The translations under genes and the position numbers were made by a program. DNA of 64,000 bases, from NCBI RefSeq assembly GCF_025602895.1, contig NW_026516251.1, forward strand, positions 62,001 through 126,000, read 5' to 3'. The notes beneath the pieces were generated by a model, which made no database searches, had not been told where the DNA came from, and saw only the letters and a program-made list of their open reading frames with translations. Positions 1 through 64,000 of this stretch are shown piece by piece. The first letter of the stretch is position 1; each line of letters starts with the position of its first letter. Source of the stretch: Polychytrium aggregatum (lineage: Eukaryota > Chytridiomycota > Chytridiomycetes > Polychytriales).

Positions 1-3000
1 TGGCGCCTCTGTCGTGGGGGCCGCAAAGGACTCGGTCAACGGGCTTCCATGAATCGACTCATTCTTCGAGCGCCTCTTGATGCGGACAATCGTGGTTGTC
101 GTCGTGGTTGGGGTTGGGGTCACGGTTGTGGCTTGGGCCGAGGTCGAGGTCGAGGTCGGCTGGCCTCCTGCAGGTGATGGCGATGGAGGAGCGCTTTCCT
201 GCAGGACCGCTGTCGCGACCAACGTGCTTGTGTCTGATGCAGTCGTTGCCGAAGTCGCGAGCATCGAGGCCGAGGTCGTTCGCTCTATCCTTCCAGGAAC
301 TGCGGTGTTGATCTGTAGCGTCCGTGATTTGTCATCGGCAGACAGCAAGCGATGGGCTGGTGGAGTCTGCTGCGACAGCGGCGGCCCAAAGTCCAGTTCG
401 ACCTGCATCGACGGCCTTATCGAGCCGTCATCTGAGTACAGGTCGTCGAGCTCGCCATCATCATCAGAAAACCCATCCTGGGACATGGCCTCCTCATCGA
501 ACTCGGTCATGCTTCCAATCTCCGAGTCCATGAAAGTCGACGCTTCGTACTCGCACTCCTCGGTGTACCGCGCCAACGCATCCTGATAGTGCGCGCGAAA
601 GTTGAAAGTGCTCATCAGCTCTTTGTCATTGACAAGCGGGTGTAGCAAAAGTTGGGATGCAGTCGGCCGTTGTTCGTGGTCACTGTGGTGTCCAATTTGA
701 TTGCCGAGAAAATAAGCATGAGCAAACAGTCGCCACATGGACAGCGAGTCAGTCCAAGGATGTACCAAGGAGTCGATGGGTGCGAGCGGACCCGACAAGC
801 GGTGCAATGCGAAAGCCGCACGCAGGGTTTTGGAGAAGACCGATTCTCGTCAAAAGTGGCAACGGATGTCTGATCACTTACAGAGTGAAACACTTCTCCA
901 AAAAGTCTTTGGCCTCTGGTGTCAAGTCGTCCGGAACCTCGGGGCTGTTGCCCTTGCCGAGTCGCCACATTGTTTGCATTTCGTCAAGCCGGCCCCAAGG
1001 GTGGTGGCCCGTCAGCATCTCGAGGCACACGCACCCCAGACTCCAGATATCGACCTTGGCCGAGTACCCTTGGCTGCCCGAGACCTTGACCACCTCCGGA
1101 GCCATCCAGAAAACAGAGCCCTGCACAGACATGTGCGAGTTGTAGCGGTAGGCAATCGCACTCTCGTACTTGTCCTTCTTGGAGGTGCCGAAATCGCTGA
1201 TCTTGACCGTTCCGTCGTCGACAACAAGCACTGTTGTAAATTTGCAGAGGCACACCGTCAATACGCGACACTCGGAGAGGTGACTAGGCACGGTTCCGGC
1301 TCCCCTCGGTGCCGCCACTGGCACCGGTCATCTTCTCGAGCCCGCTCAAGCTGCACACACGCAGCAAAGGACGCTTTCGAGTGTCTGTGCCCATGGTATT
1401 GTCCAATACATTCGCCTGTGCCATACTAACCATTTGCTCCCTTGATATCTCGATGGATGATGCGCTGGTCGTGGAGATACTCGATGCCACGCAGAATCTG
1501 GCACGTCAAGAACTGAACCAATGGGACGCTGAATTTGCCGATTTTCGTGAGCAAACTGGCGATCGAGCCGCCCGAGACGTACTCGAGCAAGACATTCATT
1601 TTGTTGTCCCTGATTTCAAAGTCTAGCGCGATATTGACTTGGTCAGCGACGGAATTGTCTGAGGGGGGGGGAGGCCATTTGTGTTCGCTTGGCAAACTCG
1701 AGGAAAAGGAAGGGGCTCGACCTCGACCTCGACCTCGACCCGCTGCATTCTAATGCCGCCAAGTCGATGCATCTCGCATCGGGCGCAATCCGATACAGTG
1801 ATGCATGTAGCGGCCCCACAACCGCGACAGTGTAGGATTTGCAGCATGATATTGGCCCCCGCGTCGAGACCCCCGCACAGATCTATGCCACGACATTGGT
1901 CATCTGGACTCACCAAGATATCGAACGATGTTGACATGGCTCAGTTCCTTCAGAATATTGATTTCCTTGTGCAGGGCGTCCACCATCTTCTGCTGGACCT
2001 TGAGGCGCTGCTCCTCCATGCGATGCCCGGGCTTGGCTTCGCCAAAACCGACACCGAGCTCGACCTGCTTCACAGCCAGCAACTCGCCGGTTTTGGAGTT
2101 GACACCCAAGTAGACGGACCCAAACGAGCCCTTCCCAAGCAGCACACCGAGTGTGTAGGTAATCTGACAATGCGGTGCCGACAGGCGAGCTACCGAGGTC
2201 GACGCCGCCACAGCATGGTCGCTGCCCTTCAGCGATGCGACAATACCCGACGTTGCTGCCGAGCTGACAAGGGTGTGTTGGGATGGCGGCGGCCGCGCTG
2301 GGCTCATGCGCCCTGCTTCAAGCCCTTCGTCGAATGAGTCAGGCTCGGACGTCAGTGGTGATGCAAGGCAGACCGATGTGGCACTAGACGATGTGGCCCA
2401 GCTCTCGGTGCTCGGATTGCGCTCGCGCGCAGGTGGATTGTGCACAGACTTTGCCTCTCGCAGCCGGGAGCTGGAGTACCGTGGCGAGAGCTGGGGGCTC
2501 GATCGTTGATGGAGTAGACCCTTGGAAGGCTCAAGGTTTGTGGCAGCTGAGGCGCTGGATGGGTGAGTAGCGAACTGCTGTGGCTGCTGGGATGCGCGCT
2601 TGACGGGAGAGAGAACGGTTCGAGAGTATCGCCAAGCCGTGGTGCGAGGAGCGCTGACAGTGAGCTGCACTGCATCGGAGGTTGTTTGGGTGCTTGGTGT
2701 CTCTTGCGAGTGCGGCAGTGAGTTGACTGACACGAGGTCATGTGCAGATAGTAGTGGTGGAGATGGCTCCGACGGAAGCAACTGCACCTCGGTGGAGAGC
2801 GAAACAGACTGAGCGGGCGCAAGTGTGGTTGTAGGTGCGGGCGCAGGAGCCTGGAGAGATCTAGGTGCTGGCTGGAGGGTTTCCATGGATGAGGGTGCTG
2901 CCAAAACATGCGGCAAATCGACCGAGGGAGATGTGTAAGGCGATCGTGGGCGAGGCTCCGACAAAGGCGTCGCATCCGTGAGTTTGCTGTCGACCAAGCC

Positions 3001-6000
3001 CGAGTCCGGCGCGACGGCTGTCTTGGGCGGCTGTCTTCTTTGAGAACTCTTTCGGCCGATTGGAGGAAGCGGCGAAGCTAAGCCGGACGGTGCCGGCTCA
3101 TCGTTGTGAGAGATGCGGCTGAGGCGAGACAGCCGCATGACAAGCTGCTCCTGGGTCGTGCGGGTGTGGTACTTGTTGACCACGGTATCCTCGATCATGT
3201 CTTTGGGGCGCTCTAGGAGTGTGCTCTCATGGCTGTGAGTCGGTGACTGAGGAGGGCGTCCCTCGGGGCTTTGACTGGACTCGACGCCTTGCGACACATC
3301 GCCTTCGCGCTTGAGGGATGGGAAGTAGATCTCCAGCTGATGCAGAATGTGTTCACTAGGCGGCCGCTCGCCAAAGTAGGCCGGCTCTTCGTATTTGCGA
3401 GATGGTGCAGTGAAGGCCCGGTGGACCGGCGCTTGGGCCGAATCGGGCGGACTCGACACATCCGTGCGCAGATTTGATCGCCGGAGAGGCGAGCGGATGC
3501 TGGCGGCCGTCGCATTCACAGAGGCACCGGGCGATTTGATGCTAAAGTGACGAGAGATTTTGGTCCTGGAAAGGGCTTTGGCGGCTGGAGAGGCAATGGT
3601 GCCCGACTCATCCAGAGTAGCGTCGAACGGATGTGGGCGCAGCCTCGTTGCAGCCGAGACGGAGGCGGGCAGCGACTCTGGATTTGCAACAGGGCCTGGA
3701 TGTGTGAGTGCAGCAGAGAATTCAGAGACCGGCGGGCTTTGAGCTCCGTTTCTTGGGCCAACGGACGGTGGCTGGGCGGCGGAAGCCGGCTGGGAGTCGT
3801 CCTTCGAGGGCACAGGCGGAGCGCCGGCAGGATGGTTTGGGACAGACGAGCTCATCGGAAGCGACGGGTCCTTGATCTGGAACCGAACTGGAACGACGGC
3901 CTGGCGGATCTCTGACTTTTGCGGTCTGATGGGGACGGTGATTGCTTTCTGAGGTACGGCCTTGGGTACAAGCGCATCCGTTCCGAAAAAGTCGGCGAGC
4001 GATTTGGATGCGTTGTGGGAGACCTTTCTGGGTCGTGCAGCCGAGGCTTGAAGAGGGTCGACGAGGGCGTTGGCAGGCAGCGACGGCTTTGTGGGCGAGC
4101 CGGGCTCGGTGGTGATGGGATGGATATTCTTTCGGAGGATCAGCGATGCGGCCTTTTTGTGGGACTTGCAGCGGGCGACGAGCTCCGAGTCGTCGAGATA
4201 GCGCACTGGAACAGGACCCGGGAGGGAGGGGGTGCAGGACAGGGTGCGCCGACGGGGATTCGAGCGGGAGGATGCAATGCAATGCGATGCGACAGGTTAG
4301 ACGGATGCGACGGATGCAACAGGCACGACAGGCTCGATGCAGCCGGGGATGGATGCAGGCCGGGCGAATCGAATGCCCTGACGATCACCAAGACAGAAAA
4401 ACAGACGGCAACAGCGCACTGTCGGGCTGTCCGCCCAACGGCGAGCGCAGCCGGCGCCGCAGCGGCGCGGTAGCACAACGCCGCTGTCCAGGCAGCCGCC
4501 ATGAAAATGCCACAGGCCCCCACAGGCCCCACAGGCCGCTCAGTCCACACAGGAGGACGGCTCGCTCTGCCTGCTGCTGCTCACCTTCGCTGAGCTTGCC
4601 CGACGGATCCGTCAGATAGACCCCAAAGTACTCTTCCTCGCTCCTGGAGATGTTAAACTCGTTGAGGATGCGGATGCGGATCTCGCTGGCGTGGCCGCAG
4701 TCGCGCAGATTGATTGCCAGCGTGCGCTGGTTCGGACCAGTTACCCGGACTTCGTCCTGGCCGCCCAGCCAAATCCATCACCATCCCCACCAGGGCAGAA
4801 GCAGAGGCCGTGTGTTAGTGTCGGGACTATTGTTAAGCTCTTTCGTCAGGGCTGTTGTTGTTGTTGTTGCTGTGTTCTGGGATCAGGGCCCCCTTAATCC
4901 CACCAGGTCCTGGCCATATCTCTGTGGCGACATAATGCTGTCTGCCCGGCTCGGGTACTCACCTCTCCAAGACGGTCGTCCTGCAGCGCCGTGACGGTTC
5001 CCGGTCGGAGGTGTGAGTGTTAGAATGTGTGAGTGCTCGGAAGTGTGAGTGCTCGGAAGTGTGCTGGAACACAAATCCCCAAATGCAGCTTGGGACTGTG
5101 GCGGACCAGCCGACGAGGGAAGCAGCCGCATTCTGATCTCGATATCAATGCAAATGTTGATGCCGATGTCGATGCCATGCCGATGCCATCGAATACCTTC
5201 AGCCCGGATCCCCCCCGCCTAACGCCCTGCCTTCTTCATCCCCGTATACACCGCAGCTTCTCCCTCCCTCCCCCAACACCACCCGATCCAAAACCTTACC
5301 TGGGAGCAGACTCGGCTCTTGTTGTGCATAAGCTTGTGGGTGAACCGCTCGAGAAAGGACGGCGCTGATGCCGCCTCGACAGGATCTGGTCCTGGGGTCG
5401 CTGCGCTGCACGCGCTTGTTGGGGTCGTTGATGCCATTGTGCCTTCGTATCCGAAAAAGTCAAAGATATCGGGGCTCTTGGAGGACGGCGACGTCTTCTT
5501 GCTGGTCCTGGTGAAAGACATGCCGTCGTTGCGCTTGGCCGACGACGATCGCGGCATGATGCCGGCCAGGGGACTGACGCCGGGCCCGCTCCCGGCGAGA
5601 TCGATGGATCGTCCCGACCTGCTAAAGGCGTATGACGCCGGAGCAGCATCTGGTGCTGGAGCAGGGCCGGCCTTGGAGATTTCTTCGGCAGCGGCAGGCG
5701 ACGGGATCGCTCCGGGGGCGGTGGCCCCTCGTCGATGGATCGCCAAGCGGGGCAGGGGATTGCGATTATGACGGCCCAGCTGGATCGGCCGCACCGATGG
5801 AGGGGCATAGATCGGCCCGTCCGTTGGCCGGAGAGCGTCGAGCTGGCCTTCGGTGGCAAGCGATGTCGAGGGAGAGATCGATGGCGGCCCCGAGTAGATT
5901 GAGGGTGCAGAGTAGACCGAGGGCGAGGCGCCGGTATAGATCGCTGGCGAGGATGCCGAGCAAAGGAATGGGGCCGAGTGGCTCGCAGAAAGATTGACGC

Positions 6001-6772
6001 CGGCGTGGGTCGTGGTGAAGCCGGCAGCATTATGATGGCTTAGGGAGGGGTTGGCATTCGGGTAGCTCGCCAGGAGACTGACGTTTGGATGGCTGGGTCG
6101 TCGCGGGACTAGCAGCGAGGCAAATCCGCTGGTCGAGCCGACAGGTGTGGGAGGATCGAAAGGCAAGCTTGGTCGGCGTGCTCCCCCGGCGCTGGGGCGA
6201 ACGGCAGCTGGGATCTGGAAGCCGTCGGCGATTGGGGTGAGTGGTTGCGCCGAGCGAGGCCGCTGGAGCTCTTTGGCATGGGCGACCGGGGGGTATTCCG
6301 CCAGTCCGGGCGCATCAGCATGCTTGCCGAGAGCAGGCCCTGGCTGGTCGACGACGAAGGTCCTTGTCGGGCGAACATCAGGGGCCATCTCCAACCCGTA
6401 GTCCTGCTTCAGGTTGCGCACAGCCTTCATGAAGCGCACAATGTCGGCGGTCGAGACCCTGCCCTCGCAGAGCTCCTTGACATCCGAGTACGACAGATCA
6501 ACGAGCACCCGGCCGTCAATGTCATACTCGAGCAAAATGGGCACAAACGGAGAAGCCAGCCCGACGTCGCTGATCCAGTTCTCGACCTGCTGGACGGACC
6601 ATTGCAGCAGCATCTCTCCGAGCGGGATCTCTCGCTGGAGGTCGTCGGTGCTGAGGGGGCCCCGTGGCGAGGCCGAGGCCGATGCTGATGCTGATGCTGA
6701 TGCTGATGCTGACGGTTGTGTGCTAGCGTCGATCCAGTCTGCACTGGTATTGATCCGGAGCGAAGGGTGCAT
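1..6772 (-). CDS. STE11: Ste11-type MAP kinase kinase kinase (SAM + Ras-binding-like + kinase), 3' end off window
   Basis: A MAPKKK acting at the top of a MAPK cascade (mating, stress or cell-wall signalling). Exons read on the minus strand: 6772-5300, 4980-4963 (18 nt, tentative), 4756-4585, 4205-1914, 1658-1431, 1230-882 and 682 to the edge; all splice phases agree. The first exon has a Ser-Ala repeat and then a SAM domain (about residues 55-122, core LLQWSVQQVENWISDVG). Exons 2-4 give a Ras-binding-like segment ending ELVARCKSHKKAASLILRK, as in Ste11. About 700 disordered Ser/Pro-rich residues follow. The kinase has GKGSFGSVYLG, AVKQVE, EYVSGGS, HRDIKGAN, ISDFG and WMAPEV, closest to Ste11/Bck1 MEKKs. 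The tail after the kinase is acidic, then Ser/Thr/Pro-rich, and leaves the window without a stop. ATG 6772 is chosen because upstream codons read like UTR. The SAM plus Ras-binding layout favours Ste11 over Bck1. Confidence 0.88.
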
Positions 6773-7260
6773 GGCGTTGCTGACCTGACGACGAAAGCAA
6801 TCAACAGAACCGATCGAGCGGACTCGATGGGGGCAAAGGCGGACAGCAGCAGATGCAAAAAGTAGTGGAGGGAGGAAACGAATGAAAGAAGAAAGGCAAA
6901 CAAGCCGATGAGAGGGCAGGTGCTTGCGAGAGGAAGTGTGCTTGTGGGAGAGCAGATGTCGGCCAGAGGGATACCCCGCTGCGAGTAAATACCAGAGGCG
7001 ATGCGAGAGGGTTGATCCAAGCAAGACAGCGAAAGGAGTGCTCAAATGGCCGAGGCAGCTGAGGTAAACACTGGCAGACAAGCAGTGAACGGGAGGCAGA
7101 TGCAAGGGAGACGGCGGCGGGGAGGGGGCGGGGAAAGGAAGATCTGCGGTGTGGGAAGCAGAGATCCCAAGGCGAGCCCGCGGGACCAGATTGGACCAGA
7201 TTGGACCAGATCGGACCGAGATCGCAGACGAACGACCCGAGTCGATATCGGGGGGGGGGC

Positions 7261-7319
7261 GGAATGCCGAGGGAATGCCGAGGGAATGCCGAGGGAATGC
7301 AGAGGGAGTGCAGAGGGAA
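7261..7319. repeat. 11-bp tandem repeat (GGAATGCCGAG), about 5 copies
   Basis: Visible head-to-tail copies of GGAATGCCGAG that decay to GGGAGTGCAGA at the right end. It lies in the upstream region of the MAPKKK gene. Confidence 0.8.
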
Positions 7320-7680
7320 CGATGGTGGCGACAGAATCAGGCCGGGTGGGAGTCCGCTGATCGGCGGACCCCAGCCAGATGCAAACGAAGAGCGATACGA
7401 CTGTCGGAAATTGCCCGGGAATGATCTCAAATAACAACTTGTGTGTTTTCAAGTAACGATTTGGGTGTGTTTTCAAGTAACGACGTGAGTGTGTCTCCAG
7501 GGAAGTGCCCGAGCGAGCCCAAGCACAATCCCACCAGAGTCCAGCAGGGCTCATCAGATGTGCATGGTCGTCGGCGGTGTCGACGGATCAATCGCCGTGG
7601 GAAGCGCCGATGGCCGATGGGCGATATTGTGTCTGGGTGCCGACGGCGATTCTCAGCGCCAACGATTCTATCAGCGATAT

Positions 7681-7800
7681 CACATTCTCATATGCAATAT
7701 CACATTCTCATATGCAATATCGCATTCTCATATGCAATATCGCATTCTCATATGCAATTTCACATTCCCGTTTGCAATATCGCATTCCCGTTTGCAATAT
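7681..7800. repeat. 20-bp tandem repeat, six copies
   Basis: Exactly six head-to-tail units of the form CRCATTCTCATATGCAATAT. The last two units carry CCCGTT in place of CTCATA. Each of the first four units contains the palindrome CATATG. The array lies between two divergent promoters, so a regulatory effect is possible but not shown. Confidence 0.85.
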
Positions 7801-8256
7801 GATAATATCGCCCCCCAATTCCATCCCCTGCCCCCCACCACGTTTTTTGGGGATCGCCGCCATTGTGCCGCCCGCACGCTCGGCAAAGCCTGTTCGGCAC
7901 GGCTTCCTGTTTCGGGATCTTGTGCGCCCCCACGCCCGCAGGTCTCAGCGAGGAGTGGCAATCCCACCCGCGAAAAAAGAAAACCTCGTCGGCCGTGATC
8001 ATCGCATTGCTCTTCTGCAGACGCCATCCAGCGGGCATCATCCAGCGGGCTCAATCCTGCGGGCATCATCCTGTGGCCTCCCTGTCTGCTCCCCTGCCTG
8101 CTCTTCGGAGGCATCGCACGCATCTGCCCTCCCTGCCCCTCTGCTGCCCTCCGTCAAGCCTGTGATCCAAACCCCCAGCGTTATTCTCGCCCTCGACTCC
8201 ATCGTGGCCGCATTCCTTTACACCATCCCCGTCTGGCTGAACCCTCTCGGCTCTCC

Positions 8257-10671
8257 ATGACCTCATTGCCGTCGACTCTGGCCCTGGCCCTGGCCTCGCT
8301 GCGTTCCTCTTGGTCGACTGCCCTCTCGGCATCGCCCTCGATCGCCGCCCATGTCCTCCCGCCGCGCCCGTTAGCAAAATCCTCGTCGAGTTCGCCAGAC
8401 CCAAAGCCAGGCCCAAAGCCAGACCCAAAGCCAGGCCCGAGTCCAAACCCAGACCCTGCCCTTGCCGCTGCTGCATCGCCCGAGGACAACCCGGATCGCC
8501 AGCTCGACCAGACCCTGGCATCGCAGATCCCTTCGTCTCCTCCGCCGTCGTCGGCGCCATCGGCTCCGTCGCCTCCGTCCCGCACCCCGCCGCCATCGGC
8601 AAAATATCCCTGGGCCCACGAAGGATTCATTTCTCACGCCCATTACCGGGTGCCCAAGTACCCGATTGTACTGTGCCACGGTATGGATCGCAGCCGGTGC
8701 TCGCCGAGACCGAATCTGCGTTGGCCTACATTGGGCGGAATCGCATTGAATCGCATTGAATTGCACTGCATTGCTCGCTTGCTTGGCGCACCTGTTCTTT
8801 GCTTTGCTGCAATGGGTGCTCTCATGCACGCCATTCGCTCCATAGCGAGGTCCGTTCGCCCGTCCTCGCTGCTTCATGACTCTCATCCATGAGCGCACCA
8901 CACCCCTCCCTCGTCTCTGGCTCGATGAGCTTGCGTTTCTGCGTGCCACTGTCCTGCTCGGACAGACGCATTCGCTGCGAGGGCCACACCGCCGCATCTT
9001 GATCCCTGTTTACTGCTGCTGCTACACTCCAGTGGCACCGCTCCAATGGCACCACTCCATTACCACTTCTCCACTATTTAATAGCCTACATCGATCACAG
9101 CGCCTTCCCTCCCGCCGCGGGGCTCCGAATCAGGGCTCGAAGCGTCGTTAGCAGCAATCGCGCCATGGAGCAGAAGGATGCCTCGGTAAATCACCGGCCC
9201 GCTCTGGTCGTTACCAGCCTGTCCGTGCATCCGTCTGGCCCGAGCGGTGCTTCAGTGCCGTCCCTACTCCGAATGCAGGGTTCAGGATAAATCGGCCAAG
9301 AACCTGTTTGGGCCAAGACTGCCTTCGTGCCGATGCGATCTCGACGCTGCCCTCGATTCGTCCTCGCCCCGGGATCCCTCCGATCCTACTTGCTTTCCGA
9401 CCCTACTTGTTTTTCGATCCTGTCTGTTCCTCAGCCGATTTCCGCCGTGCGTTCGGAGTGCCCTTTTTACCGGCCATTTCTTCCTGACAACATCCTCGGG
9501 ATCCACCTCCCTCTGTTTGATCTTTTTCCTGTGCTGCTGGATTGCCTTGCGATCTGCGCTTCGTACTTTGCCGCTGCCCAGATCCACCAGCCAAGTCACT
9601 CACGGCCTGTGTTTTCTGTCGCTAGGTCTCTTTGGCTTTGACAAGCTCGGCCCCGAGTCAATTCCGTTCCTGCAGATCCGATATTGGCGAGGCATAGCCG
9701 ATGCCTTGCACGACTTGGGCTGCGAGGTCCACATCACACGGGTCCCAACCGTCGGTGCCATCCGAAACCGTGCCCACGAGCTGAAACGGTTCCTGGAGAC
9801 TAACATGAATGGCAGGCGCGTCAATCTGATCGCCCACTCGATGGTACGCCCATATCCACGTCGATTCGAGTGCATTCGCTTGCTGCATCGCAGCTCGCTC
9901 TGGAAAGGGCCTTGCTCCTCGTTGTTGGTTTGCGCTGGTACCGCCGGCCCCACCACAAACCACCTCTCGCATCGCATGCGTGGCTTCGTCTCACCGGTCG
10001 CTGCTCTTCTTCCATGACGAACACTTCAGGGCGGGCTCGACTGTCGCTATCTGATCACCCATCTGTCCTCGACCCAATATTCGGTCGAGTCCCTGACGAC
10101 CATCGCTACACCACACCGCGGCTCTGCATTCATGGACTGGTGTCGGGACTCGTTCGGCGTCGGTGCCCACGATCCCATCCCACCCGACTGCGCCGTCTCG
10201 GAGGCGCTCTTTGGAGTCAAGCTGCCCGGCGACGTCTCTTCCAGCTACACATCTCCTGACGCCCTCTGCCAAGACACGCTGCAGCCCAACCACTCACTCG
10301 TAGATGCCAAGTTAGTGGTCTCGGCAACCACACATCCCGTCATCAAGTACATCATGTCGCCGCTTGACGCCCCCGCCTTTGGGAACCTGACTCGGGACTA
10401 CTGCCGCATCTTCAATCTCGCCACACCCGATCGCGATTCGGTGCGATACTTTTCTTATGCGGCCGTCACGAACGTCAGCAAGCTGGCCCCGCTTTATTTC
10501 TCGCACCAGATCCTCAACAAGATGGAGGGCGTCAACGATGGCCTCGTCAGCCTCGATAGCGCAAAGTGGGGCGAGTTTATGGGTGCGGTCGACTGCGACC
10601 ACTGGGAGCTTATCCCGCCCAAGGTATGCGTCGAGGCTTTCGCTACCTGGATCCGTAAGGCTCGATACTAG
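8257..10671 (+). CDS. TGL2: Tgl2-like triacylglycerol lipase (alpha/beta hydrolase)
   Basis: Predicted to hydrolyse acylglycerols, like mitochondrial Tgl2 of yeast. Three exons, 8257-8680, 9626-9843 and 10030-10671, close in frame to 427 aa. The N-terminus is hydrophobic/Ser-rich and acid-poor, consistent with mitochondrial import, followed by a Pro-rich linker. The hydrolase starts at YPIVLCHGLFGFDKLG (oxyanion-hole HG). The nucleophile elbow is AHSMGG with Ser213, split by intron 2 right after the Met codon. Asp384 (in VNDGLVSL) and His405 (in DCDHWE) complete the triad, in the spacing of Pseudomonas-type lipases. Intron 1 is unusually long (945 bp) and could hide a further small exon. The family call is firm; the mitochondrial location is an inference. 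Confidence 0.88.
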
Positions 10672-11420
10672 TAGAGCTGCGCGAACGAAAGGAGATGACG
10701 CTGCACAGGCTTCTCTATTGTTCTATGTTCGCGGTGTATCGCTCGTATTGCTGCCATGTCCTTGTTGCGAGGAATCGTTGGTGCATGCACTAAAGACTGC
10801 CCATCGTTTCCTCTCCCACGCTCGTACTAGATCCGCGGTCTGTCATCCAGTTTTGGTATCAAGCGTGGCACGGCCTTCAATTCGATCGAGTTCTATCTGC
10901 AAGTCGTCAGCAACCTGGCCGAGAACGAATGCTGACACCGAGCTGAGCTCAATCTCCATCCGTCAACATCCGAGACTGCTGCCGCGAGTTTGGCTGCTGT
11001 CTCGGGTCGCCAATGCTGCCCAGATCGCCTGCTCCTACTTGTGTCTTTTCGGGCCCGCTCTCTCCCGCCCCCCCCCATCCGCAAATCGAATATTTTGGAA
11101 CCCTCCCGCCTCGGTTCTCGCCCCCCCCCACCACTCCTTCCCCCACTTTGCTACTATAATTTATACATTTTGGAGTGCCTCTCTCTGCTGGATTTGATCG
11201 GAGCCGTGAGCAGTTATCCCTTGTCCCTCCGTCCTGTGATCTCCAGATTCCGCCCTTGACCCTTCCCGCCCTCCCTTATCCCCTCCGATCCCCAGCGTCC
11301 ATGTCTACTTCTATATGGCTGCCCAAGGCTCCCTCGGCATCCCCTCTCTACCCAGCGGCTCGCCCACTCCCACTTCCACTTCCACTTCCACACCCTCGCC
11401 GCGTTAAGTTACAGCCAATC
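10672..11420. other. Intergenic: lipase 3' flank
   Basis: No gene recognised. The stretch is pyrimidine-rich in places (C-runs near 11070 and 11130) and ends in CT-rich DNA next to the MITE. Open frames here lack recognisable domains. Confidence 0.4.
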
Positions 11421-11560
11421 CAATAAAAAGCAGGTTTTGGTCATTGAACAAATGTGTTGTTGCCTCAACACATCGCGCTGGCCATGACCATTCAGTGATA
11501 CGTTTCTGGAACTGAATCAAGGACGCTTTCTCCCAAGCGACTGTCCCGTTTCTCTCTGGA
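11421..11560 (+). mobile_element. MITE related to the Fanzor transposon, about 140 bp
   Basis: The left 80 bp align with the left end of the transposon at 12182: both start CAATAAAAA and both end GCTGGCCATGACCATTC, which in the full element contains the transposase start codon. The MITE lacks the GGGACACC part of the left end. Its right end, CTGTCCCGTTTCTCTCTGGATC, matches the transposon right end TTGTCCCGTTTTTTTCTGAA. The interior is deleted, so this is a non-autonomous derivative keeping both ends, 0.6 kb upstream of the full element and in the same orientation. Exact termini and target duplication are unresolved. Confidence 0.75.
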
Positions 11561-12181
11561 TCGAATGTATTTGATGCCTTTCACCACCATCACCACCACC
11601 ATCACCACTACCACCACGAACGAATCATACGATCTGTCGTAAACTTAGAGGTGACCCCGTCTTCCTCTCCTTGGCCCTTCCCTCCTCCCACATCTTCTCC
11701 ATACCACGCTGGAAAAAAACAACATTCCTTCAATATTGCTTGTCAAAGTATTGTGGCAGACCTGTGAAGTGGGAGGGTCGATGCATATGGCAGAGTATGT
11801 GACAGTGCAGGGAGCAGTCTTGGCTTGAAGAACAGGCCGAGCAGGGAAACGCCTCTGCATCCTATTTCATGGCCCGGCTCCTCCAGGTCCATCTTGACCT
11901 TCATGGTGCAGATCATCACACCACCAGCAGAGTCTGACTGATCCTCTCCCCCAACTCACCAGCATCCAGGGACCACCTCCATTCTCACTCGATCTCCACC
12001 AGACCTCTGTCGACTCACCTGCACAACCAACACGGACTCTGTCCAACTCCAACAACCATGTAGTACATCTACCGAGATATCCCGCTGCTGCTGGAAGGCG
12101 CATGGCCCGTGCTTCAGACCGTTCCTCCCCGCCAAGTATGCCAGTAATCTTGCTGGTGTCAGGCCCTCATTAAGAGCGATC
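11561..12181. other. Spacer between MITE and transposon
   Basis: Contains a CAC/CAT-rich microsatellite (about 11583-11620) and CCA-rich DNA. No supported gene; the short frames on the minus strand lack homology signals I can recognise. Confidence 0.4.
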
Positions 12182-12199
12182 CAATAAAAAACGGGACAC
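12182..12199 (+). repeat. Left terminal inverted repeat of Fanzor transposon
   Basis: CAATAAAAAACGGGACAC; it pairs with the reverse complement of 15883-15903 over the core AAAAACGGGACA. The next bases (CCAGGTTTTTGACC) recur inverted in short relics elsewhere in the window. Confidence 0.7.
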
Positions 12200-12256
12200 C
12201 CAGGTTTTTGACCATTCATCGAATATTTTGTTACCCAAAACCATCGCGCGCTGGCC

Positions 12257-13189
12257 ATGACCATTCGCCACACATCCGACTTTCGCACCGCCGCATTGCG
12301 ATGCTACGCCCTCATCCATAGCCTGCGTAAGGTCGCCTCCATATTCAGTGTATCCAAGAGCACCATCCATCGATGGCACCGAGGATGCAAGCTGGATGAC
12401 CCATCCCGGGTCCCAGCTCGCAGATCCACTTTCTTCGAGCAGGCATGTCCAGTCATTCGCACCCTGATTGAACAGGACCCGTTCCAGACTGGTCCTGTGT
12501 TGCGATGCAAGCTCGAGTCCATCCTCCAGAGGAAAGTATCACTCTCACTCTGCCACACTGCCATCCACCGAGCAGGTCTCTCACACAAGAGGGCAACACA
12601 CCTCTACAAGTCCAAGCGACTGGATGAGCGAGTGGCACAGTTCAGGGACCAGGTCCGCTCCATCGACCCGCGGCGATTCGTTTTTGTCGATGAGACGGGG
12701 ATCAGGAAATCCATTTTCCCTCTCTACGGATACTCACCGAAGGGTGCTCCGCTTCGCCAGCGCAATCACATGAAACACAAGTCTGTCTCGGCTGCATTTG
12801 CCATCAACCACTCTGGTGTGCTGCATCGCATGTACATCCCCACATCATTCAAGACACACTCGATGGTCGAGTTCTTTGATCGAGCGACCTTCCCAGACGA
12901 CTCTGTGATTGTGATGGACAATGTCAGCATGCACAAGACAAGGGCTGTCCTGGACTGCATCGAGCGCCGAGGATGGTCAGTGATCTTCACCCCACCTGCC
13001 TCGCCCGACTTCAATCCCATCGAGAACTTCTTTGGGATTGTGAAGCATCAGTACAGGAAGGTGGCAGCGCTGAATGCGTCCGAGGGGTTCAAGATCGGGA
13101 TGGTGACCCTGTTTGAGTCTGCCGTTCGGAGGGTGCTTCCAGATGTCTTCCCACGGCTGATTGAGCGAGCGATGCGCTTCTGGGGTTGA
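12257..13189 (+). CDS. IS630/Tc1-mariner superfamily DDE transposase
   Basis: A 310-aa intact transposase, predicted to cut and paste its element by recognising the terminal inverted repeats. The N-terminal helix-turn-helix lies around residues 20-50 (SLRKVASIFSVSKSTIHRWH). The catalytic core has FVFVDETGIRKS (first Asp), VIVMDNVSMHKT (second Asp) and SPDFNPIENFFG (Glu). The second Asp and the Glu are separated by 34 residues (DD34E) and the first two Asp by 75. The start codon sits in the segment GCTGGCCATGACCATTC, which the MITE also keeps. No frameshift is seen, so activity is plausible. Its partner gene is the Fanzor 250 bp downstream. Confidence 0.93.
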   Translation: MTIRHTSDFRTAALRCYALIHSLRKVASIFSVSKSTIHRWHRGCKLDDPSRVPARRSTFFEQACPVIRTLIEQDPFQTGPVLRCKLESILQRKVSLSLCHTAIHRAGLSHKRATHLYKSKRLDERVAQFRDQVRSIDPRRFVFVDETGIRKSIFPLYGYSPKGAPLRQRNHMKHKSVSAAFAINHSGVLHRMYIPTSFKTHSMVEFFDRATFPDDSVIVMDNVSMHKTRAVLDCIERRGWSVIFTPPASPDFNPIENFFGIVKHQYRKVAALNASEGFKIGMVTLFESAVRRVLPDVFPRLIERAMRFWG

Positions 13190-13439
13190 GTTCCCTCCAA
13201 TCAAGCCGCCGTTTTCGCGTTCACATCCCTGGCTTGAACCTCTCGGCGATTTTTGAACAGGGTCACTTCCCAACCAGCCCGCAAAGACGGGCTCCTGCTC
13301 TCGGGTATAAATGTCCCACCTTCGTCCTGCTGCTTTCTTCCCTCATCTCGCCTTGATCTGATCATCGCGCTATTGTACGATAAAAAAAAGTCTCTGCTCT
13401 GACCAGTACCACTGGCAGGCATCCAGCATCCTCTGCCCC
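13190..13439 (+). promoter_or_regulatory. Fanzor promoter region inside the transposon (TATAAAT at 13306)
   Basis: A 250-bp gap between transposase stop and Fanzor start. It contains GGGTATAAATG (TATA-like, about 130 bp before the ATG) and a short GCCCG/CGGGC hairpin (13277-13292). An own promoter for the Fanzor is inferred from this. Confidence 0.5.
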
Positions 13440-15812
13440 ATGCCTCCGAAGCGCAAGGGTGCCGGTGATGGCCAGCCTCGGCCACCCAGGCCCAAGAAAG
13501 CCAAGTCACAGTCGGAGCCTGTCTCTGGTTCGTATTCTGATCCCACGCATGCTTGGTCGTCTGTTGCTCCGTCGCTCACCACCACTGCTTCTGCAGATCC
13601 AATGGATGTCGATCCCACCGAGCCTGGTCCATCTACTTCCTCGAGTACTGGCAAGCGATGTCGCCAGTGCGATGGCACCGATCACGAACGTTGCAACACC
13701 AGCAAATGTCCCAAATACTGGCCCCTCAAGAGCTCCGTCGTCCCACTCGTGGATGGAAGGTCATCCGCCCCTCAGTTCGGCTGCTTCAAGCAGACGATGG
13801 ATAGCTGTTGTCTCAATCCCGCTCTCCGCGACAAGATCCAGGCCACCGTCGAGGCCATGACCCAGATCCAGTTCGAGGCATCCAGGCTGCTCAACCTGCA
13901 CATCCTCCGGTGCATCGAGCAGGATCTTCCCGTCCCCGTCATCTCCAAGTCCACCCCTGCTTTCGTTCGCCAATGCTTCAAGATCGTCCAGGACGGTGCC
14001 CTCTCCCCGACCGGGGACAATGAGAAATACAACGAGCATCTGGTCGCTTCCTTTCGCGACTACCAGACCACTCGGCACGCAGACCTGCCTCCGGCCCCTC
14101 GTCTGCCTGATGGTGCTCACAGTCAGCTTCTCACTCTCGCTGTCAACGCCTATGCTACCAACTGCACCACCCACCTCGATCTGGCCTACTGGCGACTCCT
14201 TCGCCGCTTCTGCGCTGCCGTCTTCCCAGCCAACAAGCATAAGCACGAAGCCATCGAGGCCTGTCTCGAGCTCTTCGAGAAACCAGGGCAGACTCCACCC
14301 AAGGCCGATCTCGAGTTCCTCTATCCAGACTTTGGCCACGTCCTGGACGAGTTTCGGTACAGCAACGACCAGGACCGCTTCCGGGCCCTCCATCGCCTCT
14401 CACACCATGTGAGAATCCTCGCCCGAGACAAGATGGTCGACAATGTCCACAAGTGGATCGACTGTGACATGCCCGCCCTCCGAGTCACCGAGCTGCAGCG
14501 CCAGGCCAAGCTGGACGAGCTCACTACCCAAGGCATTCCCTCCGACGACAAGAGGTTCACCAACGCCAAGTCTGAGCTCGGCACCACCAAGTCCAAGATC
14601 AACAAGCTGGCATCCAGGATCAACTGGGCACTCAAGCAGCTCGCCGTCGACACTCCTCCGGCCGTGTGCACGATGGTTCCTCTATGCACTGCAAGGGCCA
14701 AGTATGTCAAGATTGACACGGTCACTCTCTGGCAACTCCTTGACACCGAACATCGTCTTAGACTCCCTCGGGACAAGCTCAAGGATGAAGGTGATGACGG
14801 TATCAACAACCAGGATCGTCTCTGGCGCAGTTGCTTCAAGCTGCGTAGTTCCCTCTTCCAAGAACGGGACGTGGACAAGAAGCTGTTCAACTACGAGATC
14901 AGCACCGATGGCATTGGATGCACCATCGGCCTCGTCAAGTTTGTGCGTCGAACCGATCACACCGAGACCATCGAGCCTCCTCCGACTGCCGAGCAGCGCA
15001 TCCAGACCCACATCGGTGACCCAGACCCCAACCGCACCACTTGGATTGGCATCGATCCTGGAGTCGGCTCCATCTTCACGGCGGTCATCCAAGCACCGGG
15101 CCACCAAGACGAGGTGGTCTCATTCTCCAATGGCCACTACCAGCAAATGTGTGGCCATACGTCCGACACCAAGTGGCACAATATCATGAAGTATCGACTC
15201 AGCATCGAGACCTGGATGTCGACCACCCCCTCGCCCAAGGTGTCGTCCTCGGAGGCTTTCAAGGTCCATCTCACCCATGTCCTGCGACCGGAGCTGCGAG
15301 TGCAGCTCGATTTCCACCTTGGCAAGAAGGCCCGTCACCATCGATTCACAGGCCACAAGAGGCGCCAAGTGGCCGTCGACAGGATGTGCAAGGCCGTCCT
15401 GAAGCACGCCCCGATACGGACCGATGTGGTGATCGCCTTTGGCAATGCATCATGGCGACAGGGCAAGGGCTATGCATCCAGCCCTCGGAGGCAGCGGTTT
15501 GCTCGGTACTTTGAGCAGTTCGAGCACCACCGACGCCGTCCCAATCACCATCATGGAAGCGTCAAGGTGGCCTCGACGAACGAGTTCAACACCTCACAGG
15601 TGTGCACCAAGTGCCTGGAGCCAGTTCGGTTGGAAGGACTCGATGCGCCCAGTGTTGCGAATTCCCACTTTGTCAGGAGCTGCAAGAATCCCAGCTGCCG
15701 GACAGTGTGGAATCGCGACGTCAATGCGGCGCGCAACATGATCACAGTATGCAGGTCGATTGTGGAGATCGGAGAGCGACCGGCGGTCTTCACTCGGAGG
15801 CTGCCAAAGTGA
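13440..15812 (+). CDS. Fanzor1-type RNA-guided endonuclease (TnpB relative)
   Basis: An intronless 790-aa protein, homologous to bacterial TnpB and predicted to cut DNA guided by an RNA made from its own 3' region. The N-terminus is basic (PKRKGAG, RPKKAK), a likely nuclear signal, followed by a Cys/His cluster CRQCDGTDHERCNTSKC (about residues 74-90). The middle is helical. RuvC-I is WIGIDPGVGS with Asp539. RuvC-II, VIAFGNASW, has Gly668 where TnpB has Glu. Glu715 in STNEFNTSQVC, 47 residues on, fits the rearranged glutamate described for Fanzors. The zinc site is C722-x2-C725 and C748-x4-C753. RuvC-III is WNRDVNAARN with Asp760. All expected residues are present. The length is in the range of Fanzor1 proteins. 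It shares the element with the transposase at 12257. Function is inferred from family knowledge. Confidence 0.93.
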   Translation: MPPKRKGAGDGQPRPPRPKKAKSQSEPVSGSYSDPTHAWSSVAPSLTTTASADPMDVDPTEPGPSTSSSTGKRCRQCDGTDHERCNTSKCPKYWPLKSSVVPLVDGRSSAPQFGCFKQTMDSCCLNPALRDKIQATVEAMTQIQFEASRLLNLHILRCIEQDLPVPVISKSTPAFVRQCFKIVQDGALSPTGDNEKYNEHLVASFRDYQTTRHADLPPAPRLPDGAHSQLLTLAVNAYATNCTTHLDLAYWRLLRRFCAAVFPANKHKHEAIEACLELFEKPGQTPPKADLEFLYPDFGHVLDEFRYSNDQDRFRALHRLSHHVRILARDKMVDNVHKWIDCDMPALRVTELQRQAKLDELTTQGIPSDDKRFTNAKSELGTTKSKINKLASRINWALKQLAVDTPPAVCTMVPLCTARAKYVKIDTVTLWQLLDTEHRLRLPRDKLKDEGDDGINNQDRLWRSCFKLRSSLFQERDVDKKLFNYEISTDGIGCTIGLVKFVRRTDHTETIEPPPTAEQRIQTHIGDPDPNRTTWIGIDPGVGSIFTAVIQAPGHQDEVVSFSNGHYQQMCGHTSDTKWHNIMKYRLSIETWMSTTPSPKVSSSEAFKVHLTHVLRPELRVQLDFHLGKKARHHRFTGHKRRQVAVDRMCKAVLKHAPIRTDVVIAFGNASWRQGKGYASSPRRQRFARYFEQFEHHRRRPNHHHGSVKVASTNEFNTSQVCTKCLEPVRLEGLDAPSVANSHFVRSCKNPSCRTVWNRDVNAARNMITVCRSIVEIGERPAVFTRRLPK

Positions 15813-15904
15813 TCTGTTTTATTTCTTGTGGCTTTGCTTGACGCAAGCACAGCACATACTACATGTTCATGGAAACGGCTATATTGTCCCGTTTTTTTCT
15901 GAAT
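15813..15904 (+). ncRNA. Candidate 3' part of Fanzor guide RNA (fRNA/omegaRNA), with hairpin 15828-15855
   Basis: The 90 nt between the Fanzor stop and the element's right end contain a strong hairpin: TGCTTG (15835-15840), loop ACG, CAAGCA (15844-15849), extended by GTG-GCT against AGC-AC. In known Fanzor systems the guide RNA scaffold comes from this region and the guide lies beyond the right end. The assignment is an inference; the hairpin is directly visible. RNA boundaries are unknown. Confidence 0.5.
15883..15903 (-). repeat. Right terminal inverted repeat of Fanzor transposon
   Basis: TTGTCCCGTTTTTTTCTGAA on the plus strand; its reverse complement matches the left end core AAAAACGGGACA and the MITE right end. 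Confidence 0.7.
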
Positions 15905-16161
15905 AAAGTGTAAGAGCACCCTCAGTGCCAAAGCCTGTGGCGAGCAAAGCCGAATACTTTCCAACAGAGCAGTTCGGTAGCATCCAAGTGAAGGCCGTGA
16001 GTCGCTCTCTGGTCGCCACAGTCACCGTGGATACGAAGGTCATGGTACTCTTGAGTAGATCAAAGATACGACTTTGCCCAGGCCGTGGATGACGGTAGCG
16101 TCGCAGTGCAGCGATGCAGATATCGAGAGCGCTGTGCTTGTTCACGAATGTAAGGAGTGGG

Positions 16162-16288
16162 TGTGAGTATTCAGATGCGACAAGTGTGTATTCAGATGCC
16201 ACAAGTGTGTATTCAGATGCCACAAGTGTGTATTCAGATGCGACAAGTGTGTATTCAGATGCGACAAGTGTGAGTTCAGATGCCACAA
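16162..16288 (+). repeat. 21-bp tandem repeat, six copies
   Basis: Units of the form GTGTGTATTCAGATGCSACAA. The period is seven codons (SVYSDAT) and the frame is open into the downstream membrane-protein gene. The unit resembles the outer part of the short transposon-end relics in this window (TGTATTCAG), so it may have expanded from one. Confidence 0.85.
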
Positions 16289-16322
16289 AAGCACCGGCCC
16301 TGGCTCAAACCAGGGTGTCCCG
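16270..16322 (-). mobile_element. Degenerate transposon-end relic (copy C)
   Basis: Contains CAAACCAGGGTGTCCCG, 15 of 17 bases identical to the reverse complement of the Fanzor element's left end (12190-12206), preceded by a TTCAGATGCCACAAAA block resembling the right end. Same layout as the relics at 23184 and 25326. Confidence 0.5.
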
Positions 16323-16428
16323 CCTCCTATCCAGTTTCCTCGCCAGGTTCGCTGTCCCCTATTTCCCCTGTTCTCGCTGCATCAACTCCCCACACACATC
16401 CAGATTTCAAGACCACCTTTCGGGCCAC

Positions 16429-17998
16429 ATGCTCATCGACTACTCGGTTGCAGAGCTGGTTGGGACGAGCCAAGGGCTGGTTTCGTTCGCCACGCTCCTC
16501 ACCATGCTTGCGACGAACCAATGGCGGCTCCAACACGACGCCCGCAATCTCGTCCAGCTCATGGTCTATCTCGACTGCTTGGCGTTTGTGCCCTTCTATC
16601 TGTCCCTCTACTACTCGACGCTCTCGCCCAGTGACTCGTACGGCTGCACGCTCGTTTGGCTCAACTGGATGGCGGATGTGCTGTGGAGCCTCAAGGTGCG
16701 TCTGGGTCTCTTCCTTGGCGATGTGAACGAGAGGGAGCGGGGGTTGCTGAGATGATGTGGCTTCGGGAACTCGATGCCGATTTGCACGAACGAATGCAGT
16801 AGACCCCCATGATAGAACACGTCCGTGCAAGTTATCAGTCCACCCCACCCGAGTCATTCGTCTACTCGCCCGACTCGCTCAAGACATCCACCTCACTTGA
16901 GCTACTGATCCAAGCAGAGGCCAGCACGCCGTTCCTGACAGCTACTCTGCCGACCCATCTGCCGACCCCATCTGCACAGGACTGCTTCCGAACGGCCTTC
17001 ATTGCTCGGAAAATCCTGGTCCTAACCACTAGGTGGAGTCTCCAGATGCAGTGCACGGGCTATCTGATGTGCGGCGCGACCTCATATGCAATCCAGCAGT
17101 ACCTCATCAGCACTATTTACGATCTCTCAAGTAAGCGGCGCGGAGGACCATTCCGACCTCATTTGCGTGCTGGCTTCTCCACCAGCCTGAGTCGCCGCGA
17201 ACGCTTGGATTTCCTTGCCCCTCTGGGACGTCCCCGCTCGCGCCGTCAGGATTATCGTCTGGTCTATTGCCTGACTGTCGATTATCTACACGGCGAACGT
17301 ATAGGCACATGCACCCTTGCCGATGCGATTGTGCCGTCGATGTATACGCTGCAGGTCTACTGGCTGCTTGTTTGGTCCACGGCTGGAGTCGTCCTGCTGT
17401 TGATCATGACGGGTCGCATCTACCCACAAGCAAAGGTGGAGGCGCCCACAGAAACCATGGGGTTGTTCGTCGAAGGGACGAGTCCGTTTGGACATGCCGA
17501 AAGCCACTCGGCCCTCACACCCGAGCACTCGACCGTTGAGACCAAGCGCGAGCATATGCAACTGTTTGGGGCCTGTGCCCTCAGTGTGCTCGTCTATGCG
17601 CTGGTGTTTGCCGACTTGGCGACCCAGAGCGATCTCGGTGGATACGCAAGTATACTCCTGGCGCTGGGTAAGGGCAGGCAGAGTAGTGTGCGGGATGTCC
17701 AGAGTGCGCGGCGTGTGCAGCGTGTGCAGAGTAGCATCGTAAGAGAGAATCAAGGCAGAGTGGGTACTGCTCTGGCCAGCTGGCCACAATGATCTCCCTC
17801 CCACAATGATATCCCTCCCACAATGATATCCCTCTCACCGCCCTCATCTAACAGTTCCCACGACGGACCCATGCTCCATTCCCAGCCCAGAACATCATAC
17901 TCCTCAGCGAGATCCGGCAGCAGCCACCAGAAGCCTCGTCCGAGGCCATGCAGGCTCCACCCAAGATCAACAGCACGCCGGAGATCCAGCCATTCTGA
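16429..17998 (+). CDS. Putative multi-pass (about 7-TM) membrane protein, orphan
   Basis: Exons 16429-16695, 16980-17130 and 17305 to about 17665-17695, plus a probable last exon at about 17855-17998. The first three join in frame. Hydrophobic segments in order: GLVSFATLLTMLA, VQLMVYLDCLAFVPFYLSLY, TLVWLNWMADVLW, YLMCGATSYAIQQYLIS, YWLLVWSTAGVVLLLIM, CALSVLVYALVFADL, and a weak seventh near ASILLALG. Charged loops lie between them. The spacing recalls a 7-TM receptor, but I recognise no family motif. The junction into the last exon is uncertain because the phases do not fit the best donor. The frame is open upstream to an ATG at 16114 through the 21-bp repeats, so a longer N-terminus with (SVYSDAT) repeats is possible. 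Confidence 0.55.
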
Positions 17999-18338
17999 AG
18001 GCAGCGGTGCCTGTGGCCCGGGTTGCCCGATGCCAGGTGGGGCCACGTCCATGTGCATCCGTGCGTTTGCCGTGAGCCCATGGACCCAAAGCGAATACTG
18101 CCGAGATTGAATCTGTGGACTCGCGGTGGGCTCGTGGTGGTGGACGTTGTTGGAGCTGGAGCCGTAGACATGCCGGACATGCTGGACACTCTGGATCATC
18201 TCGGCGGTGCTCGGCTGGCGTCGGTCGATACCTCTGGGCTGGTGTGCCGAAGAGAGCGCAGCTCCTTGCCTGCTTTGTCTCGACAAGCCGCACCAACCCC
18301 CCGCTCTGTTGGCTTGTGGTTGTCCCTGAAACATGCGC

Positions 18339-18446
18339 TGGTCTCGTTTGAGGTGGTCTCGTTTGAGGTGGTCTCGTTCGCGATGGTCTCGTTTGCGATG
18401 GTCTCGTTTGAGGTGGTCTCGTTTGAGGTGGTCTAGTTTGAGATGG
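18339..18446. repeat. 15-bp tandem repeat (GGTCTCGTTTGAGGT), about 7 copies
   Basis: Head-to-tail units GGTCTCGTTTGAGGT with variants TTCGCGAT and TTTGCGAT. Some units contain GGTCTC. Confidence 0.8.
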
Positions 18447-19151
18447 CAGTCGATGCTCCGAGTTGCTGTCTCGGAGTGCCGCACCGTTGCGTATCGCCGT
18501 TGCGAGTCCTTTGGGCACTCCTCTGGACGATCCTTTGTCGCTCGCCGCTCTCCCCGATCGGCTTGCTCGCAGTCACCGCCGTCACTCTCGCTGCCCCTTC
18601 CGACGTCAGTCGCACCAGCGCGGCTGCGCTCGTCCTGGCCGACGGCCGCGCCGGGATCGTCGCCGGTCAAAAGCACTGTCCCTCAGGGCCGGCCTTTTGT
18701 CGTCTGCTCCGAGCCCAGGCCTGCCGACGGAACCTCCCCATCTCGATCTGCCTTGCCCAAGCCCCCTCCCCCAAGCCCAAAGTAAGCAGTCTGGGGCCCT
18801 TTGGGGGGCCCTCGTGGCTGGCGGCGGCCGATGTCGCTATCGTGTTATGCTATGTCGCTGGAGTTGCCGATGGTGCCGATGCTGCTGTCGATGTTGCCGA
18901 TGTTGCTGCCGATGTTGGTGCTGTCGATGTCGCTGTGAGCTGCTTGGGACCGATACTGTACGGCACGAGTGTTATTTCTTTTGGCCCGATGCAGCTGCTG
19001 GTGCACATCCCTTTCTTTTATGCTTCATCCGGGGCTTCTTGTTTCAATCTGCATGCCGCCCCTCCCTTCCGCCTGTCCCGGCGGCTCGGCGGGCGACAGG
19101 GTTCCTGCCCCGTCCGGTGATCTCATCTCGCTTCTTTGCCGCTGCGTGTCC

Positions 19152-19278
19152 TATAAATGGATCGTTGCCATCCGTCCCACAGGCCGAAAAGATGCTCCGA
19201 GTGCCGACCCTGCGATCTCTCCCGCGATCCAACCTGCTGCTCGCTCGCTCCGTCGCAACGATGACCTCCAGTGCGTAA
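19152..19278 (+). promoter_or_regulatory. Upstream TATA box and 28-codon leader-like ORF of the ALT gene
   Basis: CTATAAATGG at 19151 lies 39 bp before an ATG (19191) that encodes an Arg/Leu/Ser-rich, acid-free peptide (MLRVPTLRSLPRSNLLLAR and on) typical of a mitochondrial presequence. It stops at 19278, with a possible GTGCGT donor just before. I could not find an acceptor of matching phase in front of the ALT start, so either an uORF or an alternative first exon remains possible. Confidence 0.4.
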
Positions 19279-19603
19279 TCCTGTCCGCCATCCCGCTCGC
19301 TATCTCTCCAGATTAGCCTGCTCGCTGCGCTGATTCGTCCCCTGTCCTGCGCTGCTGTCGATCGGGCTTGCCAGCCGCGACCAGTTGCCTGCAGCTGGTC
19401 TCTGTTGCGGCCGCAGTCTCCGCCAGTGTCCATCCCGTCCTGGCGCACAGCCTGCATCCGATACCCCGAGCCACCCGATGATGTCGGTTGGGTCAGCTCG
19501 TGCTGCTGGCTGGCCGTCATGTGGGGGTTTGGTCCGGGCTCGCTCGCACAAGCGACTGCACCCTGGTTGGGCCCCACAGCAATCGTCAGCCGGCTCGCTC
19601 GTC

Positions 19604-19609
19604 TATATA
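19604..19609 (+). promoter_or_regulatory. TATA box of the ALT gene
   Basis: CTATATAG about 165 bp before the ALT start codon, followed by pyrimidine-rich DNA. It is a second candidate promoter, downstream of the one at 19152. Confidence 0.5.
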
Positions 19610-19771
19610 GAGCCCTCTTCGCTGCCGACCATCGACTTTGCTATCACACCCTGGCTCTCTCGGCGCCACCCTCGTCTTCCTCTTCCCGCACCCGGCAGCA
19701 GCTGCCCCTGTTTCGTGTGTTTCTGATCCCAGGTCCCGCTCTCTCTGTTCGTCGCCAACCCGCTCCCAACA

Positions 19772-22832
<3,061 letters not shown>

Positions 22833-23458
22833 TGTCCCATGCGCGGCGCTCCCAGAGTGCTGACACTTTGATGCAGCACCACCCCCCGTGGCTTATCCAG
22901 CGGGATTCCACAGTCGGCGGGTCATGTCACTGCCATTGCTCCCCCCACCTGTTTCTTGAATATACATATTTCCCACTGCAGCCGACCGTCCTGCGAGCCA
23001 TATGGATCTATCCACTGAAAGGGGAGGGTGGTGTGTTGCTGTCCGCTGCGAATCTGCTCGAGGCGCTGGGCAGGCCTGAGTCGCCGTGGGCTCGACGAGT
23101 GTCCGATTCCTGGTTGCCACGAGGCATTCTCAAAGGCAACCGACAATAGTTCGGTCTCCGTGGACATGCGTTGGTCATGGGTGTGTATTTGGGTCCCAGA
23201 AAACAACGACAGCCCCGACTCAAAACAGGGCGTCCGGCTTCGTAATGGGCATAAAGAGGAGGGGGGGGGCGGATGAAGCCAACATATGCGGAATGCAAGT
23301 TGTGGATGGTGGTGAGGGCGAGAGGGGCGGAGGGGGCAAAAGGAGGGAAGGCGAGTCAAGCTCGATCCATTCTGCCCACCCCTCCGCCAGCTGAGAAGAA
23401 ATGGAGGTCGGAGAGTGACGCAGCGGAAGTGGGAGGTGGATCCACGAGGCCCGCCACC
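22833..23458. other. Convergent intergenic region ALT / mL43
   Basis: Contains a transposon-end relic (23184-23236) and purine-rich DNA with G-runs near 23265 and 23325. No gene seen. Confidence 0.4.
23184..23236 (-). mobile_element. Degenerate transposon-end relic (copy B)
   Basis: TGTATTTGGGTCCCAGAAAA, then CAAAACAGGGCGTCCGG. Both blocks align with the relic at 25326, and the second is close to the reverse complement of the Fanzor element's left end. Confidence 0.55.
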
Positions 23459-24444
23459 TCAAGGCTTGAATCGGTGCTCCGAGTCGAACGGGTTCCAGCT
23501 GTGGACGACCGGATCCTCGTTGCTGATGACGGGGCGGCCTGATCGGCTCTTGGTGGGGCCGCGGCTCGAGGTTCCCAGCAGCGTCGAGATCTTTTCATAA
23601 ACGGCACTGGCGGGGAAGCGCTTCAGCGGGAAGCGCTTCTCGATGCCGTTGGCGTAGACGGCCACGACCTCGGGCGGGTTGCTGACCCGGGGCTGGACGG
23701 CAAACTCGACGTACTTGTATTTCTGTGCCAGCGATGTGAGCCGTGTCTTGATGAACTCGACGGTGCCCTTGGAGTCGCCGCCGTAGCCCATGCGCGGATG
23801 ATCGTAATAGATGTGCAGCTTGAGCAGTTGCGGAACAAAGGCTCCAGAGCCGTTGCGGGTTCGCGAGCCCAGATCCTGGTAGTGGTTGAGAATGAGATTA
23901 GGATTGAGATTAGGGTTGGGATTGAGATTAGGACTGAGAAAGGAGAAGTGGCAATTGGGCATTGGGCATCGGTAGGCGATCCGCGCCATTAGGCTGTGGC
24001 ATTGGCGACGAGATCGGTCATAGCAGGCAAGGATTGAGCGTCGATCGCTGGGGCACTACTGCGATTGCACCGTTCGCAATGCTCGCGATCATGGCGGAGT
24101 CGGCTGCCGTCGCAATATACGCCAGCGACGACCGATCTCGATCGCCCATATGCTGATCCCTCCATCCAATTTTGATGCTGCCAGGTCCTCTTCGACGTTG
24201 TGCTGTGTTGTATTTGGCTGCGTCGTCCTCGGATGTGGGTCTCCGTCTTGTGTCGGTTTCTCTCGCTCTCATACTCCCGCCGTTTCACTCATTCCCTTCC
24301 CCCCCCATCCACTCCCTTCCACCGGGCTGAGATTGGTAAAGGCGATGTGCCTTGGGTTCATTGGCGTACCTTCTCGGGAATAAGATTTTTCTTGAGACCG
24401 GCCTCGGCCAGTCGCTCAATGTACTTTAGCGGTGCAAAGCGCAT
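23459..24444 (-). CDS. MRPL51: Mitochondrial large ribosomal subunit protein mL43 (MRPL51 family)
   Basis: A mitoribosome structural protein. Two exons, 24444-24370 and 23875-23459, join in phase 0 to 163 aa. Exon 1 encodes a short basic N-terminus ending LKKNLIPEK. Exon 2 gives the L51/S25/CI-B8-type fold: RNGSGAFVPQLLKLHIYYD, GGDSKGTVEFIKTRL, YVEFAVQPR, PPEVVAVYANGIEKRFPLK. This layout (GAF start, G-rich turn, FIK..L, VxV-YxNG) is that of mL43. The intron is 494 bp and contains an ATTAGG-like, telomere-resembling stretch near 23895-23940. The start is set by the splice phase and the family N-terminus. Confidence 0.85.
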
Positions 24445-24510
24445 GGTGTATGTGTGGAGGATCGACCCGATGATCTGGTGTTGTGTATTTGTGTGTGCTT
24501 GCTCGACTGT

Positions 24511-24555
24511 TAGATTGCTCGATTGCTGGATTGCTGGATTGCTGGATTGCTCGAT
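24511..24555. repeat. 8-bp tandem repeat (GATTGCTG), about 5 copies
   Basis: Visible units GATTGCTC and GATTGCTG in a row, just upstream of the mL43 gene. Confidence 0.75.
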
Positions 24556-25325
24556 CGCGTGGATGCAGATGTCCTCTATGAGCAGTAAGCGGGGCACCCT
24601 CAAGAGCAAGTGATTCCACAGGACGGATTGGTGCTGGTTCACTTGGCTGTCCCCAGGAAAACGCAAAACAGAGAGAGAAAAAAAAAGATGGATCGGTCAT
24701 GTGTTTGCCGGGCGACACAGAACGGACGAGGCCCCCTGCGAGAAGGTCCTCGCTTGAACGAGGGCGTCCCCTCGTCTCGCGCGTTGTGGTCTGGTCTCGG
24801 CAACCCGCTGCTTCATGGCCTCATGCGGCGGCTTCGAGCCCAGCAAACTCATGGCAAAGTGTGTGGGAGAGATGCAGATCGACAGACGCAGGCTGAATAA
24901 CAAGCCACTGACGAGCACAGAGTCAGCACTGGTGCATTTGGCTGTGCCGCATCTGATTTCCATGGTGTATTCGTTCGAGCGGCAACCAGTGAATCTGTAT
25001 CCAGCTCGCTCCCACGCCATCAGGGAAGAGAGGAGCTGTACTTCCAGTGGCGTTCCGGAAAAAACCCCTCAGGGACAATGTCGCCTTTTCTTTGGTATCA
25101 GAGGCCTGGATCCTGCTGATCATCTGCAGACTGCTGTGGGCCTTGCAGCCTTGCGACTGCTTCCCGTCCTGGCAGGCAATCGGTTAGCTTCTTTGGGTTG
25201 TGAGCATCATTTGAATGCACTCGGTCGATTTCCTGTAATATCTCGACATCAAGATAGCCGAGTCGAGTGACTCAATCCACCTGCATTCTGCTTGGGCATG
25301 CCATTTGTTCATGACGGGGGGGGGG

Positions 25326-25395
25326 TGTATTCAGGATCCAGAAAAACAGCGACAACTCGGACCCCGAAACAGAGTGTCCCGTTTCAGTTTTGGGT
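25326..25395 (-). mobile_element. Short transposon relic with both ends (copy A), about 70 bp
   Basis: The left block TGTATTCAGGATCCAGAAAA resembles the reverse complement of the Fanzor element's right end and the MITE right end. The right block ACAGAGTGTCCCGTTTCAG resembles the reverse complement of the left end. So it is a tiny reverse-oriented end-to-end derivative, preceded by a run of nine G. Confidence 0.6.
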
Positions 25396-25400
25396 ACGCT

Positions 25401-28400
25401 CTACATCTTCAGAGCGAGCCCGATTGCAGCCCGATGCTGGTCGTCGGTCTTGCGGCCAATCGTCTCCAGTGACTTGTGCGCAACGAGCGTGCGTGTGTCG
25501 CCAGCGGGCAGCACAAACCAAATGGTATCGAATGCCACTTTAAACTTGCTCTCGACAACGTCCCAGCCGACCTCCACGACAGTGCCTTGGGCCTTGAGCC
25601 ACAGTTTCAGCACTGTCGATGGGGCGTCGATCGACTCGCCGTCGTCCTCTACCAGTGTAAACTCGCCAAAGGACGTGTCGGCCTCGGGTGACGGGAAGAT
25701 CCAGACGGTTCGTTCGGTGTCTTGCTCGACTTGAATGGGGCGGGTCACTCGGCCAAGGGGAACTAGCGACCCAGAGCGAGCAAACAAGGCCCCGTGCTGC
25801 TCCAGAGGGACCTGGACAACAGCATTCGTACCGCTGGCGTAGGTCTTGCCACTCCAGACATCGAACCAGACCTGGCCGTGCTCCAGTCGAGGCAAGTACA
25901 CCGATGATTCCCGCTGTCCCTCGGTGCAGACCGACGACACCAACAGAGCCGGCCCGAGCATAAAGTTGAACGACTCGTCCCAGCAGCTGGGGTCCTGGGC
26001 AAAGTCGAAGATCAGTGGACGGATCACAGGGCGGCCGGTCTTGTGGGTCTCGACATGGAGCGAGTAGAGGTAAGGAATCAGGCGGTAGCGGAAGCGTATG
26101 GCGTCGCGGATGATGTGAGTGACCTGGGGGGAGTCAGACGCACCAGAGTGGTTAATTCGGGAATGCGATGCTCAAGGAGACCAGGACTCGAGCATTGTGG
26201 AATTCAGATGGGATACAGGGACCAGCTGGCGAGGCATATCAGGGCGACCAGTGGCATCGTGGGGCACTACTTTGGAGAGGACAGCAGCGACCGCGGCACC
26301 CAGATACAGCATGCGCACCGTATTTCCCCACGCCAAGCGCTGTGCATCCAATAACATGCAAATCCAGCATGTCTTACCTCGGGGTACATCCACGGCTCCG
26401 TCACGCCTTCTTGTTTCCACGAATGGATGCAGAAGCGAGGATGGAAGATGCCATTCTGGACCCAGCGAACCAGCAGCTCTGGCCCAGGCTGGGGCCCGCA
26501 GAATCCTCCGACATCGTGACCATACCCCATCGGCAGAGCCGAGAGCCCGCAGCTCAGTCCCATGGGGATGTTGTGCTTGAGCGTGTGCCAGCTTGTGGCG
26601 TTGTCGCCGGACCAGGTTTGGACGGCGTAGCGCTGGACGCCAGGACAGCTCGAGCGGGTGATGAGAAAGGGTCTTCGAGACGGAGCGTGCTCGACCATGG
26701 CTTCGAATGATGCCGCCGCCATGAGCAGAGTCTGCAGGGGCCGGCCGGTCTCGCCCACAGTGAGGCGTCGGTCAGCGGAGCCGCCGGCGCGCAGAGCGAC
26801 ATAATCGCCATCGTCTGGGAGGGCAAACTCGTTGTTGTCATTCCAGATGCCGACGATACCCAGATCGAGCAAGCTGCGCACACCGGCTTTCCAGATGTCG
26901 AGAGCGCCTTTGCTGGTGAAGTCAAAGTAGCTTCCGAGGCCCGAGTCGCCTGCTCCGGAGCTCCAGAGTCGTGTTTCGGCCGGGCCGCTGCCCTGTGAAT
27001 TGCAACCGATCAGCGACACTCAGCGGCATCCGCGACGCCAAGTTGGTCCACATTGACGCAGTCGATGCCATGCAGTCGGTGCCAGGTCGCCAACGCCTCG
27101 ATTGCAAATGAGTTTGAGACGAACACTCCGAACACTCTGAACACTCCGAACACTCCGAACACTCTGAACACTCTGAACATTCCGAACACACGGTATCGCT
27201 GGTGGAATGGCGGCCGGAGGCCACGGCTTACCGAGTGATGCGTGATATAGGCCCCGCTCTCCTTGCCCGACTGATAATCAGGATGGTTCTTCAGAAACCA
27301 TGGCTTGACGTTGGCAGCGATACGGATGCCGTGCTTCAGCATGGTTTGCACCATTCCTCTAGGGTCCGGGAAGCGACGACTGTGTGTGATGAGTGGCATT
27401 TGAGTCGATTGGACAAGAATTCTCATTCTGGATGAAAGGCACAGTCGCATCCAGAATGCCAATGCTGTCAATCGAGACAGGAGCCGGGGCAGGACTTACT
27501 TGTTCCAGGTAAAGACATTCCGACATCCATCCGATGGGCTCACTGGATCGAGGGTGGTTCCAGGGGTGTTGGGTGTCGTCATTGCCAGTTGATGGAGCGC
27601 CGAGGCGGGATTCAGGACAGGGTTCATGGCAAGTATGTTGCGGTTGAACATACGCAGACGAGAGCGGTCAGAACTAGCCAGTGGGCCAGCGCAACATGAC
27701 AGGCGGCAGACGGAGCGTGGAAATGCATGAGTCTGAGTCGTTCTATTCACAGTCGTTCTGGTCGGCCAAAGCACATGGAAACGCACCGGTGTATCCAGAT
27801 GATAGGTGCATCAGATCGCAAGGAATGTCGTGCTCCTGGCATTTGCGCGGAAAGTCCTCCAGGAGAGCTTGGGCGTTCTCGGCATCGGCGTATCCCATCG
27901 AGCTGGCGAGATAGCCCAAGGCAAAGCGAGGGATCAGGGCCGGTCTCCCAACCAGCTGGGCGTATCGCTCGACAACGTTTTGGAGGGCTGGCTGGGTCGG
28001 TGCGGCGCTGTGGGCAGCGCCAGAAATGACGTAGTAGTCGAGCGGTCCGTAGTCGGACCGATACACATTGTAGGAGCCCCAAAAGGCGTCGATCTCGCTG
28101 CCAAAGTCGATGGCGCCGGCACTCAGGTTGTCGTAGTAGAGGCCAAAGGCAAAGGGATCCTGGTGTGGGGTGCGGGCTTGCTGGTCGTGATCGAGGAGCA
28201 TGGTGATGTAGAAGGGACAGACCTTGTAGAGCGGGTCGGTAGACTCGGCATTGTAGCCCAAGGCGTCCATGTCCTCGAGGCGGAAGCGCTTGCCGTTGAG
28301 GGCCAGCGGGCCGGAATGCTCGCCGAGGCCGAAATAGCGGTGGATCGGGTTGCGCTTGGTGTAGTGATAGACGCCTCCATCCAGGCTGCGTTCGAACGGA

Positions 28401-28852
28401 TAGCCGCGGAAGGCCAGATCTTCGAGGAATGGGGTGTCGCCGCCCGAGCGAGACAGATCGAACCATCGAAGAGTCAGATCGCCGTGGTGGAGGGTGCATT
28501 CGACGCGAATGAGATCGGTCGAGAGGCTTGCAGTCCTGCCGGATACGATGGCGGCCTCATGGCGAGTTGGCTTTGGGCAGGGAAACAGATCGCCAAGCTG
28601 GGTGCGCGGAAGGCCAGGGGCGGTTCGAGAGGACTTGACGGATGCCCCGGCTTGGGGAACAGGCAATCCGTTGACGACAAAGGTCGGGCTGGACGAGTCG
28701 GCACGGCTGGTTGGGGGGAAGTGGGTGACCCGCACGAGGTGGTGGTCGAGAACCTGGACGGTCACGACGCTGCCTTCGGGGTTGCTGAAGACCAGCTTGC
28801 CGGGGTCGGGGTCGGCAGCGAGGCCAAAGTTTCCAGGGATGACTTGCTTCAT
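25401..28852 (-). CDS. GH31 family alpha-glucosidase, probably intracellular
   Basis: A glycoside hydrolase releasing alpha-linked glucose (or xylose) residues. Five exons, 28852-27787, 27542-27500, 27379-27232, 26992-26378 and 26123-25401, close in frame to 864 aa. The N-terminal beta domain contains YFGLGEHSGPLALNGKR. The barrel has DLMHLSSGYT, FTWNNRRFPDP, the nucleophile Asp471 in GIWNDNNEF, the acid/base Asp549 in TWSGDNATSW, then MGYGHDVGGFCG and HPRFCIHSW. A C-terminal beta domain follows (EFTLVEDDGES). No signal peptide is visible (start MKQVIPGNFG), so a cytosolic enzyme is inferred. The NDNNE nucleophile motif is typical of neutral alpha-glucosidases; the true substrate is not determinable. 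Intron 3 has a 9-bp minisatellite. Confidence 0.93.
27121..27189. repeat. 9-bp minisatellite (GAACACTCY) in GH31 intron 3
   Basis: Seven to eight head-to-tail units GAACACTCC or GAACACTCT, wholly inside the intron 26993-27231 of the GH31 gene. Confidence 0.85.
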
Positions 28853-29026
28853 GGAGAATTAGTGCGAACGACAGGAAGGCCGACGGTGCAGTCTCGGCGG
28901 CGGCAGATCAAGGCAGACGGAGTTGGATCAAGGGAGATCGAGTCGGATCCCGGCTTGCATGTCGCCGATGGCATTGCGCGGCGGTCATGCTCAAATCGGA
29001 GCCGCGCGGCCCGCCGAGGCCGAAGG

Positions 29027-29236
29027 TCATCGTTTCGTCCCGTTGAGAGCTTCTCGCGCATTCTGCAGCACTTCCACCGCTCTTAGGAGACCGGGGATGA
29101 GCTTCCGTCCTGCTGCGTTGCGAATGCGCAAAGCCAGGGAACGCTGCTCTGGGTCGCGTGGCGTGCCAGCGGCCATGATGCTGGGTCGGAGGTGGCGCTG
29201 CAGTCTCGTCACCCGCTCGGAGAGTGCATCGTTCAT
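29027..29236 (-). CDS. Small hypothetical protein, 69 aa
   Basis: An open frame with a clean start (MNDALSERVTRLQRHLRP) and stop, predicted largely helical and strongly basic (IRNAAGRKLIPGLLRAVEVL). It lies 174 bp upstream of the GH31 start on the same strand. It reads more like protein than its neighbours in other frames, but I recognise no family and it could be chance or an exon of a larger gene. Confidence 0.35.
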   Translation of the reverse strand: MNDALSERVTRLQRHLRPSIMAAGTPRDPEQRSLALRIRNAAGRKLIPGLLRAVEVLQNAREALNGTKR

Positions 29237-30179
29237 GCTGCCGCTGATACGACGAGAGATTCAGACCGCTGCCGAGTTGGGAGCTCGATATGAGGACAAT
29301 ACATCATCAGATCGGATGGAACGATGGCAGGAGGGTACATGGAACGATGACAGGAAAACACATGGAACAGTGGAAGGAGAACACATGGAGCAATGGAAGG
29401 AGAACACACCCAGCGAACACAAGCAACTTTCTCCCCCTCACCAACATGAGCACATGGAGCGTACCTCCAACCAGTAGGAAAGAACGTCCCCCCCCCCAGC
29501 CAGCGCGGAAAGAGCATTCCCAGGCGGCAATGCTTCTGGCGACAATCCATCATGCGCCGCCCGTCCACAAGCGCTGAGACCCACTCCCCCCCCGTCACCG
29601 GTGCACCAGCCCGACCAGGCTTTTGGATAGACAGCGAGCGCCTCTGCGCCTGGGTCAGCGGGCGCAGAGGCAGCCGGCCGCCAAGTGCTGGCGCAGACCG
29701 GCGGGACACGGAAGCGCATTCGGCAACGGCAACGGCAACGGCAACGGCCACGACGGCCCGAGACAAGCAAATGGAAGCGATGGTCCTTCGATGCACCTGT
29801 ACGCCGTTGGTGCGGCCAGCTGACAAGCAATCAGCAAACAATCCAGCAGACACTCCAGCAGACAATCCGATTCACCAATCCATCCAGTTGTCGTGATGTC
29901 CCACGGGCCGACCACCGCTTTCATGGCCGCGCGCTCCTCGGCCAGCGGCGCGCCCGGCCAGTCGCAAAATTCCCGAGGGCCTCGCCCGCCGCCCACGCCC
30001 GCGGCGGCTCAGTGCGGGCGCCGCGAGGGCGTCTGGGCGCTGTGGGCGGGCGTCTCCCAGCCGGCGCGGCTTCGGCGGCCTCGCGTCGGCTGTGGGCCAC
30101 AAAGGACATCTGCCACGGCGCCTCCTGGCCCAGCGCCGATCTGCCATGGCGAGACGCAATTGGCAACAGCAACGACAAC

Positions 30180-30219
<40 letters not shown>

Positions 30220-30786
30220 ACGACAACAGCAATGCCAATGTCAATGATATTGATAACCCCCCCCCCGCGGTGATATTACAATCCGGGCGATATCGCAGCC
30301 CAAGGCCGGTACAAGTGCTGGAGAACAATCCTCCATCGCGCATCAGTCCATCGAGCCGATCCCATCCACCGATCCCATCCCGTCCCATCCCGTCCTGTCT
30401 CGCCCTGCGACACCGCCCGCGGCGCTCTCGGCTCGCGTTCGCAGTCGGCACTCGGCGCCTTGATGGCTGTCGCTGCTGCTCGCCGTTGTTGGCGCTGCGT
30501 CGGCGCCGCTGCCGTGTTCCCGCTGGCTACCCCCATTGTCCTGCACGGCCTTCCCACTGCCCGCACTTCCATATAAGCCGACCCCAGGCCTGCTCCTCCC
30601 CGCTGTCTTCGTTCCTTCCCAAGGCTCAGCTCCGTCGTCTCAACTTACCCTCTGCTGTCGTCTGGGCCCTCGCTTCTGAACGTCGCCTGTGTCTTTGGGA
30701 ATCCTCTTACAACCAGCCACTACTCTCTGTTTGCTCAGTCTCTATCCAACTACCTTCCACTCACCCGCTCATCCCTCCCGTCCGCC
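29237..30786. other. Intergenic region upstream of the secreted-protein gene
   Basis: Contains imperfect repeats of CATGGAACRRTGRMAGGARAA (about 29320-29405), a GGCAAC run (about 29714-29742), a CAG run (about 30180-30216), and a TATA-like ATATAAG at 30571. The long open frame on the plus strand is GC-bias noise. No gene supported. Confidence 0.4.
30571..30577 (+). promoter_or_regulatory. TATA-like element of the secreted-protein gene
   Basis: CCATATAAGCC, about 215 bp before the start codon, followed by a CT-rich leader as in strongly expressed fungal promoters. Confidence 0.45.
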
Positions 30787-32933
30787 ATGCACACTTACCT
30801 GTGGACCTCTGCCGTGCTTCTTGCCGCCGTCGCCCCCTCGGTTACCGCCGTCAATCAGCTGGCTGTCCTCCAAGCCAGTACCGCCGCCGCCGGAACCGCC
30901 ATTCCCAACTTCAACCTCAACCAGTTCCCCGTCTCCAACTCTCAGTTCTGCCGCCAGATCTTCCAGGAAAACCGTGCCGTCCAGGCCTCCAATGGCTCCC
31001 AGATCAAGACGGGCGCCTGCTCATCCACGCCCATGGGACAGATCCCCACCTTCAACAACATGGTCTCCACTCTGATCACCAACCCCGTTGCCGGTGCGAC
31101 CCTCAACGCTGCCGTCGACAACACCGTCACCATCGATCTCCTCAACATGGCCACTGGTTTCTTCGATGGTCCGTATCCCCCTGATGTGTTTGCTGGTGCT
31201 GGAGCCAGGGCTGTGTCGAGTTGATTGCACCCGGCCCTGGCACCATGACAGCATCATCGAGCCACTGCCTGGTGATTGCAACTTCGCGTCGCGCATCAGC
31301 TGCGCCTCTTCCAGTGTGTCCATGTACTCATCTCCGCCAACTGCTCCCCATGCCCCCGCCCCGTTCACTTGCGCAGATCCCCAGCAGCAGTACTACATCT
31401 TCCCCCAGTCCCTTAACAACCAGGGCAACATTCAGGGACACAACCACATCACCATCCAGACCCTTGCCGTCAACGCCGCCCCTGATCCGCGTGCCTTTGT
31501 CTTCTTCAAGGGTCTGAACCAAGCCTCGCCCGATGGCCGTACTCTCTCCGTGACCGTCCCGGCCGGTACCTTCAAGGTCAACGGTGTCCACCGAATCTGC
31601 TCTCTGGCGGGTACCTTCTCTCATCAACCTGTGGTTATGCCCGTCGCTCAGCGTGGTGCCCAGGTGAGCCCCATTGCCCAATGTGCCTCCCGTCTGCATT
31701 CACACAGCGTAAAAAGTGCCATGTACAGCGGCTGGACTGTCACTGGTGCTGATATATTCCTTTCGCAAATAGGATGACTGTATTCGTATCATTGTTAAAA
31801 ATGCTGGAGGCAACACCGGCAACAACAACGGTAACAACAACAACAATGGCAACAACAACAACAACGGTAACAATGGCAACAACGGTAACAATGGCAACAA
31901 CGGTAACAATGGCAACAACGGTAACAATGGCAACAACGGTAACAATGGCAACAACGGTAACAATGGCAACAACGGTAACAATGGCAAGAATGGCAACAAC
32001 GGCCGCAACGGAGGACGAGGTCGTGGCAACGGCCAGAACAATGGCCAGAATGGCCAGAACAATGGCCGCAACGGCCAGAACAACGGCCAGAACGGTCAGA
32101 ACGGTCAAAACAATGGTCGCAATGGCCAGAACAACGGTCGCAACGGCCAGAACGGTCAGAACGGCCAGAACAACGGTCGCAACGGTCAAAACGGCCAGAA
32201 TGGTCAGAACAACGGCCAGAATGGTCAGAACAACGGCCAGAATGGCCAGAACAATGGCCGCAACGGTCAGAACGGTCAAAACAATGGTCGCAATGGCCAG
32301 AACAACGGCCAGAACGGTCAGAACGGTCAGAACGGCCAGAACAACGGTCGCAACGGTCAAAACGGCCAGAATGGTCAGAACAACGGCCAGAATGGTCAGA
32401 ACAACGGCCAGAATGGTCAGAACAACGGTCAGAACAACGGTCAGAACGGTCAGAACGGTCAGAACGGTCAAAACAATGGTCGCAATGGCCAGAACAACGG
32501 TCGCAACGGCCAGAACGGCCAGAAGGGTCAGAACGGCCAGAACAACGGTCGCAACGGCCAGAATGGCCAGAACAACGGTCAGAACGGTCAGAACGGTCAG
32601 AACGGTCAGAACGGTCAGAACGGTCAGAACGGTCAGAACAACGGTCGCAACGGTCAAAACGGCCAGAATGGCCAGAACAACGGCCAGAGATTTAGTCAGA
32701 ACGGCCAAGATCAGTTCACCAGCAACTTTGCCCAATCCAACCAAGGCAACTCTGCTGACAACTCTGGCAGCTTCTCTGGCGACTTTAGCGGCAGCTTCAA
32801 TGGCAATGCCAACGGTGATTTCAGCGGTGATTTCAATGCCAACTCGTTCTCTGACCCCTCATCGCAGTCCTCTGGCTTCGAGGCAAGCGCCAACTTTGGT
32901 GATGGTTCCGACTACATTTACTTTGTGAACTAA
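30787..32933 (+). CDS. Secreted protein: conserved fungal domain plus Asn/Gly/Gln-rich repeat array
   Basis: Three exons, 30787-31168, 31377-31663 and 31773-32933, join in frame to 609 aa. A clear signal peptide (about residues 1-21, TSAVLLAAVAPSVTA) is followed by a globular domain with conserved Cys (FCRQIF, KTGACSS, RICSLAG, DDCIRI) and the segments NMVSTLI, GHNHITIQ, FVFFKGLN and QPVVMPVAQRGAQ. I know this domain from secreted proteins of basidiomycetes and chytrids that databases often mislabel as ribosomal protein S17; its function is unknown. From about residue 235 a low-complexity array of about 295 residues follows, first GNN/NGNN, then NGQNGQNNGRNGQ. A Ser/Gly/Phe/Asp-rich tail (about 80 aa) ends in YIYFVN. 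Wall or matrix location is an inference. Confidence 0.85.
31795..32690 (+). repeat. Coding minisatellite (Asn/Gly/Gln/Arg codons)
   Basis: About 900 bp of 9-bp-based units (AACGGTCAG, AACGGCCAG, AACAACGGT, CGCAACGGT) with higher-order duplications near 32070-32200, 32240-32370 and 32440-32560. The whole array stays in the frame of the secreted protein. Confidence 0.9.
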
Positions 32934-33424
32934 GCCCCCCCCCTCCACGGCTCCTCCCGCTCTTTCTTCCATAATGCACTACGGTTAATTTTTTATTCTT
33001 CCACTCGAGCGTCCCATTCTTCCCACTTTTTTTTCTTAGTGTACACATTTGTTTTGTGGTCGGCTCCTCCAGTAAACCATATGCTGAGCATATAGAGCGT
33101 TCGCAGTGAACGACGGGATCGTCCTGCTTCGAGCACATTGGTTCGCTCTCTTCTGGGTCCTGAATACACACATTCATTCGCTCTTCCTGCGATCGTTGTC
33201 AATGCACCAAGCCCAAGAGTCAACGACTCTGCAGCGCTGCAAAATGGGTTGTAGTTCGGTGGCCAGCTGGATCGACTTCTCATTCCACACCCAAGAGGAG
33301 GAGGAAGATCCACAACAGGACCCATACTGGCTGACTCGATTTGGAGTTCGAGCGGCAGGCATTCCGGATGTCTCGTTCCGCAGGAGCTATTTTATTCGGA
33401 TCTCCTGTCATCCCGGAGTCCGCC
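32934..33424. other. Convergent intergenic region
   Basis: T-rich 3' flank of the secreted-protein gene, then a degenerate transposon-end block at 33143-33170. No gene. Confidence 0.4.
33143..33170 (-). mobile_element. Transposon-end fragment (copy D)
   Basis: The reverse complement reads TGTGTATTCAGGACCCAGAA, matching the first block of the relics at 25326 and 23184. The second block is not found nearby. Confidence 0.4.
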
Positions 33425-36400
33425 CTACTCGCTGTCGATCCTGAGCATCACAAGCACTTTCTTGGCCAGTTCTCTCACAAGCACCGCGGGGTCATGCTGT
33501 CCCAGGCGCTTGAGTCGCGACTTCCACTCGTCCGTCGTCAGTAGCAGTGCCAGAGGTGTCCATAGGCCATCCACAATCCTCGCTTGCGGCTGTCCTGCTC
33601 CAAAGGAAGTCTCCGGCCTGGACCTTACGCCGCTGGGACGGGCTTCGGCTGCAGCGCCTCCTTCGGTCAGAGGCGCCGACAGTAGATTCTCTACGAGGGT
33701 CGATACAATCTTCAGAACTGAGAGTCGGATCATGACCTTCGGATGCTCAAGCCTGTCCAGCATCTTGTCCCTGAACGGCGAGCTCAACAGGATCTCTTGA
33801 CATATCCGGCGTGATACCATCAACAGCTTTTGGAAAGGCCCGAGGAAGTTTGAAAACTGGGTGGTGCTGTTCTTCGAAGCTAGCACGAACCCTGTCGCCA
33901 ATGCGCTCACCCCGCTGGGGGCGACCAGAACATCCTCGATCCTTGTCAGGTCGTCGCATATCCTAGCGGAACAGAAAAATGTTAGGGAGCGGTAATCGCA
34001 TCTACAGCGACGGGTGCCGGTTTCATCCCGATTCACGATACCGAAGCGGCCAGATTAACATCGTCTCGATCATCTGTCAATCACCCAGCCCCGAAAACAC
34101 TCGATCCTCTGTCTATCCCAGCCAAGTCGGTGCCACTCACCAAGCGCCCAGGGCTTCGAGGCTGTTGGCACTCCAGTACGGGTCCGTAAGGAGCTCCATG
34201 TACGAGTAGACTCCGCTGGATTCCCACAGGATGTTCCGAACGACGACGTTGGCGCCGTGCGTGAGATCACAGAGAATTGGTAGCGCAAACTGGCGGAGTG
34301 GGCTCTTGCTCGCCACAAAGCTCTGTAGCTGCGGGATTAGACCCGCGAGTGCCGTAAGCTCCTGCCGCTCCTTGCTCAAGCGACAGAGATTGAAGAGGAT
34401 CGTCACCGCCTGGTTTTGCACTTCCTGCGGGTCAAATTTAGGGGGTTGCGGGGATGAATGAGTGATGCTATCCGGGGCAGTACTGATTCATGTGATGAGG
34501 CTGGTGGACTCGATTGCTTGGGTGCTCTGTGGGCAGACCTCCTGCGATTTTGCACATTCGTATCATCACCGAGCTCGACAAATCCGCTCATATGTGGCGG
34601 ACACAAGCAGTGACAGCGTTTCCACGGTTATATCCGGACCCGAGCCGCCTCGGCCACAAGCACTTGTTTTCTCCTTACATACCATATAGCATGGAGAGCC
34701 CTTCTGAGACAGCATCGAGCTGATGAGCTGGATCATTTCGACGCTCTGGAGCGCATCGAGGGTGCTCGATTGCATCGACACATTCTTGATGCATTTGAGC
34801 ACAACCACCTGAAGGCTGGGAGACAGGTGCGGCAGCGCCCGAGCGAGGTCTTGTGGTCGTGGCAGGCATTTCCGCGGCAATTGGAGGAGGGTGCCGAATG
34901 GTTGGAGGTTGCGCAAATCAGCATGACAGATCCAAGGAGTTCGGAACGAGGCGATATAAGGCGCCTCAGATCGAATCGAATGCAATTGAATCAACCGATC
35001 ATCAATCCCATCTGGTGGTGCATCACTCCATGTGTGTACAAGCTACCTGTGTGTTGTCTCGACAACGTGCACAGAGTCGCTAGAGCTGCGCGGCCGAGCA
35101 AACAGCTCCACACATCCCCAACTGGCTCAAGATCATCACCTTTCAGACACTCGCGTCGCCCAAGCTTCTCCTTGATCGTCGAGTCCGCTTGCGAAAAGAG
35201 TAGCAGGAGCCCCGCCACTTTCTTGATAAACGACGAAGCACGGACATCAGGATCTGCCATGATCCATAGCAACGACGTAGTCAGCTTTTTGAGAACGCCA
35301 TTTTTGGAGAGGATTTCGCAAAAGTAGTTCTTGGGCGTCGATCCCTGTGCGGAAGGAGTTTGGAAAGGGATGGAGGCATCGATGTCACTGTCTCAGCTGT
35401 TGACACACAGCAACTGAGCACGCCAAGAGGCACCGCATGCGCCCAATTGGCATCGAGGCTTGTTTGTGCTGCTCAAGCTCGTCAAGGTCGAGCAACGATG
35501 CCAGTGCATGCATTCAAAACGCTCCATATATCTGTATCTGTGAGGATAGCGCCGGCAGCGCTACCTGGAGCTCAAACACGCCTTCCATGGCGTCGATTGC
35601 AATCCAAACAAGCTCGTGCTCGGCTTGATAGTTGTCTTCGAGAAGCTGAGTCAGGATTGGCAGTCCTCGACAGGAAATGAACATCTGAAGAGTCAAGGGA
35701 CTCGTCCGGCAGAGCTTCAAGACAAACAGGCCCGCCTCAAGGCGCACTTTGGATGGATGTTTGTTGAGCGTGTACTGGAAGATGACTGACAGGCTCCCCA
35801 AGAGGCAGATGTTTTCCTGGACTTGCATGTTTGCAACGACGACCTTGGTATTGTTTGGTGGTTGATATCCACATTGGTAAGCATACAGTCCTGGTATTTC
35901 TCTGCTCCTTCAATCGTGCAAACGCTGCGGGGGGAGGTCATTTTGGCCTCTCACCGTGTTGATGAGGCTGAGCAGTCGACATGCCAACGGGGATGATATT
36001 TGCGTTTCCAGCAGCTCGATCAACGGTATAACACAGTGGTATGTGACGATCCGCGACACAGCGACTGGTCCGGCCGCTATCAGCATATTCAGCTGCATTG
36101 GAAGGATCGCAGTTAGAGTCATGCTCATGATGCGTTCCCAAGGAGAACAAGTCGAAGCACTGGCTGGCTGGCCGTCGACTCCGATATGCCCATCAGGCCC
36201 TTCCAGCTTTACCAGGTTATCACAGTGCTGTATGAGCACGGACTCAGGGATCCCAAAGCGGATTCTTGAAAACTCCTCCATGATAGACACTGATATCTTG
36301 GTATGATGTTCGTTGTAAAACGATGCTTCATTGGAGTGCGTTGGTCCATCAGGTTAGCCTTCCAGTGCTCTTCAAATGAGGGTTCGGATCACCGAGCAAG

Positions 36401-39400
36401 TCGAAGAGGATCAAGCAGAACCTGCTCGCAAGTTCCCTCAACTCTGACCAACAGCCTTGCTGATTTATCCACTTACACTCCTCGATCTCTGAGAATGGAT
36501 CCGACTCGTTTCCGCTGTCATCCTGATTGACGGAATTGATTGAATCGGTCAGCAGCAGCAGCTTGAGCACAGGGGTAAGAGTACTGATAGGAGCGCAAAC
36601 CGAGTCGTACGTTTTTATCATCATTATTTGACTCGAAGTCGAGCTTGTGGCTTTGGATTTTCTTGGAAAGCTCCATGTCTGCATAGCATGGCGGGATCAG
36701 GCAGCTGCTTGCGACAAGTGCTCGTGGCTCGGCGCAACTGGGTCTGTCCCTGGGCAACGGCGCTAGTTCGTCCGTAGGTACCCAAGCATGTTCTCTGTTC
36801 ACGGTTCTGGATGACACCCACCTGAGTCGTGGAGAAAATCACCATAATCTTCGAACAAGGCGTTCTCGGCGTATTTCTCGACGGACGTATTTATGGCGCG
36901 CTGGGCGTCCTTGACTGTCTTCTAGTTTCAGGCACATGGGCCATCCAATACAGAAGCAAGCGCCTCAGGCTTCGAAATAGCCACGTTGTGCTGAAAGAGG
37001 ACGCTGACATCGCACTGCAGAAGTACTTACCGGATCACTGGTGGTGGCCAGAGGTTTGGCATTCTGCATTTTGTCTGTGGCTGGCATGTTCCGAGATAGC
37101 AAAGCGCTGATCAGCAAAGTTTATGTACCGAGAGGGGCATTCAAGGCTCGTAGAGCCGAGCTGTAGACAGAATATGGCCTCGAAGCAGCTTGCACCCAGC
37201 CATGGCGTGGATTCCAGTGCGGCGGCATTATCTTCAACGACAGAGTCTCTTACGCTGGACTGGTGACTCGGATTTCGGGGCAAGCTTCAGATCCTGGAAC
37301 TCAAAGTCGTCGTCCCAGCTCTCAAACGATATATCCAATGCCTTTGGAACGGGTTTGGCACCAGGCAAGAGGGGAGACGCAAGCGGCGGAGCTGATAGCG
37401 ACGCTTTATGGATTTGTCCTCCAGTTGACTTTTTCGATTTTGTTTGGGCTTGGAGCCGCCTCGGAAGCGAATGGTCCTTATCCTGCAACTCGGAAACCTT
37501 CTTGGCTTCTTCAAAATCAAAATCATCGTCCCAGCTCTCTGCAACGGCGGACGCAATGAATCACCAAACTTAGCGACAGAATGTGCATGTTCATGAGGGC
37601 GGGCGGGCAGGAAGATGCAACCTCAATGTGCAATACAATTATTGTTTGCCGCGCCGTCGCACCACTGCATGCCGTTACTGTTGATGCTGCCGAGTCGAGC
37701 TTGGCCCTGTCATTCACATCTGGATGTAGTCTCGCACCAAGTGTCTCACCAGTTTCCTCTTTGACCATCTTCTTGGCACTTGCTGCCGCCACACTCGTCG
37801 AGCAGGAGCCCGGCTTCTCTGATTTCGGAGATTCGGCTGGAAGTGTTGTAAACTGTGCAGAAGCGGTGCTAGGGCGATGAAGGAGCTTTCCTTGAGACTC
37901 TGCGAGAGGTGTTGACCGCGACGAAGGCGGGGATGTTGTCGATTTTTGCGACAGATCGATTTTCGGTACAGCTTGTGCTCTCGCGAGCCGTTCAGGAGAC
38001 TTGGAATCGATTGGCTGGATGTCCTGTGGATTGGCTTCAATGATCTGGACTGGCAAGGATGCCTCGGCGCCAACCGACTCAGGCACAAGATTTTCAAGCG
38101 AGGCGACGATCGGTGTCAGTAGAGTGCCAGTCGGGGCACCTCTTGATGGCGAGCTGACTTTCTGGGGGTGTGAAATGTTGTCAGGATCTCCTCTGCCTTG
38201 GTGCAGGCCCGTGCGCCTAGCATAGACTATGCCACTGGAGAAAGAGTGACCCACCTTCTGCTTGACTGCTTGCACCCATGGGTGCTTGGAGAGCTTCTTG
38301 GCTGTCACACGCAGGTTACAGTCCTTCTGGAAACAGTGGAGCAAAAAATCCTTGGCAAGCTGTCAAGATAGAGTGTGCGTGAGTTGGATATTTTGGGATA
38401 TATCGCATCGCCTCCTTTCGCTTGAGGGGCAGGCGTGGTCTGACCCACCGGCGAAGCATTTTCAGGCAGCGGCGGATGTTCGTCTTGCACAATTCGAAAC
38501 AGCGCAGACATTGGTGCGAGCTCATGGTACGGCGGCTTGCCCTGCAGCAGTTCGATGGTTGTGCACCCAACGCTCCTTCGGAGTTCACGAATACAACATT
38601 GATGAATTGAGGGGGGGGGAGGTCAGCGATGCACAACTTGACATGATACCAAGGTTCCCAAGGTACCATGCACCCAATTCATTCCAGCGGCTCACCAAAT
38701 GTCCGATGCTGTTGTCGCTCCAGAGAGTTCGATCACCTCTGGCGCCACTGTGGATATGGAATACAGTTCGAGACCAACGCTCAGTGAATTTCAGTATGCG
38801 CGAATGATGTCCAAGGCATATTATAGGCCCTCTTCAGAGTCCATGGTTCGCCCTGTTCGTGTAGCAGCCAATGCTCCAGACTGTCACAGCGATGAGTCGA
38901 CCGCTCAATGCTGCCCACATGCCGACATGGCCGACTTACTCCAATAAGGAGATCCCACAACGTGCTTGTCGTTGATGTCAGAGAGTTTTGTGGCCACGCC
39001 AAAATCAGCCAACTTGACGAAACCGTCCTTGGTTGTCAAGATGTTCTGTGTGTTGCAAGAGCGAAGGGGTCAGAGTCGAAAGGGTCAGCGATTCGTCAAC
39101 GGGCCAACGCAGCACTGACCCCCGATCGCGAACGATGCTCGCACGGCGTTGGAGGCATTCGTACCGCTCCTTTGATGTCTCGATGAATGACGCCTTGATC
39201 GTGCAGATAGATCAAGCCCTCCAGCACCTGGGCGACATAGATCGCAACCAATGGCTCTGGGAACTCTCCAAAAGTCTTGCCGATGTGTTGGAGTGAGCCA
39301 TTTTCGCAGTACCTTGGTAATGGATCCAGCGAAGCGTTGGTAAGCCGGGTGGGTATCTGCCACAAGCCATCAACGCCTCCGAACGCACGGTCGACTCTGC

Positions 39401-40017
39401 GGCCCGAGCCCGTATCGACCTCGCCGCCTCCAGCCGAGTATGGGCCTGCCCCCACGTACTCCATGATGATGTTGAGATGTTCTTTTGTTTTGAAGAATCC
39501 GATATATCGCACGATTTTTGGATGCTGCCGATTGATATCGTCGATTTGATGGTGTGAGTGCAAAGCGCTCAAGAAGAGCAGCCGACGCTTATGATTGAGG
39601 AATGATGCCGGTAATGCGACCCCGAAACTCTGCGACAGCCGGGGATGGACGATTCCGCGGCGGTGGTCCTCGCTACTTACTTGCAGCTCTTTGAGAAGAT
39701 CAATTTCCATCTGCCCAGAGTACGCAATACAAACTGTATCAGTGACAGGGCCCGAAAGTGGTGGGGTGGCAGCCGAGGAATTGCAGAGGTGGTATACGTG
39801 CTGGCCCTACCATGATCAAAGCCAGCTCGTGCTTTGAGAGAGCATTGAGCTTCAGTTGCTTGATGGCGACGACCTCGCCGGTCTCAACATTGAGTGCGCT
39901 ATGGACGACGCCAAAGGCACCTTTTCCCACACAATCCCCCAGCTGGTATCGATCTAACCGGACACCTGCGGCCGGCTTGGGCGACGTCTTTCTCCGGCTG
40001 AGCGAGGCAGACCGCAT
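33425..40017 (-). CDS. sepH: SepH/Cdc7-type protein kinase with C-terminal armadillo-like region
   Basis: A septation-initiation / mitotic-exit network kinase (S. pombe Cdc7, Aspergillus SepH; plant MAP3K-epsilon is related). Verified in-phase exons: 40017-39811, 39710-39681, 39524-39460, 39312-39165, 39045-38940, 38747-38696, 38575-38449, 38359-38255, 38161-37750, 37538-37254, 37074-37031, 36921-36822 and 36678-36611. The kinase is at about residues 22-280: [81 protein letters not shown] Ser/Pro linker carries two acidic WDDDF motifs as in SepH. Further exons to 33425 encode helical armadillo-like blocks (e.g. [51 protein letters not shown]) and the end [12 protein letters not shown]. Exact joins below 36600 are not resolved. 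The start at [10 protein letters not shown] is a best guess; open frame extends upstream. Confidence 0.88.
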
Positions 40018-40552
40018 ATCGGGCGACGAACGATGGGCGACTCGCAAGAGTGGGTGCGCGAAACGGGCAATTCGGACCAGACAGGCCTGGCTCCTCTCGG
40101 GAGTGAGCGATGACTCTATGGCTTCCAGCAAAGAGGACTCGGTCCGCTGGCGAGGGTCGAGCCACATGCGTCGACGCTGAATCAAGGCGCCATCCAGGCA
40201 GCACACCAGAGTCATGGTTTGGGCGGGAACTTGTCGATGTCGGCAGACGAACGGATTGCCGGCCCAACGGTCGTCCACAGCCGCACTGCGCTTCCGTAGG
40301 CCGGCCTGCACAAGGCAGTCGCTTCTTCAGTATCCGAGCGCACCATTCGCCCATGGCATGGCATGGCATGGCATGGCGAGCCAGCCGCAGAGGAGCATGA
40401 CGGCGGGATTGCCTGCTGGCATGGGTGTTGCGGGTCCTCGCTTCGGTGGATCGAACCACTCCGTCGCAGGCCGTCGTCAGGTCCCCGTTCCAGGCCCAAG
40501 CGGCTCCCTCTGCATTGCCGCCCATCTGCCAGCACCAGCGGAAGCCTCCACC
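40018..40552. other. Divergent promoter region SepH / ING
   Basis: About 535 bp. It contains a short CATGG run (40353-40377). Part of it may be coding if the SepH start lies further upstream (ATG candidates near 40167 and 40217). Confidence 0.4.
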
Positions 40553-42895
40553 ATGTCCTCCGTGCTGTACCTGGACGATTATCTCGATAGTATGCATCTG
40601 CGTCCTCTGGCGTCTCGCTTTTGTGGCAGAGGCGTATCTCCTCCGCGCTTGCGAACAGCAATCTGCCCCTCTGCCTCCGAGCCGATTCCGGCTTGGTTCC
40701 GACTTCGATTTCGATTTCGATTCCGGCTTGGCCCTGATTTCGACTGTAGCCTCGGCCGTGGCCTCAGTTCGGTTGATGTTATTCCATAGCGCACGTATAC
40801 TTATCGTCAGTCATTCCATCGTGCATGTCGTTTCCTCATTTGCCCCACCGTCGATCCGGACCGACACGAATAGCCTCCGAGTCTCTGGCCACCGAGCTGA
40901 GCCGCCGGTTTACAGAGTTGCACGAGAACTTTGCTCGATCTGTTGGTACGCCTCGGCTATCTACAGGCTTTCATCCTCCACCGTGATAGAGCATGCCTGG
41001 GTTGGACTTCCTTGGGGTGTATATCTGGCCCTCATGATGAGCTCCGAGGGCATTCTTTGGCAACCATTGTCGCCTGTCCGCCGCTTATCCCACGTTTTGG
41101 TTGTCACAGCGCCAACAGGACATCTGCGAAATGATTTCAACGCCCTACTGTCTTGTCTGCAAACCGGTACCTCCGATCAGTGTGCTGAATCGGCAAAGCA
41201 GATCGCCGAGCGACTCGAGGCGCTGCTGGAGCTCACGAACGAAAACGTCCGGATCGCGATCGACATTGACGAAGTGGTAGGATTGTCCCGGCCTGCAGGC
41301 CGGTCTGACTGGCGGCAATGTGCTCTCTCGGTCAGCCACGGGTGCTCATGCCTGCAACCGGAGCCGGAACTGATGCCCAGCATCGCTGACGATCGTGCCT
41401 ATCCTCGAAAGACAAATGCCCATGGAGGCCGCATGGCAGACGACTGTCTGAAGTTCAAGAACGATTCCGCCTTCCGGCGTCCTATCGGGCCTTCCAAGTA
41501 CTCAGAGTCGGTCAGCGAGTTGCTCCCAGGTGTGCATCGAGATCGATCCACTGCAAGCCTCCAGAGGCCACCAAAGCATCCAGGTGAGCTTCGTGCCCGC
41601 TCCCGTACCAGAGGGCCCCGTTGTTGCTGAGAACGAACGATCCTGAGCTCGAGCGGCTGACAGCAGCCGAAAGTGCCCCATGACATCCTCGTGCTTATGC
41701 CTCGATAACGCTAATGCTTACCAACCCTCCATCGGAATTGACCGACGCATGCCAACTCTAGCGGATAATCTTCCGATCGGCGAGCCTCAAGCGAAGAGTG
41801 GGTATTGACCTCGAAGCCAGACCAGATTGCGACTACGCAACGCTTTGCGTCCATGCCATGCTTCGACGTCCATTTGGAAGACACCTCGCGTGCGCCCGCC
41901 GAGTCAGCGTTTCGGATATCCCATTCTGACTGTGCTTGGTTGGGGCTGATCTTTGTAGAGGCCACTCTCAAGGTGCAGAGAGCCGTCGATATCAAGAAGG
42001 ACATTGCAACCCCGCCTCTTGTCGACAGCTCCAAAGTGACCTCCCAGTACAATGGCAACCGCAACGCAGCTGCCCCGGCACCAAAGCCGGCCCAGTCCGT
42101 CAAGCCCCACGGGCCTGTAAAGGGCAAGGATGCCAAGGTTGCTGAACGGCCTCAAGTGAACGAGTCTGAGCGACCGCCAGCGGGCGAGGCTGTCGAGGAC
42201 GAAAACAGGTACTGCATCTGCGGCGAAGTCAGCTACGGTCGAATGATAGGTAAGTCGCCGAGTCAATATCTGTTGCAAGCGTGGTCCGGCATAGGCGTCT
42301 GTCTGGTGAATCTTGCCGCCGTTTCTCGACTGTGTGAATCGGATAGCTGACGTGTGCGATCCCGTTTGATTACAGGCGTGAGTATTGTGCATTTGATACC
42401 CTCCGAAATCCAGGCCGTTGTCACCATCGTCTCGCAGCTGGCTGATACAGAGCAACACCAAGGCTTTGCACATGTTTCCTGCGCTGACTCTATGTACTCG
42501 GGCTCTTGCTTTTGTTTTGCTTGGCTGCTGTGCACCCAAGTGCGACAATCCATCGGTAAGCGACGACTTGCACTCGCAGGAAAGCAGCCGGACGAGGCCA
42601 GCATCGGGTTGCCGCCTTCCCGCTCCTCAGCAGCCGCCTCTGATTCGTCAGACTAACTGCAAACACGCGCTCGTTCTCTGCACAACTGCAGTGCCCGATC
42701 GAGTGGTTTCATATCGGATGCATTCCGGATGTTGATTTTGAAAACGCCATGCCTGAGAAATGGTTTTGCCCGCAATGCCAAGAAGCGATGGACAAGAAGA
42801 AGGTAGGCTGCGAGGAGACCGACAGCCGAGACATGCACACCGGACTGATTATCATCGCGTCGTCGCCATTGTCCTCTGCCTCCGTCGCTCAATGA
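40553..42895 (+). CDS. ING-family chromatin reader with PHD finger
   Basis: A histone-acetyltransferase or deacetylase complex subunit that reads H3K4 methylation (Yng1/Yng2/Pho23 family). Exons 40553-40589, 40874-40945, 41119-41276, 41961-42249, 42376-42377 (2 nt), 42541-42555 and 42692-42895 close in frame to 258 aa. The N-terminal ING helices start MSSVLYLDDYLDTSESLATE and continue AKQIAERLEALLELTNENVR. A basic/Pro/Ala linker follows (residues about 95-165). The C-terminal PHD finger has all eight ligands: YCIC, CDNPSC, WFHIGC, FCPQC, with the conserved MIG before CDN. The 2-nt exon is needed to restore MIGCDN. The protein start resembles ING3/Yng2. The tail after PQCQEAMDKKK is either read through as given or spliced further. 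Confidence 0.88.
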
Positions 42896-43601
42896 TTGGC
42901 TGATTATATTTTTGTGTTGTCATTTGGTCGACATTCAATCTCTCGCAAACGACTCGACTCTGGGGCTTCGCATGGCTCGGAACGTGTAGAAAAAGTAACG
43001 TGGACGATCTTGGTCCGATTCATCAGTCCCTGTCTGGAGTGTACCACCATCACACAGGCTTCCATCCAACTCAATATACTTTGCATGCACTACAACGCCC
43101 ACAAAGCGGAACGGGCCGTTGTGTGAGAGAAGACACAGTCATCTTTCCCTGTTCGTCCAGCGAGTGCCAGTGCGAGCGGAAATCCAAATGCTCCACATGC
43201 AATACCTTCGCCTCATGGATCGGCGCACTGCAAAGTGCCGATTCACACCCACCACAAGAGGGCCATCGCCGTCGATGTACTCGTGATCGCCCCTGCCCAT
43301 CGATCCCATGTCCAGCCCGGTGCTCGATGGATCACAGTCCGCCGTCGCAGCATCAAATCAACGCAGCGGAGTGTGATCACTGTGCAAATCAGCCATCGTC
43401 ATCGTCGTGTATTGTCAAGACCTGATCGCCCCGAACAGCTCGCCCCGATCACCGGCGACAGCGTCGATGACAGCGTCGATGTTGAGGGTCCAGGCGCATG
43501 TTCTCTGGCTTGGGCGAGCTGTGGATACTTGAAATCGCCCGACCACCCATCGCAAGTGCACGTAACAGACGTTGCATTCGGCGTCAGCCCGCATTGTGGC
43601 G
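42896..43601. other. Convergent intergenic region ING / CENP-C
   Basis: About 700 bp between two gene ends. No recognisable gene, repeat or element; the open frames lack domains. Confidence 0.4.
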
Positions 43602-46600
43602 CTACTTCCGAATTTCGACTGGGGCCGCCGTGCTGAAAAAGATGATTCGTGCGTCGGCTTTGGAAAGAGCTACAATCCGATACTGCTGACCTGGATTTCA
43701 AATCGATCGGAGCAGAGTCATCAGTCGACAGCGGAAATGGGTGGCTGCATTTGAAGCTCATGGGGGCGTCGCTGGCTTACCTGCGGGTACTACAAAGATA
43801 TCTCCTGGCCCGAGGTCCGAGGTAACTTCGTTGATCGTGACGCGCACTTGCCCCCTCATCACACCAAAGGTCTGCGGGCATTGTAATGATGTCGATGGTT
43901 AGGGCGGCACATCGCTGCATGAAACTCGGACAAAGCGTCAAGCTGAGGAGCGGCTGGAGGTATCTCAGCTGCGCTTCCAGTACATGTGCTTACCATGGCA
44001 TTGTTCCGCGAAGCTTTAGCAGGTTTCTCCGAGCCAGGGGGGAACACGAGCACACCCGCAGCAGCAGAGTCGCCATAGCGAAACATCTTCTCGAATGCAT
44101 ATCCTCCTTCTCCCGAAATCTCGGGGGCGACCATCGGAGAGGTAATGAACAGACCTGACGGATAGAACCCGACAAAACGTGACGGTGTGAGTGAGCTGTA
44201 GCCCGTCCTGCTTTCGTGTGCTCTTCTACGAGGAATCTCCGCTGTGAGCAGCCTCAACTGAAGCAAATGAAGAGACTCACGCAGAAAGTCGCTTTCCCCG
44301 CTTCGAGGATCAAGAACCTCGACCGCTGGCGGAAGTTCGTGCTTTTGCTTCTTTCGGGGCCCTCCATTAAGAGCCGAGTCCATATTGCCGTCTTTGTCAT
44401 CGCCTTCATCGGTAGTCTCATGACTCGAGGGTTGGTCTGATGGCAAACGCCGCGATCCTGCCCGTCAGCGGTTCATTTGGAAAGCTGGCTGATCTTTGAT
44501 CTTTGGGGAGACCACAGCGCCAAGGTGCAAGTGGGCCATACCTGACATCCGTGTCTTTCGGCGGCGATCGCTCGTACTCCGCACTCGAGGCTCGATGGCC
44601 GCAGGCGCGACCCGCGAGCGACCACTTCGTCGAACCGGCTCTGCAGCTTCTTCAACGCCGCCTGCCGTATTGTGGTCATCCAGAGTCAGCCATCGCCTCT
44701 ATCGCGGCTCGCCACCTCACAGTAGCTATGATATTTGCGGCAACATGGTCTTTGGTGAGTGCTTACCAGTGTTTGTCTCTGATTGCTCGCTTGGGTCCTT
44801 TCCGTCCGCCTGGAGGAGCGCGCCACAAGTGCCGGTGTGTTCAGCAAGGTGAATTACGGTCTGGAGAGCCTTCATAGCCGATCTGGCCGGTGGCTGCTCG
44901 ATAAAGATCAAGATTGTATCCGTGAAGCTGCTCACTCACATATTTGGGGAGATTTGGTTTCGAGATTCGCTCGGAAGCTCGCATCCCAGGCTTCTTTGAT
45001 GCCGCATTCAGTCCTTTGAACGAACGCCGGGTGAGTAGCGCCGGAGACAGGCCACACGAAAGCAGTCACGCTGCAAAGACTATCCGCCCTGCCGACTCAC
45101 GAGGTTCTCGATGCGGGCGCGTCGTTGAAGCGTCTGATGTCGGAGTGATGGCGCTCAGGTCCTTTCTGGATCGGAGTTCGCGCCGCAGTTCTACAGAGTC
45201 TTCGCCAGTCTGTTTCGATGGAGTCCGATCAGCCCGGTATTTCGGTACCTCTCCGTCCACGATCACACGACGTCTAATGGATAAGTCTTACTTCCTTGTC
45301 ACCGAAAAAGCTTCTCGCCGAGCTAACACTACGATCCTTGTCGAGCAAGTGTGTATAGTGTGATAATGATACCTGATTTCCGCGGCTGTCGTCGGATGAA
45401 CTCGAAGTCTCGTTCGAGGCATTCGCATTTGTGCCACGCTGTCATCGAAGAGGCCCAAAACAGCGAGATTCCGTCAGATATGAAGCGTCGATACTACCAG
45501 GGGAGGGGCAAACGATCGACAGGGAAAGTAGTATACGCCAGCGTAGACAGTCTTATTGCGCCGACAAATATTCAGCGGCATCACGCCAAGGCAGATGATG
45601 TGTTTGAATGGGATGACGCACCTTGGCCTGAGCGGTGCGTGGAGGCGTCGTATAGTACGACATAGACTCGTTGGAGGGTGTGGCGGTTTGCCTTTGTTTG
45701 CTGGCGAGCCTATCTGATCCTCGTCGGGACGCTGGCATATCATCATGACCAAACCCTGGTGCCCTTTCTGTTCTGTCTTCGGAGACACCTTTTGTGGCCT
45801 GGCCCTTCATTGAGCGTCTGGAATCTAGAGTATGCATTCAATAAGGCGAAAGATGGATGAGACAACAGCGTTCACTCTCAGCTGCGTAACAACTCGTTTT
45901 GGGTCTCGTAGATGCCCATTTCGTGGTGACTAATTTACCTCTACTCGTATCATTCTTGGGCGGCGGCTCGAGTCCACGGCGCCTACGAGAGGATGAATTT
46001 GTCTCGTGTTCTGACTCGCTGATTTCACCAGTCTTCGCAGAGCGGGGTCCTCTGGGATCATCGGCTATAATCAAAGCAAAATGTATCGCCAATCAGCACA
46101 CGAACCAACTCCCAGGCAGCAGACATCCTGCCGACAAATCACGGTACCTGGTGCGAGGGATTCAGCGTGTGCCTGAGGCGGAGCCTTTGCGCTTCGTGTG
46201 CCGTTGTGCTGAATGTCGGCGGTGGTCAGTGAGGATGAAGTTAGGAGGGGTGGGCAACGGCATTCGTGAGTCGGTTGATGGCAGCTCTGAAGCGATCAGC
46301 TTACCTTTCGACGCGGATTGTAGCAAATAGACTTGGGTCGACGCCTGGCTTTGGGCTTTGCCGGCTGCGTCCTCGACTTTGTCGGTCGACTGCCTTCTTC
46401 CTCATCAGGGCTCTCATCCCGACCATCGCCGTCGATGCGTCTGTCCTCTTCGGCAAAATTATGCCGACTTCCGCCCTGGTGGTCCTCGTCTGTGGGGTCT
46501 GCGCCATCTACAGAGTTCTCATGGTCGCTCAAACTCTCCTGACGACTGAGATCGCCCTGCAATCGCAACGAAGGTACATTACTGGTTCAGTTACAAAACA

Positions 46601-47905
46601 CGCTGGTGGCCATCGCTGAGGATATCCATCATCGAACGAGGATAGAGAACTCGATCAAACAACGCACATTTTCACGATCGATTACCGCGCTATCAAGTTC
46701 GGATTCGTCGTCTTGGTCCGATGATGCTGGGACAAACTCACTCGATTGAGCCGTCGGCGCTTTCGAGTTGCTCAAAAACGCGGAGCGCCGTCTGGAGGGA
46801 TGCTGAAATATGAGTTAGTTCGATATATGTTCGTGTGATTTGGTTGTGCGCGTGCATGCGAGTAAGCAGTGCAAAACAGTGAATCAGCAGGTTAGTGGAC
46901 GAAAGCGCATCAATCATGCAGTGGTTGGATAGGCAAACTCAGACCACGGGCCGACTACCCATGCGTGAAAGCACATTAGGCTCCGCCCTCTGAGCCAGCC
47001 GTAGCAACGGATCTCTTTCGACAGCGAGCGACTCACTTTAGGAATGAGGGGCTGTGGATGTACGGGATCAGAGGGCTTGAGATCGAGAAGTATTTCAAGC
47101 CGCTCCGATCGCTTCCGTGGCGTGATGGCGAAGTCGGCTTGGTACAGAGTCCACGCCAGTGAGAAGTGATCGTTGGGGATACGTTTAGTGTCGAGAGGCT
47201 ATCCTACAGCACGAGATCTGCACGAACTGCCCTGTGCAGAGTCTCTCCCCTGCCACAGTTGGATGTGATGATTTGAGGGCCAGCTTGTCGAGGAAGGCGG
47301 CAACGGCAATGCCCATGACTAGACATCTACAGAACATACATATCAGGGACTTTGGCCTCAGGCTTCCAGAACCGATCGGGATCGAGGAGCTGTCCTGATC
47401 TTCGTCACTGTCGCCATCGTCTGGATCGTTTCTGCTGCCATCAACGCAGTCATCGCGAGGTTCAGAGACGGATATGGCTGTCGAGGGTTGCTTGTTTTGA
47501 AGAGGTGCTGACCGTTTTGCCATTGGCGTCGGGATTCGGTTCTCCTGCTCAGGCAGCTGCTCAGCCCGCGAGCGCTCAGGAGCATGGGCCGATGCCACGG
47601 GTGTTGTGGAGCGTAAGGTACGCCTCCTAGTCGATGTGGAGAACGGAAACTCGGGCGATTTGGGTCCATGAGAGGGTTTTGCGGACGCTGGAGTCTTGGA
47701 TTTGATCGTTGAGCTTGTTGGCAGTGGATTGTGGCCCGTATCGTCGTCGGACACTGGATGGGCGGGATCGGATCAGCAGATTGCCGCAAGCTGTTCTCAA
47801 ACTGCCGCACACGCTTGCGTCCGTCTGGTTGTTGCGATGGAAGGCGTCCTGACACAACAACCAACCTCGGTCCGGTAGGTCCGTTTCCGAGTCGTAGTCT
47901 GCCAT
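43602..47905 (-). CDS. MIF2: CENP-C / Mif2 inner kinetochore protein
   Basis: Binds CENP-A nucleosomes and organises the inner kinetochore. The C-terminal cupin dimerisation domain is clear over three exons (up to 43994, 43871-43781 and 43690-43602): GLFITSPMVAPE, YAFEKMFRYGDSAAAGVLVF, PPGSEKPAKASRNNAM, TFGVMRGQVRVTIN, GDIFVVPAGQQYRIVALS, ARIIFFSTAAPVEIRK and stop. Upstream segments encode a long disordered Ser/Arg/acidic region (e.g. DGRDESPDEEEGSRPTKSR, SEHETNSSSRRRRGLEPPPK), as expected for CENP-C. A segment near 44620 reads VRRSGRSRVAP, resembling the CENP-C motif RRSxRxxxxP but without the following aromatic residues. The start MADYDSETDLPDR at 47905 is likely. Middle exon joins are not resolved. 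Confidence 0.78.
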
Positions 47906-48772
47906 TGGGGGGAGGACGGGGTTCGAAGCAAATGCAATGACGAATCAGTAACGTTTGCCCGCCAGGGAACCAACATGGGAGTCAAAGGCCGCCGTGGCTT
48001 GGATTGCCCTTGAATCGTGCCAAAGCTGGTTGTATAAGCAAGCGTTCGGCGCCATGCCTCTAGGAGCGGCTGGTGCAACTGACCCGAGTCATCAACCAGA
48101 GGGGTTGCATGCGTCGATGCAAGCGTGTTGGGCATGACGACTTTGGCCTTGAAGTCAACAAAGTCCATTACGCCTCTGGCATCGGTCTTGATTGGCTCGA
48201 CAGTGCGGAGGCCCGTTTTTCTGATCGATCGGCCGGAGCCGTAGCGGAGCGATTGCAGAGCGATTGCAGAGCGATTGCAGAGCGGTGCGTCAGCCACTGG
48301 CGATGCCATGAAGAGCCGGCGACTGTTGGCCGGGCCTGCTCACAGCCGGTCCGCCCGCGAGCGAACGGGGTGCTGCGTGACATGTCTGCACACCTGCCGA
48401 CATTCGGCTCAAAATATCGATCTGGCCGGGGCTGGTACCGCTTGTTGTCCATGATGCCACCGGGAGGCTGGGTGCTATTGGGACGATGAGGGGGGGGTCA
48501 GAGAGGCTTGAGCAGAAACCGACAGAGAGTCGCGGCTGATCGACAGGAATGCCTGGCGAGGCCGGTCCCAACCACCCGCGGCATGCATTTGCCCAAAGGC
48601 GGAGGGCGGCTCGATCCGGCAGCAGCGGCTCGATCCAGGCGCCTGGCTGGCCTGGCTGCGTCCAGCTGCACTTGCGTTCGCGACTGCGGGCATCCCACAG
48701 CCAGCACCCAACACCCAGCAACACCAACACCCAGCAACACCAGCACCCAGGCAGGCGGCGCGACGATCGAGG
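47906..48772. other. Divergent promoter region CENP-C / FIP1
   Basis: About 870 bp. It has an 11-bp repeat (GAGCGATTGCA, 3.5 copies, 48246-48284) and a CAACACCCAG repeat just before the FIP1 start (about 48704-48750). No gene seen. Confidence 0.45.
48246..48284. repeat. 11-bp tandem repeat (GAGCGATTGCA), 3.5 copies
   Basis: Directly visible head-to-tail units in the CENP-C/FIP1 intergenic region. Confidence 0.8.
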
Positions 48773-51700
48773 ATGGACGACATCGACAACGACGACGAGT
48801 TTCTCTACGGACCCGCCACGACAAGCGACCTGCAGTGTAAGCTGGGCTCGCTGCCCGCGTCTGCGCTGCCGCAAGGGATGGACGGATATCTGCGATCTTG
48901 ATGCTGTGGGCTGATCTACCTCCTCCTGGCTCCCTGCCGACATCCGTGCAATCCGACGATCGCATCGCCAGCCCTGAGGTAAAAGCGTCACGACAAGCAC
49001 TTGCGCGGAAAAAACAGGACTATTCGGTGGCACTGCTGACTCGGGCCGTGCTGGCTCTGCGACGATGTCGTCGGCGATCTCGGATCTCCCACACGATCCA
49101 GAGCGTGCCTTCGGGCCGACCGATTTCACCTCTCTCTGACACCATCCGACTCGCCCTCGTGCCCGACAGAGATCCAGGCCTCGCTGCCCTTGAATCCGAC
49201 TCCGACTTCCTGGCGGGTCTCTCCAGTGGGACAGGGTAAGTGGTTTGTGATCCAGCTCAGGCTGCCGATATCTTCGACCGCCATTCGCATATTGCTTCAT
49301 ACCCGGCCCGGCTGGCTGCGCTCATGCGCATATCTGTTACCGCATATCCAAAGATTTAATTTGTTTCCCTGGCTCCATTGATCTCCCCCCCCCCTGGATG
49401 TGCATTTGCAACAGGGCTGGGCCGATATCGGACGCCCGAGCAGCCCACGAGCACGACGATGACGATGGCAGCGACGACGCCGATGCCGATGAGGATGAGG
49501 ATGTAAGACAATTGGTTCCTGTTCTGCTCTATATGACGCACATGCCATCATCGGCTGTAGTTAACGCGGGAAGAATCGAACGAGTTATCGCCAGTGAAAC
49601 TCACCGCGACACTTTGTCATTCACTGCCATTTGTGTAGGATGTCGAGATTCTGCTGGAGCCAACCGATGGCGATGCTGAAGGAGGCTCGCCTGGACGTCG
49701 AGGGTCTATCGTCAGTGCAGCGGTTCCCGCCTTGGCAGCCAGCCAGGCTGCATCCGGATCAACTTCGGCAATCAAAGTCGTAGGCGGAACCAAGGCTGCA
49801 GGTACAATGGGTCGATTGCTGATCGTGATGCATACCAAACGACATCGAGCAGTCAACAGAATTGCATGTGGCTGATCGAAACAGGAGCAAGGTGACCCAC
49901 AGAAAATGCCCTGCCCTGACGACCCGCACCGAACTTCTTTGGCCAGACACCGCATCGAAGGCAGTTGCAGTAGTCACCAAGTCTGCGGTCGATCTCGATG
50001 CCGTTGGACAGATCGATGGCCAAGATGTCTTTGATGCCGATCTCGAGTCATTCGAGGATAAGCCCTGGCGGAAGCCTGGCGCAGACATTACCGATTACTT
50101 CAACTTTGGGTTCAACGAGGCAACCTGGAAGGCGTACTGCGCCAAGCAAAAGCAGCTCCGCGAGGATCGCATTCACCCAAAACACATCAACAGGCCGATT
50201 GTGACCTATGAGTCCGGCATGGAAATGATGTCTTTTGACGGCGACCGCTTTGGTGGACCCCACATCATCGATCCCATGGGCATGGGCCAGTTTACACGGC
50301 CACCCATGATGCCGCGACCGATGCCGCGGGACGATTTCCCGCCTTCCTTCCTTGGTCAGTAACCAACGAGCTGTAGCTGAATGAAGCCCATGGTGTATTG
50401 AAATATGCCCAGTATCATCACAATTATCCAAGTATTGACTTTTGATCTACGTTTCCCAGGAAAGCGAGCACGAGAGCAAGACGAGTCCGTTATTCAAATT
50501 CTCTCCTCAGCTGATGATGATTCCGGCCGGTAAAAATTGGGCTATCGCACGGGTTGACAAAGGAAATCTGCTGTGTGTCTTCCTTAACTGACAGTATTGG
50601 CTCGGCGACTGCTCTCGATACCCAACAGCGCGTCCAAGGGGCCTGATGCGAATGATGAGTTCCACCTGCGGCCAGATGAGTCCGGTAAGCCCAAAGCGAG
50701 ACCGCCACACCAAAATCGCTGCAATAGCGATGTTCAAGCAAAGAACTTACGTCTTGAATTGCAACATGCCGTTATGGATAGGTCCGCCCTTACATATGTT
50801 CCAAAACAGGGTGAGTGATATTGGAACCAAGTGTCGGCGACTGGGTGCTGGTGAAGCACAGATCGGCTCAACGTGCTCGTGGCAAACCGTCGATATCGCC
50901 TTCAGTCTTGACAATACTCCCGCGATACTGCGGCAGCTGCGTAAGACCATTCATTAACTCTCCACCTGGCATCGCCTGCAGGAGCCGTTCGCGCCTTTCC
51001 CACCCGGATTCAACGAGATGGGAGGCGGTCCAGGCGACCCGTTCCGCCGAGGGCCAATGCCAGTCGGACCCATGAGCGGGCCGCCGATGCCTGTTCCTCC
51101 TCGTGGCATGCGAGGACCCATTCCACAGCCTCTGCATCCTCAGGCCCCTGCTGTACTTCCGAGAGATAGGTGCGTTGCGGCAACATGCTGGACTACATGC
51201 TGGCTCCGCTCTTAAGGAGCCGAAATTGCTTGTTCCGACCAAGACTACTGTCTCGGATCGATATTGACTTTGGTGTGCTGCATATGTATCCAGAATGATA
51301 TTCCCTGGAGAGGACCACGGCACTGGTAAGAGTCATCCGATGCAGAGCTGCAGCCGAGATATGTCGATCGACAACTAGGTCCGGCCCAGACCCTGGCCAT
51401 AAACAGTGACTCGAAAATATGGCTTACAAGCCGCAGGCCGCCGAGCGACGCGGCTTCATCTGCTCGAATGGCCTGCGTTTGGTTTTGCTTCGCAACCCAC
51501 GGATTCTCACCAGCGCTTTGGGACGCAGGACAACCCCGATTCCCCGACTCACGAGGCCAGTTCCAGCCACACCGAGATGGCGGCTACCATGGACCATATC
51601 CTGGCCGAGACGAGGCCGACCGGGTCAGCCATGATAGCTATGGTTCGGCAGGCCGCTTTCACGATCGAGACCGAGATAGAGACCGTGATCGAGATCGAGA

Positions 51701-52216
51701 ACGAGACCGGGATCGCGAACGCGACAGGGACCGGGACCGAGACCGGGATCGAGACCGCGAGCGACACTCGGAGACAGTAAGTTAGAAGGACGATGTATTT
51801 CGCTCGTCCGCCGGTTCAACTTGGGTATGCGCCACACGATCCGTGTCCTCCCTTGCTCACACAGCACTTTGATCCTCGTATTGTGATATTCCGGCCTTCA
51901 GCGCGAGCCGCGCCGTGACAGCGGCAGGTGAGTTTCCTCCATAATGCCAAGGGCACCAGCTCACTAACCGCACCGCATGCGAGCCATTGCCAGAGGAGAT
52001 GATTGGTTGCGGTCATCTTGATCTCGATATGAGCTTCTTTCGATGTGGCACGAATACGGTACTGACACTAACCTTAACCGTGCTCTCTGGGATACTCCTC
52101 GTTTCGACGGTATTAAACGTGCTGGATGTGCCGTGTTTGTACCGCCGTGTCCCGTCCTGCTACCAAGCCGCTCACGAAAGGACGACGAGGAAGCATACCC
52201 GAAGCGCCAGAAATAA
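48773..52216 (+). CDS. FIP1: Fip1-like subunit of the pre-mRNA 3'-end processing (poly(A)) complex
   Basis: Links poly(A) polymerase to cleavage/polyadenylation factor. It starts [14 protein letters not shown] (48773-48836), typical for Fip1. Later exons: an acidic stretch [18 protein letters not shown] (up to 49501), [10 protein letters not shown] (49639-49801), and the core exon 49971-50354 with the hallmark [19 protein letters not shown] and KQKQLRED. Gly/Pro/Met-rich exons follow around 50640-51170, then an Arg-Asp dipeptide exon (about 51531-51776) as in metazoan FIP1, then 51902-51927 (REPRRDSG) and 52168-52216 ([14 protein letters not shown], stop). The last three join in phase. Exon 2 and the joins between 50690 and 51530 are uncertain. 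The RD-rich tail suggests RNA binding, unlike the shorter yeast protein. Confidence 0.88.
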
Positions 52217-52543
52217 ACTTGGTCCACAATGTAGGGCATCCGTCCAGCAAACAAAAGCGCTGTCTCGGCTGCTCGAGGGCGAGTTCTGTCGGGGCCCAGA
52301 GTTCTGTCTGCGGTCTCCATTTGGGTCGGCCATCGCTGCGGTCGGTGATCGGCCATCGAAGGATCGCTTGCGGGCGAGAGGTCTGGGTCAAAGTTCATGG
52401 GCAACGACTGGTGATGGCCCTGGACTGGCTGTGGCGCAGACTGGGTGAGTTCACATGATTGGGGTGTTCGGCACCTTCTGGTCCAAGCGAACTGTTCCTG
52501 GCGACAATCTCACATTCAAGCTCAGAACCACCGCCCGAGCGAT
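52217..52543. other. Intergenic FIP1 / PRCC
   Basis: About 330 bp between genes on the same strand; nothing recognisable. Confidence 0.4.
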
Positions 52544-54311
52544 ATGGACAATCTTGCCGGATACGGATCGTCGTCAGACGACGAGGCAGTCGATCAGACC
52601 AGCCCGGTGGCCTCCGCCAACCAGCGCATATTGCCGTCGCCACCATCGACAAAGTCCCTCGGCGGTCTTGCATTGGCGCTCCCTCCGCCCAAGCACACAC
52701 CTACCCCGGCCTTGATCCAGCCGACTGGAGCGGATGCATCTGGAGCCCAAAAGAGAAAGCGAGTTCAGATCTTTCTGGATGTGCCTCAGGATCTAAACGA
52801 GGACGGCGACGAGATTCCCGGAGCTGCTGCAGAAAAGAAGCCCAAATCCGCAGGAGCAGGGTCGGGATCTGGGTCTGGGTCTGGGTTGTTTGCGCTGCTT
52901 CCGCCCCCGAAGCAGTCCAGCGCAAGCCTGCCGAAGCGTGCTGGAGGCAACGATACATCTCTGTTGGGATCGAGTTCATTGCTGGTTCCTGGCTCCGTCA
53001 AGAAGGCAACAGGGCAAGTTGCCCAGACGGCTGGTTCATCCAAAGCCCCGAAAACCGCGCCGTCCAAAGATCCGTCAGGCCCCTTATCATTCTTTACTCT
53101 CGGTATGACGGCTTCCGTTCGCTTCGATGCAGTGTGCATCCGTGGTCGAACTTTGGGCGATAGACATTCTGTGTACGTCGACGACGGTCGGCGACAGTCG
53201 CCATATGTTCGGGGCTGGTTTTGGCCACAGCGGATCGTGATGCGCTGCATCAAGTACTGATCTCTTTCTGGACGAACAACACCTATTTCGCAGAATCAGC
53301 AGAGCCCAAACCTGACGCGGATCTAAATGTATCGCCAATGGTCAAGGCTCCGTCGTTCGTGTATCATGAGCCCGATCCTGCACCAAAGCCAGCGTACGCC
53401 TCGGCAGCGTCGATGTATGCCTATCCGTCCAGTACACAGATGCACGCAAATACGTACCAACCGGCCGAGGATACGGGTTTCTCTGGAGCTGTTGGAGGAA
53501 GCATGTCACAAGGACAGTCCGAGTTATCTGGAATCGACGATGACAAGATGGTGCGTGGTTTTGATGAGGCATTGATTCGTTTCTGCGTTGCATGGCCGCG
53601 GTCTCGCTCGACGCAGCGAATATTGGCTCCGAATCCAGATGCATCGGATGCTCAGTGCCGCTTATGCTTGGTGCTGTTGCCGGTCGTCCTCCTTCACGAC
53701 CCCAGCCGCGAATGATAACCATGATGAATGTCCGCTGCTCACAGATCATGCGACTTGGCGGGCGGCATGCTCGGGGACCGCCAATGGAAATCAAAGAAAT
53801 CCGCCAGCAAGATATTATCGGAGAAGGTTACGAGCGCGAAATCCAGAAAACCATGTCACTACCCGCAGCTGGATCCACCGCCTTTGCCGTTGAGTATCCG
53901 TGCTTCTGCGTGCCCTCGCAGCGAGAGAGCTGTGTTTCGCTCGACCCTTCTTCGCAGTAGCGCTGAATGAAACCCTTCCACTGTCACCAACCCATAGGGC
54001 ATCCAATCGGTCTCAAAGCGAGTTAAATCCAAGCACGGCATCATGTCGCTTGCGTTCGAAGCCAAGCAGCGAGAGCAGGCTCTGCAGGAGCAGTATGCGA
54101 CGGCCAAGGCCACCCGCAAACTCACCCAGGCAAAGTATGGTAAGACCCCCCGATCGCTTTCTACCGCTGCGCCGGTACACTAAGGGATCCGCAATCACCC
54201 GGCACTGCGAGGGAGGCCAAAATGAGCTTATGGAGTGGTATAGCCGCTCTATTTTCATCGAAATCACTCCCGGACTGACTCTTCACTCCGCCCTCCCCTT
54301 CAGGATTCTGA
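52544..54311 (+). CDS. PRCC-like nuclear protein
   Basis: Resembles human PRCC, a nuclear protein linked to splicing factors and mitotic checkpoint. Exons 52544-53102, 53294-53550, 53745-53888, 53998-54139 and 54304-54311 close in frame to 369 aa. It starts MDNLAGYGSSSDDEAVDQ, matching the xxYxSSDE family start. A Pro/Ser/Lys-rich region follows with LALALPPPKH and FALLPPPKQ, typical PRCC motifs. The conserved C-terminus is LGGRHARGPPMEIKEI, then SKHGIMSLAFEAKQREQALQ and RKLTQAKYGF with stop, as in the PRCC KHQI...QTKxKYGF ending. The last exon carries only 8 coding bases (completing Gly-Phe-stop). Confidence 0.85.
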
Positions 54312-54487
54312 ATCCCGAGCCACCCGCTCCAGGCGTTGATGACAAGCTCGTCTTGGAAACCATAGTCTTGAATACAGGGTCGATGCATATCTTTGCCCGC
54401 TTCCAAAATGGGAGGGGGTGGCATGCGAGCGCCGGTATTCATGATCCAGAGCAAGCCGGTCCTAATCGCAAATGTAGAGAGCCAAGT

Positions 54488-55357
54488 TCATGTTGCGAGC
54501 GCCGCAATCATGCTCTGGCCGGGTGCCACCCGCAATTTGGTTGTCAGCCACGACCGGATGTTCTGGGCAAGGGCCCCGAAGGAGTCAGAGGCATTGATCC
54601 GAGCCAGCTCTCTCTGGCAAGCAACCGATGCACGTTGGAGGATGGAGGCGCACTCGCTTGGTCGAGCCGGGACAAATACGAGGACCAGCCATTCGGCGAG
54701 CAGGATCGTCAGCACAACCGAGTCGCGGCGGACAGGGTCCGGGTGGTTCAGGAGAGCCAGCGGGAGTTCGATGTTGGAGACAAGCCGGAGCCACTCCAGG
54801 AAGCCACCGACAAAGAGGATTGGCACATCGACCGACTCACTGAACAGCTGGGTCAGGTCCGAGTTGAAGCTCTCAAAGAGGCCCGAAAAAGCCTGATGGC
54901 TCTGGATGATCCGCACCGGGTCATGGGTATCGTATCGAATAGGCGAGCCACAGGCTCCGCTGCTTTCGAGAAAAGCCGATGCTCGCTGGGCGACAGAGTC
55001 GCTGCTGGGCGAGTCCCATAATGACCCTGGGCGGGTTGGCAACGGTGAGCGGGTCGCTTGGGGTTCGGGCGGTGGCACGGCCGGTCCCTGGCGAAAGGCA
55101 AACAGCGACCCAGATGGGACAATGGGACCTTCAAGAAGCGACGAGAACGGAGAGTTTGAAGGCCCAAAAGCCAAGTCGGTGTGCTCGGCCAACAGCCCCA
55201 GGTCCCCTGGGCCGCTTGCAAGACTTTGCTGGGGCAGGGTGTCTTGAAAGACAAGCTTGCGGCGTGGCGGATGCTGGGGAGCCGATGCAGCGAATGTGAA
55301 CGACCGAGACGCTGTGTCTTGGCCAAATACGAAGAGGGCATCGGCAGGGATGTCCAT
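54488..55357 (-). CDS. Hypothetical protein, 289 aa
   Basis: A single open exon with start MDIPADALFVFGQDTASRS. The first 150 residues are Ser/Pro/Ala-rich and probably disordered. The second half is ordered and helical: GLFESFNSDLTQLFSESVDV, PILFVGGFLEWLRLV, VVLTILLAEWLVLVFVP, ASILQRASVACQRELARI. One or two segments are hydrophobic enough to be buried helices or membrane-associated. I recognise no family. Its 3' end converges on PRCC 176 bp away and its 5' end faces the RBR ligase gene. The frame is also open upstream of the chosen start, but that part looks non-coding. Confidence 0.6.
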   Translation of the reverse strand: MDIPADALFVFGQDTASRSFTFAASAPQHPPRRKLVFQDTLPQQSLASGPGDLGLLAEHTDLAFGPSNSPFSSLLEGPIVPSGSLFAFRQGPAVPPPEPQATRSPLPTRPGSLWDSPSSDSVAQRASAFLESSGACGSPIRYDTHDPVRIIQSHQAFSGLFESFNSDLTQLFSESVDVPILFVGGFLEWLRLVSNIELPLALLNHPDPVRRDSVVLTILLAEWLVLVFVPARPSECASILQRASVACQRELARINASDSFGALAQNIRSWLTTKLRVAPGQSMIAALAT

Positions 55358-55708
55358 GCTGGTATCTCGGGGGTTGTTGGGCGTGATGCAGGGACGTCGC
55401 GGAGGGGCAGCCGGAGATCTTGATGCGACGAGACTCGGACGGAGAACCGAGCGACGGCCGAAGCGGTTAGATGCGAAATGCAGCCGAGACGCAGCGATGG
55501 TGGGTGCGGTGGCTGCGATGCGATACGATGCGATGTGGCAGTTGCGGTCCCAGAGGCAGGCCAGAGCGACAATGTCGTCCAAGGCCAAGCGCAGCCCCGA
55601 GACGAGACAGGTCGGGCATGCGGCTGGCTTGGGGCGCTGTTCGCCGAAAGGTCCTCTCTTTGCCCATCGCAGCCGCCGGCCGATCCGCCAGCCTCTTTCG
55701 CAGCCTCG
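55358..55708. other. Divergent promoter region, hypothetical / RBR ligase
   Basis: About 350 bp, GC-rich, with GATGCGATAC-type near-repeats around 55513-55540. No gene supported. Confidence 0.4.
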
Positions 55709-57673
55709 ATGAACTTTGAGGATCGCAGCGAGTCCCAGCAGAACGAAATCCTGGCCCTGGAGGTGGGTGCATTGGGTCGGCACCGGCGTCTATCGCTGAT
55801 GCCTTCGCTGTGGCCGTCCTTGAATTCCGCAATTGCCCGTCCTTCGCCGCATGCCTGTGACTGCATGCTTGGCCATGGCTTCGTTCGTCCCTGCCATGTA
55901 CATCTTCGCACACCCAAAGTGTGTCCTGCAACTTGTCTCCTTGATGGCATCGTGCAGCAATGCCGTCGGCTCCTGCGTATCTGCTCGGACATTGACACAG
56001 CTCTTGGGCGATAAAGGCCATATATGACCAGGACCTCAAGCGATCACTGGATGGCACCAAGGAAATCTTCACCGTCATTGTCCGCCCTGACTTGCCCGAG
56101 TCCGTGCTGCTCTGTCCGGCTCCCGAATCCTCCCCCAGCCCCGACGTCAGCGTTGGCCCCACGGTCGCGCATCTGCCGCCCATCCGCCTCCAGTTTAGCT
56201 TCCCGCATGGATATCCAGAGAGTGACCCGCCAGAGCTGAAGATCTCCTGCTTTTGGATGACAGAGTCGCAAATTGATGGCTTGAAAAAATCTCTGCTGGA
56301 GCTCTGGAGCCATGAGCGAGACTCGGTAAGTCTGCCGCGATGGCCCTGGCATCGCCTGCTGGTCGTGCTGTGCTCTGACACCCGAAGCATCCCCAGGACT
56401 CTGTCTGATTCCTTTCGCCGATCTACTTCCGCACCGCCTCACCAAGATCATATACACGATCGTCGAGTATATTCGGTTCAATGCTCTCTCTTTTGTTGCG
56501 TTCGATCCAGAGTCAAACCCGGCCAGGCTGTTTCTTCCTCTGCAGCAAAGTCAAGGTGCTCGCTCTCGATTGAGCGACCACCAGGACGACCCTGCTAACT
56601 CCAACGACGCCAGCGTCGATAGGACTCGAGTCGATATCAGCCAGCACGCGGCCGACCAGCTGGATCGCGACATGCTCGGGGAGCTGATGCAGTTTGATCT
56701 CATCGAAAGGCGGCGTGTTTTCGATAACACCACCTTCAAATGCGGCATATGCCTCGACTACTTCTCTGGGTCAAGCTGTCAACAGTTTCGAGCCTGCCAG
56801 CACGTTTTTTGCATCGAGTGCCTGCATGGCTACATGATGGCGATTATGAAGCAGTCTGCCGAAACTTGCCAGCGCATCAACTGCCCGGATCCTGACTGCT
56901 TCAAATCAAGGTCCCGCGACGAGCCCGAGGACTACGAAACGATCGGGGCTGTCGTTGGTCCGATTCGACTACGGTGGCTCAAGACCATTCGCGAGAAGGA
57001 GACCGCCATCAAGACCGGACTGGTTCCGAGAGCATGTCCTCGACGAGGATGCGGGACCGTCAACTACCAGGCCAAAACAACCAAGCTCGTTGAGTGCAGC
57101 CGCTGCAGATTTCCGTTTTGTGGATACTGCGGACTGACCTATCACGGCATCGCCAACTACTGCCCTTCGGATCCCGAGTATCTGTCACATATGAGCCAAG
57201 TGCAGGAAGCTGTCGAGCTCAAGGCCGCCGTGAGAGACCTTGGCAAGAGCGCCGAAGAGTACCTCGAGTTTCTGGAGCAGGCCCGCAAATTCAAACCTGC
57301 GTCGCGGGGTCCGAAACCAGCAAGCGAAAGTAACCCGAATCCCGATCCAGATGATGCCGATGTCCGAATTGCCGAGGTTCGAGAGCTTTTGGAACCCTGG
57401 AACGCTGCTTCAGAGAAAGAAAAGGTCGGGCTGATGAAGCAACAGCGTTTCATTGATCTCCGAGCGAAGATTCGCGAAGTTATGGAGGACAGGCTGTCGA
57501 TGACGATTGTGTTGGCGTCAAGTCGGCAGTGCCCGGGCTGTGGAGCCCGGATTCAAAGGACAGAGGGCTGCCCACATATGACCTGTACAATGTGCTTCAG
57601 CGAATTCTGCTACGTTTGCGAGGCCCCGTACGGCAAGTGCCGGGGAACATGTCGAGACAAAGGAATGCCCTAG
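55709..57673 (+). CDS. ITT1: RWD-RBR E3 ubiquitin ligase (RNF14 / Itt1 type)
   Basis: Transfers ubiquitin via a RING2 cysteine. Exons 55709-55762 and 56017-56325 give the RWD domain (start MNFEDRSESQQNEILALEAI, with FSFPHGYPESDPPELKI); a last exon from about 56397 runs to 57673 and its acceptor phase is not fully resolved. The RBR module reads: RING1 CGICLDYFSGSSC to CQHVFCIECLHGYM to CPDPDC; IBR CPRRGCGTVN to CSRCRFPFCGYC; RING2 CPGCGARIQRTEGCPHMTC to FCYVCEAPYG. The catalytic Cys is the one in TEGCPHMTC. A helical insert of about 120 residues, partly charged, lies between IBR and RING2, as in RNF14. RNF14/Itt1 act in translation and ribosome quality control; that role here is by family. Confidence 0.92.
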
Positions 57674-58015
57674 TCCGCACACTGGGCCCTGATGAAACGT
57701 GGCCTGCCGTGACGGCTAGGGCTGATCATGGCCGCAGCTCCTGAACAGCGCTCGTTGATAGTCCCTTTTTGATTCGCCATCGTCATATCGATCGCCATCG
57801 TCATATCGATCGCCATCATCATCTTGCTGCCCCAGCCGTTGTTGCAGTGTGGCCCACAACAGCCCGTCGTCACGTGTCGTCATGGGGCCGGACAACCAGA
57901 CACCCTCCTGGCTTCGGTCGCATCGCTCCGTCATCCGCGAGTTGCTGTCTCGATTGTTCATCACCGTCGCCGTCGCTCCTGCTGCTCTGCTCCAAAGCCA
58001 TCAAGCCCATCCACC
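57674..58015. other. Intergenic RBR ligase / phosducin-like
   Basis: About 340 bp with 2.5 copies of an 18-bp unit CGTCATATCGATCGCCAT (57781-57822). It serves as promoter of the phosducin-like gene. Confidence 0.45.
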
Positions 58016-58948
58016 ATGTCCCTGTCCCAGCAGGATCAAGCCATCATTCGCGCGCTGCAAGCCATCTCTGATCCAGACGCAGAGCCCTATCGCCCCGGAG
58101 AGGATGGCGACGCCGACAGCGAGAGCGAGAACACGGGCCCTTCCGATGAGTCCGCTGCGTCGGCTCTCTCGGCAGCTCTACCTCCAGATATGGCTCGGAT
58201 CGTTCAAAGCAACGACCGTCGACAGGCACTCGGTGTTGGTGGCTCGTTCACTGGACCAAAAGGCGTGGTCGCCGACCACCGATTCTTCCAGGCGCAGGAG
58301 CGCTCGCGTCGACTCGAGGAGCGACAGAGACTGGAGCAGAAAATTGCCGGCGGTAGTCTGTCCTCTGGCTGGCTCCAAAGACAAATCGCAAGCGAGTCCG
58401 GAGTTGCAGCCATAGGCGAAACCCAACTGGATGAAAATGACCGCCGTGAAGACGATCGCGAGCTGGACGAGTTACTGGAGGATTTCGAAGACGACCCCTA
58501 CGTCCAGCAGTATCGATCCAAGAGACTGGTCGAAATGAAGCTGCTCTCGACCAAGACGCGCTACGGCTCCGTTCGCGAGATTCAAACCGACGATGAATTC
58601 GTTGCGCAAGTCGAGCAGAGCGAGCCCGACACCGTCGTTGTGATTCATCTCTATCAAGCAGCGAACACGGCGTGTCGTCTTGTCAATGGGCTGCTCGACG
58701 AGCTTGCCAAGAAATATCCATATGCAAAGTTCATGAGGATGGTCTCGACCGTGGCGCAGACCCATTTTGATGAGATCACCCTGCCGATTCTGCTTGGGTA
58801 CCGAGGAGGCAGCTTGATCAAGTCGCTCGTCCGTGTCACAGACGAATTTCCTTCATGGAATCGAACCAACAGACTCGATCCCGAGGAGTTTGAGGAGCTG
58901 ATGATCCAGAGCTTTGGGGTGGACCAGATATACAACATGCATGAGTGA
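58016..58948 (+). CDS. PLP1: Phosducin-like protein (PhLP1/PDCL type)
   Basis: A co-chaperone for G-beta-gamma folding with the CCT chaperonin. One exon, 310 aa, no intron. The acidic Ser-rich N-terminus is followed by the G-beta-contacting motif FTGPKGVVADHRFF, a charged helix (RRLEERQRLEQ), an acidic ELDELLEDFEDDPY segment, and a thioredoxin-like domain: YGSVREIQTDDEFVAQVE, TVVVIHLYQ, YPYAKFMRMVSTVA, LPILLGYRGGSLIKSLVRVT. It ends EELMIQSFGVDQIYNMHE. The TGPKGV motif favours PhLP1 over Plp2/PhLP2. ATG 58016 is preceded by CCACC and lies just before conserved sequence. Confidence 0.92.
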   Translation: MSLSQQDQAIIRALQAISDPDAEPYRPGEDGDADSESENTGPSDESAASALSAALPPDMARIVQSNDRRQALGVGGSFTGPKGVVADHRFFQAQERSRRLEERQRLEQKIAGGSLSSGWLQRQIASESGVAAIGETQLDENDRREDDRELDELLEDFEDDPYVQQYRSKRLVEMKLLSTKTRYGSVREIQTDDEFVAQVEQSEPDTVVVIHLYQAANTACRLVNGLLDELAKKYPYAKFMRMVSTVAQTHFDEITLPILLGYRGGSLIKSLVRVTDEFPSWNRTNRLDPEEFEELMIQSFGVDQIYNMHE

Positions 58949-59330
58949 AACGGATGCGGCGATTGTGAAATGAAACCGTCCGCTAGCCTTCAATGCCGAA
59001 CGGCGAATCTGCTCTGAATCTGGTATACTGAATACACACCCAGCTGCCACCGGGAATGGCCAACCCTGGACTCGAGATCGTCGGGCCAGGCCTTCTCGTC
59101 CACGACCAAGTGCCGCACCCCATCCATGGTCCAGCCCGCAACGCCGCACATGACCGCTGTCCAGTCACGTGGCAAATCAATATCGGCCGAATTCGGCAGG
59201 TGCCCTGAGCACGGAGCCCAGCACCATTCGCTGCTGCCTGGTCCTGAGCGTCGTCCTGGGCGTCGTCCTGAGCATCGTCCTGTCTCAACCACGCAGCCGC
59301 TGGAATCGAGCACCAAGCCGCACCCACAAG
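58949..59330. other. Intergenic phosducin-like / kinesin
   Basis: About 380 bp; holds imperfect GTCGTCCTGRGCG repeats (59249-59280) before the kinesin start. No gene. Confidence 0.4.
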
Positions 59331-62300
59331 ATGTCGAAAGGCGATGAGTCCGAGGTTGGAGTAAAAGTGGTCATCCGAGTCCGCCCACTATCGGAGAAGG
59401 AAAGGTCGCTGGGCTCGCAGCCGGCCTGGGACGTCAACGGCAACACCATCACCCAGACGTTCCCGCCGGGAGTCGATCGCCTTGGTGGAGCATATGCCTT
59501 CGGTAGGTCGTCTTGCAGTGGCAATGCTCTTCAAGAAAGCGACAGCAGTCGTTTGTGTGTCCATTATGGCTCTCATCGTGCCCACTCATCCTTCGTGTTG
59601 GCTTTAGATGCTGTCTACGGCATGTCTTCGTCCACCGAAGATCTGTACCGGGGCTGTGCCCAGGAAGTCGTGGCAGCCTGCATGAACGGTGTCAATGGTG
59701 AATATCGATCGCATGAAGCATTGGCGAATTGGGATTGGCCGTCGACCATCGGCTATCGCTTAAGCAGGATCGGCGATCCGGTCAAGTCTCCTAGCCAACG
59801 AGCCCGATCGTCCATGAAAGTCGCATAGGGGCTCCCCCGTTTGATCCGATGGCATATGTTGCTCACATGCATACACACTCTCGTATCGGTCTCCTTGCAC
59901 GGACGCCTGGGTGCACTGCAGGCACTATTTTCGCATATGGACAAACGTCATCTGGCAAGACCTACACGATGAAGGGCTCTGAAAACAGCGACGGAATCAT
60001 TTCGATGGCGATCATGCAGATTTTCCAGACTGTCATTGCGGTACGCTCTCTGACTTGCGTCGCACTCAATGCAGCTGGACCAGGGGATCACACACCTGTA
60101 GCTGGACAGGTGGTCGATGGGATGTCGCCTTTCCCCGTGCCCCATAAAAGCGGCAACGGCCGCAATCGACCCTGACCATGGAAATCATGTCGACAGTCGT
60201 CCAATCGCGATTTTTTGCTTCGTGTGAGCTACTTGGAGATTTACAACGAGGTCATCAAGGACTTGCTCAATCCAGAAAACAGCGTCAATCTCAAGATCCA
60301 AGAAAACCCGCAGGTGCGGCATTGACACTTCATCTCGCAGCGACTGCTTCACCCAGATCGGTATGAATAACACAGCCTGCTACTTGTCACGTTTCTCTCG
60401 CACATAGAGCCGTGAGATGTTCATCAAAGGGCTGACGGAGCTGTCCGTGGGATCACTCGATGAAATCGATCAGTGTCTGAGAATTGGCGAAGGTAAGTCC
60501 CAGTCAGTTTGGCACACATAACCGCTTTGGACTTTGGTACAACGAGCCGCGTGAATGTTTCCTTCCCTGGGCAGTGAGTGGCATCGGAGTGTTGCGGTCT
60601 GTTGATTGCGCCCTACTGAGATAACATTCCTGCATTCGACATCAGCGAACCGACATGTGGGTGAAACCAACATCAACGAGTTCAGCAGTCGCTCACATAC
60701 TATATTTCGGATTGTAAGTGTACATCTTGCGTTCAAAAAACGGCGACAGTCGAGGGCTGCTGTAGGTGTGGGACTAACACTGTATGGCTCTATTCACCAG
60801 ACAATCGAGAGCGCGCCGAACCAGTCTGGTGCCTCGCTTGAAGACGTGCCTTCAGCGGCAGTGAAGGTCTCCACCCTGGTAGGCTTGGCAATATTGGAGT
60901 TTCGATATCAGTTGGCGTCAGTTCGTGGGGTTTGTCTCGCCGACCTGGGTACTGCTCAGTTTCTCGAGCCCCAGTTGGCTTACTGCTAACTCGAGTCGAT
61001 AGAATCTTGTTGATCTTGCTGGCTCCGAAAGAGTCGGCCACACAGGCGCTGAGGGAGTTCGCCTCAAAGAGGGCGGTCACATCAACAAGAGTTTGCTGGC
61101 GCTTGGAAACGTCATCAAGAAGCTAACCGAAGAGGGCTCCGCGTAAGAAAATACGATCGCCTACCCACCCAATCTGCACCTGCCCAGCATTTGGCCAAGG
61201 CTAACACAAAGGACCTGTCGGTCGGCCCGTCTAACACACGATGAATCTGCAGTGCTTCGCATGTTCCTTACCGAGACTCCAAGCTGACTCGGATCCTGCA
61301 GTCGTCTCTGGGTGGAAATGCCCGAACCAGCATCATCTGCACGGTAACGCCTGCGGCGGCATATATCGACGAAACCCACAGCACTCTGAAGTTTGCGGGA
61401 AAGGCCAAACAAGTCAAGAATAAGCCTGAAGTAAATGAGGTACGGTAATCTGCACAGCCTATGAACGCAAGCCGGTTGCTGTGGTGTCGCCGTCGAATGG
61501 TTTCTTGGCGCTCCCTACCGGCGAGCCCTTTCCCCTAATGCCGACGCCTCTTCTTTCTGTGTCGTGACAGATCATCACAAAGCATGACATTCAGAACACG
61601 CTTATCAAAAAGCAGCAAAACCACATCGCGGAGCTCACCAAGCAGCTTGAAGAGGTGAGCACAGCGAAAGCCAAGGCCGAGGTCAGGCCTATATTGTTGA
61701 TTTGGGCCAAAGCCGTGGCTCGTCTCCATCTTTGCAAGGAGATATTTTGCGTGTACAGTCGACAACGAGCTCATCCAAGCTCTCGGATTACGTACTGCTA
61801 GGCCACGCGGGCCAGTGACAAAATCGAGGCTGAGTTCAAGAAACGGATAGAAATGCAGATGAAGCAGCTTAAAATCATCCACGCTTCGTCGATTCAAGCG
61901 AGCGCATCCCGCATTCCGTCCAAGGTAAGTGGCGCCTTGTATCTGAAGCGCAGGGGCGTTCGCTTATCTTGCGCTGACTCACCGGCACGCTTGATTTCTC
62001 TGATATAGCGCAGTCGCGATGGCCCGCGCCGACAGACGATTGCGTTTTTCAAGCCGAGTGAATTTCTGGTGAGAATATATGGGAGCAAGCGAGGAAGGAA
62101 GGAAGGAAGGAAGGAAGGAAGGAAGGAAGGAAGGAAGGAAGGAAGGAAGGAAGGAAGGAAGGAAGGAAGGAAGGAAGGAAGGAAGGAAGGAAGGAAGGAA
62201 GGAAGGAAGGAAGGAAGGAAGGAAGGAAGGAAGGAAGGAAGGAAGGAAGGAAGGAAGGAAGGAAGGAAGGAAGGAAGGAAGGAAGGAAGGAAGGAAGGAA

Positions 62301-64000
62301 GGAAGGAAGGAAGGAAGGAAAGATATGATCGAATATGCTCGATAGATTATGGGTTAACACGGGTTATAGCTTGAGGATACAGCTGATGATGAAAACGGCG
62401 GCACTGCCGAAGGCAACGTCGGTGAAATCGACGGAGAGCCTGTGCGCAAAAAACGACATGTAGGTTGTTCGATCGTGTACGCCATGATCGATGGCGTTCG
62501 TTTCATGCCGCCGCATACTCCTCGATGATGCCTTGTCGCTAACCGCCATGAACTCAATCCAAGGTTTCGTTTGGAACAAGTACGAAGGGTGAGCAAAGCC
62601 TTGTGGCCCCATCCTACGTCGAGTTTGCCGAGCTGTCCAAGGTAAGGAAAGATTGCGTCGTCGGCTCCGATTCCGGAAGAGCGTTGTCTTGGATCAACCC
62701 CATATTCACCCTTTGAGTTCCGAATCTGTGCCACATCTAGAGTGCTTGGAAAGCTAAAACACTGCAAGTTGTCGACCATCTTGTCAACGAAGTCGATTGT
62801 CCCGATCCTCCGTCTGAGCTCAAAGTATGCTGCCCAACTATTTCGAGGCTACGCGCTTGTATGGTGCCTGGAGAGCGACGAGTACCTGTGTTATTTGGTT
62901 GACCCGATGCGATTTGCAGAGCCTGGTCGACTATGTGGAGAATCTTCGCGATTCAAATTTCGAGTTGGCCAAGATTCACCAACGTCACAGCCGGAGGCTG
63001 CAATCCGAACATGCATCAATCGAGTTTTTGGAGCTTGAAGCGACATGCAATAGCGCTGTACTCCTCGAACGAGCCGAGAACGCCCAAAAGGTACTCATGC
63101 AGACTCACCATCGTAGTGTTTGAATACTTGCGAGGCGATCGTGGGCTCTGACAAACTCAGGCATGCACGAAGCTGTTACAGCAAGTACTAACACCGTTAC
63201 CGCCTCCATTTTTCAACGGTGTATTTAGGTCATACGGCAGCTTGAAGCCGAGGTTGAGCGATACAAAGCACAAATACTCGAGACTCAGCTAACCTCGATA
63301 TCTCTGGAGGAGCAGTTGCGGGTTTCAATGGAGAGCGTTTCTCGCCTTGAATTTGCTGTACAGGGGTCACAAAATGAGCTTGAACAGCTCCGCTCCCAGC
63401 GTTCCAATGCCGTAAACGAACTAGCGGCACTGGCGGAAAGCTCATCCAAGGCCGCTGCCGACCAAGGGCGGCAGATCAAAGCGCTTGAAGTTCAGTGCTC
63501 CGACTACACGCATCAAATCACGGCAATGACCCAGACCGTGGAGAGCCAAAATGCCGAGATCCTACAGCAACAGGAGGCGCTGAAGCAGAGCCGACAAGAG
63601 TCATCCGAGCTTAGAGTCGCGAACGAGCGCTGGGCTGCCGAAGTTGCACACGCCCGGACGCTGCTGGACTCTCAGCAAACTGAGTCACAGTCGTTCTCCA
63701 GCTTCTATAGAGCCCTCAAGGACAGCATCCTCCAGCACGTGGGGACGTTGGCTGATTCGAAATCCATCTCCACGACTGGTGGCTCTGACGACGGGCTCGA
63801 ACACATCCGTGTCCTGCTGAATCAGACTCTGGCCCCAGGCGACCTTGCTGCCGAGATGGGTCGGATGCTGGGACTCCTCGATGCAAACATCCGCCGTGCT
63901 TCTGTGGATAAGTCAAAGTCAGAGCTTTCTGAGATGCAACTAGCAAGTGAGCTGACTCAAGTAAAGGCTGAGCTTGAGAGCGTGGTTGACAAGTTGAGCC
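59331..64000 (+). CDS. Kinesin-7 (CENP-E-like) motor protein, 3' end off window
   Basis: A microtubule plus-end motor with N-terminal motor domain. Exons: 59331-59502, 59608-59697, 59922-60040, 60197-60313, 60408-60492, 60646-60713, 60801-60879, 61003-61142, 61253-61439, 61571-61654, 61802-61924, 62009-62068, 62370-62459, 62564-62641, 62741-62824, 62920-63090 and 63229 to the edge; the phases I checked agree. Motifs: [24 protein letters not shown] (P-loop), [11 protein letters not shown] (switch I), [15 protein letters not shown] (switch II), [56 protein letters not shown]. The neck KPEVNEIITKHDI matches kinesin-7 necks (KPxVNE). A coiled-coil stalk follows ([20 protein letters not shown]), still open at the window end. 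Intron 12 contains a (GGAA)n array. Confidence 0.92.
62093..62321. repeat. (GGAA)n microsatellite, about 57 copies, in kinesin intron
   Basis: An essentially perfect tetranucleotide run of about 229 bp inside the intron 62069-62369 of the kinesin gene; it makes up three quarters of the intron. Confidence 0.97.

Follow-up and report, generated by a model that had tools for sequence, protein, structure and literature searches.

The window, that is, the whole stretch of 64,000 nucleotides that was analysed, contains an element of 3738 bp in which a transposase gene is followed, on the same strand, by a gene for a Fanzor, with both genes enclosed by inverted ends and flanked by TA. The features, in the order of their positions, are as follows.

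12171–12172, no strand: left TA of the target site, which together with T12170 reads TTA.
12173–15910, plus strand: whole element (3738 bp), delimited by the boundary of the sequence common to the copies; the window copy is L031.
12173–12198, plus strand: left terminal repeat, with the core AAAAACGGGACA at 12187–12198.
12173–12177, plus strand: AGAGC, replacing the usual CAGGC or CGGGC, and identical to the right flank at 15913–15917.
12257–13189, plus strand: IS630/Tc1-type DD34E transposase, 310 aa (Pfam DDE_3, 1e-23; NCBIfam IS630 NF033545).
13440–15812, plus strand: Fanzor nuclease, 790 aa, as assigned by Pfam PF07282 (3.9e-8) and alignment to P0037.
15813–15912, plus strand: putative scaffold of the guide RNA, comprising the right end and the TA, proposed from its low diversity and by analogy with SpuFz1.
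15885–15910, minus strand: right terminal repeat, with the core on the minus strand at 15885–15896.
15911–15912, no strand: right TA, the putative target duplication (TA in 28/28 distinct right flanks).
15913–15927, plus strand: predicted guide of the window copy, taking in some 15 bases of the right flank, inferred from the SpuFz1 guide extensions.

The sequence-only reading of this locus had recognised the core as an inverted pair, and both matches are exact; a search of the window with one mismatch allowed returned three matches where 0.22 were expected. The limits which that reading had set, 12182 and 15904, were corrected to 12173 and 15910 from other copies, in which the common sequence extends 14 bases beyond the core on both sides, up to the TA. 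Aligned with each other, the ends of 26 bases in the window copy agree at 17/26 positions, the departures from a perfect inverted repeat lying outside the core. TA flanks the listed copies on both sides with the exception of L050, which has TG at the left (for L011, the reading of the flank was shifted by one base), and the unusual AGAGC left end also occurs in a same-site copy on contig C68 (L001/L034).

The element belongs to a high-copy family, the 64.7 Mb genome having at least 129 matches to the transposase and at least 57 to the Fanzor protein. Sixty loci (L001–L060) were followed, 30 chosen by their transposase score and 30 by their Fanzor score, which represent 56 copies, since four copies are present twice; the distinct sites number 24 in the transposase-chosen set, whose loci stop short of the right end, and 28 in the Fanzor-chosen set. 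Further copies with the same ends, the search for which had been proposed from the sequence, were abundant: the left end was present in 57 loci, the remaining three have it with a shorter run of A, and the right end was present in all 30 loci that reach it. The Fanzor start lies about 1.2 kb downstream of the transposase start in 30/30 transposase-chosen loci, and part or all of the transposase gene lies upstream of Fanzor in 30/30 Fanzor-chosen loci, so that many copies enclose both genes between a single pair of ends, as befits the Fanzor-carrying IS630/Tc1-mariner element that had been postulated.

In the window copy both reading frames are uninterrupted and free of stops, as had been stated. 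Among the transposase-chosen loci the transposase is open in 30/30 and the first half of Fanzor in 27/30 (21/24 distinct sites), with a stop in the other three. Over the first 414 Fanzor codons, counting variants present in at least two of the 24 distinct-site copies of this set, the ratio of nonsynonymous to synonymous changes (N 50, S 66) was 0.25 of the neutral expectation, and no stop variant was seen where 9.8 were expected. Both frames look constrained, subject to the bias introduced by choosing each set of copies on one gene's score, since this affects the constraint figure of the gene in question. In the 28 Fanzor-chosen copies at distinct sites the transposase was complete in five and disabled in 18, so most such copies would rely on others to move; the retention of Fanzor in transposase-deleted copies was set aside as proof of cis action, because these copies had been chosen by their Fanzor score. 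Recent movement of the element is likely, given that two copies on one contig have 2397 identical bases in common.

The transposase exceeds the cut-off of the NCBIfam IS630 model (123.6 bits against 100) and has the catalytic residues D145, D221 and E256, the last two separated by 34 residues, all of which are kept in 24/24 transposase-chosen copies. It has 34 relatives in the protein database at 27–41% identity and weak sequence matches in the PDB, including Sleeping Beauty and Mos1. By its DDE type, DD34E spacing, inverted ends and TA on both sides, the carrier is an IS630/Tc1/mariner transposon.

The 790-residue protein is a Fanzor by the fingerprint of its sequence, which includes the DPG at RuvC-I as defined in PMC10711439, together with a zinc ribbon. 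The residues are D539, E715 and D760, completing, with those of the transposase, the catalytic sets that the sequence-only reading had described. The DPG (D539-P540-G541) is present in 28/28 Fanzor-chosen copies at distinct sites; the alternative glutamate E715, six residues ahead of C722xxC725 and conserved in P0037, is E in 27 of these copies and K in one, and the key residues altogether are kept in 27 or 28 of the 28. The zinc ribbon (C722/C725/C748/C753), in which the second cysteine pair is CxxxxC and thus wider than CxxC in the alignment to P0037, is followed by RD, and the PF07282 match scores 33.8 bits against a cut-off of 26.3. Fanzor1s are distinguished from Fanzor2s by a eukaryotic carrier other than IS607 and by larger recognition domains; the IS630-type carrier and the length of 790 aa are compatible with a Fanzor1, although some Fanzor2s are also carried by non-IS607 elements (PMC10711439). 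A single-sequence AlphaFold2 model reached a pLDDT of 40.6, and the PDB matches by sequence fall almost all in the C-terminal part, the best (7e-6) being the TnpB-like protein L79. No close relative of the whole protein was found among the 8000 protein-database candidates scored, and residues 440–790 gave three among 1450 candidates: two are fragments inside annotated genes of the chytrid Polychytrium aggregatum (66% and 52% identity over 31% and 38% of these residues), which suggest that the host is probably a chytrid fungus, and the third is a metagenome protein of 486 aa with 30% identity. A viral source of the element was rejected after a search of viral contigs with both proteins as queries found no relative.

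Among the non-coding parts of the element, the right end varies least: its diversity is 0.018, whereas the left end has 0.034, the stretch between the genes 0.050 and the four-fold sites of Fanzor, by comparison, 0.073. According to PMC10711439, the guide RNA scaffold of Fanzor1 includes the terminal inverted repeat and the target site duplication and reaches about 15 nt past the latter, and the guide extensions of SpuFz1 measure 14–15 nt (PMC10432273). The 5′ limit of the scaffold predicted here possibly lies inside the Fanzor gene. The fold of the right end is weak (z −1.98, with 7/200 shuffles folding as well, and 15/200 for a longer stretch), and a search of Rfam returned one chance match far below the gathering score.

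The bases outside the two TAs differ sharply. T precedes the left TA in 44/45 left flanks (L019 and L037, probably one site, being counted as two), although it precedes only 14.8% of all TAs in the window, whereas A follows the right TA in 8/28 right flanks, where the next base is nearly free (Fisher 1.3e-10). A left T that is near-constant, facing a right base that is nearly free, led to the prediction of TTA as the target-adjacent motif of the Fanzor. There is precedent for this interpretation: in SpuFz1 of Spizellomyces punctatus, the CA conserved outside the left end is part of the tested motif CATA (PMC10432273), and for GtFz1 of Guillardia theta the motif established by test is TTAA, which resembles the TTA proposed here. 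Alternatively, it may be the transposase that accounts for TTA on one side.

The explanation we consider probable is that of an autonomous cut-and-paste transposon of the IS630/Tc1-mariner type with its own Fanzor1, which restores the element at its sites. The transposase would move the element into a TA, and an RNA from the right end would continue past the TA and into the flanking DNA, which would give every copy a guide against the site where it is inserted. Fanzor and RNA would then recognise TTA plus flank solely at sites lacking the element, i.e., at a donor site that has closed again after excision, or on the sister or homologous chromosome. The occupied copy would be safe from its own Fanzor, because element sequence and not the target follows the left TTA. 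Cutting of the element-free site and its repair would copy the element back in, compensating for the loss by excision.

That the two genes are accidental neighbours, a transposase element beside a separate Fanzor element, had been expected to show in different ends or in genes that never co-occur; the ends shared by 60 loci on the left and by the 30 reaching the right, with both genes together in one fixed order at all 60, rule this out among the loci examined and leave it a negligible probability. A rival of more substance, which we nevertheless hold to be rather unlikely, is that the transposase alone explains insertion and prefers a T before the left TA, Fanzor being a passenger or serving another purpose. 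A MITE at 11412–11567 in the window, a single case, has TTA at its left end and no Fanzor, as this rival would have it, and the rival also offers a source for the odd left ends. In 3/28 copies, including the window copy, the left end opens with five bases identical to those that begin the right flank of the same copy, and chance was rejected as the cause, as three full 5-base matches arose in only 42 of 200,000 shufflings of the right flanks. A variable-length target duplication (7 bp) is less likely, since the replacement stays in register in the three 5-base cases; L011, whose right flank is predicted to begin TATCCCGC, has six bases replaced, and L029 likewise has an odd left end. With the transposase acting alone, one-ended joining would link the right end to a target TA, and the target strand, extended by a few bases, would jump to the left end at a 2–3 base match; in keeping with this, the odd left ends finish in GC like the usual end in 3/3 cases, compared to 5/25 other right flanks (p = 0.017). 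What speaks against the transposase alone is that, in copies selected with no regard to Fanzor, the Fanzor frame is usually still open and under constraint, which argues for some use of the nuclease, though not necessarily site restoration.

Such a use might have nothing to do with restoring the element's own excision sites and be directed at other copies or the host instead, for instance if Fanzor cut competing elements or allelic sites and so drove gene conversion between copies. Eight of ten same-site pairs differ by 2–4% inside and by 0–0.9% in their aligned left flanks, as if interiors were often exchanged, but an assembly error could produce the identical picture, and this reading seems improbable to us. 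Together with the left-end matches, these interior differences could be traces of homing or gene conversion, or they could come from the transposase or the assembly instead. It is a doubtful proposal, somewhat less so than action on other copies, that Fanzor cutting left the odd left ends behind as scars of homing, with the left terminus of the element evolving by capture of target bases. Fanzor would cut the unoccupied site within the guide-matching stretch, a few bases of which would remain on the cut end; this end would pair with the left end of the element via a 2–3 base match and prime its copying.

The presence of Fanzor1 on mariner-type elements had been taken as known from surveys, and Bao and Jurka (2013) indeed described Fanzor1 with a mariner transposase in PGv-1 and PUl-1 (PMC3627910). 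These are, like the element here, of the Tc1/mariner type with TA duplications; by its description, PGv-1 differs in being a single copy with a third gene, compared to two genes and many copies here. Spu-1, the element of SpuFz1, is a further Fanzor1 carrier with a TA duplication. Like the element here, it keeps certain bases constant just beyond its left end (CA in Spu-1, T here), and its RNA tract at the right end is about as long (80 bases versus 98 predicted here). However, its account reports no transposase found within the ends (PMC10432273), in contrast to the intact one here, and SpuFz1 has 633 aa (PMC3627910) as opposed to 790. Compared by description, GtFz1 has N as the third catalytic residue in place of D. 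The logic proposed here is the same as in the IS200/IS605 TnpB gene drive, in which the nuclease cuts element-free sites; that drive was tested experimentally on bacterial plasmids (PMC11870625), whereas the present one is eukaryotic and proposed from sequence. No earlier high-copy pair of intact transposase and Fanzor was found in the titles and abstract openings of the part of the literature covered.

The biological role of Fanzors was described as unknown in the 2023 SpuFz1 paper (PMC10432273). If the homing scars were true, RNA-guided homing by a eukaryotic Fanzor would be recorded in the genome and readable from it. A high-copy element with both enzymes intact, and with a predicted TTA motif and a predicted guide for each copy, would make the role of Fanzor directly testable, and would offer a natural system for asking what transposable elements gain, if anything, from carrying RNA-guided cutters.

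The element in the window (copy L031) carries a transposase and a Fanzor gene, and the sequence-only reading, which had described both as uninterrupted, co-directional and complete in their catalytic residues, was borne out by the open frames and by the residues given below.

Features of the window element and a related MITE
12173-15910, whole element, 3738 bp, limits from comparison of copies
12257-13189, plus strand, transposase, open frame, 310 aa
13440-15812, plus strand, Fanzor, open frame, 790 aa
11412-11567, MITE related to the element, 156 bp, no Fanzor

The transposase matches Pfam DDE_3 at 1e-23 and scores 123.6 bits against NCBIfam NF033545 (IS630 type; cut-off 100), its catalytic residues being D145, D221 and E256, with 34 residues separating the last two. 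The C terminus of the Fanzor belongs to the TnpB family (PF07282, 33.8 bits; cut-off 26.3), and the protein has both marks of the Fanzor fingerprint set out in passages of PMC10711439, namely the motif DPG, whose D539 is the first RuvC aspartate, and E715, a glutamate placed six residues ahead of the zinc ribbon, with D760 as the third member of the triad. In 28 distinct copies chosen by Fanzor score these key residues were kept in 28/28, save E715 and C753 (27/28 each), and the same residues line up in an alignment with P0037, a metagenome protein of 486 aa. The element is, with high confidence, an autonomous IS630/Tc1-mariner Fanzor element. The core AAAAACGGGACA, earlier taken to lie near the edge, was retained, but the limits of 12182..15904 were not: comparison of copies places the edges 14 bases outward of the core, with TA and then usually CAGGC(A/G)ATCCAATAAAAAACGGGACA on the left, and TGTCCCGTTTTTTTCTGAATAAAGTG and then TA on the right.

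The family is high-copy in the genome holding the window (64,678,306 bases in 418 contigs, the window lying in C363), all copy counts being lower bounds. The search for further copies with the same ends, proposed from the sequence, returned at least 40 scored matches to the left end (540 candidates) and at least 40 to the right end (447 candidates); the 40 right-end matches listed are identical across 93 bases, partly because the best matches come first. For the transposase the matches number at least 129 (128 scored out of 537 first-look candidates), and for the Fanzor at least 57, spanning residues 1-790 or 2-790 (57 scored out of 1272 candidates); of the 57 listed, 51 have no internal stop.

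Retention of the two genes was followed in 30 loci chosen by transposase score and 30 by Fanzor score, samples between which a fair comparison is impossible because each is biased towards its selecting gene. Among the former, the transposase frame was open in 30/30 and the first part of the Fanzor (~414 codons scored; 367 in L025) in 27/30, with stops in L003, L022 and L026, or in 21/24 when the same-site copies L001, L016, L017, L018, L021 and L025 were removed. In these 24 copies, variants of the first 414 Fanzor codons present in at least two copies numbered N 50 and S 66 with 0 stops, an N/S of 0.25 of the neutral expectation, and once-seen variants gave 0.42 with 1 stop; the transposase, in the same copies that it selected, gave 0.18 (shared) and 0.47 (once-seen). 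Among the Fanzor-chosen loci the Fanzor was stop-free in 28/30. Once L034 and L049 had been dropped to leave 28 distinct sites, the transposase was full (310 aa) in 5, altered with all motifs in 5 and disabled, that is, missing a catalytic block or DNA-binding part, in 18; several deletions in its region recur across sites (element positions 103-351, 657-782 and 869 to 1008-1033). Sixteen such copies in which large parts of the transposase region are deleted gave a Fanzor N/S of 0.29 (N 70, S 87; shared variants); this sample favours copies whose Fanzor is conserved. A role of the Fanzor in retention by cutting may be proposed, by analogy, with moderate confidence.

Ten pairs of copies share their flanks. 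Two have matching interiors (a single difference over 2503 bases in L020/L021, no difference over 2364 in L024/L025). In the other eight (L031/L034, L048/L049, L056/L018, L013/L017, L010/L053, L008/L050, L009/L016 and L019/L037) the interiors are 2-4% different (values of 75/3738, 98/3708, 58/2503, 80/2505, 71/2376, 101/2495, 60/2503 and 80/2259), with left flanks 0-0.9% different where aligned. The left flank aligns in part in L013/L017 (486 of 1416 bases) and L009/L016 (963), and over the 1416 bases of this flank in L031/L034 (numbered L002/L001 in the transposase-chosen set) 2 positions mismatch and 73 bases are gapped. Right flanks, compared in two pairs, are 97.9% alike with a tandem-repeat shift in L031/L034 and 99.9% alike in L048/L049. 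By eye, a ~21-base tandem repeat lies right of the window element at about 16165-16290, and the L031/L034 right flanks differ by 21 bases. Inside L031/L034, L009/L016 and L010/L053 the left part is alike and the sequence beyond is as different as between random copies; L008/L050 and L013/L017 show random-copy difference throughout, as does L019/L037 save for one segment, and L048/L049 and L056/L018 are intermediate. Frequent exchange between copies (gene conversion) would explain the same-site pairs, and the interior differences would also follow if repeat reads had been mixed during assembly; no Ns occur in the window or loci. Contigs C112 and C407 look like two haplotypes, since the four transposase copies on each are spaced alike (offsets 805475 to 805571). 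On contig C8, L010 and L011 lie inverted about 7.6 kb apart; they are identical over 2397 bases and then show 10 differences in 70 bases, which makes it probable that one of the two was copied recently.

Among the non-coding parts, variation is lowest in the 98 bases 3′ of the Fanzor stop, where the mean pairwise difference is 0.018; it is 0.034 for the left end and 0.050 for the stretch separating the two genes, and Fanzor four-fold sites, for comparison, give 0.073. The four-fold sites of the last 90 Fanzor codons form the lowest bin (0.0345), codons 300-399 also being low (0.0437), and the right-end RNA folds mildly better than shuffles (z -1.98 and z -1.45 in two folds). The SpuFz1 RNA, of 88-90 nt with 14-15 nt of flank according to PMC10432273, comes from the same place as the right end of the window element, and the TIR and TSD have been reported within the RNA scaffold of Fanzor1s. 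A guide RNA from the right end is predicted mainly on precedent.

By the script's test, 45 of 57 left flanks and 28 of 30 right flanks were distinct, L019 and L037 probably being one site counted as two among the 45. The base before the left TA is T in 44/45 (the exception, L022, has G), and the base before this T is A or T in 35/45; the left flank of L011, read one base off register, has TTA too. After the right TA stand A 8, G 9, C 10 and T 1 (28 distinct flanks), a left-right difference with Fisher p = 1.3e-10, and 14.8% of TA in the window are preceded by T. Since the two conserved bases outside the left end of SpuFz1 form, with TA, its tested motif CATA (parts of PMC10432273), TTA is predicted as the motif of the element's Fanzor. 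Counting against this, the MITE, whose left end TTACAGCCAATCC comes with the opening bases of the transposase gene and whose right end is TGTCCCGTTTCTCTCTGGATCGAATG and then TA, likewise has a left TTA, which could be due to the transposase, or to a Fanzor acting in trans.

The first five left-end bases are usually CAGGC or CGGGC; in 3/28 distinct copies with both flanks known (L031, AGAGC; L032, GTGGC; L040, CCGGC) they equal the copy's own right flank, a result reached in 42 of 200000 shuffles, no other copy among the 28 exceeding 3/5 matching bases. The same-site copy of L031 on contig C68 carries the same change, and L029 has the GTGGC of L032 at a different site, judged by the left end alone. 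A fourth odd end, known from the left flank alone, is that of L011, with CTTATCCCGC ahead of AATCC. This flank codes for cytochrome P450 pieces (PF00067; the first at 4.8e-10, the second at 0.00019 and 20.8 bits, under the 22.8 cut-off), and the odd bases look like target because the P450 frame continues as LIP into ATCCCG; the element seems to interrupt a cytochrome P450 gene. Repair of a Fanzor cut in a guide-matching stretch (homing) would yield such ends, though we regard it as an unlikely origin. Joining of one end by the transposase, with a template jump, fits as well, and the odd ends finish in GC like the usual end (3/3 versus 5/25 other right flanks, p = 0.017, hand count). Both homing and one-ended joining fit the present data, and no choice is made between them.

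A related end type, CAGCGTA(C/T)CC followed by ACGGGACA, adjoins or lies on copies L039 (right flank) and L038 (left end), which suggests a sister transposon family. Fanzor fragments also occur within two annotated P. aggregatum proteins (P0035, P0036), one forming the first part of a 'male sterility protein-domain-containing' protein and the other the last part of an F-box-type protein (PF00646). The kind of element is already known, as had been noted from the sequence, because Fanzor1 with a mariner transposase was published in 2013 (in the portion of PMC3627910 that treats it). To this the present analysis adds an intact pair of genes in a family of high copy number, corrected ends and a predicted motif and guide, together with two unexplained sequence patterns, the odd left ends and the interior differences of same-site copies.
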